Positions 1 to 64,000 of a stretch of 64,000 nt of DNA are shown here, piece by piece. Where the stretch lies: assembly GCF_020921035.1 (NCBI RefSeq), contig NC_063154.1, positions 1,860,001-1,924,000 on the forward strand. Reading direction: 5' to 3'. The stretch is from Rhodamnia argentea. Lineage: Eukaryota > Streptophyta > Magnoliopsida > Myrtales > Myrtaceae. A program made the position numbers and the translations under genes. A model generated the notes under the pieces. That model had not been told where the DNA came from. It saw nothing but the letters and a program-made list of their open reading frames with translations, and did no database searches. Position 1 is the first letter of the stretch. Each line of letters begins with the position of its first letter.

Positions 1-116
1 TTTTTTGGTTAATGAGAAATAATAGTACCAATGCATAGGTTGGTAAAACCCATAGTAATAGAACGTAATAAATTTAAGGTTCGGTCAAGATTTGACGAAA
101 CCTCTCGAGATTAAAT
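1..116. repeat. Direct repeat, left copy (partner at 715-834)
   Basis: About 115 bp that recur at 715-834 with a modest number of substitutions (shared blocks include the run ending aataaatttaaggtt). The two copies flank a foldback MITE. The window starts inside the T-rich end of what looks like another copy of that MITE, so this is probably a local tandem duplication of MITE plus flank. The full unit cannot be seen. Confidence 0.7.
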
Positions 117-729
117 GGGAAAAAATTACCAAAAAAATCGTAAACCTATTGTATTAATGTCAATTCAATCATAAATTATTATTTTTTAATTCAGTCCTAG
201 ACTTTTTGTAATTATACCAATTCAGTTTATCCAGCGATATATTATTTTAACATTTTTTGAATTTTTTATATTTTACTTTTTTATCTTTCCTTTTTTTTCC
301 TTTCCTTCTTTCTTCTTTGTTTTCTTCCTATCCTTGATCTGGTCCGTCATCCGCGAATCGGCGAGAGGCGGCCGGCGGGCGAGCAGCGGCAACCTCACCC
401 GGCCAAGGCGAGGCTTGACCTCGCCGTCACCGAGCTAGGCCACGTTGGTCGCCTCTAGCCGGTTGAACAAGGAGAGGAAGAAAACAATGAAGAAAGGAAA
501 AGAAAAGCAAAAAGCAAAATTTTAAAAAAAAATTACAAAATATTAAAATAATATGCCGACGGACAAAGAGCGTCCATGTCAATGTCGGCCGACCAAATAT
601 TGGCCGGATGTATTGAATTAATACAATTGTAAAAGATTTAGGATTGAATCAACAAAAAAAAAAAACTTTAACCGAATTGGCACAGTTGCAAAGGTTAGTA
701 ATATCTTTTTTTTTTTTTTTGGTTAATTG
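117..729. mobile_element. Foldback MITE (MULE-like family), copy 1
   Basis: The left end (GGGAAAAAATTACC, then an A run) is complementary to the right end (T run, then GGTTAATT). Inside, each arm carries degenerate repeats of the type 'cctaaacct..attgca..ccaattcagtc' and its complement. A GC-rich core (about 355-470) sits between the arms. Four more members occur in this window at 35293, 45653, 53065 and 61465, three of them with 9-10 bp target duplications, which suggests Mutator-type mobilisation. No coding capacity. The exact right end is blurred by a poly-T run. Confidence 0.65.
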
Positions 730-834
730 AAAATAATTGTACCGCTGCATGGGTTGGTAAAACCTATCATAATAGAACGTAATAAATTTAAGGTTGGCTC
801 AAGATTTGATGAAACCTGTCAGATTAAAGGCCAT
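715..834. repeat. Direct repeat, right copy (partner at 1-116)
   Basis: Second copy of the flanking sequence at 1-116, lying just right of the foldback MITE. Several single-base differences show the duplication is not recent. Confidence 0.65.
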
Positions 835-1432
835 GAATTCAAGGTTTATTTCACATTTGAAAACTAACATATGAAGGAAATCGCCCGAGCTTCTTCATTA
901 TAAAAAAGTATACCCATTATTGAGATCCGTATAATGTTGAAAGCATTCGAGGGGAAACATTAGAATTTTAACAAAAGGAAAATGTCGCAAATTCAAGGTT
1001 TATTCTAGAATTGGAAACTAACATCTAAATGATATTACCCACTACGGGCATGGCGCGTTTGGTGAGCTTTGAGCTCTTTGGCCTTAAGGCGTAAGCTGGT
1101 CGAAGGTTCAAAACCCTCCCAACGCGTTTCTCGGACTTAAGTGGGGGGCCCTTGCTGGTGGGTTGCGGGGCTAGCCTCCCTCCGGGTATAGTCGTCGTCG
1201 GAAAGGGTCTTCGCCGCCCTTCGGGTGGTGGTGAGTTGATCCGATTACGGCTGGCGGATTCTGGATTATAAAAAAAAAAAAAAACATCTAAATGATATTG
1301 TTCGAGCTTCATTGCTATTAAAAAGTACACCCATTATTAAGTTATGCATGGAACAAACGAAATACGAGATTAGCACGAAGAATGTCGAAAGCACTCGAGA
1401 TGAAACATCGTAAATTTTAACACAAGGAACAA
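832..1432. repeat. Two-unit tandem repeat of about 150 bp, second unit split by a SINE
   Basis: Unit A (about 832-985) and unit B (about 986-1432) share 'ttcaaggtttatt', 'gaaactaacat', 'cgagcttc', 'cccattatt' and a closing 'attttaacaaaagga'-type block in the same order. Unit B is longer only because a SINE lies in it between 1037 and 1283, so unit A serves as a paralogous empty site. Confidence 0.75.
1037..1283 (+). mobile_element. tRNA-derived SINE, apparently full length, with 16-bp TSD
   Basis: The element is about 247 bp. The 5' part is tRNA-like, with a B-box-like AGGTTCAAAACCC near 1103-1116 and an A-box-like region upstream. A non-tRNA body follows and the 3' end is an A-run (about 1270-1284). 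It is flanked by a perfect 16-bp direct repeat, ACATCTAAATGATATT, at 1021-1036 and 1284-1299. Short non-coding length, Pol III-type head, A tail and a long TSD are the standard marks of a LINE-mobilised SINE. The intact TSD suggests fairly recent insertion. Confidence 0.85.
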
Positions 1433-3261
1433 ATGTACTTTATTTTTCCTCTTCTCTTTTTCGGTCAGACACTTATCTTTTTATCTTTTAACCGGGAGGT
1501 TTCTTCCCTTGAGAAAAATGTAGTGTTTAGACTAAATTCCAAAAGTTAGGTGCGATGGAGCCTCACTTTCGTCAAATGATTCGATTTTTCTTCCCTTTAT
1601 TCTCAATGTTTTACGGTGGGAGTAACCAGCAAGCAACCACCCTTTCTTCCACAGAAGAGCGATGATAGTTCGATAGCAATGATAGTTGAAAGTGATCGAG
1701 GGTGAGATGGAAAGAATATCTGCTTCCGTGAGGAAAGTCCTAATTGAGGGACATAACGAAGATACGTAAGAGGATTGGGATTTGCAAATTGCAATCAATT
1801 TGACAGGAATGATGGGAGAAGAGAAGCGAATTAAGCCGATTATGACTATGTTTATTTCGTTACAAATAAATAATTTAAAAATATTACCCCCCGATAACGA
1901 AAACTTAACTGATAGTTAATAAAAAAATATTTTCATTATCAATAATAATTTATATTTAAAAATTTTCGTGGACGATGTAAATTATTTTTCTTTTATTTAT
2001 TTTTTTAAGCGATGCTGGCAGTTATTTTAAGGAAAATGTCATCGCTTTAATTTTTTTCCACGGAAAAAGTATTTGATTGGTGATTAATTGTTGAGATCAG
2101 GGCTATGGTGGATGTGTGGTAGGTCCCACAAGGTCAAGAACGGGCCGCCTCACCAATGACATAAAGACAACAAAGCATAATCTAATCTCGAGGATAAACA
2201 CGTGAAATCGGAAAAGGTGGCCCCATTCCTGGGAACCTACACGGTACACAAATGTGAGATAAGATAAAAGGAAGCTAATCAATTGTTGATCTTTTCGACC
2301 AAAAAAAAAAAAAGTTGTTGATCTTATCTCGATTTAAGCTTTTTGATTACCACTTCTACTTCCCATTTCTACTTCTCACAAGCTCCATGAAAACGAAAAA
2401 GTACGATTACCGTGTAAAATGAACACCCGTAAATGGAGGTCGAGCGATCGGATGTGCAATGCGACGAATAAATTGATGGAGTTATTCCTACCATCGGAAC
2501 TCGGATTTATCGATATAATGACCCCCTTTCAAAATCCTCCTTTATTGCCAAGATACCTGCATTGGGAGCTTAACCCTATATCTAAACAATCAATACCATA
2601 TTAAATTTAGGGTGTTTTTGTTTGGGTGAAAAGATTTTTCAAGAATAAGCTTCTTGAACTTTCACGCTTTTTGTTTGAGGAAAATGATCGGTCTATTGAA
2701 AATCATTTGTGATCGAAGAAATTATGCATGCTTAAAGTTTGAAAAATGAATTTTCTAACTTGAAAATGAGAAAATACATTTTCAGAAAAATGATTATTCA
2801 AAAAATATTTTTTTTTATCTTGAAATTTTTCCCAAAACAAAAAGCGGTTGGTGCAATGCTCAAACTCAAAGTCGGGACTCAAAAGTCAAGAGTCCGGCGG
2901 CCGGGATAAGATGGAATCGGACTGATTTCTCAACCTTCACGAGCTAGAAAACATGGAAAGCGATAATATAAATTCTACCAAACATGTCCCTCTCATTCTA
3001 GACTGGCACGCCACCTGGGGAGAAAAAAAATTTCTGAGCTCGCCATGTGGTCAACCAAAGTTTTTCTACAATTTGGCCGATTAATTATAGAGTATTCGGA
3101 GAGCTACCTAATGTACATTGCTATAGGATAATGCGAAATTATCATATCCGTGCAGCATGCGTATTAAACTGAATTTGGATCGTTCGTGATGGTGGATTTC
3201 ATGTGAGTCTCGGCGGTCTAGATTGTGTTTAGTAAATATAATAAGTTCAATGACATATTTG
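1433..3261. other. Non-coding intergenic DNA
   Basis: No gene recognised. AT-rich sequence with one probable small inverted-repeat element at about 2612-2843, whose ends read gtgtttttgtttggg and, reversed, gctttttgttttggg. The short ORFs here have no family resemblance. Confidence 0.5.
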
Positions 3262-3266
3262 CTCGT

Positions 3267-4293
3267 TGTTGACACTCAAAATAACTCGTCCGTTGAGGCA
3301 CGTGCTGCATGCGCTGCACGCGTGGGAGATCAATATACGTGCGGAGCACGTGAGAGGTCAACACACATGCAAAGCACATGAGGAGTCAATACCTAGGTAG
3401 AACGCATGGAGAATTGATACACGTGATACACACATGAAGAATAGGCGTTTCGATAGGGAATGAAAAGTCTCATGCAAAGCACGTGACAGTGTCGATAGAC
3501 GCTAATTGGTGAAATCATCAAATTTGAGCTCTAGCAAGAAGCCATCCCGCCAGATTCAAGGTGTTTTAAGGGCACCGAAGGATGCAAAAACAGTCTCCTT
3601 GAATTCCACGGTGGACGAGCAGTTTCTGAAGCAAAATGAATCCTTAATAACAGGTCAAGGAATCTGTGAAATGTGGGGAACATGAGTATACCTGCTAAAA
3701 AGCAGTTACCACCTCAACTATTATAAATACCACCAGGCAACCATAGAGAAAACCCCGAACAAATCAACAAATTTATCTTATCTTTATTTATCGCACTACA
3801 TTTATTTTTCTTAACTGTAGCTTTCAAATTCTCATCGTCGAGTCAAACTCGGGCGTTTATTTTTATCCCGGATATTGTGCCATCAAGTCAAACTCTAGTG
3901 CATTATCGAAACGTATTCAAAACCTTGTCATCGAGTCAAACTCTGACACTATTTTGGGTATGTTGGTTCGTTACCTTTGAAAGGAATTGTGCTTGCCGGA
4001 CCACTCCATCGAGTCAAACTCTGATTTGGATAACGTTTGTGCACTTTCTTTCAATCTCACCTGTATCGATTCCTTTGGATTTGTACTTGTAGATTTTCAC
4101 CATTAAGTCGAACTCTGGTCAAAACAATATTTGTGTAATTTTATCGGATTCTGTACAAATTTTGCTTGTTGATTTTTCTGACTATCAAGAACTCTCTTGC
4201 CCAAAATCATTACATAATCCCTTATCACATTTAAAAGTCGAATAACAAATTTCGGTGAAAGATATTTTGTCGCAGAGCAATTCCGACGAAACA
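3267..4293. mobile_element. Solo LTR of an LTR retrotransposon (fossil)
   Basis: A 1,027-bp block begins TGTTGACACTC and ends GACGAAACA, so it has the TG...CA termini (here TGTT...AACA) of an LTR. It is flanked by a perfect 5-bp target duplication CTCGT at 3262-3266 and 4294-4298. A TATA-box-like TATAAATA is at about 3722. No internal coding region adjoins it, so it is a solo LTR left by recombination between two LTRs. The superfamily cannot be assigned. The intact TSD argues for moderate age. Downstream of the TATA a motif of about 17 bp recurs five times (separate entry). Confidence 0.8.
3830..4120 (+). repeat. Five spaced copies of a CATCGAGTCAAACTCTG-type motif in the LTR
   Basis: Near-identical copies occur at about 3835, 3882, 3929, 4007 and 4101, separated by about 47, 47, 78 and 94 bp. 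They lie downstream of the LTR's TATA-like sequence, in what would be the transcribed leader (R/U5). Function unknown. Confidence 0.75.
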
Positions 4294-5470
4294 CTCGTAG
4301 AATAATAACTAAGATCACCTCGTCGTGCATAATCTATCGTATATCAACATATTTCACGTAATTCTCCTCTATGTTTATCTTGTTACTGCTGACTGAATAT
4401 TCTTCGATTATCTTACTATTATGAGCTAATGCGCTAACCTCATTTATCCAAATTGTCATTAACGGATGTGTTTTTTTCCCCTCAATAGATCAACTTAGCA
4501 AAACCGCAAAACTTGTGACTTGAATCTTGAATTTAGGAGATCCCTTTAATAGATGAGACATATAAAGGGGAAATTCTTCCCCGACAGTACTATTAGGAAC
4601 GGTACAATTTCAATCATAGACTTACACCATCACCGCGTTTTTTCATAAAACACTCATTGATTGGGAGATCGTAGGGTTAGAAATAACCGATGCTCAGACT
4701 GTCAGGCTAGTAGTTTTCTATGTAAAACAAGTTTCTGTTTTTAGTATTATCTAATCTGTCATCAAGGTATGCGTATTCAATAGATTGATTTAACCAAATC
4801 ATAAAACTCGTGATCTGAATTTTGGACTTAAGAGTGACCGTGATTGATAAATTTCGTTAGGGACATTGAAGTTTTAAATTACTAATAACTTAGTATGGAT
4901 GTGTCTATTCATAACAGTCCATCGATCCTATAGACTAGGCCCATATAGACGATTGATTGATTATGAAAGGTGAATCCACCTAATTAATGCTTCAGTCGAT
5001 ATTAGTCCACATCATGCATAGATCATGTAATAACTTCTCGATCATTTTGATGCATGACAGGTCGATTTGCCTTTTTTAATATGTCGATAGTAATTGCAAG
5101 ACATTTAACTGCAAAACAAAGATGTTAGAAAAGAGTGTCATGCAGAAGCAGAAGTCCTTGCAAGAAGAACAACACACCTAGCCTCGTTAGTCTTCGAGAA
5201 CTAAACATGCCATGTCTACTCTCCCAGAGGGAGAGAAGAACGAAATCATAGAGGCACAGGGAAAGATCAGTACTGAGAAGAACACCCGAGAAGGACAACC
5301 AAAAACTGATTACCGTCTGAATAATCTGCTTCATTCTATAAAACTTCTAAAACAGCAAAACCATCTGTCTCTGTCCGGGTCATTATGTAGAATTCAAATG
5401 GAAAGCAAAAAAAGAAAAAGTTGGAAGAAAAATCAATCTATTGAGGGTGGTTTTCTGTAACCAAAGAGTG

Positions 5471-5866
5471 CTAGTTCTTGAGACTGTTGGTGCCTTTACT
5501 GGGTCCGGAAGGCGGCGGAGACCCTTTAGGAAGGAAATTCAAGAACATGGGTCCGAATGTTCTGGACCCTCCTCCTCTTCTCGGAAGACCGGAAGCTGTA
5601 GGGCTGGAGATCGACCTCGAACCCATCTCCTCACCGGGGACAATTATGCCGAGCTCAGTCACGAGGCCGGCAGGGATCACGACAGCCTCGACTGCGTCGC
5701 CGCGGCGGGGAAGAGCGAGATACAAGGCGGAGGCCGGCTCAGGATCAGGTGAAGTTGGCGGCGGAACGATGCGATTCAAGGGCCTGGCAGCTGATGCAAC
5801 GGAAAGAGCTTGCCAAATTGTGAGCATGATCACGAGAAGGATCTGGGATTTGCATGAGGCTGCCAT
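5471..5866 (-). CDS. IDA-like (IDL) secreted peptide precursor, copy 1
   Basis: Intronless precursor of 131 residues, probably secreted and processed into a small signalling peptide. The N-terminus (MAASCKSQILLVIMLTIWQ, then LSVASAARP) is a signal peptide. The middle is low in conservation. The C-terminus reads FLNFLPKGSPPPSGPSKGTN followed by SLKN. That block matches the EPIP region of INFLORESCENCE DEFICIENT IN ABSCISSION (LPKG, then P-rich, S-A/G-PSK); known IDA peptides act in the apoplast on HAESA/HSL receptor kinases. The SGPS core also occurs in the related PIP peptides. Canonical IDA ends R-H-N; here it is G-T-N and the peptide is one residue shorter. An upstream in-frame Met at 6007 would bury the signal peptide. 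The start at 5866 aligns with the sister copy at 12715. A GA repeat (about 5914-5934) lies in the presumed leader. Confidence 0.8.
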   Translation of the reverse strand: MAASCKSQILLVIMLTIWQALSVASAARPLNRIVPPPTSPDPEPASALYLALPRRGDAVEAVVIPAGLVTELGIIVPGEEMGSRSISSPTASGLPRRGGGSRTFGPMFLNFLPKGSPPPSGPSKGTNSLKN

Positions 5867-7419
5867 TGAAAAGCTCTTTGTTTTGCATACACACGAAGAA
5901 GTAAAATCTGAAGAGAGAGAGAGAGAGAGATCCGAAGATGGGGGGGAAGTGTTTGCTGTGAGGACGAAGGAAGGTTTGGTCGTTCTTAAAGGAGGAGATG
6001 GAGACAAACCCGTTTTATTCTATTTGGCTCGGAAGAAGATGTCAACGGTTGACACCCGCGGATGCTCCACGCGCTCTCGGTGGTGGCGCGGTCACCTAAG
6101 CAATTGCGCGTGGGACCAAAGGGTTTTAAATCCTGCGATTGGTCTCATCTTCCCTCTATATTTCCCAACTCTTATGCTTAACTGTTAACTTTCACATCGG
6201 AGCCTCAAATTTTTTGATTATGTGCATGAATCCCTGCGTTCATACCCTGAGCATTTACGGTGCGGTTCACAAAATATATATGTCCATATAGAATTTCAAA
6301 TCGTTTTCTTGTTAAATGTTATTTAAAAGAGATTCTCGTCAAATGTTGAATGTGCGTTTCATACTCCCTTTCTACAGCAAAGCACGGGATCTCACTTCCC
6401 GATGAGGTAACTGGGGTCTTAAGCGAGCAGCTCCCTAGATACCATAAAGTTTTTATAATTTTAACCCATATTTCAGTTCAATTGGAATTTGGTTATTCAC
6501 CAAATAAAAATGCAAAGGTAAACTACATGAGTAATACGAGATAATCGGCTGGCATGTAACATTGTGGTCTTGCAACTCGAGAGAAGATGAGCCGAGGAAT
6601 TATGTAAAATAGAACTAACTAATACATTGAATGAAAAACTGGCGTCTGTGCATGTAATTTGTTTACTTGTATTGTTCCTCTGCGTTGTTATATTGTCTGA
6701 CAAAGATTTTTTTTTCTTTTTATCGAAAGTTAATCACATGAACTAAACTTAACCCTAGAGCAAAAATCTTTTCTCCTGCTCTCACAAAACCCGTATCATC
6801 AATTCCACCCTGGAGCAAAAATCTTGTAATTGAGAGTTCTAACAAAGAGGTGCAAGGTGCTGATTATAATGATATTTTCTGTTGGATGTAACTCTAGTTT
6901 AAAGGTGAATCAAGACAATTCCCGTGTCTCGATTTCTCTTTTTCATCCTTATTTTCAATTTCCCTATGTTTATGCGACTAACCCCAACATTAATTATATA
7001 AAGACACATACATACATACATGTATTTGTAAGATATCGGGACGTTTCCATGCATTATAAAAAGCATTGAGAGTCGAAAGCATTCCCTACATTTTGAAGAA
7101 CTTATGGTTTATTACTTGACTTTAGCACTTTCAACTGCATTATTCAAATCATTATGAAAATTGAGAATACGGCAAGGTGGTGGAACAGAAAAAACTAAAG
7201 AGGGCGCGTGGGGGGGAGGGGGGAGAGTTGGGGAATGAAGAAAGAGTAACGTAAGACGTCAAGAAATTTGACTCTCAAGGAACGAAGGAAGTGGACAGAT
7301 GGGGCCCACCTTGGACTCGTCCACTGAACGACGCCCGCGTTGTAGACCCGCCACTAAACCGGGTCAAGCACACCAAAGCCATACCTCTCTCCCTGCCGTA
7401 TTGATGCATCGACAAGTTA

Positions 7420-8133
7420 GGGGTGTGCAACCGGATCGAATTGAACCGGAACCGAACTGCCTAAAAAACCAATTCGGTTCTCGATTCCAACGTGAATATG
7501 TCCGCTTCTCGATTTCAAATTTTTGGAATCGGTTTGAACGAGTCCGGTTTTCGATTATAAGTAAAGATCCATCCGAGAAACCAGATCGGTTTTGGAACCG
7601 GTTCGTAGCTACAATAAAAAGACATAATTTCTCTAAGTTAAGCTTAACTTTGTCTCACCTCATTTGTTTTTTCTCCATTCTTTATCGCCTCTCTCTATTC
7701 CTTGGAGCAATATTTTTAGGGATGAATGAAGTATAGGTTTAAAAATTTATTTTGATGAATTGGGAACAAAGTTTTATAATTTATGTTTTAATTAGATTAC
7801 GCGTTTGAAATTATTATTATTCATTGTTTATAGTTATGCATGATCACCTGTTTGGCGGATAGGAATTTATGTTGACCATATTTTACTTTGAACCGCTTTG
7901 TTGCTCGTATTATTATGTTGTATTAAATGAAATCACAAAAAGGAAAGGAAAAAAAATGTTCTCGAGTAGACCCTAAAATTGGATCGGAAAGACAAGGTAG
8001 GTTCTAGAGCCGGTTCCATAAAAACTGGGTAGATTCTATGCTCCAAAAACTGAGAATCGGTTATAATAAGGTAGGTTTCGGGTTCTAGGTTTGGAACCTA
8101 CCTACCCAAGAACCGATTATCCCTAATTAACAT
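7420..8133. mobile_element. hAT-like non-autonomous element (tentative)
   Basis: Left end TAGGGGTGTGCAACCGG, and right end whose reverse complement begins TAGGGATAATCGG. Both arms are rich in 'gaaccggt'-type motifs in opposite orientation, as in many plant hAT-derived elements. No clean 8-bp TSD was found. Unit 2 has the matching left part (about 13943-14128) but lacks the remaining roughly 680 bp, so the element predates the duplication and unit 2 lost part of it. Non-coding. Confidence 0.45.
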
Positions 8134-8873
8134 GTCCATTGGCTTGGGATAATAGCGATCGAAAGAGGATTACTCATTTTGTTCTTTTCTTTTCCCCCCC
8201 AAACTGAAATCACGTCGCCAGCCAACGGATATCTAACTAATTCGTATTCTGGACATTTATTATCGTCCATGCAACTGTAATGACGATGAGGTCTTCAACC
8301 TTAGACGCGCATGTCTCTGGATGGATTGCATTTTTACGGCTCAGATTGAATATCTCACATGCCTAGCAACTCTTATGTTTAAGCACTTAAAAAGGTAGCA
8401 ACGGCTATTTGTTTTCTCTGTCATTTTTACATTTTACGTTTGCTTGTCGGAAATGATGTCAAGCTCGCCAGCACAACCTTGTCATGTCGTCAATGTACCC
8501 GGGGCCGGAGATTTGTCGAATCCAGACATTTCGCAAATGGATTGAGGGTTTTTTTTTTTCTTATATCGACGTGTGATTGGGATTCAAACCTAGACTCAAA
8601 CTTTTCCAAGAAACTTGAGAGGGAGCCTTGAATAAGCTAACCACAATCATACTTTACTTAATGAGAAGGAGAAGAGAACATAGCCTCCCCTCATGTTCTC
8701 GCAGGCGCCGATCTGATTCCATTAAATTAGAATTGGTAATTTTCAGTCCGGTTCCCGATTCTAAAGGTGGAACCGCTCACCGGGACAGACCGGACTGGAT
8801 TGATTATTTTTCTTTAAAGGTTTCAATTTTATTTCTTGATTTTTTTTTTGTAAGGAAATCACTTAAACTCTTA

Positions 8874-9401
8874 GGCTGCGTTTGGTCGTCGGGATTTCTG
8901 GTCAGAATAGGATTGAATATGATAGGATAAGAAATCTAGGGATTTGGCCATATCCTATCTATCATTTAGTGAACTACGGATTTAAAGTTGGATATTCTCA
9001 TATCCTATCATATCCCGCATTTGGTAGAAACCGTATATCAATATAAATGACATTTATGCCCTATGTGATGCTATGAAATATTCCGATCTTATTACTATAA
9101 AAATAATGTTCTCATACAAAAAAAAAAAATTGAAAATGTACACATTTTATTAGATTTTCAAACCTCTTTGTAAAAAATAAAATAAAATGAAAATAGAAAC
9201 AAATGAGACAAGAAAGTTAGCTTTTATATGACGGATAAAAGAAATCTTATCCGACCTTATCCTACCCCCTCCCCTAGGATTTTTTTATCCGGGTTATATC
9301 CCCCCTATATCCGACATTATACTATCCGGGACACCTACCAAACACGGGATAGGATAAAACATATCATATCCCGAGTTTTATACGGACGACCAAACGCAGC
9401 C
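8874..9401. mobile_element. PIF/Harbinger (Tourist-like) MITE, 528 bp, in unit 1 only
   Basis: Perfect 17-bp terminal inverted repeats (GGCTGCGTTTGGTCGTC at 8874-8890, its complement at 9385-9401), flanked by TTA at 8871-8873 and 9402-9404. Unit 2 has the uninterrupted site (ctcttagttattaagg at about 15240-15255) with a single TTA, which confirms the 3-bp target duplication and shows insertion after the segmental duplication. No coding region. Confidence 0.92.
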
Positions 9402-9440
9402 TTAGTTATTAAGGATACTTCTCAATGTCATGACGTAATT

Positions 9441-9466
9441 ATTTAGCCAAAGATTGAGAAAGGAAT
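9441..9466 (-). ncRNA. Degenerate U2 snRNA 5'-end fragment, left arm, unit 1
   Basis: Read on the minus strand from 9466 it gives ATTCCTTTCTC, then AATCTTTGGCTAA, resembling the first 25 or so nt of U2 (ATACCTTTCTC..TTTTGGCTAAG) with several changes. A minus-strand AATAAAAG box at 9491-9498 and a USE-like GTCTCACATCG at 9535-9545 lie upstream in the order expected of plant snRNA promoters. It is probably a pseudogene. Confidence 0.55.
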
Positions 9467-9534
9467 GCTTTGGGCAGGCACATGGCTTGGCTTTTATTCA
9501 CACCCTCTTTTACGGCGGTCTCTCCCTGCCCATT

Positions 9535-9545
9535 CGATGTGAGAC
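9535..9545 (-). promoter_or_regulatory. Upstream sequence element (USE) of a plant snRNA promoter, left arm, unit 1
   Basis: Minus strand reads GTCTCACATCG, one mismatch from the plant USE consensus RTCCCACATCG. It precedes a TATA-like AATAAAAG by about 36 bp and a U2-like start further downstream. Confidence 0.6.
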
Positions 9546-9670
9546 TCTTGGCATGTCTGGATTGTCTCTGTTGTTGTGTCCAGCCTTCTATACGAACTCC
9601 TTCAACGTGGGACTCTCGGCTAGTCTCTGTTGTTATATCCAGCCTTCCAAGTGAACGCCTCAAGCCAAGA

Positions 9671-9681
9671 GTCCCACATGG
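9671..9681 (+). promoter_or_regulatory. USE-like element, outer copy, right arm, unit 1
   Basis: GTCCCACATGG, 10 of 11 matches to RTCCCACATCG. It belongs to a roughly 56-bp local tandem duplication (about 9660-9715 and 9716-9771) that placed a second, more degenerate USE nearer the TATA box. Confidence 0.6.
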
Positions 9682-9726
9682 AACGGCCACATAGAGATTG
9701 TAAGAGATGGGGGCCTTAAGCCAGGA

Positions 9727-9777
9727 GTTCTATATCGAACGGCCACGTAGAGATTGTAAGAGAGGTGGTGAATAAAA
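9727..9777 (+). promoter_or_regulatory. Degenerate USE plus TATA box of the right-arm U2-like gene, unit 1
   Basis: GTTCTATATCG (9727-9737) is a decayed USE. It is followed after 33 bp by AATAAAAG (from 9771), and the U2-like start is 32 bp beyond that. A USE-TATA spacing of about 33-34 bp is the known Pol II setting for plant U2-type genes (about 23-24 bp specifies Pol III), so the geometry supports a real ancestral snRNA promoter. Confidence 0.6.
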
Positions 9778-9802
9778 GCCAAGCCATGCGACTGCCCAAA
9801 GC

Positions 9803-9847
9803 ACACCTTTCTCGGCCTTTTGGCTAAGATCAAGAGTTGTATTTGTT
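9803..9847 (+). ncRNA. Truncated U2 snRNA-like sequence, right arm, unit 1
   Basis: Matches nt 1 to about 45 of U2 snRNA: ACACCTTTCTCGGCC, then TTTTGGCTAAGATCAAG, then GTTGTATTTGTT, where U2 has the branch-point-recognition region GTAGTATCTGTT. Similarity stops there. Twenty nt later AATTTTTGA (9868-9876) looks like an Sm site. The rest of U2 (stem-loops II-IV) is absent. U2 normally base-pairs with the intron branch site in the spliceosome. This copy cannot be a normal U2; a pseudogene or a short chimeric RNA are the options. Confidence 0.75.
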
Positions 9848-11020
9848 GAGTGAGGTCATGCTCAAACAATTTTTGAAGTGTCTTGATTTTTTTGAAGGTT
9901 AAAAGAAAAGACTTAACTTTAAAGAAAGTCGAAAATGCTCAAATAAAATGTAACTTGGTTCTTGAAATTCGGTGCATCACCGCAGTCTTCCATCGGTTTC
10001 CATTGGATCAATCCAGTCCTAGGATAAGTTGGTTTGGAAACCGGTCCTACTCATTCGATTCCCGATTCCTAGATGAGACCTAGGAACCAGACCGACTGAC
10101 CACCCTTGATTTACATCACTATAAAACAAAACGAAGCTTATTACCAATGACTGGTCCATTCTTTCTTATGTTCATTTTTATAAGCTAATTTATCCTTTCG
10201 TTACTTTAAAATAGAACGAGTACGTTATGTAGGAGGTCGTTGCTTGAATGTAATTTGACATGATGACAAATAACTACAAGATTTGAATTCTTTGTAAATG
10301 TTGAATTGAATCCAAATAAAACTACAACAGTTTTATGTTCACATTTGCATCAAATGACATTTACTAATTCATAGAACAGATGGACAGGATAAGGGAGAGT
10401 TCATATGTGGATTTCCTAAGAGAAATGGAATCTGAACATGGAAAGAAAATTTTGCTCTAATTTTGGATGAGAGAGTAAGATTAAGAAATGACCAAAAAAA
10501 AAAAACTTGGTATGAAGACAGTTAAAAAGATTATGTTTTTGACATTATCCAAATTTCATCAACGGATGCATTTTTTTCCCCTCAATAGATCAACTCAGCA
10601 AAACCGCAAAACTTGTGATTCGAATCTTGGATTTAGGAGAGCCCTTTAACAGATGAGATATATAAAAGGGAAATGCTTCTCTAACAGTATTATCAAGGAT
10701 GATACAATTTCAACCGTAGACTCACGCATCATCACCCCATGTTTTGCATAAAACACTCATTGATTGAGAGGTCATATGGTCAGAAATAACCGACAGTCAA
10801 ACTGTCAGGCTAGCAGTTTTCTATTTAAGAAGAGTTTTTTTTTTTTGGCATTATCCAATCTGTTATCAAGGTATGCGTTTTTATTCAATAGATCGATTTA
10901 GCAAAGCCATGAAACTCGTGATCTGACTCTTGGACTTAAGAGCGACTGCGATTAGTAAATTTCGTCAAGGGCATCAAAATTTTAAATTACTAATAACTTG
11001 GTATGAATGTGTTTATTCGT

Positions 11021-11741
11021 AGGCCTAACACTCGAAAAAACCTCCAACTTTATCATTTATGATAATTATATCCATTTTTTTTCACAAAAAAACCTCAAAC
11101 TTTGACTTTTATCCCAATTCTACCGGTCTAATACCCAAAAAAATTCAACTTTAGCATCCATCCCAATTATATGCGAAACTTTTTTTTAGTCCCAATTCTA
11201 CCCCAAACTTTTATTTTTATCCCAATTCTACCACATTTAGCCTTCCATCCATAATCGCTATTAGTTAATCCTACGTGGCTCGACTTTTCTCGCCGAACTT
11301 ACCAATGAATCTTCAAAATCTAAAAACAATAGGTTTTAGAGATGACAAGAATTTAGATCGTTCGTCCAAATATTTCCATGTTTAGCCGTTCTTTGGGCTG
11401 TTGAGTACCGAAGAGAATGAAAAGTGCTATTTTGAGCGACTCTATATCTCCCGGCAATATATAGGAAAAACAAATAACAAAAGAGAAGTTCGATAATTTT
11501 TTCATGTCAGCTTTGCTAAAATGTAATTCATTAACAACGTGAAAATGCCACGTAGGATTAACTAATAGTGATTATGGACGAAAGGCTAACGGTGGTAAAA
11601 TTGGGACAAAAGTAAAAGTTTAAGGTAGAATTGGGATAAAAATAAAAGTTAGAGATTTTTTATGAGACAAATATTTTTTTGTTTGACATAATTGTCACAA
11701 ATACTAAAGTTGAAGTTTTTTTTTTGGTATTGAGCCATATT
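11021..11741. mobile_element. Foldback element in unit 2 only, about 720 bp
   Basis: The left end (ggcctaacactcgaaaaaacc, then aactttatcatttatgataatt) is complementary to the right end (aattgtcacaaatactaaagtt ... attgagcc). The arms hold repeats of 'cccaattctacc' and its complement. The corresponding place in unit 1 (about 4909-4925, 'tgtctattcataacagtcc') is uninterrupted, so the insertion followed the duplication. An imperfect 9-bp TSD is possible (tattcgtag / tattcatgg). Non-coding. Confidence 0.65.
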
Positions 11742-12316
11742 CATGGTCATATAGACCAAGCCCATATAGACCATATAGACGATCGATTGATCATGTAGTT
11801 CTGAAGGTGAATCCATCTAATTAATGCTTATGGCCGATGTTAGTCCATATCATGTATAGATCATGTAATAATTTCTCGATCATTTTGAGATATGACAGGT
11901 CGATTTGCCTTTTTTTAACATGTCAATACTACTTGCAAGACATTTAACAGCGAAACAAAGATGTTTTAAAAGAGCGTCATGCAGAAGCAGAAGTCCTTGC
12001 AAGGAAAACAACACACCTAGCCTCGTTGGTCTTCGAGAACTAAACATGTCATGTCTGCTCTCCAAGAGGGAGAGAAGAACAAAATCATAGAGGCACAAGG
12101 CACAAGCAAAGCATCAGCACTGAGAAAAACACTGGAGAAGTCAAAACTAAAAACTGATTATCCTCTGAATAAGCTGCTTTTATTGTATAACTTGTATATC
12201 AGCAAAAACCGTCTGTTTCTGCCCTGTCATTACGTATGATTCAAATGGAAAGCCAAAAAGAAAAAGTTGGAAGAAAAATCTATCTATCGAGGGTGGTTTT
12301 GTGTAGCCAAAGAGTG

Positions 12317-12715
12317 CTAGTTCTTGAGACTGTCGGTTCCTTTACTGGGTCCGGAAGGCGGCGTAGACCCTTTAGGAAGGAAATTCAAGAACATGGGTCC
12401 GAATGTTCTCGACCGTCCTCTTCTCATCGAATGACCCCAAGCTGTCAAGCTGGAGCTCGACCTTGAACCACCCGTCTCCTCGCCAGACACAATCATGCCG
12501 AGCTCAGTCACGTGGCCGGCAGGGATCGCAATGGTCTCGGCCGCGTCGTCGCGGCAGGGAAGACCGAGATTCAAGGCAGAGGCCGGCTCGTGACCGGATG
12601 AAGTTGGCAGAGGAAAGATGCGGTTCAAGGGCCTGGCAGCTGATGCAACCGAAAGAACTTGCCAAACTGTGAGCATGATCATGAGAAAGATCTGGGATTT
12701 GCATGAAACTGCCAT
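12317..12715 (-). CDS. IDA-like (IDL) secreted peptide precursor, copy 2
   Basis: Intronless, 132 residues, paralogue of the gene at 5471-5866 through the tandem duplication. The signal peptide is conserved (MAVSCKSQIFLMIMLTVWQ, then SVASAARPLNRI). The middle (about residues 34-98) has many substitutions and one extra Gly. The last 31 residues differ at two positions only: the peptide core is KGSTPPSGPSKGTD where copy 1 has KGSPPPSGPSKGTN. Thus the mature region is held nearly constant while the propeptide drifts, as expected for a functional peptide hormone gene. The terminal Asn of IDA (Asn in copy 1) is Asp here. A GA tract is in the leader (about 12757-12775), and a TATA-like 'ctatatttccc' (minus strand) upstream is shared by both copies. 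Confidence 0.8.
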   Translation of the reverse strand: MAVSCKSQIFLMIMLTVWQVLSVASAARPLNRIFPLPTSSGHEPASALNLGLPCRDDAAETIAIPAGHVTELGMIVSGEETGGSRSSSSLTAWGHSMRRGRSRTFGPMFLNFLPKGSTPPSGPSKGTDSLKN

Positions 12716-13339
12716 TGGAAAGCTCTTCGTTTGAATGCACTCGATGAAGCAAAATCTGAAGAGAGAGAGAGAGAGTGATCCGAAGATGGGGGGAATGTTT
12801 GCTGTGAGGACGAAGGCAGGTTTTTGGTCTTTCTTAAAGGAGGAGAGGGAGACGAACCCCGTTCTATTCTATTTGGCTCGGAAGAAGACGTCAACGGTTG
12901 ACACATGCGGGAGCTCCACGCGCTCTCGGCGGTGGCGCGGGGTCACCTAAGCAATTGCGCGTAGGACCAAAAGGGTTTTAAATCCTGCGATTGGTCTCAT
13001 TTTCCCTCTATATTTCCCAACTCTTATGTTTAACTGTTAACTTTCACATCCGAGCCTCAAATTTTTTTGATTATGCGTATGAATCCCTGCGTTCATACCC
13101 TGAGCATTTACAGTGTGGTTCACAAAACATATATGCCAATATAGAATTTCAAATTGCTTTCTTGTTTAATGTTATTTAAAAGAGATCCTCGTTAAATGTT
13201 GAATGTGCAGTTTATATGCCCCTTCGACAGCAAAGCATGAGATCTCACTTCCCAGTGAGCTAGTGGGGGGTCTCAAGCGAGCAGCTTCCTAGACATCAGA
13301 TAATTTTTATAATTTGAACCCATATTTTATTGATAGTTT

Positions 13340-13345
<6 letters not shown>

Positions 13346-13373
<28 letters not shown>
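13346..13373. repeat. (AT)n microsatellite, unit 2
   Basis: Uninterrupted AT dinucleotides of about 28 bp, absent from the matching position in unit 1. Confidence 0.95.
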
Positions 13374-13374
<1 letters not shown>

Positions 13375-14353
13375 CAGAGATGTGCAATGTGCTGATTATA
13401 ATGACATCTTCTGCTGGACGTAACTCCAGTTTAAAGGTGAATCAAGATAAATCTCGTGTCTCGATTTTTCTTTCTTGTTTTTATTTTCAATTTCATGGTG
13501 TTTGTGCAACTAACCCCAATATCAATTATATAAAGACACATACAAACACGTATTTGCAAGGTATCGGGACGTTTTCACGCATTATAAAAAGCATTGAGAG
13601 TCGTAAAACATTCCCTACATTTTGAAGAACTTATGGTTTATTACTTGACTTAAGCACTTTCAATTGCATTATTCAAATCATAATGAAAATTGAGAATAGG
13701 GCGAGGTGGTGGAAAAGACTAAAGAGGGCGCGTGGGGGGAGGAGTGAGAGTGGGGGGGAATGAAGAAAGAGTAACGTAAGACGTTAAGAAATTTGACTCT
13801 TAAGGAAAGAAGGAAGTGGACAGACGGGGCCCACCTTGGACTCGTCCACTGAACGACGCCCGCGTTGTAGACCCTCCACTAAACCGGGTCAAGCACACCA
13901 AAGTGGCAAAGCCATGTCTCTCTGCCGTATTCATGCGTCAACAATGGGTGTAAAACCGGAACCGGACCGTCTGAAAAACCAATCCGGTTACGTGTCCAAT
14001 TCCCGATTTCAAATATTTGAAATCGGTTTAAACAGGTCCGATTTTCGATTCCAAGTAAAGACCCTTCTGAGAACAAGACCGATTTTGAAACCGGTTCATA
14101 GCTATAATAAAAAAAACATAATTTGTCTAAGTTGGATTGTATTTTTACGACTCGGATTGAACATCTCATATGCATCGTAACTCTTACGTTAAGCACTTAA
14201 AAAGGTAGCAACGGCTAGTTGTTTTCCCTGTCATTTTTACATTTTACTTTTGCTAGTCGGAAATGATGTCAAGCTCACCGGCGACCCGATCATGTAGTCA
14301 ATGTACTCGGGGCCGAAGATTTGTCGAATCCAAGCATTTCGCAAATGAATTGA

Positions 14354-14853
14354 GGCTGCGTTTGGTAGTCGAGATAAAATTCATGATGTGTTTGGTGCTT
14401 GCCCATAATTGGACAAAGTGAAATATAGCTAGGATAAAATTATCCTAAGGAAGAGGTGGGATAGAGGTGGATAGGATTTCTAACTACCTTATTATAAGTT
14501 TTTTTTTTCGAATAACAATTTTCTTGAATTAATAAAATTAAAATAGTATTAGAATATAATATATGATTTCTAATATAAAAAATTAAAATTAAAAATAAAA
14601 ATAATTAAATAAATAAGTTAAAAAGAAAAGGAAAAATAGTGAAAAAATAAGCCAAAAAAAAAAAAATGAAGTAGGCAATAGTGTAATGAGATGTTATTAC
14701 CATCTCTGTTTGTGTAATTTTTAGGACAATAGATAAAATAGTATGTGAAAATATCCGATTTTATTCACCAAACAATGGATATGATATAGCAAAATCCCCG
14801 CATTTCATATCCAATCCTATTCTGTCTAAAAATTCAGATGACCAAACACAGCT
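14354..14853. mobile_element. PIF/Harbinger (Tourist-like) MITE, 500 bp, in unit 2 only
   Basis: Left TIR GGCTGCGTTTGGTAGTC; right end GATGACCAAACACAGCT is its imperfect complement. It is flanked by TGA (14351-14353) and CGA (14854-14856), a decayed 3-bp target duplication. Unit 1 has the uninterrupted site near 8540-8552. Same family as 8874-9401, but with more degraded ends, so probably older. Confidence 0.8.
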
Positions 14854-15281
14854 CGAGGATTTTATTTTTTTTTTATATCGACTTGCGATTGGGATTCAAA
14901 CCTAGACTAAAAATTTTTCCAACAAACTTGAGAGGGAGCCTTGAATAAGCTAACCACAATCATACTCGCCTTGAATAAGCTAACCACAATCGTACTTTAC
15001 TTAATGAGTAGGAGACGAGAACATGGCCTCCTTTATTTCTAGGGGTAAGCAAAAGGAACCAACCTCATGTTCCCGCGGGGGCCGTTCCGGTTCCATTAAA
15101 TCGGAATTGGTGACTTTCAGATCGGTTCTCGATTCTAAGGGTAGAACCGCTTGCCGGGACAGACCGGACCGGATCGATTATTTTTCTTTAAAGGTTTTAA
15201 TTTTATTTCTTGATCTTTTTTGTAAATAAATCATTTAAACTCTTAGTTATTAAGGATACTTCTCAATGTTGTGATGTAATT

Positions 15282-15308
15282 ATTTAGCCACAAGATCGAG
15301 AAAGGAAT
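15282..15308 (-). ncRNA. Degenerate U2 snRNA 5'-end fragment, left arm, unit 2
   Basis: Minus strand from 15308 reads ATTCCTTTCTCGATCTTG, then TGGCTAA, close to U2 nt 1-25 and a little better preserved than the unit 1 counterpart. A minus-strand ATAAAAG box (15333-15339) and a USE-like GTCTCACATCA (15364-15374) are upstream. Confidence 0.55.
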
Positions 15309-15363
15309 GCCTTAGGCAGGCGTATGGCTTTGCTTTTATCAACAACCTCCCTCCTTGCCCATT

Positions 15364-15374
15364 TGATGTGAGAC
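15364..15374 (-). promoter_or_regulatory. USE-like element, left arm, unit 2
   Basis: Minus strand GTCTCACATCA, two mismatches from RTCCCACATCG, at the same relative place as 9535-9545 in unit 1. Confidence 0.5.
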
Positions 15375-15499
15375 TCTTGGCGTGTCTGGATTGTCTCTGT
15401 CGTTGTATCTAGCCTTCCATACAAACGCCTTCGACGTGGGACTCTTGGCTTGTCTCTGTTGTTATGTCCAACCTTCCATGCGAGCACCTCAAGCCAAGA

Positions 15500-15560
15500 G
15501 TCCCACATTGAACGGCCACACAGAGCCACACAGAGACTGTAGGAGAGGTGGCGAATAAAA
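15500..15560 (+). promoter_or_regulatory. USE plus TATA box of the right-arm U2-like gene, unit 2
   Basis: GTCCCACATTG (15500-15510) matches the USE at 10 of 11 positions. The TATA-like AATAAAA starts at 15554 and the U2-like start lies 32 bp beyond. USE-TATA spacing is 43 bp, against 33 in unit 1, because of a 10-bp tandem duplication (ccacacagag repeated at about 15516-15535). Confidence 0.65.
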
Positions 15561-15585
15561 GCCAAGCCATGCAACTGCCTAAAGC

Positions 15586-15630
15586 ACAGCTTTCTCGGCC
15601 TTTTGGCTAAGGTGAAGTGTAGTATTTGTT
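15586..15630 (+). ncRNA. Truncated U2 snRNA-like sequence, right arm, unit 2
   Basis: Matches U2 nt 1 to about 45: ACAGCTTTCTCGGCC, then TTTTGGCTAAGGTGAAG, then TGTAGTATTTGTT, which keeps the GUAGUA branch-site-pairing motif intact. An Sm-like AATTTTTGA is at 15651-15659, exactly 65 nt from the start as in unit 1. The remainder of U2 is missing. Confidence 0.75.
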
Positions 15631-16261
15631 AAGTGAGGTCATGCTCAAACAATTTTTGATGTATTTTGATTTTTTTTTAAGGTAAAGAGGAAAGACTTGA
15701 CTTTAAAGGAAGTTGAAAATACTCAAATAAAATGTAATTTGGTTCTTGAAATTCGGTGCATCACCATAATATTCCATCGGTTTTCATTGAATCGATCGGT
15801 TTGGGAATCGGTCCTCTTGGTCCGATTCCCGATTCCTAGGTGAGATCTAAGAACCGGACAGACCGATCACCTTGATTTATATCACTACAAAACAAATCGA
15901 AACTTATTACCAATGACTGGTCCATTCTTTCTTATGTTCATTCTTATAAGCTAATTTATCATTTTGTTACTTTAAAATAGAACGAGTACGTCATGTAGGA
16001 GGTCGCTGCTTAAAAAATAACTGCAAGATTTGAATGTTTCTTTTCTTCGCAAATGTTGAGTTGAATCTAAATAAAACTACAACAGTTTCATGTTCACATT
16101 TGCATCAAATGACATTTAATAATTCATAAAACAGATGGACAGGGATAAGGGAGAGTTCATATGTGGATTTCCCAAGAGAAATGGAATCTGAACTTGGAAG
16201 GAAAATTTTGCTCTAATTGTGGATGACAGAGCAAGATTAAGAAATGACCAAAAAAAAAAAA

Positions 16262-19200
16262 CAGTGTCTTAGAAAATTACAAGTTATGATTAAATTAACA
16301 ATGTTGCGACTTAGGAAAGAGTAATAATTGTTCTTGAAAGAAACAGTAAGTTGTGATTTTAAACCCTTCTATGAATGGAAAAGGATTTCGACCAAAACAA
16401 AAATTGAATGGAAAAGGATTTATTGGCCAATTCTATATCTTAAAATGTTGTGGATTAGGAGTGATTAGGGAAAATCGACACCTTGTTGTCCCTCTCCAAA
16501 TGAAAAACCACTAGATGTAGTCAAAGGACGGAGAAGTCACTAAAAGATTGTTCATGCTATCGACACACGGTGTTCTATATGTACATTGAAACCTTTCTTT
16601 TTATACGAGTAGATATTTTTATAAAATCTCCGCCGTTCCAACAGGAGCAATCAATCGAAAAGTGATTCAATTGGACACTAAAAATAGTTTCAGTCCTTAT
16701 AAACATTCAAATAATAGGTCCTTGAACCTATGTCACCACCATGGTGCGGCATATTAAACACCGTGCAAATCGGCAATTTCTTGATCCTGTGTAAATTCTT
16801 AGGTGCCCCAAACTTTATAAGCATGTGGAAATGTTATTTGAATGGGAAAAACCCTATTCCAATTTCCCCACCAAAAAGAGACTTGCAATCACTGACGTCA
16901 CACTGTCACTCACACCACTCAACCGGTTCTCGTAGTTCTCCCAATAATGGGCCGCGACTTAATTGGACCGGGCCCAACATAAAAGGCCCACTTAATCTGT
17001 GTCGTTTAAGCCCCTCATTGATGGGGGCTAATTTCCGTCTGCAGAAGCATTTGGACAAAAGGCACTTTCATATGTAAAAAGTTATTATGAGTGCTATGGA
17101 AGTCGCTCTAACATTGATTTATCGGGTGCAAGGTTCGACTCCCCGCTGTCACGGCACTCTCTCGATCTCATTCGGTGGTTCGGGATAAGCTACATAGATA
17201 CCCTGGTTGCTTGTCGGGGTCTATAGACCCGTTTGGTTCACCCGTATCCCATGATAAGTTTGCGATGATCCAATATTAAGGTACAGAGTAGAGGTGTCAA
17301 CGGGTGGTTGGCTCGGGTCGACTATGGTCCGACATATATTGACTCATTTAACTCGTTTTGACCCATTTTCATAAGTAAAAACATAATGACTCATGCTCGA
17401 CACAACCCGCACTCTATCTGTATTACTTAAACACTTCTAAATTAAACAAAATCATGGAATATTTGTTTTTTAGAACTTGTTGAGAAAAATGATATTATTA
17501 AAATAATTTCATGCAATACAAATCTATGGAAAACTTTGTAATTTTATTTTTATGTAAAAAATTAAATAAATTTTAAAAAATGTATTTTTTAATTATTTTA
17601 TTTTATTTTCGTTTTTCTGTGGCTACCGGAAACGGCGACCAGCAGCAGATGATGGGTGGCAGTCGGCGGCGGCGGTCCACTTCTTGAATAGTTTTTACAT
17701 TTTGTAATTTTAATTTTCTTTCTTTTTAAAATACATAAAATACAAATCAATATACTTGTGACCCAAGTCAAGTCAAACTCACTTAATTTTTTAGATGGGT
17801 CGAAAATGGATCCGACTGTGCGACCCATTTTTAAGCCATCAAATCCAACTTTAACTTTTTGGATCCATTTTCACTTGGCCTTTTAAAAACTTACAATCTA
17901 TATATAACCCAATTGTACAAAATATGAGTAAGAAAATGGGCCATAGGCCCATATTCGCGGCTCCGATACAGAGTGATGCTGAGTCTATCAAATTCCAGTC
18001 TACGAAATGAGTAGTTGATGCGGAAAGGAGTGCTAGAATCAGAACTCCGTTTTTTCCTCTGAATCCCGCTTTTGCCGGAATCAATCACGTAACATTATGA
18101 CTAAAGAAAAGGGCTAAAGTCCCGCTAAGACATCTGCTTTATCGAACTCCTATCACTCCGAATCCAGATCGGCATCTTCCCCACGATCTCTGTCGCCACA
18201 GATTCTCAGCTTTCCTCTCTTTTTCAAGAGAGAGATGTACCCACAAGGCCACAAGATAATATATATATAATTCATTATTCTCATCTTGAAGTTCATCCAG
18301 AAAGATATCCTTTTTCTCTTTGCTCATTCTCTTGAGAAGAGGGTACGGGCCGACCCATGTCGCGTAACGATCTGCGGCGAGCTCCTAGAACCTTTTGGAT
18401 CGGGGTAAAATGCCCAGTAGAAGGAACAAGACGCGCGTCGGCAGCTGCGCAACATCCTCCCGAGTCATCGTTCTCACGGCCCATTGTTAAGAAAAATAGC
18501 ATTATGCAAGAGGTTAGCAGTATGCAATGTGGATAAGATTGTGGATATCGGTACAAATATGTTAGCTTTGATGAACTCAGTGAAAGTCGTGGCGGCGATG
18601 CGGATCTAACTCTTGAGCGGCTGAGAAATGGCACCCTCAACATCAGTTATTGACTTGCTACATATCGGGTGGATGGAACTTAAAATCCTTTTTCATTAGT
18701 CTTTTTGGCTCATCATGGCATTGAATTCCTGGAAATGAGTTGCGAATGTGGCTTTTCCTTCGTGTTCGCTGGATCAGAATGAATGTCGCTGTCTTGGAGA
18801 TCAAGGCCATGTGATGGAGGATGAGGCGAAAAAGGACAACTCATCGGAAATTGGAAAAGGACAACGTGGCCAGAAACAGAAGCAATGTCCCCGTCCAAGG
18901 ACTTGACAGAAAACTGCTCCCTTCTGCTTTTGGCGGAAGCAGCAGCTGCAGCACCATGTTCTGTGGTCACGGGCTTTCTGAATGGCATTACAAGTCACAT
19001 GGCCCCGTCCATACAAACAGTACCCATAGGTTGAAAATTTCCAATTTTTCTTCGTAATTCTTTAATTCGTAGTGGGTCTGCTTTTCCTCGAGGGACTTGT
19101 CTTGCTATGTCCTTAAAGCTGTGATCTTTTTCTTTCGCTTAGCCTGAAATCAAAATTTGCGCTCACTTTCATCTTCTTTTGTGTTTGGCCATGTTTGCTT

Positions 19201-20103
19201 TGCTCTTGCTCAAGTAATCGACCAGCCCCACTACCAAAAACCACCAGTCAACCAGTCATTCAGCCCGTTTTGGGCGAGCGAAAATGAAATGAAATGGCCA
19301 CTCGGTTGGTGGGATTTGAATGATCATTATTGCGTCTGGAAAAGAGGAAGATCTCGATAATGGGTCGGCAAGAATCTACGAAAAGTCAATAAGATAAAGA
19401 TGAAACCAAATAAGCAAAAACAACATGCGCACGGAGTGAGAAAGTGGGCGGTTTTCAATTTATCCCCCCCAAAAATCAGCTTCATTTGGGTTGCCGTCCG
19501 CTAGTTGGTGGTGATTCATTCCTTCAGTTTCATCCAAATGGAAATGTTGTTCGAAAACCGCATCGCGTGATGATACTGCGTTTCTGGGTTCATTCCTTCA
19601 GTTTCACCCAAATCGTCCTGTTCTGCCTGTGAACATTTTAACTCTGCAGAAAGGGCCCCCCCCAAAAAAATAAAAAAACATGCATTGGACTGTCAAAGTT
19701 TGGTTCGCCATTGCTCTTTGCTTTCCTACCTTTGACTTTCTTGTGCGTCGAATGATCATCATGTGGCCGCGTCTACACGTGTCACGTCGGTTTCTATGAG
19801 CATTGAGAGAAAAAGAGCAAGAATCTGGACAAGTACTGAAACAGGATTGAATGAGGGCCCTATTGCATTTATGAGACTTGCACCGAGTGTTTCTAATGCA
19901 GTTTTTTTCTTTCAAAGTTTCTAATGCAGTTGAGTTTAAATTATTTTGCTTATTTTATTTGTTTTTAACATTGTTCGGTGACTGTTGTGGCTGTGGCCTG
20001 GTTTCTTAATTTGCAGTCTTTATGAGCCTCATCTGGGTGTCCTTATAGGTGAACAAATTTGATCTGCTTTTGAATTTTTTGGCCTCTATCCGTGAGAGAA
20101 AAG
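16262..20103. other. Intergenic DNA upstream of the KUP2-type gene
   Basis: No gene recognised. About 17086-17160 has a tRNA-like head with a B-box-like GGTTCGACTCC (possible SINE fragment, no tail seen). About 17290-17860 begins TAGAGGTGTCAACGGG and contains 'gggtcg/cgaccc' motifs in both orientations, like a decayed hAT-type element. The ORFs at 17598-18988 on the minus strand have no recognisable domain. The promoter and any 5' UTR exon of KUP2 should lie in the last part. Confidence 0.4.
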
Positions 20104-20114
20104 ATGGGTGAGAC

Positions 20115-20216
20115 ATGAATGGCTTCTGCATTTCAACCACAGTCCTACTCTGGGATGGTCTTATTCTGGATGAGTGCATCATCCTCCAGGAAGATCTAGT
20201 GCAGATCCGCAGCTAA
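20115..20216 (+). promoter_or_regulatory. Upstream ORF (33 codons) in the presumed KUP2 leader
   Basis: An ATG at 20115 opens an ORF (MNGFCISTTV...) ending with TAA at 20214-20216, 60 nt before the main start. A four-codon ORF (ATG at 20104) ends in a TGA that overlaps this ATG. If the transcript begins upstream of 20104, both would be scanned before the KUP2 start and could lower translation. That this stretch is leader rather than promoter is inferred only from proximity. Confidence 0.4.
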
Positions 20217-20276
20217 GTGTATTAGTCCACATAAAGCATTGCGTACTGAAGATTGAAGAGCTTGAGCTTGACAAGC

Positions 20277-23200
20277 ATGGATCTTGATTATGGGAATTGC
20301 TGGAAATCTTCCAAGGTTGGTCTGTTTACTTTTCTCTTGCAAATGACATGGGGGGTGGACTATGGATTTCGAATGCTATAATGCCATGTTGATTCTGTAA
20401 AACTTACAGATTACAATTAACAACTCTTTAGTTTACTATGAATGTTGGTCGGAGAATTCTGATATTGGTGCTTTCTGAGAGAAATTTCCAGGAGTCCTGG
20501 AAGACAATAATGCTGTTAGCTTATCAAAGCCTTGGTGTGGTGTACGGCGACCTGAGCATATCCCCATTGTATGTTTACAAGAGCACGTTTGCAGAAGACA
20601 TTCAACACTCGGAAACCAATGAAGAGATATACGGCGTTCTTTCATTCGTCTTCTGGACGCTCACTTTAGTTCCCTTGGTCAAGTATGTGTTCATAGTTCT
20701 TCGAGCCGACGATAATGGCGAGGGTAAGCAGTTAGGACATTGCGATAATTCTCGATTAACTGATATTTCTGGATTTCTTATATGTGCAACGGCAATGGTA
20801 TGTCTTCCAGGGGGTACTTTTGCCCTGTATTCATTGATATGTAGACATGCCAAGGTCAGCCTTCTACCAAACAGTCAGATTGCTGATGAGGAGCTCTCCA
20901 CTTATAAACTAGAGCATCCTCCGGAGAATAAGAACAGCTCGAAATTGAAAATTTTGCTGGAGAGGCACAAACGCTTGCGCACGGCTTTGTTGATCTTGGT
21001 CCTCCTTGGAACTTGTATGGTCATTGGAGACGGGCTACTCACTCCAGCCATCTCTGGTCAGCTATTTCTTTTTTATGTTGATAAAGTTTAATGCTAGACA
21101 CAGGAATAAGAATTGAAATCTTTCTTTTTTCTTACGTTTTTGTTTTCCGGTGTAGTCTTCTCCGCTGTTTCTGGCCTTGAGTTATCCATGTCCAGGGAGC
21201 ACCATCAGTGTAAGGCATTCTCAGCTTACATATTATTTACGGAGTTTGCATATCCTCAGCTTGCACATAACATGTGCAAGCATCAGAATACAGCATCTTC
21301 CTCAAGCATTAATTAAACAGAACTTACATGTTACATCTTTTGGGAAATTTGTAAAAGCATACTTGTAGTTGAACACCCCTGGCATTGTTTCGACTACGCA
21401 TGTTCTTGGCCATGTCTACATGTGTTCCCAGCCTAAAAACAGTGACCATTTACCTCGGAAGTTGTTTCTCACTGATGCCATGGCAAGGTCTTCTACAGTT
21501 TTCAAATTCTGGGCTCTAATCAGATTACGTCCCTTACAAATAATCTTATTAGTGGAGCAAGCATCTGCAGTTAATTCTCAGTTGTTCCATTCTCTCTCTT
21601 CTTTGCATCGTCAGCTGATGTTGCGTACTTTAGAAAGAGGATTAGTGGCTACATTTTTCTGTCTGGTTTTGTAAATCAATTCCCTTTATTGTGCAGATGC
21701 CGTCGTTCCTATTACTTGTTTCATACTGGTCAGTCTATTTGCTCTTCAACACTATGGAACGCATCGAATCGGGTTCTTATTTGCACCAGTCGTGTTGACC
21801 TGGTTGCTGTGCATTAGTGCCCTTGGCTTGTACAACATTCTGCACTGGAACCCACACGTCTATAAGGCGCTTTCTCCTTATTACATGTACAAGTTCTTGA
21901 GGAAGACCAGGATGGGCGGGTGGATGTCTCTGGGAGGAGTCTTATTGTGCATAACAGGTAGTCTTTTTTCTTTTGGCCAGATATAACATGTGTTTTTACT
22001 GGCAAAGGCACGGTTTCGATTCTTAAATTTGTTTCATGATACTTGTACGATTTGATGTTCCTTATTTTTGACATTGAACTGCCAGTTTTCTAGTATCTAG
22101 GGACTTAAAAGCTCGGTTCACTTTGTGTCTATGACCATCGGATGATGGAAATTGGTTAATTTTATGCAGGATCTGAAGCTATGTTTGCTGATCTCGGTCA
22201 CTTCTCATACACAGCAATTCAGGTTCTCATCTGCTATTATCAGTCCACATCAATCTTTTGCTTGGGAAATGTTCGATTTTGCCAAAGAAGTCACAGTTCA
22301 TATTTATTCTGGTTGCAGATTGCCTTCACCTTTCTAGTTTATCCAGCTCTCATATTGGCATACATGGGTCAGGCTGCTTACCTCTCCAAGCATCATGACA
22401 CCCGAAACCAAATCAGTTTCTACCTCTCAGTTCCAGGTATAGCCCTCCCTCTTCTTCTGAAGTAGAGTTTTTTACCAGACTGTAGAATAAGCTTGTGTGC
22501 AGGTACTTGATTTGAACAGAGTATTCATTTTTCTATCAAACTAGTCATGATTCTGTCAAGAAAGTGGCATGAATGCTCATTGTATTGATCTATTTAGACC
22601 GTCCATTCTACTGTTAAAAGATGTATAAGCTTAAATGACACAAATTTATCTGCAGAAAGTGTCAGATGGCCTGTTCTTGTAGTAGCCATTCTTGCCTCTG
22701 TCGTGGGAAGCCAAGCGATCATCAGCGGGACGTTCTCCATCATAAACCAAAGTCAATCGCTCGGTTGTTTCCCGAGAGTCAAAGTCGTCCACACTTCGGA
22801 CAACATCCATGGGCAGATTTATATCCCTGAGATCAACTGGATGCTCATGATCCTCTGCATTGCTGTGACCATTGGATTTAGAGACATAAAGCACATGGGA
22901 AATGCTTCAGGTAAATCACGGCTTGCATGCCTCCATCCGTGCCGAAAATTGCTTCGTCAAATTGTTTTAGGCCCTGGCAAAACTAAACCTGACCTTAGCT
23001 AACTCCTCGTTCAAATCGTGTCGAACTACTTTCTCGACAATGCAGGTCTGGCGTTAATGACAGTAATGCTGGTGACCACATGCCTCACATCCTTGGTCAT
23101 AATACTCTGTTGGCACAAACCTCCCATTCTGTCTCTCTGCTTTCTACTCTTTTTCGGCTCAATCGAGCTGTTCTACTTCTCGGCATCACTGACCAAGTTT

Positions 23201-24169
23201 GCCGAGGGCGCATGGCTTCCCATCCTCTTAGCGCTCTTCCTCATGGCCACCATGTTTGTTTGGCATTATGCCTCCATTAAAAAGTACGAATTTGATCTCC
23301 ACAACAAGGTTTCGCTAGAGTGGCTTCTAGCCTTGGGTCCGAGTTTGGGAATCGCTCGAGTCCCCGGAATAGGTGTAGTTTTCACCGATCTCATCTCAGG
23401 AATTCCCGCCAACTTCTCCCGCTTTGTCACCAACCTCCCAGCGTTCCACCGCATTCTCGTCTTCGTGTGCCTAAAGTCAGTGCCTGTGCCTCATGTGCCG
23501 CCTGCCGAGCGGTATCTTGTCAGCCGCGTGGGGCCCTCTTCACACCGTTCCTACCGATGCATCGTCCGGTATGGCTACCGAGATGTCCACCAGGATGTGG
23601 ATTCTTTTGAAGCTGAGCTGGTTGACAGACTTGCTGAGTTCATACACTTGGACTGGACTCAAAGAAATGCAATTGGTTCTTGCGTCGAGGATGATTGTCC
23701 TAGTTCCACTGGATCTACGTCGAGCGAGTGTAGATTGGCAGTGATAGGGAAGATTTCCATCACCGGAGCCCCAGACTACGAGATTGGAGAAAGCCTGGAG
23801 CCTGCAAGTGTGTCTCTTGGCATTCCAAGCACAGAAAGTTTAGCTGATGTCATAGAAATGGAAACCGTGGGTGTTGTGAACAAGCACGTGAGATTTGCCC
23901 TCGATGATGTATCCGAGGCCGATTCAAGGACTGAGATGGCGAAGCAGATGCGGGAAGAACTGGGCGATCTGTTAGCAGCTCGGCAATCTGGGACTGCGTT
24001 CATACTTGGACAGTCGCACGTTAAAGCGAAACAAGGATCATCTATTCTGAAAAGGCTGGCCATCAACTTCGGCTACAATTTTCTGAGGAGAAATTGCAGG
24101 GGACCAGATGTCGCACTGAAAGTGCCACCAGTGTCTCTCCTTGAGGTTGGGATGGTATATGTTGTGTAA
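20277..24169 (+). CDS. KUP2: KUP/HAK/KT potassium transporter, KUP2 (KT2/SHY3) type
   Basis: High-affinity-family K+ transporter; Arabidopsis KUP2 supports potassium-dependent cell expansion. Nine coding exons: 20277-20315, 20492-20723, 20811-21056, 21156-21209, 21697-21957, 22170-22222, 22319-22436, 22656-22910, 23046-24169. All introns are GT-AG and the sum is 2,382 nt, 793 residues, against about 794 in Arabidopsis. Signatures: [20 protein letters not shown] near residue 22, [32 protein letters not shown], a run of 11-12 hydrophobic helices, and a long hydrophilic C-terminal tail ending in [14 protein letters not shown]. The start [13 protein letters not shown] is chosen because it gives the KUP2-style short N-terminus. 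The C-terminal tail is more variable than the membrane part. Its 3' end faces the UROD gene, 486 bp away. Confidence 0.95.
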
Positions 24170-24655
24170 GAAATACCCTCTTATATGTACTAATCAACTC
24201 TAGCAGTTTCTCGTATGGACTAATACATTCTAGGAAACATTTTCAAAAGAGAGTTAAAGAAACAGCTAGTGGTTAACAAGTTAGTACACGAGTTCTTATA
24301 TTATAGAGGAGAACTCTTGGACTGTACTAATCCAGAAAGAAATAACATTGGAGAGTTTCGGACCGTAGATATGCACATTAACAGACCTGAATGTCTTTTG
24401 CAAGCTCCTTCAAAACTCAAGCTTGAAAACAATTGCTTGAAACATAAGTTTTCATGGTAGATAGGATCTTACTTATGCGATTCACCTACTTTCTCCCTCA
24501 AAAAGAATTGTACAAATTGTATGTGCTCAATATGAGTATCATTTCCCTAAATGGACAGCTAGAGATTACAGACTACATCCAAAGAACTATGGTTGAAAAT
24601 GAAAAGCAGAACAGTACCATGATCAGTAAGAAGGGATGCTATCTCACATTGGCCG

Positions 24656-27600
24656 CTAATATCGAATATCTTTTGCAACTTCAAAAAAGTGAGCAACGTT
24701 TTCCTCCGGTGTACCTACTTTAATGCCATGACCAAGATTCAAGATATGTTTCCCTTTACCAGCTTTCCTCACAGTATCATGTATCCGCTTGGTAATGAAT
24801 TCCTTCGAGCCAAAAAGGACCCCCGGGTCCACATTACCTTGGACGGCCACGTCAGCTCCCAGTCGCCTTCTACCATCTGCCATGTCGACTGTCCAATCCA
24901 AGCTGACAACATCGACGCCTGTCAAGGCTAACCTCTCGAGCAAGCCACCGGATCCGCTAGCATAAAGAATCAGAGGGAGATTTGGGTGGCTTTGTTTCAC
25001 AGAACTCACAATTTGCTTCAGATAAGGCAAGCTGAACTCCTCAAAATCTTCGGGACTGAGCTCTGTGGCCCATGAATCGAAGATTTGAACAACTTGAGCT
25101 CCACTGTCAGCTTGGTACTTGATATACTTTGCCATGGAGGTTGCAAATTTCTCGAGTAATGCATGTAGAACCTGACACAAATTTCTGTCAATCTGATCAC
25201 TAGTGCCAAAGATCTCATTATACTGAGTGCGATGGTATTGCAAATGCAGCCGTCTTGCACAGCACTGAACTAAAGTAAATTATATAGGTAGAAGAAATAT
25301 CCTGCGACTACCTTGGGTTGGGAGAAAGCTAATCTCTTTATCTTTGTGAAGTTCTTTGATGAACCACCTTCTATTACATAAGATGCTAAAGTAAAAGGAG
25401 CACCGACAAAACCCAAGACTGCCACTTCATTGTCCACCTGCAAATCATACACTTTGTTACCATAGCCCAACAATTCCAATGTGGATTGGTTTCCTCGAAT
25501 CATTTTAAGTCCAACACATAAAAGTTGTTATATGATACTCTGTAGTTTGGTTGTGTCATGCACATAGAAGTTATCATGAAGAGAAGTGGCATTGCCAATG
25601 AAACAGTTGAAGTGAACTTAACAGCCAACACCAATAATTCTACTGGCATTTCGCTTAAGGCTTTTTTCCATCAACATATGTGTACACAGTTTGGAATATC
25701 TCCTTGGTTACTGTGATAGTCAATAGTATGACTAAGTATTCATGGCAAGCATAGCAAAGTCTTTGTTAAATATTGGAACTTTTTAAAACTAACCCTTGCA
25801 TAACTTTCAAACAATTAGGTCTCAAGCTTAAAACCTGGGGCAACTATATCTAATGCATAGCACAACAACGGAGTGACGAGCTTCGAATAGGTAAACAAGC
25901 ACAAAGATAGATCACAAAGATGTGGATAAATTCTAAGATATGCAGAGAAAGACCTCTTTTCGTAAAATCTTCAATGCTTCTCCCACATATGGCACTGAAT
26001 CTTCAGGAGTAAACTCTCTCACTGGATCGACATCAGCAATTGTCTGTACCGGATTAAAGATGATAGGACCCTTACCTTTGACAATGTCAAATGGTATATT
26101 CATCCCTGTAAGAGGGGTCAGAATGTCCGAGAACAAAATAACCTGCATGAATGAATACGTATTGTTATATCAGTATAGGAAGATAGAGAAATGACACGTC
26201 ACAAGCCAGTATAGATAGTCTTAGTTGTTCGAGCTGATGCGTCTGTTGATTCTGCTGCGTGCGTCTGTATCTGTGTCTAAAACGGCTTTAGTTTCTGCGT
26301 CATGGACCTGTGTCGGTTGATTCTCAAGTTGATTCTGAAGATTCGAATGCTAATGCTTTCCCTATGCCCTAGATTCTGTTCTATCTCTTCTCTTGCCCGC
26401 CTCCTTCCCGGGATTTGAAAAAGACAACAAACACTACACCCCTATGGCCCAATGAACAGATTTCAAAACTGCCCGCTGACACTAGTACTGAAGACTGACT
26501 TGAAAGAGGTACTGGCTAGTGGACTGATGGAGATGGAAATGTCTTCCTTGCGGGATGTGAGACTTAAAGAAGCAGGGGATTACTTATGTCTGGAAATAGC
26601 ATAGTCAAAGTGCATCCAAAAGGAAAGGGATATTACAGAAGGAGTGAAAGAAGCTCGACTGATTAGAGAGGAGTGAAAGAAGCTCGACTGATTTAACTCA
26701 TTCACATCCAGATCATACGATTCAGATCCAGTCTTGCCAAAATCGGATTTCCTTTGCGTGCCATATGCGAGGAGGCCTATTGTGTTTATGTACAAGGGTC
26801 CAAGGGTAGTTTCGTGCTCAGTAGGTCGTCAACTTCGGTGGAAGACTTTCCGCAAGACTGCATTGCTTCCTTATTAGTGGCTAAAAAAGGGAATAATCCA
26901 GAAGACACTAACTTAAATGAAAAGAAAGGCTATTTTATTGGTCTTTTTTACTTTTTTATCACAAATTAACCAGGTTTGTTGTATTCTTGGATCACGAGTA
27001 AGCACTAGTGATAGGACATGAATCGGGGATAAATGTTTTTTTTTTACTAAAAGTAGAGCTATTGTCGTTAGGAATCAATGTCGGAGAATGTGAGGTTGAA
27101 ACTCCTCCCTTATAGTTACCGCCCCATGGGTCCTTCAAACAGACTTTTTTTCATTCGGAGATATGATATATGATCTAACTTCCATTTTTTATGAACAATG
27201 TACTCTTTCACCAAAAAAATCTAGTTAATTGTAAAGCCGAAAGTAGCTTTGCATTGGGCTAAGTTGTCAACTTAAGCACATCACAGCTTTTCCTTTTGAG
27301 TTGAACGGTTGTGATTCACTGATAATATTGTCATCTACAGTTCAATGTGGTTGCATCTCATTTTTAATGTTATCTTGACCAAATTACAAATATTCAGCTT
27401 AAATTTCACTAGCATGGCCAAGCATGAAAGTATCCCTTTCTGATAGTGCTCATCTAAGCTCAACAGCAGAACAGTACTTAAGAAGGATGTTTCTCACCAG
27501 AGGAGAAACGTAGCATACTCACTTTGAGCCGACTAATTCTATGTAGAAAATGTAGGGAAACATTCTTCGGAGATACTTACCCCGTCGGGCTTAAAGACAT

Positions 27601-28982
27601 TCCATGGCTGCAAGGATATTTCCACTACAAGGTCAACATTCTCAGATCTTTCACGAAATGAGGGATACCTCTCACAGATATCTTGGTAACTCTGTAACAA
27701 GAAATTTTCAGCAAAGTGAAACAAGTTAGAAACTAGGAAATAACATAGCATTGGTAGGAGCAAATACCTGATACATACAAGAGAACCAGCAATACAAGAT
27801 AATTGGCAACACTGACAGAGAAATCCATACAAAAGTAAATGCACCGCTTAGCAGTGCTATCTGATAATACAACCAGTAATGTAATTCTGAACAGTAGAAA
27901 GAGATAAGGAAGTATATGACAACTCTTCGCGGAGTTTTCCATAATTTTCACTCAGTCGAAGCGTACAAACAGTTTTATGATTATCTCACTCTCCCTTGAG
28001 AATTTATGAGCATTTCTTGGTCAGAAGGTTGCCCAAAACTTAAGTTGCTACTGCCAAATGCTGCTCAAGAAAATTTCACTAAGTAAAGACACGAAATACC
28101 AAGAAATGGGAGCTAGAGCAACCCCCCAAAGTCGCAAACGGAGAGAGAATCAGTAGACTGCAAAAAACAAATCCACTGCCTAAACAGAGATTCGAGTAAA
28201 GAAAGACCTGCCTTCATGTACCTCCCCGCTTGTCTCATGAGCCAAACCGGAGGTCTTTCTACCTCTTTTCCGCGAACAGCATTAAGCAATAACGGCTCGG
28301 ATACGCATGTAGCTGCCGTTGGTTCTGCCACAACCCCTGCAAGTAATTTCGTATTGTTTGCACATCAGACGTAACTATTTCCAATAATCATCAAAATGAT
28401 TAGGCATCTAGCATGTCTATCTCACCCTAGAAGAATCATCAGTGTGTACTAAAATGCAATCCATAAATCCCATTCCCGTAAAATTATCTCTGCAGGTGGC
28501 ATGAAATGCAAAATCCCTCAGATTAAACTATATAATTTACATATCGAAGAGAATACCAGAGAAAAAAGTACAGCAAGCAGCTAAGTTATTCGACTAGGCA
28601 TCCATTGGCTTTCCTGAAGGCGTACCACGTCTGGCATTGACATTACATTACTAAATATCAATATTTATCAGCTCACCGGTAACCCAAAAGAAGGTTTTAG
28701 ACTTCAGCCACCAAGATCAGAGCTGGGCCTTTCAGGATAGACAAAAAGACTTGAAATTTTGCTTCTTCGTTATATCTCATAGATAGGTTTCAGCCATCAA
28801 ACCAAAAAAAGAGTTCCATCCGAATCCCAGTGAAATTAGGGACAGAAAGAGAAGGAAATTAAGTGGGTATTACCTCCGAGAGCGCAGGCGACTCTGCTCC
28901 TGGGTTTTGAATTGGGGACGAGAGCGAAGGAAGAAGATGAGGATCTTGTTTGGGTGGTGGAGACAGCTGATAAAGAAGCCAT
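24656..28982 (-). CDS. HEME2: Uroporphyrinogen decarboxylase, plastid (HEME2-like)
   Basis: Converts uroporphyrinogen III to coproporphyrinogen III in the plastid, upstream of both heme and chlorophyll. Six exons in coding order: 28982-28874, 28336-28212, 27691-27581, 26142-25954, 25437-25312, 25171-24656; 391 residues against about 394 in Arabidopsis HEME2. Residues 1-35 ([20 protein letters not shown]...) are a Ser/Thr-rich transit peptide. Then come [13 protein letters not shown] (substrate-binding signature), ILFSDILTP with the catalytic Asp, [17 protein letters not shown] with the active-site Tyr, and [14 protein letters not shown] with the conserved His. The start is the first Met that gives a transit peptide in frame with exon 2. 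Intron 2 (28211-27692) appears to begin GC rather than GT. Intron 3 is 1.4 kb and holds a 24-bp direct repeat (about 26640-26692). Confidence 0.95.
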
Positions 28983-30503
28983 TGTTGAGGAGCTATAGCA
29001 ATGGAAGCAAGACATGTTTGACCGCGTAGAAGAATCACGAGGACTCGAGTGCGGAGCTCATCATTGCCACCATCATCATCCAGCTTCCTCGTAAATGGAA
29101 CGGAGAGATTTGAGGACGATAAGATAAGGAGGCATATCCAGAAGCGTAATTTCGACAGATCCAGCAAGCATCCTCGTTCTTGCCACGTCAGCTTTTGAAC
29201 ATCTTGGGGTTGGTCCCACCAGCTTCCTCGCCTCAAAAATTGCAGGAATCTCCTCTTCCTGGAGAAATAGAAAACATGTTTAGCCCAGAGGACCCATGAG
29301 TTAGTTCCTAGGCTCTTTTCCATTTAGAAGTTAATAAAATAGCCAAAATATCTGTTAAACGCTAATCAGGCATAAGCCATTAATTCTGCAGTACCCGTAG
29401 ATTTTATGACAAGATCTTAATTATCTAAGTTCCAATTGCTTAGTATGTAAAATAAATTAGAGATACATCACATGATCCTCCTAATCATGTTAGTTTTTCG
29501 CTTATCACATGATAATAAGGGTTTCTTATATAATTTATAAGAAATTGCAGAAAAATTTCAATTACAGACATTATAATATATGTATAAAATAATGACCATC
29601 TGTTTGAGCTTGAAAAAACAAGAATGGAAGATGGGATTATCCCCCTTGTTATTAAAATCCTACACATACTACTCCCAACGGTTTATAGTTGGCAAGCCTG
29701 TTACCACAACCTTACCAAGATTTAGCAACTAGGAAATCTCTCCATAAGAAATGTGCCCAGCTAGGCAATGCACCATAGAGTCATTTGTAGGCTTGCTCAC
29801 AAGTAAATTCAATTCGTGAGCACATGATGAAGTCATTCGAGCAAAATTACCATTCTTTTTAAGTTCATCAACTAAAGTCGCATTTTCTTATTGAAGCTAC
29901 GTAGTCGGGCTCGCCAATTTCGGACCTATAAATCGAGGATGGTTATTAAACCTTCTGCTCTCAAATTTTTTTTTTTTTTGGCCAATAAAAAGGCCCCATG
30001 GGGCATTCAACTACTACTCCCGGATCATCTTTTTTGAGGGAGACAGGGGGCACTTGAATTTTTAGGGTCTAGTCACGCTAATTTACCGATGGATTTTGTA
30101 AAGTAAAAAGGTAAGGCCTTGTGCTCATTTTCAAGCTCTCGTCCATGTGCCTTTCCAGAAGACAATCGAACTTATTTCCGAATGCGGCTTAGGAGAGGAT
30201 TATCAGCAAATACGAGATCCCCAGATCTGACGGAAGTCAACCCCCACGAACACTACGATATCAAGAATGCTTTTCACGTCTATGGTTGAGTTCGAATCAA
30301 CGACGAGGAATCGTAACCCAATTTTGATCTACGTAGACCAATGAGAATCCCCTACTGTTACAGAAACAAATGCGCCGTAGACTGTTAGCTGAACTTTTGA
30401 GATACGTTAACCAGGAAGAGCAAAGACTACATTTTTTTTGCATCTGACAAGGAAAAACCAAAAAATTATAGAGGATGATTTGCTTAATTACAGAAAAATT
30501 GAA
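28983..30503. other. Intergenic: UROD promoter side and HAD-gene 3' side
   Basis: No further gene seen. The nearer part should contain the UROD promoter and leader; 29330-30440 is AT-rich and unrecognised. Confidence 0.5.
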
Positions 30504-33500
30504 TCAAAAAATTGGATCCTCCACGGTGAGTTTCCTTTTGGGATGGTCTCTCTCTGCAATCTGCTTTTGTAAGTCCATGAAAGAGGATCCCTTGTGGGCA
30601 AATAATCTGCGGAGGTTAATCACTGAAAGCTCATTGAAGCTGGCGACCGCAAGATCTGCCTGCTCCAAATCGTACCTACACAGCCTCACAGCAAATCGTG
30701 TCATGTATATGCTCTTTCAAATCCAAAGCTAGAAGCAGGAAGAGAAATGGAGGACGCAGAGAAATGGCTAGGAAATTGAATAGATACATACGCTGGGTGT
30801 GCGCCTATCAAGGCAATGGCCATCATCGTACAGTTGTGAGCGGCAGTTACGCCTCTGGGGTCATCTTCGAATACTATGCACTTTGATGGTTTGCGGTCCA
30901 GCTGCAACAAATGGAATGGATGATAAGGAAGATTGACTTCCGAAAGTTCCATCAAAACCCCATTAGAAGTCCATCATACTTGTTAAAATATCCCATACGG
31001 TTTGTTTATAGTGTTTCGATGAGCCTTATATTCATGTAGTCTCCCTCAACCTATTGATTTAAGCCACCTTATATTCATTTAGTCTCTCTCAATCTATTAA
31101 TTTCAAACTTTTGAGTTGGCTTTCTAACCATTCCGATGAGTAATGCAACAATCTCATAACAGCTCACCCAAAGCTGAAAACACCATGAGCTCTATACCTG
31201 GAATCAACCAACTACTGTAAAAGTAGACTGAGGATGTCTTAACGCACCTTCAAAGCAGCTGAAAGAAACCTGTGCGCTATCGACTCCATTCCATCTTCTT
31301 CTGTAACTATTGCCTGAAGATGATAGAGAGAGTAAATGCTGTAACAATGATAGATCCAGCACTGAGCTTTCCTGCTTTGGAATGAGAATGTTGCTCTTTC
31401 CTTTTTGTTTGTACCTTTTCTATAGTGCTCCTGTACTGGGGCTTTCTTCAGTGGACAGATAATAAAGAAACTAGCGAAAGCAATAAAATGTCGCTCAGCC
31501 TTTGAAGCTCACAAGAAAAATAATCATTTTGTAGCTAAAGCTCAAGTTCGTGATTAATGATTATCACACTTAATGGCAACCTCAAAAGAAACAAATCCTG
31601 CCATTGCTTACCTGAAAATACTTGGCTAGATTCATGTGGTCGAGCGCCTCAATCATAGTTTTCCGATCCAGACTAGAAACAACAGCACAAGGGACTCGAG
31701 CTGTATGTACTGCATCCATCCATTCTTTAAGTCCTTCCATAGGTTCTTTGAGCTGGATGCCAAAACACATCAATCGATTGTGATTACCTCATGGTCATAG
31801 AGACAAATGTACCAATAAAATTAACAACTTGCTCTCACTTCGAGAAGATTATCATAATATAACTGGGCAAGCCTCGACTTTAATCTATCTTCCTCTCTTT
31901 CTTCATCCAACAGCATAACCTGAGAATTTGTCAAGGCTTGTTATGCACCGCCATCGTCGAATATGAACCATAATTCCTCTAGAAGCAACAGCTTCAAAGG
32001 CAAAAAAGGCCTTTGCAGAGGAGTTGTCAAACATAATCATGATTTGATTGACATTCCACTTACTAAAGGGTAAAAAATTTCCAAAACCAAACAGGCATCC
32101 CATTTATAAAGGGAGCCGGCATATTTTAACAAGGTTCAATCATTAATCTCGTGTGATAAAAAAATTCAACAGAATGCCGCATCACTGACCATGCAAAGTT
32201 TCAACCCATTTTAACTAGATGAATAGATGCTCCATTTTGCTATCAGTAATGCGGGCATACAAGGAGAAAAGAGCACACAGTTCAGCAATTTGTTCAAGCA
32301 CAAGCACATAAGATATATCTATTCTATTTTCCCCTTCTTGATTTCCATATTAATGTAGATAAGTAGATGTCAAAGAGAAATGTCATCCAAGGCAATAGGA
32401 AAATAAAAAGATACCCAAAGAGACCATGATTGCAAACCTTATGTAGAACATGATCAGCACCTGCATGAAGCATGAGCTTTTGTAATCGGATGTCGTCAGG
32501 TAACTCCTTGCCTGCAAAATGAAAAGCAATGAACTGCATTTTGAAATTTTCATTTCACCTGCTTCATAAAATTCTTAAAAGCAGCATCCTGTGTTCTAGA
32601 ATAGTTGTATTTTATTTTGATCATCGATCAAAGACTTTAATATCTGTTGATGGCTTGTACAAGTAAAAGATGCCACAAAAACATCTCACTCAGACTTTGC
32701 AGTAAAAATCCTATCGTTCCAAAAAATACCAATTCCCTGATTCTAGGAGTAGTGAAAGTTATCACTGACAGGTAGACAATTTCACAGAATCAATCCAAAA
32801 GCCTTACTTACACATATTCCTTGTTATATATAAGAAAAGAGAAGAACCATGAAGTTAGAGCATGAACCCAAACTTGCTGCTTAAACTTGTTAAGAACTTC
32901 CATTTCAGGCACGAAGCATAAGTCCTCATGATAATCCAATGGTATTCCAAATTTATGACCAAGAGATGCTTAATGCCCATGCCGGAGTTATTCTACTGAC
33001 ACTGACAGTATTTAGGGCATGCTGGTGGGAAAGTAACACATACCCTCTTCGATGGCCAGCTGCTTCCATGCTTTCAACTTCAGAGACTGGGTATCTACCT
33101 GATATTGGAGTGCAATGCATAAGAACTTGAGTATTGGAGAAAATAATAACTCACAACCTTAACTAAGACATTAATCACCTAAGGTACGCAAATGTATGAA
33201 CTCGTCAGGTTTCTAGTGTTTGATATTGAGTCCATTTTTTTTTTTTTTGGTCCAAATATTGAGTCCATTTGTTCACCTTCATTTTTGGGACTTTTTACAA
33301 TAAAGAGAATTGACAATAGAAAATTAATTAGTTTGCAAGTTACCAGTAATCATTCATTCAGAAATCAATAATGTACTGAAAAGCTCCACATATCCGATTC
33401 TGACCAATCACACCCCAGATTAAATCAATTTAGCATCTTAAAAATATAATAGATGTACGATGCTGGAGTCAAAAGCGTTACCACCACATTGTCCCAGGAG

Positions 33501-34646
33501 AAAATAAGCCCGTAAGCTTCATCTGGTTTCATCGCATATCGTATGCGTTGAAGAAACCCTTCTTGTAGTCTGTCATTTAGAAAATCCTATCACAGGAAGA
33601 CGGCTTATAAAACATAAAGAAAGCTCATCAAAACCCGAAAGTCACAAAACAGAGACAAATTTACACATGAAGCAAGAGAATGCTACCACATCCATCTTCA
33701 GAGGGCCATCCGTTCTAAACGTCTCAAAACCCTCCCCATATTCTGCTCCAATTGCCTGACAACCCCAAAATCAAACAAGCAAATCAAAACATATTTACCA
33801 GCGTGTCTACAAACCGAAGATCAAGAACAGTGCTCTAAGCACCTAAAAAATTCACCAACTTTGTGCCAGCCAATAAAATTGCTCTAAGCCTCCCAAAATC
33901 CAATAATTTGGGCCAATAAATATGTAAAACAAGCCCGCGAACATTAGAAAAAAGAACAACAAAGATTGTTCGAGTTAACTATCAATCCATTACAAGCTAA
34001 TACAAGCATATAAGATGACGGCCTACCGTGTAAAATTTCCCAAACCAATAAACACAGCAGTATCATAGCACAGGCACAACACAGAAGGAGCTCAGAATCC
34101 CTTTTTCTATGTCCTCCTTATAATTAGGAAAAATGAACTCAGTTTCTTTCTTCTTTGCAGATAATTAGAATGAGCTCAGCTTCTCTACTGAAAATCGCAC
34201 AACTTAGGAACCGATGCACTACGAAAAGCACAAACAATTAACCCCCCCAAAAAAGGCCTAAAATCTAAAGCAATGAAGTAGCTACCTCCTGCACGAAGAG
34301 CTTGTTGGGCGTAATCGGGAAGCCATTAACGGAGGCGTTATCTTCGGAGCCACCACAGGCGCTCCGAATCACCGAGCGATGCAGACACCGGCCTTTCGGC
34401 TTCCATTTCTGCCGCAACAAAATAGCAAGGATAAAACTCACAAGCGAATCGCCATCACAGCGAAAGTGAAGAATCGGACTCGACGAAACGCCATGAAGGA
34501 AAGGGGGGAGGGGGAGGGAGAAGAACGGGGGGACGCACCGATGAATTGAGCTCGAACGGGGGCCTGTATCGCGAGAGCTTCGAAATCGGCGTCGGAGGAA
34601 GCAGCAGAGAAGAAGAGCTCGCGAAGTTGCAGGAGCAGGACTCCAT
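30504..34646 (-). CDS. HAD-superfamily protein, plastid PYRP2-like
   Basis: Eleven exons in coding order: 34646-34539, 34408-34286, 33755-33687, 33586-33482, 33098-33044, 32511-32438, 31919-31839, 31752-31612, 31313-31248, 30901-30792, 30675-30504; 367 residues. A Ser-rich transit-like N-terminus (MESCSCNFASSSSLLLPPTP) precedes a HAD core: YGLIFSWDNVV where motif I normally has DxD, CAVVSSLDRKT (motif II Ser), KCIVFEDDPRGVTAAHN (motif IV acidic pair), then IGAHPAYDLEQADLAV. It resembles Arabidopsis At4g11570, described as the plastid phosphatase of riboflavin synthesis (5-amino-6-(5-phosphoribitylamino)uracil). Oddities: the motif I nucleophile Asp is Ser, and I see no motif III Lys of the GKP type. 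The fold is certain; the substrate assignment rests on memory of the homologue. Confidence 0.85.
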
Positions 34647-35029
34647 TGGAAGATCTCAAAGAGACGATGATGGTACGACAGAGAGAGCGAGCGAGCGAGC
34701 TCAGGATTTCATCGGCGATGGCTCCGCCCGACGAGGACGCGATGCTTCGAAATTTTTTCTCTTTTTCTTGGAAAAAAAAGAAAAAATAGTTTCGATTTTA
34801 CAGTGAGAGAAAAGGGGAAAAAATAGGAGGAGTTGGATTGGGAGTCGGGGATTACGTCGGTGGCCACGTCATGCCATGGACCGTACATGCGGATAACACG
34901 TGACGCGATGGATTTTGATTTGATCTTCTTCCGTTTTCCCTGCCCGGTCACTCACCACTCACGGGATCCGATTCACTCTTGCATCATTTTTCCTTGTTCT
35001 TTTTTTTTTTTTTTCAAACCATCGAAAAT

Positions 35030-35910
35030 CCTAAATTATGTCCGTTATTAACACCAAAAATTTCAAACTTTTATTTATGCGATATATTTACTTTAATTTT
35101 ATTTTTTTGTGACGCAAAACTCCAAACTTATACACGTGCGATACATTTATCCCAAAGTATTATTTTATCACTCCAAAATTTAAATTTGTAGGCATGTGGC
35201 ACATTTACTCTAAATTTTGAGATAAATATGTCACACAAATACAAATTTAAGATTTTTGATATTGCAAGAAAAGAATTTAGGATAAATGTATCGGGAAAAA
35301 TGTTCAAAAAGTCTAAAACCCATTGCATTGGTGCCAATTCAATCCTAAACATTTTTTCGATGCCAATTAAGTCATAAAGATTTTGCATTGATGCCAAGTT
35401 AGTTCTAAATATTTTATTGATGCCAATTGGTCCTAAACCTTTTGGATTTATGCCAATTCAGTCGTACCATTTTTTGCATCTGAAATAATATTTGACATTG
35501 TCCACGCCAAGCGCCAATGTGCCACGTAGGACAATCGATGTTCACATCGGCGATTTTTTTATCAAAATTGATCAGATTAACTTAATTGGTACTAACGCAA
35601 AAAATTTATAACTAAATTGGCACAAATCTAAAGGGTTTATGACTCAATTGGCATCAATAAAATGTTTAGTCCTCAATTTGCATCAATAAAAGGTTTATGA
35701 CTCGATTGGCACTAATACAAAAGGTTTAGGACTGAATTAGCATGAAAAAAATGTTTAAGACTAAATTGGCACAAATGCAATAGGTTTAAGACTTTTTTGA
35801 CACTTTTCCCTAAATGTATCACGCTAGTACAAGTTTGAGATTTTTTGTGTTAAAAAAAAAATTTTGAATTGAAGGTTTCATAGTAGATATAATTTAAGAT
35901 TTTTGGTAGC
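35030..35910. mobile_element. Outer inverted-repeat element, interrupted by a younger one
   Basis: The left end (aaaatcctaaattatgtcc) matches the complement of the right end (aaaaatcttaaattatatc). Arms carry 'aatttcaaacttttatttatgcgatatattt' type repeats in opposite orientation. A second element (35293-35810) lies inside with its own TSD, so the outer one is older. Boundaries are approximate. Confidence 0.6.
35293..35810. mobile_element. Foldback MITE (MULE-like family), 518 bp, perfect 10-bp TSD
   Basis: Starts GGGAAAAATGTTC and ends GACACTTTTCCC, flanked on both sides by TAAATGTATC (35283-35292 and 35811-35820). The arms consist of repeated 'cattggtgccaattcaatcctaaac'-like units and their complements. 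A 9-11 bp TSD is typical of Mutator-like transposition. Confidence 0.9.
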
Positions 35911-37312
35911 TTTTTTTCTTTCTTCTTTTTCCGTTTTAATGGATGGAATAGAAAATGCAATATTTGCAAAGGAAAATACTTGATTATTGGAGAAAAATCG
36001 ATATACCTTTCGGTTATGTGTTTTTGCGGAAAATGAGTAGTTTGAAATTTTTTTTACAAAAATAATTGTTTATATTGCTTGAAATAATTAGTTAATAAAA
36101 AAAATTCATTTCGAACAGTGGCATATCTCTAAATATTTTCGTGGAAGAGGAAAAATGAATGAATGAAAAATATTTTTATTGTCCACAGAGATATTCAGAT
36201 AGAAAATATTTTTTATTGGTTAATTATTTTAAGTGATATAAGTAATCGTTTTTACAAAAATATTTTTCAAATGATTTATTTTTTGCGATACAAACGAAAC
36301 CTATCACTTATAAAAATGAAAAAACAATATTTTTTTCATCGACCACGAAAATATTTAGCAGTAATGAAAATATTTTCCTTTAACTAATATTTTAAACGAT
36401 ATAATCGATATTTAAAAATGATATTTTAAATTTTTTTTTTTTGCAAAACAAATGAAATTTTACCGTAGAACGAGGATCAACTAAGGTAGAAACAAAGCGT
36501 CGAGTCATTACACCAAATAAAAGTAGGCTTTCGGTTTCAAAATCTCGAAAAATACATGCGATGATCGCATGTAAAATTAGATGGGATGCTAATCACGTAG
36601 GCATCATAATTAACGCGCTGGACGTCGTCGATTGGTGCATAAAATACTCATTATTTTTTTTTTTTTAGTAAATTGTAAGTTGAACACGTAACTTGATGGA
36701 CAAAGGAGAAAGGAAGATGAACACGCAACTGAATATGCATGTCCTTGAGCTAAAACTCATCTTGTCATGCATGAATCATTTGACTGGCATCTTTGGTCCA
36801 ATGATGCTTCCGGTCCGATACGCAGATTAATTTTCACGAACAAGCTGCGAAAATGCATGAACACGTTCTCTTTGGTAATATGTAGGGCTGTCGAAAAAAA
36901 CACCCGGTCCGAAACGAACTGAAAACATCGAGTCAAGCCCGGTTCTGGTTCGGGCAATAGCTGAAAAGACTTGACATTGTCAAGGGTCTAATTCGGGTTT
37001 GAAAACCTGCACCGAATCGAAATGCAATGAGCCCTACCCACTAATGGGCACCTTATCTGCGAACTTCAATAGTAGGAAATGGGAAAAGCACAGATTTGGC
37101 ACTGAGTTCGACCATTCATGGGCTAGATCAACGAGTTTTGAGTGGAAGAATTTCCTGGCTGATAAAAACTATGGACATCAATGTTTCTTCACAATAGCCA
37201 AAATGACTCAGCCTTCACTGAACACAGTGAGTCTACCAAAATTCTGCAGCATCCACATTACATAGCACCACCATTAGTAAGTCGACCAGATCGATAACCT
37301 TTGAAGCAGCCA

Positions 37313-39108
37313 TCAATCTTCAGCTTTGGGTTTCTTAACGACCCACGAGCGGACCATTCGCCTGGTGCCGAAGAGAGAGTTTCATGAAATTTCATGAAAT
37401 TAGTAGCTGATTAAAGAGAATGAAGGTAAAGCAGTACCCTGGAGGAGAAATCTGAAGATTCACACGTGTTGGCTTTATGCCAATGAATGAAGTGAAGAAT
37501 TACCATTCATGTGTTGGCTTCATGCTGGTGAATAAAGTGAAGAATTACCATTCATAGGTGTCGAAGCTAGGGAATGCTTCAAAGCTACCGGAGTCGTCGT
37601 TGTCATCTTCATAGTCTTCATAGAACTGCGACTGATCAAGGAAAGGACGTTGTTAAAGGCATATGCTTAGAAGATGGGTTCTGTGCGGGAGTGATTTGGA
37701 TGTGTCAGCATAAGAAGATGCACGAACCAGATCGAATTTCCCAACCATAGCAGAGTCCGCCTCATCTTCCATCTGCAGAACATTTAACCAGCATTTGGGA
37801 GCTCGTAGAAACATCAATAAGTATATATCAATCATTGATGTGGAGATTCTATAGTGATCAGTCACAATGTCTCATCATCTCAAGGATAAGGAAAGTCCAC
37901 CAATGCCGAACCGGTCGTGATAACACTTCCTCGCAGTTGTCAGAGTTGTAAAATAAGATAACAGTTCACTAAACTTCAGGAAAATCAAGTCACTTCAAAA
38001 TTGCACTGTCTCTCAGGAAAATTCCTCGGAACCACACCGGACTTCTTCCTCTACAATACCATTTACTCCGAGAACTAAGCTGCTTAATCTTTCAACTGAG
38101 TATCATGGCTTACCACCAATATGTGCAAAACCACATGGAATATAAAAAGTCGACTAGCAAAGCGGAGGCCAAATGATGCAGCGATCAACAGAATCGATCA
38201 AAAATTGTACATTACCTCAGATGCATCATTTATCTCTTGGAGCAAAGCTTCCTGGTAAACTGAGTTTATCTTTCGCTCCTGGATGATGTATGGTTGCCTC
38301 TCCTGATTTAAAATCATAAAACCCAGTTGATCGGCATGCAGACAAATTGATAGGACTACAGAAGGGTATTATTTGCGGCTACCTCCACGGACATTTTCTT
38401 CCATGTTTCGAATCCCTCTCTTTCGATGTCGATCGAATGTATGCCCTCTCTGTTCCTAAGAAAACTTTCCCTGAGAACCATCACACAAAACAAATATGAT
38501 TTTATTTGTTCGCCGAAAGAGGGCGATCATCGAGGAACACCCGTGACTGGCCCTAATAAATTGCACGCAAATATGCCATGAATCCACGTGCAAATAGAGC
38601 AAAAGGCAACATCATAAATGCTCATGCCCTCTTCCATCGTTCTGAATAATCTCAGAAAGGTAACAAGAGGCTCAAAGCATAACATTTGATAGCCCAAACA
38701 AAGAGCACAAGCATTGTGTCCACTTTTGGTCAAGAACACAGAGTATGACAGCAAACAGAGCCTCGAGACATTACATGAAGAAGCAAAAGGCCGATCTGGG
38801 CTGATCGGCTGTACTCTCTTCCCCAACATAGCTACTCTTTAGAAGGCCACAAAACCCTCTGAATCTCTTCACTTCCTTCTTGGGTTCTTCACACTCGTGC
38901 ATGGCGGCCAAAGCGACTGCCACCGATACCCCACAATTGTCGCTGCATCAACGCGCGCGCACCCTCAAATAACACAACACAAGAAGGAAAGAAAGAGAGA
39001 ATTAATGTACGTCCAAAACTGACTCAGGCTCTGGGAATACCATTTCTCGAATGCGCTTCCATCAGCAGCACGACGAGTCGCGCGAACCCTTTTCCTGGTT
39101 CTCGCCAT
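37313..39108 (-). CDS. Small HMG-box (high mobility group) protein
   Basis: Probable nuclear DNA-binding protein of 166 residues, resembling the plant HMGB7-like / At5g05330 group. Seven exons in coding order: 39108-39041, 38942-38856, 38470-38383, 38302-38216, 37772-37728, 37625-37549, 37361-37313; each junction keeps frame. The N-terminus is basic (MARTRKRVRATRR), followed by DGSAFEKCDNCGVSVAVALA, then MHEC, a zinc-binding-like Cys/His block also present at the start of HMGB7. Residues about 53-105 (GESFLRNREGIHSIDIEREG, then FETWKKMSVEERQPYI and a Glu/Gln-rich helix) form an HMG-box-like segment whose first helix is short. An acidic stretch (FYEDYEDDNDDSG) and a Lys-rich tail (VVKKPKAED) follow. 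Donors of exons 2 and 5 (ggGTTTTG, ctgGTTCGT) are weak, so the last exons are less certain. Confidence 0.75.
37466..37555. repeat. 45-bp tandem repeat that duplicates a splice donor
   Basis: Units 37466-37510 and 37511-37555 match at about 40 of 45 positions. Both contain, on the minus strand, GAATGGTAATTC, which is the exon 6 donor of the HMG gene. Only the right-hand copy is used in the model; reading past it meets an immediate TAA. Confidence 0.85.
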
Positions 39109-40010
39109 CGACGTGCTCGATTCGAGCTTCTTGGTGCTCCTCTACAAAAAAGGTTTCGAGCTTTTGCTTTTCTTGCTCAGTGGAGGCACTTCGCACTGAT
39201 CCCGACAAATGGGTCTCGACGAAATGATGATCCAAACAAAAGAATGGTCAAATTAATTGGTGAGCCGCGGACAAAATCTGTGTTCTCCAACCAGGCGAGG
39301 CGAATGGGCACTTCCAAATAAAATGCCGGAAGAATTGAAACTCGCGAACTGCACAGTCTTGCGCGGGACCGCAAAAAAGTTCATTTGAAAGAGTGAAAAG
39401 TTTTTCGCGCGGTGAGATGTTCTCTTTCTTCCTTTTGGTGAAGTTCCACTTGGCTAACCAGCATGGGACACGTAAGCGCCATGGAAGCAAATGTTCGGCG
39501 CGTGGCGCTTCTGCACTGCTGGGAAAATGGCTCATCCTGATTTCCTTTCGTTTTTTTTAACGTGAGGTTTGTTAAAAGAAGGAGAAAATAAAACGATGTT
39601 CGTTCATCCATTTTACGAATTGATGCCCCAGGAAAAATTATGAGACGACCCTTTATTTTGGGAAAAACAGAGCGACAGCTTCATATCAGTTAAAAGCTAA
39701 AACTGGCACTAAAGCTTAAAATCTCCAGCAGCTACAACACTACAGTACATAGAATCAATAAAGCTTACAATCTTCACTATACTGAATCTGATAATAAGAT
39801 TACACACTATATGTAGTCCTCTCTGAAAGCCCAACACATCAACGAAAAAACATCACGACGCATTCATGAACTATGGACGACGAAATAAGACCCTGGATTC
39901 ACACAATCAACACTAACAAACATAGCAAAAAACCATGTGGCGGGAAGGAGGACAACCACATACTAGAGAAAACAAAGCAGAGAGCAGAATCTATGGACCA
40001 ACTAAGGACA
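39109..40010. other. Intergenic: HMG promoter side and WEB 3' side
   Basis: No gene recognised. ORFs on the minus strand around 39177-39611 overlap in different frames and show no domain. 39620-40010 is probably 3' UTR and spacer of the WEB gene. Confidence 0.5.
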
Positions 40011-43000
40011 TCAACGCAGGTCCGAAGGTTGCACATTTTTCTTATTTTGTTTTGTCAGGGGCAGCGAGATATGTATGAAACCGAACTTTTTTCGCTGCGT
40101 TAGGAACTGCTTTTGACGGTTCCCTTCAGTCTTGGATGGGAATGTTAGATCTTCTCTCAGTTCATTAAGCATTTGACTTAAAGCAACCCTTCGGCCTTCG
40201 CTCTGTCTTCTTGCCACATATTCTTCTGGCAGCACTTGCTTCCTGCTCAGCACGTCGCGCATCGAAACCGTGGGCCTCAAAACAGGTTTTGGTTCCTCAT
40301 CAGCAAGATCCGGCCTGCGCATATCTAAGAGCGGTGAATTTAGTGGATGATCAGATGGATCGGAGAGATTCACTCTCTTAGCAGGTCCCACTCCCATCTG
40401 ATCATGCTTCGGTGTCCATTTTCGCAGAGCCTCACCAGCTGCGTGTTGCTTCTTGTTTGCAATCTCCACTCTGTTTAGAGCCTCTTCCAGGGCTTGCTGA
40501 CTGAATTTGACTTCTTCTGTTGCATCCTCTAACTTCCTCAGAATAGCAACCTTAGGAGTATTGGCCCCATCATTTTGGGACAGGGCCTCTCCTATATTTT
40601 TCTTTAGCACCTTCACTCCGTTCTGACTCTTAGAGTTGAAAGGAGACGGCCTTTCCAAGAACGAGATCGCATTATCTGGCTCAGGAAGGAGGAAGTTAAA
40701 CGACCCTTCATTGTTTGATAAAGCCTTTATCTCCGCAAGTGCAACCGCCTCTGCAGCCCTAGCTGCTTCCTCCATCTTTCTGGCTGCAATTAATCTCATC
40801 TCAGCGGTCTTCTTGCTAGCATTCATCTGCTGGACTGACATAACAGCCCTTGATACTCCAAAGTTTCTAGCTTCATCCACCTCACTATATTGCTCAGGCC
40901 TGTAATTCCCATTTGGAAGTAACTCCATGATGTTTTTGCAGTTCCCAAAGAGGTCAGCATCGTCCCCCAATAGTGGCTTTGTCCTTTGCCGTTCTGGTTC
41001 TTCCTTCACAGATGATGCCCCTAAAGGCTTTGATGTCAGCCTCTGGCGGGTTTTCTCGAGCATGGCTTTCTCTTTCTTTATTTTCTTATTGAGAGACTCA
41101 ACAGATGTTTGAATCAGCCCAAGCTCGTGTATGGTTTTACCCAGGTTCAACTTCGCTTGATTCAATTCCATCAGGATTAAATCAGGAGATGGAGAAGGAC
41201 ACAGGCTGGAAGTTCCCATGGCTTGCTCGTGGTTGCTCAGAAAATACTTATGATTTTCCTTATTCATGTCCTCATTCATAGGAGTTGGCATCCGTTCTTG
41301 CGGTTCAGGGACTGTCATGGATTTCAGCGCTTCATGCTGCAGTTGCCACTTCAAATCTTCCACAATCCTTTTGGTTGTTCCCAATCCTTCTAATACATCA
41401 AGCGTCTCCAGTTCTTTCACAATCAGATTCTTCTCCAATTCTAGTGTCTGTTCTTCCACTTTCTTTAAGTCAACTTCTCCAATTCCCTGAAGCTAAGAAA
41501 AGGCAATACGCAGTGAAAAATCAGAAAGATCCAGCATCGTCGTTTCACTGCAAAATTCTGGGTAGGCAAAGCACGTGCAGTGGGGTTAGCAGAAACAAAA
41601 TGAAGAAAACTGGATTTTCTTTCTATACGGTGAAATTGAATGCATTATTATGTATGTTTATAAGAAAGAAAAAAGAGTGGTTTGTCAACGTTATCTTGAC
41701 TCTTGAAGGTGATGGGTTCTTTCTCATAAAGAAAATGGAAATAGCAAAAAGGCATGCTGCATTAAGAGGATCCAAAAAATAACTCCTTGCTTCCATGGAG
41801 ATAACCTTTTAGTGTCACCACGCAACTCTTTATTACCGCTTAATGGAGATCCACAGTGTTGGTCATCTAAAAGTAATATGAGAAGAAGATGATTCAACAT
41901 CAACATCAACATCACTTTTATCCCAAACTAATTGGGGTCGGCGGTTGATGAACCCAAAAATAAATAAAATAAAAGCAAGACAATATGAGAAGAAGATGAT
42001 TATAAGCGTAAAATTAACATGAAAAGAAAATTATTTGCACGTGTCAGGCACACACCCGTCTCAGCACCTTGAGAAACAATTTCACAATGAGCAACCAACA
42101 TCCTCCATTATGCCTAAAAATAATTTTATGTGGAAAAAGCGAGGCCACTATGTAGAAGTCTTCAATGCAAAAAGCACAAGAAGGCAAGACCTCCAACTCA
42201 CTAGTGGATATACGTACGATAGATTTTGATGCTAAGGGTAATCACGCGTCTGTGTTCACGAGTCAATGAAATGAAAGATTGGAGGCTTGGTCTCTTGCAG
42301 GCAGCAGGAAAAGAAACTTAAAGTTTTCATCCAAAAGCAGATTTTAGCTTATAAAAGGCCTCATGCATGTAGAGGCTCCCACAGCTATCTTGCTTATAGC
42401 AGACTTTTTCTTCGGTTGAAAACTGAAAGAACCAAATTCGATCTTGGTGCTGATTATGTCCTTTAGGGTCATATCATTGGCAGATAATTCTCACATACGA
42501 GAATGCAGGGAGCGAGTGATTCATATAGCTCTTCACATGCAAATGGAGTAGCTAGTCAGCTCTTATTCAGGGTCCTTAATTATAAGTGGGGAAACTACAG
42601 TCCTGTGGCCTAAATCTTCTCCTAGAATTCAATTCATCTTGTCATTATCTTGTTTTCTGGTGAAAACAGAAATAGCATTTGCCGTCCACTATGAGCATAA
42701 AAGCAATTAATGTATGGCTATGGCTAGCTCTCCAACTTAAGAGCCAACAAAATACTCAGAGGTATTAGCAATTGCTAAAGAAATCAAACATATGGGAAAA
42801 ATGATAAGCACTCTGCTAGGCTTGGCTGTCCCTGCGAACCCCATATGCATGGACCAATACAGATAAATATAATAAAGGTGCGTGGATTTATAATTAATAT
42901 GTCATCTGAGGAATTCCAGTTCTGCTCAACGAAGCTACAGCTTAATAATAACAGAATGAGCACAAGAAATTCCTCGTAAACAATTGTGCATTGCGAATCT

Positions 43001-43684
43001 AATTAAAGGAAACGACAAACCGCTCCCAATAATGCATCTACAACACACAACCACATCCATAAAAGCATAATTTAACGGAACTAATCTGTAAGAAGAAAGA
43101 CCACAGCTTACTTCCAAGTCCACACTATGTCATTAAGTTCTCATTGCTTATCAACTCCCTAAGAAAGACAACCGACCAGAACATGCATGAAATTGAAGTA
43201 TCCAGCAACTACAGGACCTGCAACTCCCTGGTTTTGTTCCATATGTAGCAATTTATGATTTCGAACTTTATTTCCTAAAAAGCAGAGAAGCTTCTTTAGC
43301 ATGAATGCCAATTCCAAACAAAGAAAACACTTCCCACGAGAAAGAAACAACAGCAGTTGACTGATTAAACTCGAACTGAGTAAAACAATCTATAGACTAA
43401 TAAGGATTAATCAATCATTACACAAAAACAGCATGCATAAGCGAACTTACATAAGAATGTCTAAGTCCAAGGCCGTGAAGCGAGAACCAAGACCCACTTC
43501 CTTCAAAATGGGTCACCGCCTCCTTCACCGACCCGAACGGCGGCGAAGTATCAATCTCGACCCTCAAATTCACCTTCTTCGCACCCGGCATCTCGGTGCC
43601 GCCGGGCCCGAAATCGCCTTCCGGGCTCGGATAGTACTCTTTGGAACAACATTTGTCCGAAACACCATCCACGGTCTCCGCCAT
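40011..43684 (-). CDS. WEB-family coiled-coil protein (At2g40480/At2g38370 type)
   Basis: Two exons, 43684-43451 and 41486-40011, giving 569 residues and a 1.96-kb intron. The N-terminal exon carries the family block (IDTSPPFGSVKEAVTHFEGS near residue 45). Exon 2 opens GIGEVDLKKVEEQTLELEKN, then LIVKELETLDVLEGLGTTKR and KRIVEDLKWQLQ, a long coiled coil rich in Glu, Lys, Leu and Gln. A second helical block (MSVQQMNASKKTAEMRLIAA, then KMEEAARAAEAVALAEIKAL) follows, and the basic tail has RPTVSMRDVLSRKQVLPEEY. WEB1 and PMI2 in this superfamily help chloroplast photorelocation; the role of this subgroup is not known to me. The acceptor could instead lie 6 nt upstream, adding Leu-Gln in frame. Confidence 0.88.
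41885..41960. repeat. Short dispersed repeat remnant in the WEB intron
   Basis: Contains 'atcccaaactaattgggg' followed by 'tcggcggttgatgaaccc', a motif I recall as recurrent in plant genomes, preceded by (caacat)n-like repeats. The element type is uncertain. Confidence 0.35.
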
Positions 43685-44461
43685 TGCCGGAGCAGAGGTG
43701 GATCTTCTCGAGCAGGATCAAGACCCTTTAAAGAACCCGAAGAAAAAGGACCCATCGTGGAAACGAAAAACCAGAAAAGCGAATTCTCGAGGAGCAACTT
43801 TTGAATTACCAAGAATAATAATGGGCCGTCATGATTATGCTGCTGCTGGCGTTGCAGAGAGGGAGAAAGAGAGAGAGAGAGAGAGAAGAAAAGGTAAAAA
43901 CCAGAGTGGGGAGTGAAAAACGCGAGAGGGGCAAAAGAAGAAGATGGTCCACACGGGATGAGTGCACTGATTAAAGAGAGAAACAGGGCAAAAGGAAAGA
44001 TGATAAAGGAGCTAACTTTTTCGGGTTTGATTTATTAAAAGCTCTCTGAGATGTGACTGCGGGGGTGGTGATTTGAGGGAGCTCTGCGGATGGTGAGCTT
44101 GGAGGGCGTCGTGGGTATTGGAGCTCCACTTCTTGGGTTCGTTGATGACGCCAAGAAGTCAACCGGAGAACGTTCCAAGAATCGATTTCATGAAATGTGC
44201 CAGCCACAGCGAGAGAGAGAGAGAGATTGCGGGTTGTCGGAGGTTGCTGACGAGTCTTTTCCTGTTTTTTCTTCTTTTCCGTTTGACGGTGATTGCGGTA
44301 GGAAATTCCGGAGCTTTGCTTAAAGTTTACGACTTTTCCTTTTCCCGATGATGATGGGCCGGGCTTTCAATCAGAGCCCGAATCTCTCACCGGTATTCCC
44401 ATTTCAGCTTTTGCTTGGATGAGAGAGAGGAGTTTCCACTTTGAAATGCATTCTGAACTTT

Positions 44462-44665
44462 TTAAATGCGAAAGAGAATAATTAGTCTGTTCAATAACGA
44501 CGAGTCGCTCACGTATCGAGAATTCATTAGATCTGTGATGATGCTAACTAAAAATGCACTTCCCCCTCTCAAATGCGATAGAAAATGAATAATCGGTTCG
44601 GTCATGACGAATCGCCAACGTATCGAGAATCTACGGGATCCATAACGATGCCAGCTTAAAAACGA
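44462..44665. repeat. Diverged two-unit tandem repeat, about 100 bp each
   Basis: Units beginning 'aaatgcgaaagagaat' (44464) and 'aaatgcgatagaaaat' (44571) share 'acgtatcgagaat', 'gatgccag/gatgctaa' and a closing 'aaaaa'. Non-coding. Confidence 0.75.
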
Positions 44666-45652
44666 AGTCTTCAATAGTTGTCCAAGACGAGGAACCTTTG
44701 GCTTTTCCGCTTTTGTCTTTATGATTCCATCTCCCGTCTCTTTCACTGCGAATTTCGATATGCGTCCATCTCATCTTATATCCACCGTACCCAATTGAAT
44801 TTGGAAATCCGGAACCAATTGAAATTTCGATGAGAAAGGATCTTTGTCTCGATTGCTGTAACGTAGTTGATTTTATTTACCGCATGATCTACGCGACGCA
44901 TATAAAAATTTTCTTTTTTTTTTTTTTTTTTACGTTGTTAGGTCTTCGAATGGAGAGATTATTATACCTTCTCCAGTATAGTATCACCTTTCCTTACATA
45001 ATCGAGGACTCCATATATGTAGGTTTCGAATCTCATTTTACTTCGTAGACTATTATACTCCAAATTCGATGGAGGTGGATTCGCCAAAAAGCGTATGATC
45101 AAAAGGGGAAAAAGCAATACAATTTGGGTTTGACTTTTCTCGATGTAAATCAGAATCCAATTGACAACTCCGAAGTCCACGCTCTACTAATTTAGGATGC
45201 AAAGATGTCAAGAAAATTGCGTGAACTTTATCATTCAATCAATGTGAATTGAGTCGACAGTCGACAGATTGCTACGAGAGTATTCCGGACATCTAGCGAA
45301 AGTCCCATGTGATTGATCGAATCAAAAGTTCCATGTGATTGATCGAACCAATCCTCTCGAGCTTTGTTTAATATTTGTTCGTAGTGGAGTCAATGAAGTA
45401 TGCTGACTTAAGCCAAAAAGGAGGCGGGGAAAAGCAGCTAAGCGAACATCTAGTATTTAAATACTTACGTGTTTGTAGTCTATCTTCACGTACATGAGTT
45501 TTGTGTTTTTTTCCGAGTCATTTGACTGGGCATGGGATATGGGTAATCGGTTTCAAAGTAGGCACATTCCGGATATGAAATCCGAAACCCGCTTTATCGG
45601 GATTAGTACCCATTTTTTTGAATGTGGAATCCACCTATTATATATTGAAATC

Positions 45653-46250
45653 AGGAAAATTTACCAAAAAAATCTTAAATATATTGCAATTATGTCAATT
45701 CAGTTATAAACATTTTTTTGGTCAATTTAATCATAAACCTTTTACATTCGTTCCATTTAGTCATAAATCTTTTGAATTTATGCTAATCTAGTCATTCCGA
45801 CCAACTTTGACAAGAAATTGTTGACATGGGCGCGGCCGACTTTGACGTGGCCAATTTTAAATAATATTTCAATATTTTTTAGATTTTATTTTCTTTCTTT
45901 TTTTTTCTCCTTTTATTCTTCTTGCTTTGGCTGGCGAGGTCGACCCCACCAAGTGCGGGTGGGGCCGAGCTTCACCGACTAGAGAGGAAGAAGAAGATGA
46001 GAAAAAAAAGAAAGAAAAAAATTAAAACTTTGAAATTAATAAAAATATTATTTAAAATTGGCTAGATCGCACCAATTTGTCGTTAGCCGTGTTGCATCGA
46101 TAATTTTCGATCAAAATTGACGGGAATGATTGAATTGAGACAAATGCAAAAAATTTAGGAACAATTTGACAAAAAAAAAAAGATTTAGAATTGAATTGGT
46201 ACAATTGTAATGGATTTTGGACTTTTTTTTTTTTTTTGGAGTGTTTCCCT
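45653..46250. mobile_element. Foldback MITE (MULE-like family), about 598 bp
   Basis: Starts AGGAAAATTTACCAAAAAAA and ends GGAGTGTTTCCCT. The arms share the 'attgcaattatgtcaattcag' motif and its complement, with a GC-rich core near 45930-45980 like the copy at 117. No clean target duplication, so it is probably older. Confidence 0.75.
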
Positions 46251-47782
46251 AAAATCGACCTTATTGGCCTGATCCGATTTCAAGGTATACCTAGGAACCG
46301 ACCAAATCCTTTCTTTTTTGTTTCATGCTTCATATTCGTTAAAGTGACAAACTTTAATAGAACATCCCCCTATTTACAACCCAGACAAATAGTAGTTACA
46401 ACAAAAATAAAGCCAGCAACAAAAGGTGCAAGGTAAAACTAGAGAATTAGGGTTTCTCTGTCTAGTACTACGGTCCGGTCCGGTTTAGCTCCCAAAATCG
46501 GGAATTAGACCGGCAATGGCCGATTCCAAAATTTGGGACCCGAGAGTCAGACCGATACCGTTTGGATAAGATAATTCCAATCCAGTTCCGAGGTCTACCG
46601 TAGACTGATGCTCACCCTCACGTGGGATGATAATAAATAATAGTGGGGGTCGAAAGAGAACCGAACCGTCGTTATCATTCCCAAGATTAATTTTCCTCGC
46701 GCATGCTTTTTATAGCTGAGGAAGTACAAGCGTGTAAAAATTAAACGTAGGGACCAAGTACCATAACTGTGATTACAATTGAGTTAACAGGAAGAAGATA
46801 TCGAGATTTGAGGAGCTCGCACGTGGTTTGCGGTCATGTTGCCCCGTCTAATCCGCAACCGGACATGGCCACTAAATTGTTTCCTACTCAAAAGATTAAA
46901 TGCTCGAACACTCTCCACGTCTCTAATCGACGCCTTGGCTTGTATCCTGGCCTAAAGCAATTATTGAAACGTACAGTACTTCCCATGCATGCTTTAAAAT
47001 TAACGTTATACAGGAGACTGTGTTACGATGTTCGAGGACTCGAACACCAGATGATTTGTCATGCTCTCTGCTTATACCTTCGTTTAGTAACGTGTTAGGC
47101 AATTTCAAAGCGCTTGATGAGTTTGATAATCATGCTTAGTCTAAAATCATCCCCGATGAATCATTCGATGACTCTGGGCTTTTGATTGGAATACCCTACT
47201 GATCAAATACAGACATAATGATTAATTTATAAGGGTAAGTATCATGTGCCTCGTCCCGCGGAGGTTTCATTTGCTAACCGAGTTACGCACATAAAAGTCG
47301 GTAATTTAGCACGGAAATTGGCAATTTATAAACTGTTCAAGAAAGAGTTGATAATTCATATAAGAAGTATTGGCAAGGCACGGACGAATTAGTCGAACAT
47401 AAATCGTGGTTCACCTTTTCTTACCAACACTTTTGTGAAACTTATAAAAAAAAATTTAATTGCACTTTGGTGATACGTTTTAGGGCTTGCAGTGCGCATG
47501 TTCCAAAAATTTATGAAACTCGTAACGATGAGAAAGAAAAGCCCTTATTTTTCGGGCACTAAACAAAGAGGTCTCTAGTCTCTACTAACTACCATAAGAT
47601 ATAATCACGGCTGTCTCGTCAATAATCGTGACCTCTGGATACTTTTAGCTTAGAACTACAAAAAAAAAAAGAAAATCAGGAAAGTATAATATTAGTCAAG
47701 AAGAATTGTTGTACCTTACGACATGCTTAACCCAGAAAATGACTGTTTTATCCCCAAAGAGAGAGAATTATGAAGGACCCTC

Positions 47783-48005
47783 TAGAGGTGGCCGGTTCGG
47801 CCGAACCGCCGGTTCCGGTTTAAGAACCAGCCCTTGAAGGAGCCGGTTCCGATTCCAGGTTCGAACCGCCGATTCCCAAGCCCAATGGCTCTTTCCCCTG
47901 TGCCTTCCCCTTAATTTTTTTTCTTTTTTCTTTTTAAACGGGTCGGAACCGTGGGCCCGGTCAACAGGCCGGTTCCGGGTCCCCAGGCCCATTTGGCCAT
48001 GTCTA
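47783..48005. mobile_element. hAT-like MITE, 223 bp, perfect 8-bp TSD
   Basis: Ends TAGAGGTGGCC and, reversed, TAGACATGGCC; flanked by GGACCCTC at 47775-47782 and 48006-48013. An 8-bp duplication and TAG-rich short TIRs are hAT marks. The interior holds 'ccggttccgg' motifs in both orientations. Confidence 0.85.
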
Positions 48006-49901
48006 GGACCCTCTCTCAATTTTTTTTGCTTCTGAAATTCAAGATGGTGCTGCATTGAATGCTACCACCATGGGATCTAGTATCTTGCAACCACCTGCCA
48101 TGCTTTTGCCTTAGTCCCACGATTTAATGGGAGAGGAATAAAGTGGCGGGGGGGATAAAAATGATTCAGCCGAAAAAGAGTCGGAAAGCATTTAAAACAA
48201 TTCGTGCCCACAGGAATTGGTCCAAATCGATTTGTTAGTTGGACGCTTCATTGATTCTTTCTCGCGTGCGAAAAGGTTGGGCCACCAATTGTTGAGCCAT
48301 CTAGTCTTCAATGCAGAGATCGCAGAGAGTGAGAGCTACTGGTGATAGTACACAGTTTGGGGTAGAAATTTTGGCCTCTAACATTTTAACTTCGCCAATT
48401 TAGTACTAAACTTTTGCTCTAAATTTCAGTGTGGTCATCTTTCGCCGTAAATTACCGATTCGGCGGGTCTAGTGATCGCTGACCATCCTACGTGAAATCG
48501 GAATAACTGCATGGAAATTTCGCTCAAAGATTCACAACTGAATTTGCAAAACCGGAAAGTTTACGATCGAATAGAAATCCGTACAATAAGTTCATGGCCG
48601 ATTTGGATAATTTCTCGTGAAAAGTTGTCACCGATAAAGTTAAATAATGCGAAAACGTGATGGTATGTATAATTCGATCTATTTACAGTTTTTAAGTAAT
48701 AAGATAATCATAATAACAAACATAATCGATCAAGGATTTGAATAAATGTCGACTCCTTCGGACTCTTATTTTATGGTTGATGTTTTAATTGTTTTCTCAA
48801 AATGGAAAACCTTTGAAAATGGACACCGCCGACAGCGATGACGATGCACTGTGGAAGACAAGGGAGGGTGTCGGGACCAATGCAATCGTCCATGTCACAT
48901 CGATCCACCCGGAAGGCCATGGAAAATTGTTAAAGACTGATAGCACAAATAAACTATGCTTAAATCAAATCAAAAGCAGATGTTGTTTTATCCTTTTATA
49001 TCCGTATATGTATCTATATATTTCACAGAAATAAATAACTTGAATTTTTTTATAAAAATAATCGCTTACATCTCTCACAAAAAATGAAAAAATAAATTTT
49101 ATTTGTTAATTATTTCAAGCAATATAAGTGATCATTTTTAATAAAATATTTTTCAAATCATTTACTTTTCGTGAAAAAGATAGAGTCAGAACCAACTCTC
49201 GTTTTTAAAACAAGCAAAAAGTTAATAGTCCACCTTTTAAAGATTTTGTAACTTATAAGATTGGCAACTACTAGAGAATTAAATTCGACGGTTCAAATGC
49301 CGCACGTCGATCATTCATCTCCTCGTCAGTGGTCCACATTCGATGTCTTGCTACCATACAATGTTTCAACACTAATGGCCATGCCAATCTATATAATCTC
49401 GATTCATATACCTAAGTCTATAAAAATAGTCTTTTGCTAACGGTCCGTGAGGACATAATCAATCGGTCCAGAGATAAACATTCATCGAGCAAGGATATGC
49501 TTGCTGCATCTAACTCTAAAGATCGTCACTTTCCAACTTTAGGAAAAAAAGAAAAATAAAAAATCCCACATGAATACGTACCGAGTCAATGATAATTCCT
49601 TATTGAATTGCCCCAGAAAGGGTGGATGCAATTAATGAGAATGGCGGTTGAGGGGAGAGAAGCAGCTTAAATTATTGCGCAAATTACTAAATTCCCACGA
49701 CCCTCGACCACACTCTCCTCAAAGATTTATTCTATTCCATTCCATTCTTTCCTCTCACGATCAGCTTCTTCTTCGGATCTTGAATCTCTTCAGATCTTGC
49801 AAGAGAGCCCAAGAGCCACCCCACCCCACCCCCAACAAAGACCTGAGAAGAAGAGACTCTTCTTCACCCCCCTCCCAAAAAGGAAACAAACAAGGAAAGA
49901 A

Positions 49902-50597
49902 ATGACGAATCCTAGCCCTAACCCTAGGAGCCATCATCATCGTCCGGAGACCTCCTTCCAAATCAAGCAAGATGGCAAGTTCTTCTCTCGGCTCTTGTCT
50001 AGGGAAAGCTCCGCCGCCAACACCTCCTCCCGCCTCCCCTACTACGGCGGGGCCGCCCGCTCGGTGCCCTTCACGTGGGAGTCCCAGCCAGGGACGCCGA
50101 AGCACGCCTTCTCCGGCGCCTCTCCCCTCCCCCCACTCACGCCTCCTCCTTCCAGCTCCGCCCCTGTGCTCACCGGTCCCAGCTCCTCCTCCTCCTCGCA
50201 GTGCCGTTGTCGCAAGCGGAACGTGTCCATGAGCGCCGTGTTCTCGAGGCTCGCCTCGAAAAGATCCCACCGCGCAACGCCGTCGTCGTCGTCGTCGGTT
50301 TCTTCAGGGTCGACATCGTCGCCGTCGTGGTCGTCTTATAATTCTTCCCCATCCACTTCGAGGTTCCGCATCCATCGCCAGTTTATCTCATGTTCGGGGT
50401 CTTCCACGCGTTACGGGTCGAGCTGCTACAATGAAGAGATCGGCGACGAGAAAGAAGACGGCTATGGATCTCCGGATTCCACCCTGAGCTTCGGGGAGAG
50501 TAGGAAATATTCGAACAAGTTCAGGGGTTGCTATTCGATGGGGAACGTGAAAAAGAGGTTCTTGTCCATTTTAGGGCATAGACGAGGTACTTATTGA
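49902..50597 (+). CDS. DUF688-like Ser-rich protein (ASG8-like)
   Basis: Intronless, 231 residues, function not established. The hallmark is RSVPFTWESQPGTPKHAF near residue 55, shared by plant DUF688-type proteins. Before it lies FQIKQDGKFFSRLLSRESS, after it a Pro-rich then very Ser-rich middle (residues about 70-160), and a short basic end (NVKKRFLSILGHRRGTY). No signal peptide or membrane segment is seen. The start at 49902 was preferred to an in-frame Met at 49797 because the extra 35 residues are low-complexity and the family N-terminus is short; the choice is not certain. Arabidopsis At2g40475 (ASG8), between LBD15 and WEB, is the likely counterpart from memory, which fits this position. 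Confidence 0.75.
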   Translation: MTNPSPNPRSHHHRPETSFQIKQDGKFFSRLLSRESSAANTSSRLPYYGGAARSVPFTWESQPGTPKHAFSGASPLPPLTPPPSSSAPVLTGPSSSSSSQCRCRKRNVSMSAVFSRLASKRSHRATPSSSSSVSSGSTSSPSWSSYNSSPSTSRFRIHRQFISCSGSSTRYGSSCYNEEIGDEKEDGYGSPDSTLSFGESRKYSNKFRGCYSMGNVKKRFLSILGHRRGTY

Positions 50598-53064
50598 AGT
50601 CGTAGGATTTCGAGTTTAAGCTTGTGGGACTGTCTTCTTGAACTTTCATGTATTTGACGATGGCATGGACTCTTGGAACTCATGGAACGTCTTGTTCCAT
50701 TTCTTTTCTTTGAATCGTCTGTCGTAAATCTCCTCCTCCTCCTCCTCCTCCTCTTCTTCTTCATTACAGCTGAAAATCAGCAAATTTGTACGATGTCAAT
50801 CCACAGAGTTTTGGAATAAGTGATTGAATTCGTCGTGCCATCATCCCAACATGTCTGCTTTATTATATTTTCTTCCTTCCCTTCATTTCCTTTTTTTGGG
50901 TCAATATATTGGGGGTGGTTTTCAGAACAAGGGGGCATTAATTGGGGAATTGGCGTCCAATTCCATCTGAATCTGAACTTCAAGATAAACCTTAAATATT
51001 ATATTTTTTATCTGTATCTACACGTACAAGGTGATGAAGCTAGTGCACCGAGACCCTCATCTCTTGACATGACACCATCAATCTCAGCACTTTGTCATTC
51101 GGCCTTTATCCTAAAAGAAGACAAATTAAAAAAAAAGGAAAGAAAAGGGGAAAATTTGTCATTCATCGTAAGATCTTGTCAGGCACTTCTCCACTAGTTT
51201 TGCTCAAACATATATGGCCAAACAGATAAGTCGTGGCCTAGAGGCTGAATAGGAAGTAATTGTTTGCATTTTGTTGCATCAACTACAGCCGGTCAACGGC
51301 TAATCTTGGAGGAGGCAAGCGGAAACTTCCGAATTTGTTGCTCGAATGTGGTAAAATATAAGTATGTTAGAACTGTTTTGCAGTGGCTATGGCATTTATT
51401 AATAATTGTGTTGGATGATTTTCATTTGTTTTCCATTTTCAATTTGAATAATGCTAATCACATGAGACTTACGTATGAAGCGAGACTTATATAGCCTACT
51501 AATTTATATATTCTTTATTAAGTGATTTGAATTGTAATCTTTGGTAAAATTAAAAAGATCGAAATAGTAAGCATAAATTTAGAATATGCCATGAAATGAT
51601 ATTGTGAAAAAAAATTTGATTTTGGAAAAGTGGGAGAGCAGTTAATACTTTGACAAATTTGTAGAATCGATGCATGTGAAGATAAACTGAGGTACACATT
51701 CTTTGATTTGTAGAATATGAGATTGCAAAAAGGGAAAATGCGAGCCAATTGAGAATTTTGACTTATATACATAACATAGTATCATTGTAACCAGCTGTGG
51801 GCGGAGAATCATCGAGGGTTTCATTTTGATTGGATTGGAAGTCCAAATCACTTTCATTTTCTTCTAATCAAATTCTAACTGTTCCGCGACCCTTGGCTTC
51901 ATGGATCAATCCTAAGTTTTGAGCATTTGAGTTGATGTAAGATTGGCCTGGTTAACCTAATGACTCTTGTTCATAATATTGTTATGCACTTACGTGGGTG
52001 TTAGACGAAAAACTTAGCACGGTGGCAAAATACGGATTTTGAGGTTGTCCCATGGCGGATTTTGACGTTTCGAGTAAAGAAAACTCATCTCGCAAGTCAT
52101 GCTTTTGCCAATCGCAACAAATGACATCGATCCAAATTCGAGCTACTCTTGTTAGCATCACAAAATTACAAGCATGAGATCGTGGAGAAGGAAAACACTA
52201 GAAGTGCATCAAACATTTTGTTCCTTGTTAGAAGTTTAATTCCTAGGCCGCATTTTTGAATATATTCTAAGGTAGGCAACACTTTCATGGACATGGGATT
52301 TGAGTACATAGGCGCGTCGGAATTTACTGGCGCACAATTTCTCTGATGGGTCATTGCCTTTTGCGAGAGGTGAATCAAGAAAACTTAGGGCCTAGGCCCA
52401 CTAGAATGTTCATGATTTTCCCAACTTGAATGACCCGTTTACTGTGATAGCTGGGCCCATTTACGGCCCGATAGCCCAACAGAAAGACAACGAAGGCAGT
52501 TTTGTAATGCATGATATGACCTTGACTTTTGAACTTTCTATTATTTTTTGCAAGATCTTGCCATTCCCGCAATTTAAATTTTGTTTAGGGCGACATATCT
52601 AAAACTTTTTAAACACTTCATGTATGGATATGTAAATTCGCATGTAATGCATTTCATAATGTTTTAATTAATGTTTTTGGTTTCAGCGGAAAAGTCAACA
52701 AATAGTTGTATCACTAAAACGTGCCAAAATAAATGAACTTCGACACGCTATGTTGTTAGAATTTTAGTTTGCCCAGCGGCTCCACGAGCAGTGTCCAAAC
52801 ATGCAGACGGTTTACTTCGACCTTTAGTATCTACATTAAGAATTGCATATAGGAAGTACCATATTCTGGTTCTACTCTAAAGCCAATTAAATGAACAGTG
52901 GCAAAGGTTGTCATGGAGGACAACCTTGCCAGACGATTCATTAACTCTAGCACTCGCAATTTGATTCCAGGCACGCTGTTGGAGCGCTTTTCTTTTGAGA
53001 ATGTTAGATTTCCACCAAGGTCAAGATCTCTTGATAAGTATCATTAACCACATCACTGAATTCT

Positions 53065-53368
53065 TGAGAAAATTGTCCCAATAGTCCTAAACCTATTGCA
53101 TGACAGTTAATTCAGTCCTAAAACTTTCAAATTTTGTCAATTTAGTCTTAAATCTTTTGCCAAGTCAGTCATAAACCTTTCAATCGTGCCAATTCAGTCC
53201 TAAACCTTTTGATGATTTTGCAATTTGTCAACATCATCCTTGCAGCCAATTATCCAACCAATAGGTTTATGATTAAATTGGAAAAACTTCAAAAAGTGGT
53301 ACAAATGAAAGGTTTATGACTGAATCGGTTGTCGTATAATAAGCTTAGGACTTCTTGCACAATTACTG
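53065..53368. mobile_element. Foldback MITE (MULE-like family), short, 304 bp, 9-bp TSD
   Basis: Flanked by CTGAATTCT at 53056-53064 and 53369-53377. The left arm holds 'gtcctaaacctattgca' and the right arm its degenerate complement ending in 'ggacttcttgcacaatt'. It lacks the GC-rich core of the longer members. Confidence 0.8.
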
Positions 53369-56300
53369 CTGAATTCTCGACATAGCACAAAACTCGTTCA
53401 ATAGACTTACACAATGTATACAAAGACCTCCTCCCCCCCCAAAAAAAAAAAAAAAAAAAACAAAACAAAAACAAAAAACAAAACAAGGGAAAAAAAAATT
53501 AGGGAGATGGCCTCATCAGAGACAGTATTATATAGCCTATAACGTGTGACTTCAATATTCTTAAGGTAGAAAAAGTCATGAGTGTAGATGTTATTAGATA
53601 GGAATTCCCTGACTCGACCAGCATCTAATCATTGACCATTCAGCCAATGCCTGATTTAACTTTTTTGTTGTTGACCAAAAGAAGAATACGACCATGGATT
53701 CCGAAAGATGGATAGGTCAAGTAACCACATGGAGGGGCGATGATAGCTACGCTGCATGGCCAAGTTCATGAACAGAGATGCGCGTTGCCCTAGCTCTCTC
53801 CCATGTACTATGTGTTGACCAAAAATTAGGAGAGGGGGGGTTTGAAACGAATGTTTGTTTGGTGCTGTGAAGTTGAAAAAAGAGGGGCGAGAGAGGCGAC
53901 ATGACTTGCTAGATCCGAGACTCGGGATTTGATTGGGCGAGACCCTGACCATGACCCTGACCATTCTGATTTAGATGGAGAGGAAGTTTTGGAATTGAAA
54001 ATCAGGAGGAAAGGTCAAGTTTTTGACCGCCATGCAAATGCCTCTTTACAGTTGTTTTTTCTCCCCAACTTTCTTTTTGGGTTCTGGGTTTGGGTGCAAA
54101 GGACTGAAGGTGGTGCATGTGTATGCGTGTGTGCCAGAGAGAGAGAGAGAAATGGTAAGAAAATCTTTGGTTGGAGATGAGAGAACAATGGGGCGGCTTG
54201 TTAGGCTTAAAATACGGGTCAAACAAGAACAGGTGGTGGGCAATTTCTTGCAATCTAAGCAAGAAAGGAAAAGAGAGAGAGAAAAAAAAAGGAACAATTT
54301 GAGTCATAATTTAATGTCGTAAGAAACCCAGTTCCCTCCTTTTGCTTTCTCCCCTTTCCCTCACTTTCACCACCCACTCTTTGATATGAACGTCCTTTCA
54401 GATACCACTGCCAAGGCAATTTCCCCTTCTCATTTCCTGTGTTGTCGGCATCGTGGATGATTCGTTGCTAAACCTGTTTAAAGAGCGTTTTAGTGTGGTT
54501 ATGTTTAGTTTAAGGATGTTAGCGATTATCGATGATCCTTTATTGATAGTTTGAAAAAGATATTCGGCACACTATTGAAAGGCAGCCATTACCATGTCAT
54601 CGCCCTCAGTTTTTCTGAATGAGCTTAAGGAATATGCAATCGTATCTGAAAATTTCACGTGCAGATATACACTTACTTTAACAAGTGATGCGGTGGACTA
54701 GACTAATCACAACAGTGTTAAGTCTGTACTCTTGAATGGGACACGTAGTAAGGGTTTTGTAGAGTATTTGAAGTATGATTGGTTTGATCTGGTATAGTGA
54801 ATCTATGCCATACTCCCTTGTGGTCATATGCTTATTGCAGTGGGACAAATAGCGGCATGCAAGAACACATTTTCACCATATCAATTGTAGGGTTTATCTG
54901 AAATTCAGTTTGGTGTCATTGTACGTGATTGAATAGAGATTCGAGGAGTGGGAGGTATTCGTGCATTTCACCCATGTAATACTTGACGTGATAATCGTAC
55001 TATAATATTCTTCTAGTCCACATTCCATATATCTTCTTAAGGGCTAAAATATTATGCAAAGATCATCTGGGTTTGATGCAGTAAGTCTGCAACATGTTGA
55101 ACCTGCTGGTTCATAATGTTACCAGCACAAAATCCAGAACAAAATTTGGTTGTTCCTCTTAATCTCTGACCAGTTAATCTGTTAAAGACAACACCCCACC
55201 CATACATGTGAGCAGAAAACCTAATTTAAGCTGGCTTAAACACTGTTAAAGCGACACCGACAGCGATTCCTCTAACCTCAGAGCTTTCCCCATATGATAA
55301 GATTGTGGGTGAGATGTCTCAAATATCATCACACATACCTCTGAGTCATTCCTTTACGGGGCTGTGCTGTGTGCTGTGTTCCTTAACAAGAAAAGAAAAC
55401 TCAACCCTTATCTTGAAAGGTGTCCAATCTCTTTCTCTGGACTTCCCGAGAATTGCAAGCTCTTGCTCAGAAGTCAGAACAAGATCAAGTGGCAATGAAA
55501 CCGATCAACTGTGACAGTTAGATTACAGTTAAAGAGAAGTAATTACCAAAGCTAATGACACTTATGAAGCTGTCTAATTACTGATGTTAGAGCAAAGGAA
55601 TGAGTGCTTGCAAAGATGATATTTTCTTAATGAGCTCTCTCTCTCTCTCTCTCTACAGTTTAAATTGAGCCAACCTTTCAAAATATGAACAAGATTGCGG
55701 TTTCTACACGGTGATGTTGAAATAAATTTCGTTTTCGGGACTTGATCCCTAGATATGGTCATTTCAATGAAAGAGTGGTGGGTTCCTGATTTTGACAAGA
55801 AACTAACATGCCCTGGGTCTCTTCTCTTCCCCTTTGGAGAGTACAGCTTTCATATGATGAGGGCTTATGTCAGGAAGATGGTAATCATTCTTTTTGTTTG
55901 TCCTTTTTTTTTCTTATTAATAATTCCTCATTGTTCTTCTGTCTCAGCACTTAACCAAGGTCATTATTGTTTGGACTAAATTTACTGGATCAAGAAGAGA
56001 ATTCAATCTCATTTTGGGAAAAAAGTGAAGTCTAATATGCTGTAAGAAGACATTTTTATGTACACTTTGATTGATTTTTTCCATTACGTAATACATATCG
56101 AGTTAATTTTCTTAATATTTTTATATAGAAGACCTTTGTGTCTCGCAAGTGATTTGTCTAAAGAGACAAACACAATTCTTAGGATTCTCTAAAGAAATGA
56201 TAACTTTTTTATTCATAACAAAAGCATGTGTGAGATTAGGCAGGCTTCTGCCTTGTCATAGCTTTATATGATATGATTGTTGCAATTAGATTTTGAGTGG

Positions 56301-56843
56301 ATGCTACAAGATGGATGCCATCTATGTAATCGTATTAAATATAATCAATACCACCTTTAAAGGTAGTTTGCGTGATGCACATGGATATATATCGAAACCA
56401 CTCTGTGTAAAACATATTTTATGTAGGCAATATAGATAATAGAGATCCATAAAAGTGATTCTATAGTTAGTTTATAATTTTACTAAAGATTAGTTACTAC
56501 GAGGCATATCAAAATTACTTAAGTGGATCAACCATGTTGCTCACGAATTTTCGTTGTTTGAAGACACGAGCACTTCTTTCAAAATTTGTCAATAGTTTAA
56601 AAACTCAAATTAGAAAAGTTCAACCTTCGAAATTGCTATTGTATATTAGCTACGTCGCAAAAGTTTTAAATATAGACTGTGCAAAGAGAAAAAGCAAGGC
56701 CACATGCAAGAGGCAAAAAGCAAATGCAAGAAATGGAAGCAAAACAAAACCCAAGAGGCCGGCTGATCCTAAAAAGTCAAAAACATTTAAGGATTCACAC
56801 GTGAGCAATTCAGTGTAAGAGCTGGCAATGGCATTTATACATA

Positions 56844-56876
<33 letters not shown>

Positions 56877-57185
56877 TTGATGCCCTTTCTCTGCTGTGAT
56901 CTCTCTCTCCAATCTCATCACAGCAGAGATTTGCAGTTCGTGCTCACAGCTCTGCAACCACCCCAGTTTCTGAAACTCAACGTACAGTAATATCAACCAG
57001 AACGGCAAGATGAGGTCAACCAGATCACCAAACTTGTTAAACACCCCCCCTTCTTGTTTCAGCTTTCCTACTCATATTCCTGTTGCCTCTTTCTATTTTA
57101 AGCTCTGGACCACCTTCCCTGTTCTATCTTGCCTTTAAAGTTCTCTCTTTTTTCTCTCCTCCTCTTTATATCACTTTCTCCTTCC

Positions 57186-57186
57186 T

Positions 57187-57213
<27 letters not shown>
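57186..57213 (+). repeat. (CT)n microsatellite in the LBD15 leader
   Basis: About 28 bp of CT dinucleotides, 44 bp before the LBD15 start codon; a second tract (57289-57310) lies in its first intron. GA/CT repeats are known binding sites of plant BPC proteins, so a regulatory role is possible but not shown. Confidence 0.9.
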
Positions 57214-57220
<7 letters not shown>

Positions 57221-57256
57221 AAACTCCACCTCCATACACAGAGAGAGCATGCCTGA

Positions 57257-58337
57257 ATGTCCAGAGAAAGGTATGACTTCACCACACACTCTCTCTCTCT
57301 CTCTCTCTCTAGCAATCATGTCAAGAGGTGCAACAAAAACATGTATCTTGGCATCTATGAGGATTTTAGAAGCTTGTTTAAGAACCCTAATCAGCTTCTT
57401 GTCAGGAAAAGCAGCACTATTTTTTCTCAGGTCAACCAATTATATAATGGCATCAATTCAATGAGCATTTACACTATGGCACATGTTGCATAATGTATAA
57501 GGGCTAGCAAGTGCTACTTCCACTTTTGGAGCGATGGTTCATTGGGTTGTTTTGGTTTTAGTAGGGAGAGATTTGATGAGATAGGCAAGAAGATCAAGAG
57601 AGACGGAGATGCTTCTCATAATCAGATTATGGGAAGGAGACACATGCTGGGTCCTCCAGGAACCCTGAACACCATAACTCCCTGTGCAGCCTGCAAGCTC
57701 TTGAGAAGGAGGTGTGCTCAAGAATGTCCTTTCTCTCCTTATTTCTCTCCCCATGAACCCCAGAAATTCGCTTCTGTTCATAAAGTCTTCGGCGCCAGCA
57801 ATGTCTCCAAGATGCTCATGGTATTTATGAAACCCTAATTGCTAATTCTTGATTAATTGAAGCATCTCATGTATGTGTACCTTCTTGTTCCTTTTTTTAG
57901 ATTGAAATCTAATAGTCTTTTTGCTTATGTGTATTTAGGAGGTACCTGAGAGCCAAAGAGCCGACGCGGCGAACAGTCTCGTCTACGAAGCGAATGTGAG
58001 GCTGCGAGACCCAGTTTACGGGTGCATGGGTGCAATTTCGGCTTTACAGCAGCAAATTCAGTCCTTGCAAGCTGAGCTAAATGCGGTGAGGGCCGAAATC
58101 ATCAAGTTCAAGTATAGAGAAGCAGGCATCATCAATCCCACTTCTCACATGACTTTGCTTTCACCGGGTACGGTCTCGATTGCTGCGCCGCCTCCCACTC
58201 CGCCGCCGCAGCCTGTTCCTCCCACGATGCCACCTCCTCTCCCGCCTACCTCCTCGCCTCCTTCCTTGTTTAGGCAGCCGAGTGGCACAACTGACTACGG
58301 CGGCATTTCCAGCGAGAATGTCTCCTATTTTGGTTAA
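57257..58337 (+). CDS. LBD15: LOB-domain transcription factor, LBD15 type
   Basis: Nuclear transcription factor; Arabidopsis LBD15 is linked to shoot meristem and vascular/secondary-wall programmes. Three exons: 57257-57270 (14 nt), 57565-57820, 57939-58337; 222 residues against about 224 in Arabidopsis. The LOB domain (about residues 43-145) has the zinc-binding block CAACKLLRRRCAQEC (CX2CX6CX3C), the GAS block FASVHKVFGASNVSKMLM and the zipper-like helix YGCMGAISALQQQIQSLQAE. The C-terminus is Pro-rich (PPPTPPPQPVPPTMPPPLPP). The tiny first exon encodes MSRE plus two bases of Arg. It is supported by a good donor (AAAG|GTATGA), the acceptor at 57564, and the resulting MSRERERFDEIGKKIKR, which matches the LBD15 N-terminus. 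Without it exon 2 would have to start at an internal Met. Confidence 0.93.
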
Positions 58338-60284
58338 AACTTCTAAACTTACTACCGAAAGATCTGATTTTATTTTTCCTGCCCAAGAATTATTCGGAAT
58401 AAAATCGAGAGCACCATTAGATTGTTAGCTGATTTGCTTGGGATAGGCAACTTTAGTCTTCTTCATGATTCAAGACAACCATAGGGTTATCACTATGTTT
58501 CGAGTTAAGGATTATTATATACCTGGTTTCCTTATCCATCTCTAGCCATGTATGTAATTTGCTTCAAAACATATATGTCATTTCTCACTTTTTTATCTTA
58601 TATACCGAGAGTACTTTATGTCGTTGCTTTACATATGGAAAAAAATTTCAGTTCTCACTACACCATGAATATTGGTCAAGCATCTGCAACATCTGTGTCT
58701 TCTTCTAGTAGAAGCAGCTAAAACAAATGGAAAAAAGAGCTGAAGATAAAAGAATTTCAGAAAAGAGAAAAAGAAATGGTGTAACCTAGTTTAGGAGTTA
58801 GCTCCTCTACAGGAGAGAGCAAGTGTTTTTTGGCTCAAATGTCCAGATGTTGCACGTGTAGGAAGTAGTTGACCACTTGCAGTCTTTTCAAACATGCTCT
58901 TCTGTGCCACACTGAAGTGACTTTGAACATTACTTCAAGCTAAGGGGGACAGAAAGGTACTGTGATTCAAAGCAGCTCCTGAAACTTAGGCCACCTAAAT
59001 TTTTTTTTTTTTTGGCACTTTGTCAACTTACTGATTGCTTGCACACGACTGTGCCTTAGCTGGGTGGTAAATTAACCATCTCCTTCCTAATTCTTCTTCT
59101 TTCGCCTATGTTGCATTGATCTTTCTTATTGTTCTGATACAGAATTTCTTATAGCTATGTTTTCGCTTTATTTAATCCGCCTTTCCCCTTTCCTTGAACA
59201 ACTTTTATTTACAGATCATCTCTTTCACTCCAAATCATGTTTTGATGACTAAGTGAAATACTATAATTGGTTAAGTGTTAGATGAGCTAGATAGTGAATT
59301 TGTTCTCAAAGTTTTTACCTTTTCTTCCCCTTCAAATTGAGGTTACTTTAGGAAGAGGGGTTCATTTTTCCATTTAGTTTTACATTCTTAAGTTGACTAT
59401 TCGCTAACTCTCTCTATCGAGAACCTATTATAGGGGCCTTAGATTCGTCAGAGACTGATATGAGGTCATTGTGCGTAGTTTTGCTAAATGACAATTTTCT
59501 GATGCCTTAATATTTCTTTAGGTTTAGCTCCACCCAGGTAAGTGTGATAGAGGAGCTGAGGTGAATAAATTTGACACAATTCGAGGTCGATGAATATAGT
59601 AGATATTCATGTTTATGTCTCCTTCTTGAAGTATACCCTTTATGGCAATTTGAAGCTCAACACGCATTTGAATGCATATGTACAGTTTTTGAATACTCTT
59701 CTTTTCAAAGTCTTCCAATTAAGTCCCATCATGGTTCACCCTGACCAACAAAAAACTGTTCTTAGCTGATCTTTCCTATACAACTTCAAAAAAGTCTAGT
59801 TGTTCAGACAAATTGAATAAAACGACCGCAGACCATAGAAATACATGCCAAAGGACACAATTAGTCTACCGTTCATGCGTACACAAGTACAAATGAAAAC
59901 TCAAACTACCTATGCTCGTCATATTAACTTAAAAATATTGAAAATCTAGACTTTTCTAGCTGGGAAGGGGCAAAATATTGCTTGCACTTGATTCACAAAC
60001 ACCTTTGAGTCACATACACATATACATATACATATATATTTGTATATATGAGGAATTTACGGTTGAATAGTCAATGGTCGTGCCAGCTAAAAGGTAGGTG
60101 ATATACACATTGAGTTGTGATGATGATGGGCGTGGTTTCCTTGGCGTGTGGACATCAGCCAGCTTAGCGGGAAGGATTGAAGCAATTAAAAAGATACATT
60201 ATGGTATCAATCCAGCTTCATTCTCTTCATTCACTATCTCTCTTCTGTGTATTTCCCTCATTTTCCTTTTGAGTCTCTCTTCAA

Positions 60285-60286
<2 letters not shown>

Positions 60287-60320
<34 letters not shown>
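60287..60320. repeat. (CT)n microsatellite
   Basis: About 34 bp of TC dinucleotides; a similar tract of about 26 bp lies at 60532-60557. Confidence 0.95.
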
Positions 60321-60323
<3 letters not shown>

Positions 60324-60519
60324 GAATAGTACATAAAGTCGTTCAAATCAATTTAAATATCACTAGCGTATTGAATATCACATAACATATGGTCTCCATC
60401 GTGCCAAAGTTGCTCGAATCCAAATGAGATGTGATGGTATTTGGTCTTAAGTCGTGGTTGCTTGAATTTGTGGCATCTTCTTGTCCGGGTACAACCCTCC
60501 TTGAATTCCACACATCTGT

Positions 60520-60558
<39 letters not shown>

Positions 60559-61464
60559 ATATATAATATCATATTGTACATTGATGATGGAAATTAGTTT
60601 AATTTACAAAACATGCGATTATGATCCATGTGCACTTCTGGATGATGGGTAATTTCCTCAATATAAACATGTCACTGGAATACTGTCACTCGGGTAAAAA
60701 GTGCATTTTGTAGATGGGCACTAGTTAATAGTAGTTATAGACTAATGATAAGGGACATTTTATAAACATTGCCTATAAAAACTCTATTTCCGCAAACAAT
60801 TTGTTCTAATTTAATGATTTATCTACGGTTTAAATCTATTTGTAGAATGATTCATTCTCGGATGCATACACGATTAGATATTACCACTAGAGTTGTTTAA
60901 TAGATCGAGTTAGGTTGAGTAGAAACACTATAGGAATGTGATTGATATGATCCGACCCAACTTGACCCGACCCAAAACAATAGAAATATAACCCAAAACA
61001 GTTGATTGATGCAGGTCGGGTTTCTTTTTTATTAATTATTTGCAAAACCTCATCTTACGCACAAACAATATGGAAAATGGCATATGAATTTAGTTGTTGG
61101 ATGGCATATGAGGGGCAATCAAACTTACTGCTCGTCTAATAAGCTGAAAAATAAGCGTTGAAAATTGAAGTACATGATATTAAGTGCAGCAATTTTTGAA
61201 TCTGACAATGAAAATAAGGAATAATTCAACAATAGATGAAGCACGAGACATGGAGTGTTGCTTTATCATTTTGACAATATAATTGGTTAGATTTTAATTT
61301 CTCATTGAATGTTTTAGCAGCTAATCAATTAACTAACTCATTCCTTATTGACTTAAAACAACCAATTAAGTCGTTTGTAGTTAGATATCATCATACGCAC
61401 ATAACATGGTTATCAATTTTCCAAGTTTGTCAGTATATGCATAATCTTAACATCAATTTTCTTT

Positions 61465-61913
61465 GAAAATATTACAAAAAAAGTCCTAAACATATTGTAA
61501 TTATGCCAATTCAATCCTAAATATTTTCTTTTTTTGACAATTCATTCTAAACCTTTTGCATTTATGCAAATTCAATTCATCCGGCTAATTTTGGCCGACT
61601 TATTGACGTGGATGCTCGCCGACGATGATGTGATTGATCTCACTGCCCCTCACCTTTAACCGGTCGCCATCGGTGATCGACTGGAGGAAGAAGGAGAAAA
61701 AAAAGGAAAAAAAGGAAAAAAATAAATAAAAATTTGATAAAACACAAATAAAAATTGCCACATTAGCGTCAGCAGCGTCGGTCGATCAAAATTGGTCGGA
61801 TGGACTGAATTTGTACAAATGCAAAATATTTATGACTAAATTGGCAATAGAAAATTTTAGGATTGAATTGACATAATTGCAGTAGGTTTATAACTTTTTT
61901 GATGATTTTCTCG
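61465..61913. mobile_element. Foldback MITE (MULE-like family), 449 bp, perfect 9-bp TSD
   Basis: Flanked by ATTTTCTTT at 61456-61464 and 61914-61922. Begins GAAAATATTACAAAAAAAGTCC and ends with the complement-like 'aacttttttgatgattttctcg'. GC-richer core near 61610-61670. Confidence 0.85.
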
Positions 61914-63731
61914 ATTTTCTTTTGATAAAAAAAAAATAATTGTATCTTAAGCTTTCCATTTGCTAAATCAATGTTCTAAATTTACCGATTTATACCCGAA
62001 CCCAAACGCCAACCAACCTGGCTTGAAGTCTTTGTAACACACAGAATCTCAAGTGATTACCCGACTCGAAGAATACCTGAACCGAAAAGATCCGAAAATT
62101 TCGGATCGGGTCGGGCCGTGTTTGGATTCGAGTATATGGTTCGTTTTTGACACCCCTTTTAACTTGGCGCGTGAAGATTACAGAGACCCATCTAGCATAA
62201 CTTTCGTCAATGTGTGTCACGATTTCCTTCCATCTTTACCGCCCAAATGGAATAAGATCATGGTTTCGGCGTAACATGTATTTTCCTTCCTGCCGACCAT
62301 TCTTAAATTTAGTGTGTGATGTCGAAGGTGAGCAGAGAAAGGTCTCCATCTTTCCAAGTTGCTTCGGAGAGCATCCATTTGCATTTTAAAATTCTCCTGG
62401 GGAATGATGGACATGCTTGAAGGCTTCCTCTTGCTGAGAGACAGCATTAAAGAATGATTGGAAATAGACTCAACCTTAGGAAAACCTTTGGAGAATAGAT
62501 AAGTGTCCTTGACTGCTGGCATTATGTGGGTTGACAACTTCAGAGAATCTCTGATAGATCATTATGTCACCTTATACTATATTTTCAAAGGCAAAAAAAT
62601 AAAAATAAAATTGAATTAGGGTTTGGGATTTTCATGCAGCACTTAATTTTCTAAACCCAGATTGGCTCCTCAATTAAGGGTTTACACGTAGGAGATTCGG
62701 CAAGTATTTATCTATTTTCCTACCAAATGATAGGTAATTTCTCGAGGTCGAGGCAATATACAAGCTAAGGGCCTGCGTGTGGTTGCATAATCTTAATCCT
62801 AGGGCCATCTGGGGTAGAATCCATCCGTCCATCTCTGCAGGCCGTTCTTATTTAGAAATCCATGTAATTTACTTCCTTTAGTTTGACTAATTTCAAAGCT
62901 TACATGTAGTGCACATCAGCATGATGTTTGAGTTTTGTACACATTGATGCACACTTCCTAGCACCATAAACTAAAACACTAGCTTCCTCTCCAATGGATA
63001 TGATAACAAGACTGTCCCAATTTCAACCATATCATGGCACCATGACTGTACTATATGAAATTTTGGACGTCAAACGATATTTGGAAATTTAAGATTAGAC
63101 CTATCAAATGGGTAAATTGGGTGAAAAAATGGGTTGACCCATTTAGCCTGTTTGTTTGACTTTGTTTTGCTGTTTGCTTTGATGTAAGTTTTAAATGCTT
63201 TATTCAAATTGTTTCTCAAATGTCTGAGTATATAGTCCGCCCGGGGGCGCGGGGGCGGGGGGGGTTGGGGTTGTGGATTTTGGGCGTTCACCCGTGAGAA
63301 ACTCGAACACCTAACCCAATACCATTGACAAGAAAAGACTGTACTTATACCAAATTGAGATGTAAAGACGGGCTGGGCCATTTCATTGGGTCAATGGGAT
63401 GGGCTTTACTCGGTCGTGCTTTCGACATTGGGCCTTTTTCTCAGCCCAACATGTCCTGAATTTATTGACGTGTCCCGAGATCAATGATATTTAGGCAGAT
63501 TCACCGAGCAGACATAGATTTAGGTAGCAAAAATGTCGGAACATTAAAAGTGATTGTCGAATTTGAAATGACATCGAGAATGTAAGTACTACCGCACGAA
63601 AGCAGCTTCAAATGCACGCCCCACACCAACCCAAAAGACCAAAAAGAAAAAAAAGGGCAAAAAAGTATGCAAGAAGAGAAAGAGCCTTCATCAGGCTAGC
63701 TGGGCATTGGGCCTGTCCAAATCAGAGGGCC

Positions 63732-64000
63732 TCAATTAACCCTCCTACAGTTCCTCCGAATCTCACCGTTGGATCCGGTCAGGGGCTTGATGTCGCCCAT
63801 CCTTGTGATGGAGACCACAAAGGCCTCGTAGAAGGCGAGCGGGCTTCGGCTGTAGAGCTCCACGAGGGCGTCGGTGGGCCCACCGCTGAAGAGCTGTTGG
63901 TCCGAGTGAAGGAGGCCTCGTCCGTGGACGAGGTTCAAGTAGTAGCTGTTGTCGAACGTTACTGGGCTCCGGAAGTCGAGCGGAGCCAGATTGTCGTCAC
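63732..64000 (-). CDS. Class III peroxidase, C-terminal exon (partial at window edge)
   Basis: Only the last 88 or so residues are in the window; the gene continues to the right. The frame reads LAPLDFRSPVTFDNSYYLNL, then VHGRGLLHSDQQLFSGGPTD and VSITRMGDIKPLTGSNGEIR, and ends RRNCRRVN before TGA at 63734-63732. The FDN-YY block, L-L-SDQ-L, a late Met-x3-P-LTG-x-GEIR and a final Cys are the standard end of secreted plant class III peroxidases, heme enzymes of the cell wall that oxidise phenolics with H2O2. No vacuolar C-terminal extension is present. The heme His and the calcium sites lie outside the window, so activity cannot be judged. Confidence 0.93.
   Translation of the reverse strand, partial: DDNLAPLDFRSPVTFDNSYYLNLVHGRGLLHSDQQLFSGGPTDALVELYSRSPLAFYEAFVVSITRMGDIKPLTGSNGEIRRNCRRVN

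Follow-up and report, generated by a model that had tools for sequence, protein, structure and literature searches.

A palindromic pair of truncated U2 snRNA gene ends in Rhodamnia argentea, probable cargo of an old hAT-type transposon

U2 gene ends and promoter boxes in the window

In Rhodamnia argentea, a short palindromic region raises the question of how two truncated U2 snRNA gene ends came to lie back to back. The region, called unit 1 here, belongs to a stretch of 64,000 nucleotides that was analysed as a whole and is referred to below as the window. An earlier note on this DNA had proposed two origins for the region, that is, the decay of a head-to-head pair of U2 genes or a small promoter-bearing element. 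The features found in the window are listed in Table 1.

The note had described two outward-pointing U2 5' ends with USE and TATA elements in both orientations between them, and all of these were present. It had also given the U2 sequence present as about the first 45 nt; this was correct for the right arm, but the left arm reaches only about nt 25. The left-arm U2 of unit 1 is weak when taken alone (local score 18), and clear left-arm U2 heads are carried by other copies of the region. The right arm matched the Rfam U2 model at 9803-9915 with 44.0 bits (E 2e-7, permissive scan), and thus the U2 hit is a significant one. Because this score falls slightly short of the gathering score, 46, the Rfam scan of the window at the curated thresholds listed nothing. 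In a BLAST comparison with L001, a U2 gene from this genome, the right arm gave 51 bp of 90% identity (E 2.6e-14). The clear U2 similarity stops near nt 45, and no full-length U2, with its Sm site and 3' end, was recognised. The permissive scan also gave a miRNA family, which we rejected, since its 24.1 bits stand against a gathering score of 98 and the match reflects the palindrome.

The spacing of the boxes was then read from the sequence. The distance of 33 bp between USE and TATA reported for the right arm is real, but the USE copy at that distance has three mismatches. A better USE lies farther upstream, displaced from the TATA by a 56-bp tandem duplication that was seen in unit 1 only. 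The distance of 32 bp from TATA to start was reproduced, as AATAAAA starts 32 bp upstream in both arms of unit 1. When the motif RTCCCACATCG was searched in the 64-kb window with at most one mismatch, four sites were obtained (9671+, 9545-, 15500+ and 15442-). All of them fall in unit 1 or in a second copy, unit 2, and they are not independent because the two units are duplicates.

Unit 2 was matched in its U2 region at 15282-15653 by a DNA search with unit 1. Both units lie within a tandem duplication of about 6 kb and their flanks are homologous, and we therefore regard them as copies of one insertion. Unit 2 has retained its left end, TAGGGGTAAGCAAAAGGAACC, and its right end, ...GATCACCTTGA; in unit 1 the right end is at 10109 and the left end is missing. 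The long USE-TATA spacing in the right arm of unit 2 apparently results from a local duplication of about 10 bp. Unit 1 also contains a 528-bp MITE, which we take to be PIF/Harbinger-like.

Some other features of the window were also observed. Two duplicated frames for a small protein, 5471-6019 (-) and 12317-12868 (-), have a signal-like start and the end ...NFLPKGS(P/T)PPSGPSKG.... This end recalls IDA-like peptides; no Pfam match was found for the frames up to E 0.1. Minisatellite-like arrays are present at 35323-35793, 53132-53180 and 61484-61576, with units of about 29-31, 60 and 23 bp, respectively. They have short pieces in common (TAAAC, GCCAA and similar) and are possibly one repeat family.

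Table 1. Features of units 1 and 2 and of their neighbourhood (window positions)
Feature	Position	Strand	Remark
Tandem duplication of about 6 kb, element and neighbourhood	4444-16262	.	4444-10506 / 10545-16262, matched in pieces
Unit 1, remnant of duplicated element	8690-10109	+	by comparison with unit 2; start approximate
Unit 1, 528-bp MITE	8874-9401	.	GGCTGCGTTTGGTCG inverted ends; TTA at 8871-8873 / 9402-9404; absent from unit 2
Unit 1, left-arm U2 nt 1-25	9443-9466	-	one gap, degenerate; local alignment
Palindrome	9449-9820	.	arms 9449-9513 / 9756-9820, 85% complementary over 65 nt
Unit 1, left-arm TATA (AATAAAA)	9492-9498	-	from sequence; spacing to USE 36
Unit 1, left-arm USE GTCTCACATCG	9535-9545	-	1 mismatch
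Unit 1, second minus-strand USE-like site	9603-9613	-	2 mismatches
Unit 1, better USE GTCCCACATGG	9671-9681	+	1 mismatch; shifted 56 bp by tandem duplication
Unit 1, proximal USE copy, decayed	9727-9737	+	3 mismatches; 33 bp before TATA
Unit 1, right-arm TATA (AATAAAA)	9771-9777	+	from sequence
Unit 1, right-arm U2 nt 1-45	9803-9847	+	41/45 identical to U2 head used
Unit 2, left target-site duplication TTTATTTC	15032-15039	.	8 bp; 7/8 identical to 15876-15883
Unit 2, 836-bp hAT-like non-autonomous element with U2 cargo	15040-15875	+	both ends present
Unit 2, left-arm U2 nt 1-25	15284-15308	-	degenerate
Unit 2, left-arm TATA-like GATAAAA	15334-15340	-	from sequence; spacing to USE 23
Unit 2, left-arm USE-like site	15364-15374	-	2 mismatches
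Unit 2, second minus-strand USE-like site	15432-15442	-	1 mismatch
Unit 2, right-arm USE	15500-15510	+	1 mismatch; spacing to TATA 43
Unit 2, right-arm TATA (AATAAAA)	15554-15560	+	
Unit 2, right-arm U2 nt 1-45	15586-15630	+	40/45 identical to U2 head used; U2 model 40.8 bits
Unit 2, right target-site duplication TTTATATC	15876-15883	.	

Dispersed copies, their ends and a hAT relative

The whole genome (346.7 Mb, 74 contigs) was searched for copies. The DNA search with unit 1 gave at least 28 matching pieces, the covariance-model search for U2 at least 26 matches, and the search with a full-length copy as query at least 33 pieces; all counts of this census are lower bounds. The U2 cargo was found at 16 or more places on eight contigs (three each on C5, C7 and C6, two each on C1 and C2, and one each on C3, C4 and C11). 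About 13 of the 16 places are independent insertions, because the window pair and a trio on C6, each with shared flanks, were counted once. The alignment of the copies indicated a family element of about 0.8-1.0 kb (805-966 bp without inserts). The region thus recurs on other contigs, where it lies inside an element that has terminal inverted ends and 8-bp duplications.

Since the two arms are alike and either one can match both halves of the query, the copies were read individually. By alignment and reading, both arms were recognised in 12 of the 16 places (W1, W2, L047-L051, L054, L055, L063, L064 and L066), and no left arm was found in L052, L053 and L056. The left U2 head of L065 is interrupted, with other DNA in its place. 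The copies L063-L065 (C6:18419976, 19015238 and 19311602) have shared flanks and represent a single U2-bearing insertion in three segmental duplicates. In L052 (C2:33.076 Mb), a left-type end is situated near right-arm promoter sequence without a left arm; this copy may be either a deletion derivative or a single-arm element.

The element ends are TAGGGGTGAGC.../...CACCCCTA. In general form, the left end reads TA(G/A)GGGTGAGCAAAAGGAACC and the right end ...GATCACCCCTA, and both are altered in old copies. The terminal consensus of hAT elements is TAGGG... / ...CCCTA. Short terminal inverted repeats of this type, TAGGGGTGA(G/T)C, were found at both ends of the family element, and they are imperfect in old copies.

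The flanks were compared in the 11 elements of which both ends could be set (six with U2 and five without). An 8-bp target duplication, as is typical of hAT elements, was perfect in two of them, at C1:3.718 Mb (ATAATACC) and at C5:19.649 Mb (ATAACAAA). Three further elements agreed at 7/8 positions and two at 6/8, L057 and L062 agreed at 5/8, and no duplication is visible in L055 (3/8) and L058 (2/8). The 11 elements, of which L063 and L064 derive from a single insertion, agreed in 64 of 88 flank positions; when the right flanks were permuted 20,000 times, the mean was 34.9 and the highest value 57.

Family members that carry the same ends and no cargo were also found. With at most two mismatches, a terminal 22-mer was present at 52 sites genome-wide and at none in the reversed control, and two of the 52 sites belong to known cargo-bearing copies. 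In addition, 16 matches to the full-length query cover its outer parts only (within about 1-221 or 676-849). Six of these were examined; five were small elements without U2 (L057-L060 and L062, 330-475 bp), and one was the right end of a relative of 5 kb.

This relative, C7:11461773-11466773, is 5,001 bp long, has the same kind of ends and is flanked by a 7/8 duplication (GTGCTAGG/GTGCTGGG). Among 150 scored PF05699 matches, which were compared with the element ends by eye, one lay 2.4 kb from the right end just mentioned. A frame of 275 aa in the relative contains PF05699 (E 2.4e-26) and PF14372 (E 4.5e-17), so that the ends of the family are shared with an element that carries hAT transposase domains. 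Introns or damage have broken the remaining coding region into short frames. Weak matches to Acetyltransf_1 and DUF1877 in the same element were taken as chance. From the ends shared with the U2-less elements and with the relative that has hAT domains, we conclude that the family is of the hAT type and that the U2 region is its cargo. That the U2-bearing copies are non-autonomous is judged from their length.

Two observations were made around these relatives. In L067/L061 (C7:11461773-11467899), a second, very similar right end lies 1.13 kb downstream of the 5-kb relative, as would be expected of a partial copy, either tandem or nested. At C1:33439746-33440003, a second hAT dimerisation domain is present about 0.8 kb from a 22-mer at C1:33440792 that resembles the family end.

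Donor U2 genes and the origin of the palindrome

In order to find the source of the cargo, the 100 nt or so that precede the U2 start were compared between 17 arms and 12 U2 loci of the genome, the coordinate of each locus being the start of its U2 model match. The right arms of L048, L052 and L066 and the left arms of L047, L048, L049 and L066 were left out of the scoring, and at least three of the 12 loci are degraded or odd (C11:15637881, C1:28501036 and C1:28499135). At C1:28501036 a good U2 head is followed by a body that soon departs from U2.

Nine of the ten right arms scored best with the promoter of C6:23326022, and one (L054) with that of C1:28502641; each of the two promoters has its closest relative in the other. 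In an earlier comparison with nine promoters, C1:28502641 had been taken as the right-arm donor, and this was superseded by C6:23326022 once three further U2 loci were added. The left arms fell into two types. In the palindromic copies (type A), the two left arms that were scored, both from the window, were best with C6:23326022, and for the remaining type A left arms the judgement relied solely on reading of the alignment. In the non-palindromic copies (type B), all five left arms were best with C1:27613567. With 100 shuffles and nine of the 12 loci covered, the z-scores were 5.2-16.6 for C1:28502641 against the ten right arms and two type A left arms, and 4.5-14.2 for C1:27613567 against the type B left arms.

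The left and right arms of type B thus match different U2 lineages, meaning that two different U2 promoters are opposed in these copies. That is, the elements carry fragments of host genes with recognisable donors. In the window copies, the left promoter is of the right-hand lineage. Type A would most simply be explained by a copying of the right arm over the left one, as far as about U2 nt 25.

We therefore think it very probable that the palindrome is cargo of an old non-autonomous hAT-type transposon, and that capture from two U2 genes, dispersal, replacement of one arm and local duplication together account for the present structure. The following course of events is proposed. An ancestral element would have captured the promoters and the first 38-45 nt or so of two U2 genes in head-to-head arrangement, as the arm matches suggest. 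Cut-and-paste transposition then spread the element, as the ends, the 8-bp duplications and the dispersed copies show, and the transposase presumably came from full-length relatives with the same ends, one 5-kb hAT relative being present. In the type A branch, a copy of the right arm probably took the place of the left promoter and left U2 head, giving the palindrome. One type A insertion in this neighbourhood was finally doubled by the tandem duplication of about 6 kb into units 1 and 2, as the homologous flanks show. Against the transposon account stand the elements in which duplications are not visible, the missing left end of unit 1, the copies in which the left arm was not seen (L052, L053 and L056) or has an interrupted U2 head (L065), and the U2 of the type A left arm, which is degenerate and has only 25 nt.

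Of the two origins proposed in the earlier note, the small promoter-bearing element is the one that agrees with the dispersed copies, their inverted ends and their target duplications. The decay of a head-to-head pair at the locus itself, by which two full U2 genes would have lost their 3' parts in place, does not explain why the same truncated pair recurs at scattered places, enclosed by the same ends and by 8-bp duplications. Moreover, the U2 genes that we found stand alone or form clusters of one strand, on C1 and C8. The type B copies, in which two U2 promoter lineages are opposed, do fit an ancestral pair, and they fit a fusion of two elements as well. We consider local decay very improbable on this balance; a head-to-head U2 pair may instead describe the ancestral cargo. 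No uncaptured head-to-head pair was seen in the genome, and for this reason the captured pair is deduced from the arms. The U2 model matches in same-strand clusters lie at C1:28.497-28.503 Mb and C8:8.540-8.560 Mb.

U2 RNA is known to serve as a source for retroposition, and a retropseudogene or a SINE headed by snRNA might be imagined on that ground. The note had dismissed retropseudogenes because they lack promoters, and our results uphold this: the upstream promoter is included in the copies, and U2 is internal to an element that is bounded by terminal inverted ends and 8-bp duplications. A U2-derived retroelement is thus scarcely conceivable. Equally hard to credit is the insertion of a Dada-like transposon into a U2 gene, which would make U2 the flank and not the cargo. 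Transposons that target U6, U1 and tRNA genes exist, as described in PMC3706591. Here, however, the terminal repeats enclose U2, the flanks of the elements compared above are mutually unrelated except those of L063 and L064, the duplications are of 8 bp and not 6-7 bp, and the domains of the relative are those of hAT. The note had also considered that the palindrome might belong to a transposon whose likeness to U2 is coincidental. It does belong to a transposon, but the likeness extends over the promoter and is homology.

Promoter conservation and relation to known systems

The transposon origin of the palindrome leaves the question of whether its promoters may still act. According to PMC545797 and PMC9845283, plant U2-type snRNA genes have the USE RTCCCACATCG and a TATA near -30. 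In plant Pol II snRNA genes the USE and TATA are four helical turns apart, and in Pol III genes one turn less (PMC9845283). The USE-TATA distance was 33 bp in 11 of 13 right arms, the exceptions being unit 2 (43) and L063 (28), and 33 bp after an 11-bp USE fits the Pol II class as described there. Such an anatomy would allow the snRNA-type Pol II machinery to transcribe outward.

To evaluate constraint on the promoters, mean pairwise identity was calculated from 12 copies, with L053, L064 and L065 outside the alignment and unit 1 omitted since it duplicates unit 2. The values were 0.67 upstream of the USE, 0.71 in the USE, 0.72 in the USE-TATA spacer, 0.77 in the TATA, 0.71 in the TATA-start spacer and 0.77 in U2 nt 1-45. 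Past the U2 head, the identity decreased to 0.62 at nt 46-90 and 0.48 at nt 91-130. Since most copies were found through their similarity to U2 or its promoter, these figures, including the 0.77 of U2, may be inflated for the cargo. Comparing the USE (0.71) with the spacer (0.72), the test gave no support for promoter constraint among the 12 copies. A present function is thus doubtful, because conservation in the USE boxes does not exceed that in the spacer. A loose pattern of the plant 3' box was found in three of six elements that carry U2, one of which has a foreign insert, and in one of five elements without U2, a result of little weight.

As an addition to the transposon account, it can be supposed that the hAT family mobilised a two-way Pol II promoter made from two U2 genes, and that some copies are still recognised and transcribed, sending capped RNAs with a U2 head outward. 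The joint presence of USE, TATA, 33-bp spacing and U2 start in most right arms speaks for this, as does the somewhat higher identity of the TATA and U2 nt 1-45 compared to that of the spacers (0.71-0.72). On the other hand, the identity of the USE is not above that of its spacer, two or three mismatches were found in seven of the 12 right arms with a readable USE, and the spacings deviate in the right arm of unit 2 and in the left arms of the window copies (36 in unit 1 and 23 in unit 2). In our estimate such continued recognition of a mobile promoter is unlikely. As to the window copies, current promoter activity is unlikely, and the window element is most likely a non-functional fossil today. 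In the copies outside the window, promoter activity is unproven.

The element resembles several known systems in part. Like the Pack-TYPE hAT elements described in PMC8903248, it is non-autonomous, has hAT-type ends and 8-nt duplications, and contains fragments of host genes. The abstract of that paper describes the capture of coding DNA, and the cargo here is snRNA-gene promoters with U2 5' ends; in the main text of PMC8903248 as examined the words 'snRNA' and 'promoter' do not occur (whole words, plurals uncounted). The same source proposes that DNA is acquired by tandem insertion and re-mobilisation, and such a route could have joined the two U2 fragments. With plant U2-type genes, as far as the two sources above describe them, the cargo shares the USE, the TATA, the Pol II-class spacing in most right arms, the U2 start and the first 25-45 nt. 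It differs from them in that no U2 body or 3' end was recognised, the arms stand back to back in a transposon and the boxes are decaying. With Dada (PMC3706591), the element shares an association of a DNA transposon with snRNA genes; Dada inserts into such genes with duplications of 6-7 bp, whereas the element here carries snRNA pieces and inserts elsewhere with 8 bp. The USE-driven miRNA loci of Cuscuta (PMC10226582, a commentary) are similar in that an snRNA-type USE promoter is found outside snRNA genes. Those loci are expressed and consistent with Pol III, whereas most right arms here have a spacing of the Pol II class.

A limited literature search found no report of a transposon with an snRNA promoter. 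The hAT family identity and the Pack-TYPE kind are already known, and the snRNA-gene promoter cargo would be what differs. The dispersed copies and their target duplications indicate that a DNA transposon can capture and spread snRNA-gene promoters, beyond coding fragments. This gives a concrete route by which snRNA-type promoters may arrive beside other genes, a question raised by the Cuscuta USE loci. For annotation, the finding is a warning that a truncated U2 match can be transposon cargo even when its promoter is good. Should all copies be dead, as their decay suggests, the family is a fossil with an unusual passenger. If, against our expectation, some copies are still recognised, their insertions would start capped, U2-headed RNAs into the flanks, and read-through of the palindromic type A copies could also yield hairpin RNAs. 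Such transcripts would be raw material for new non-coding RNA genes.
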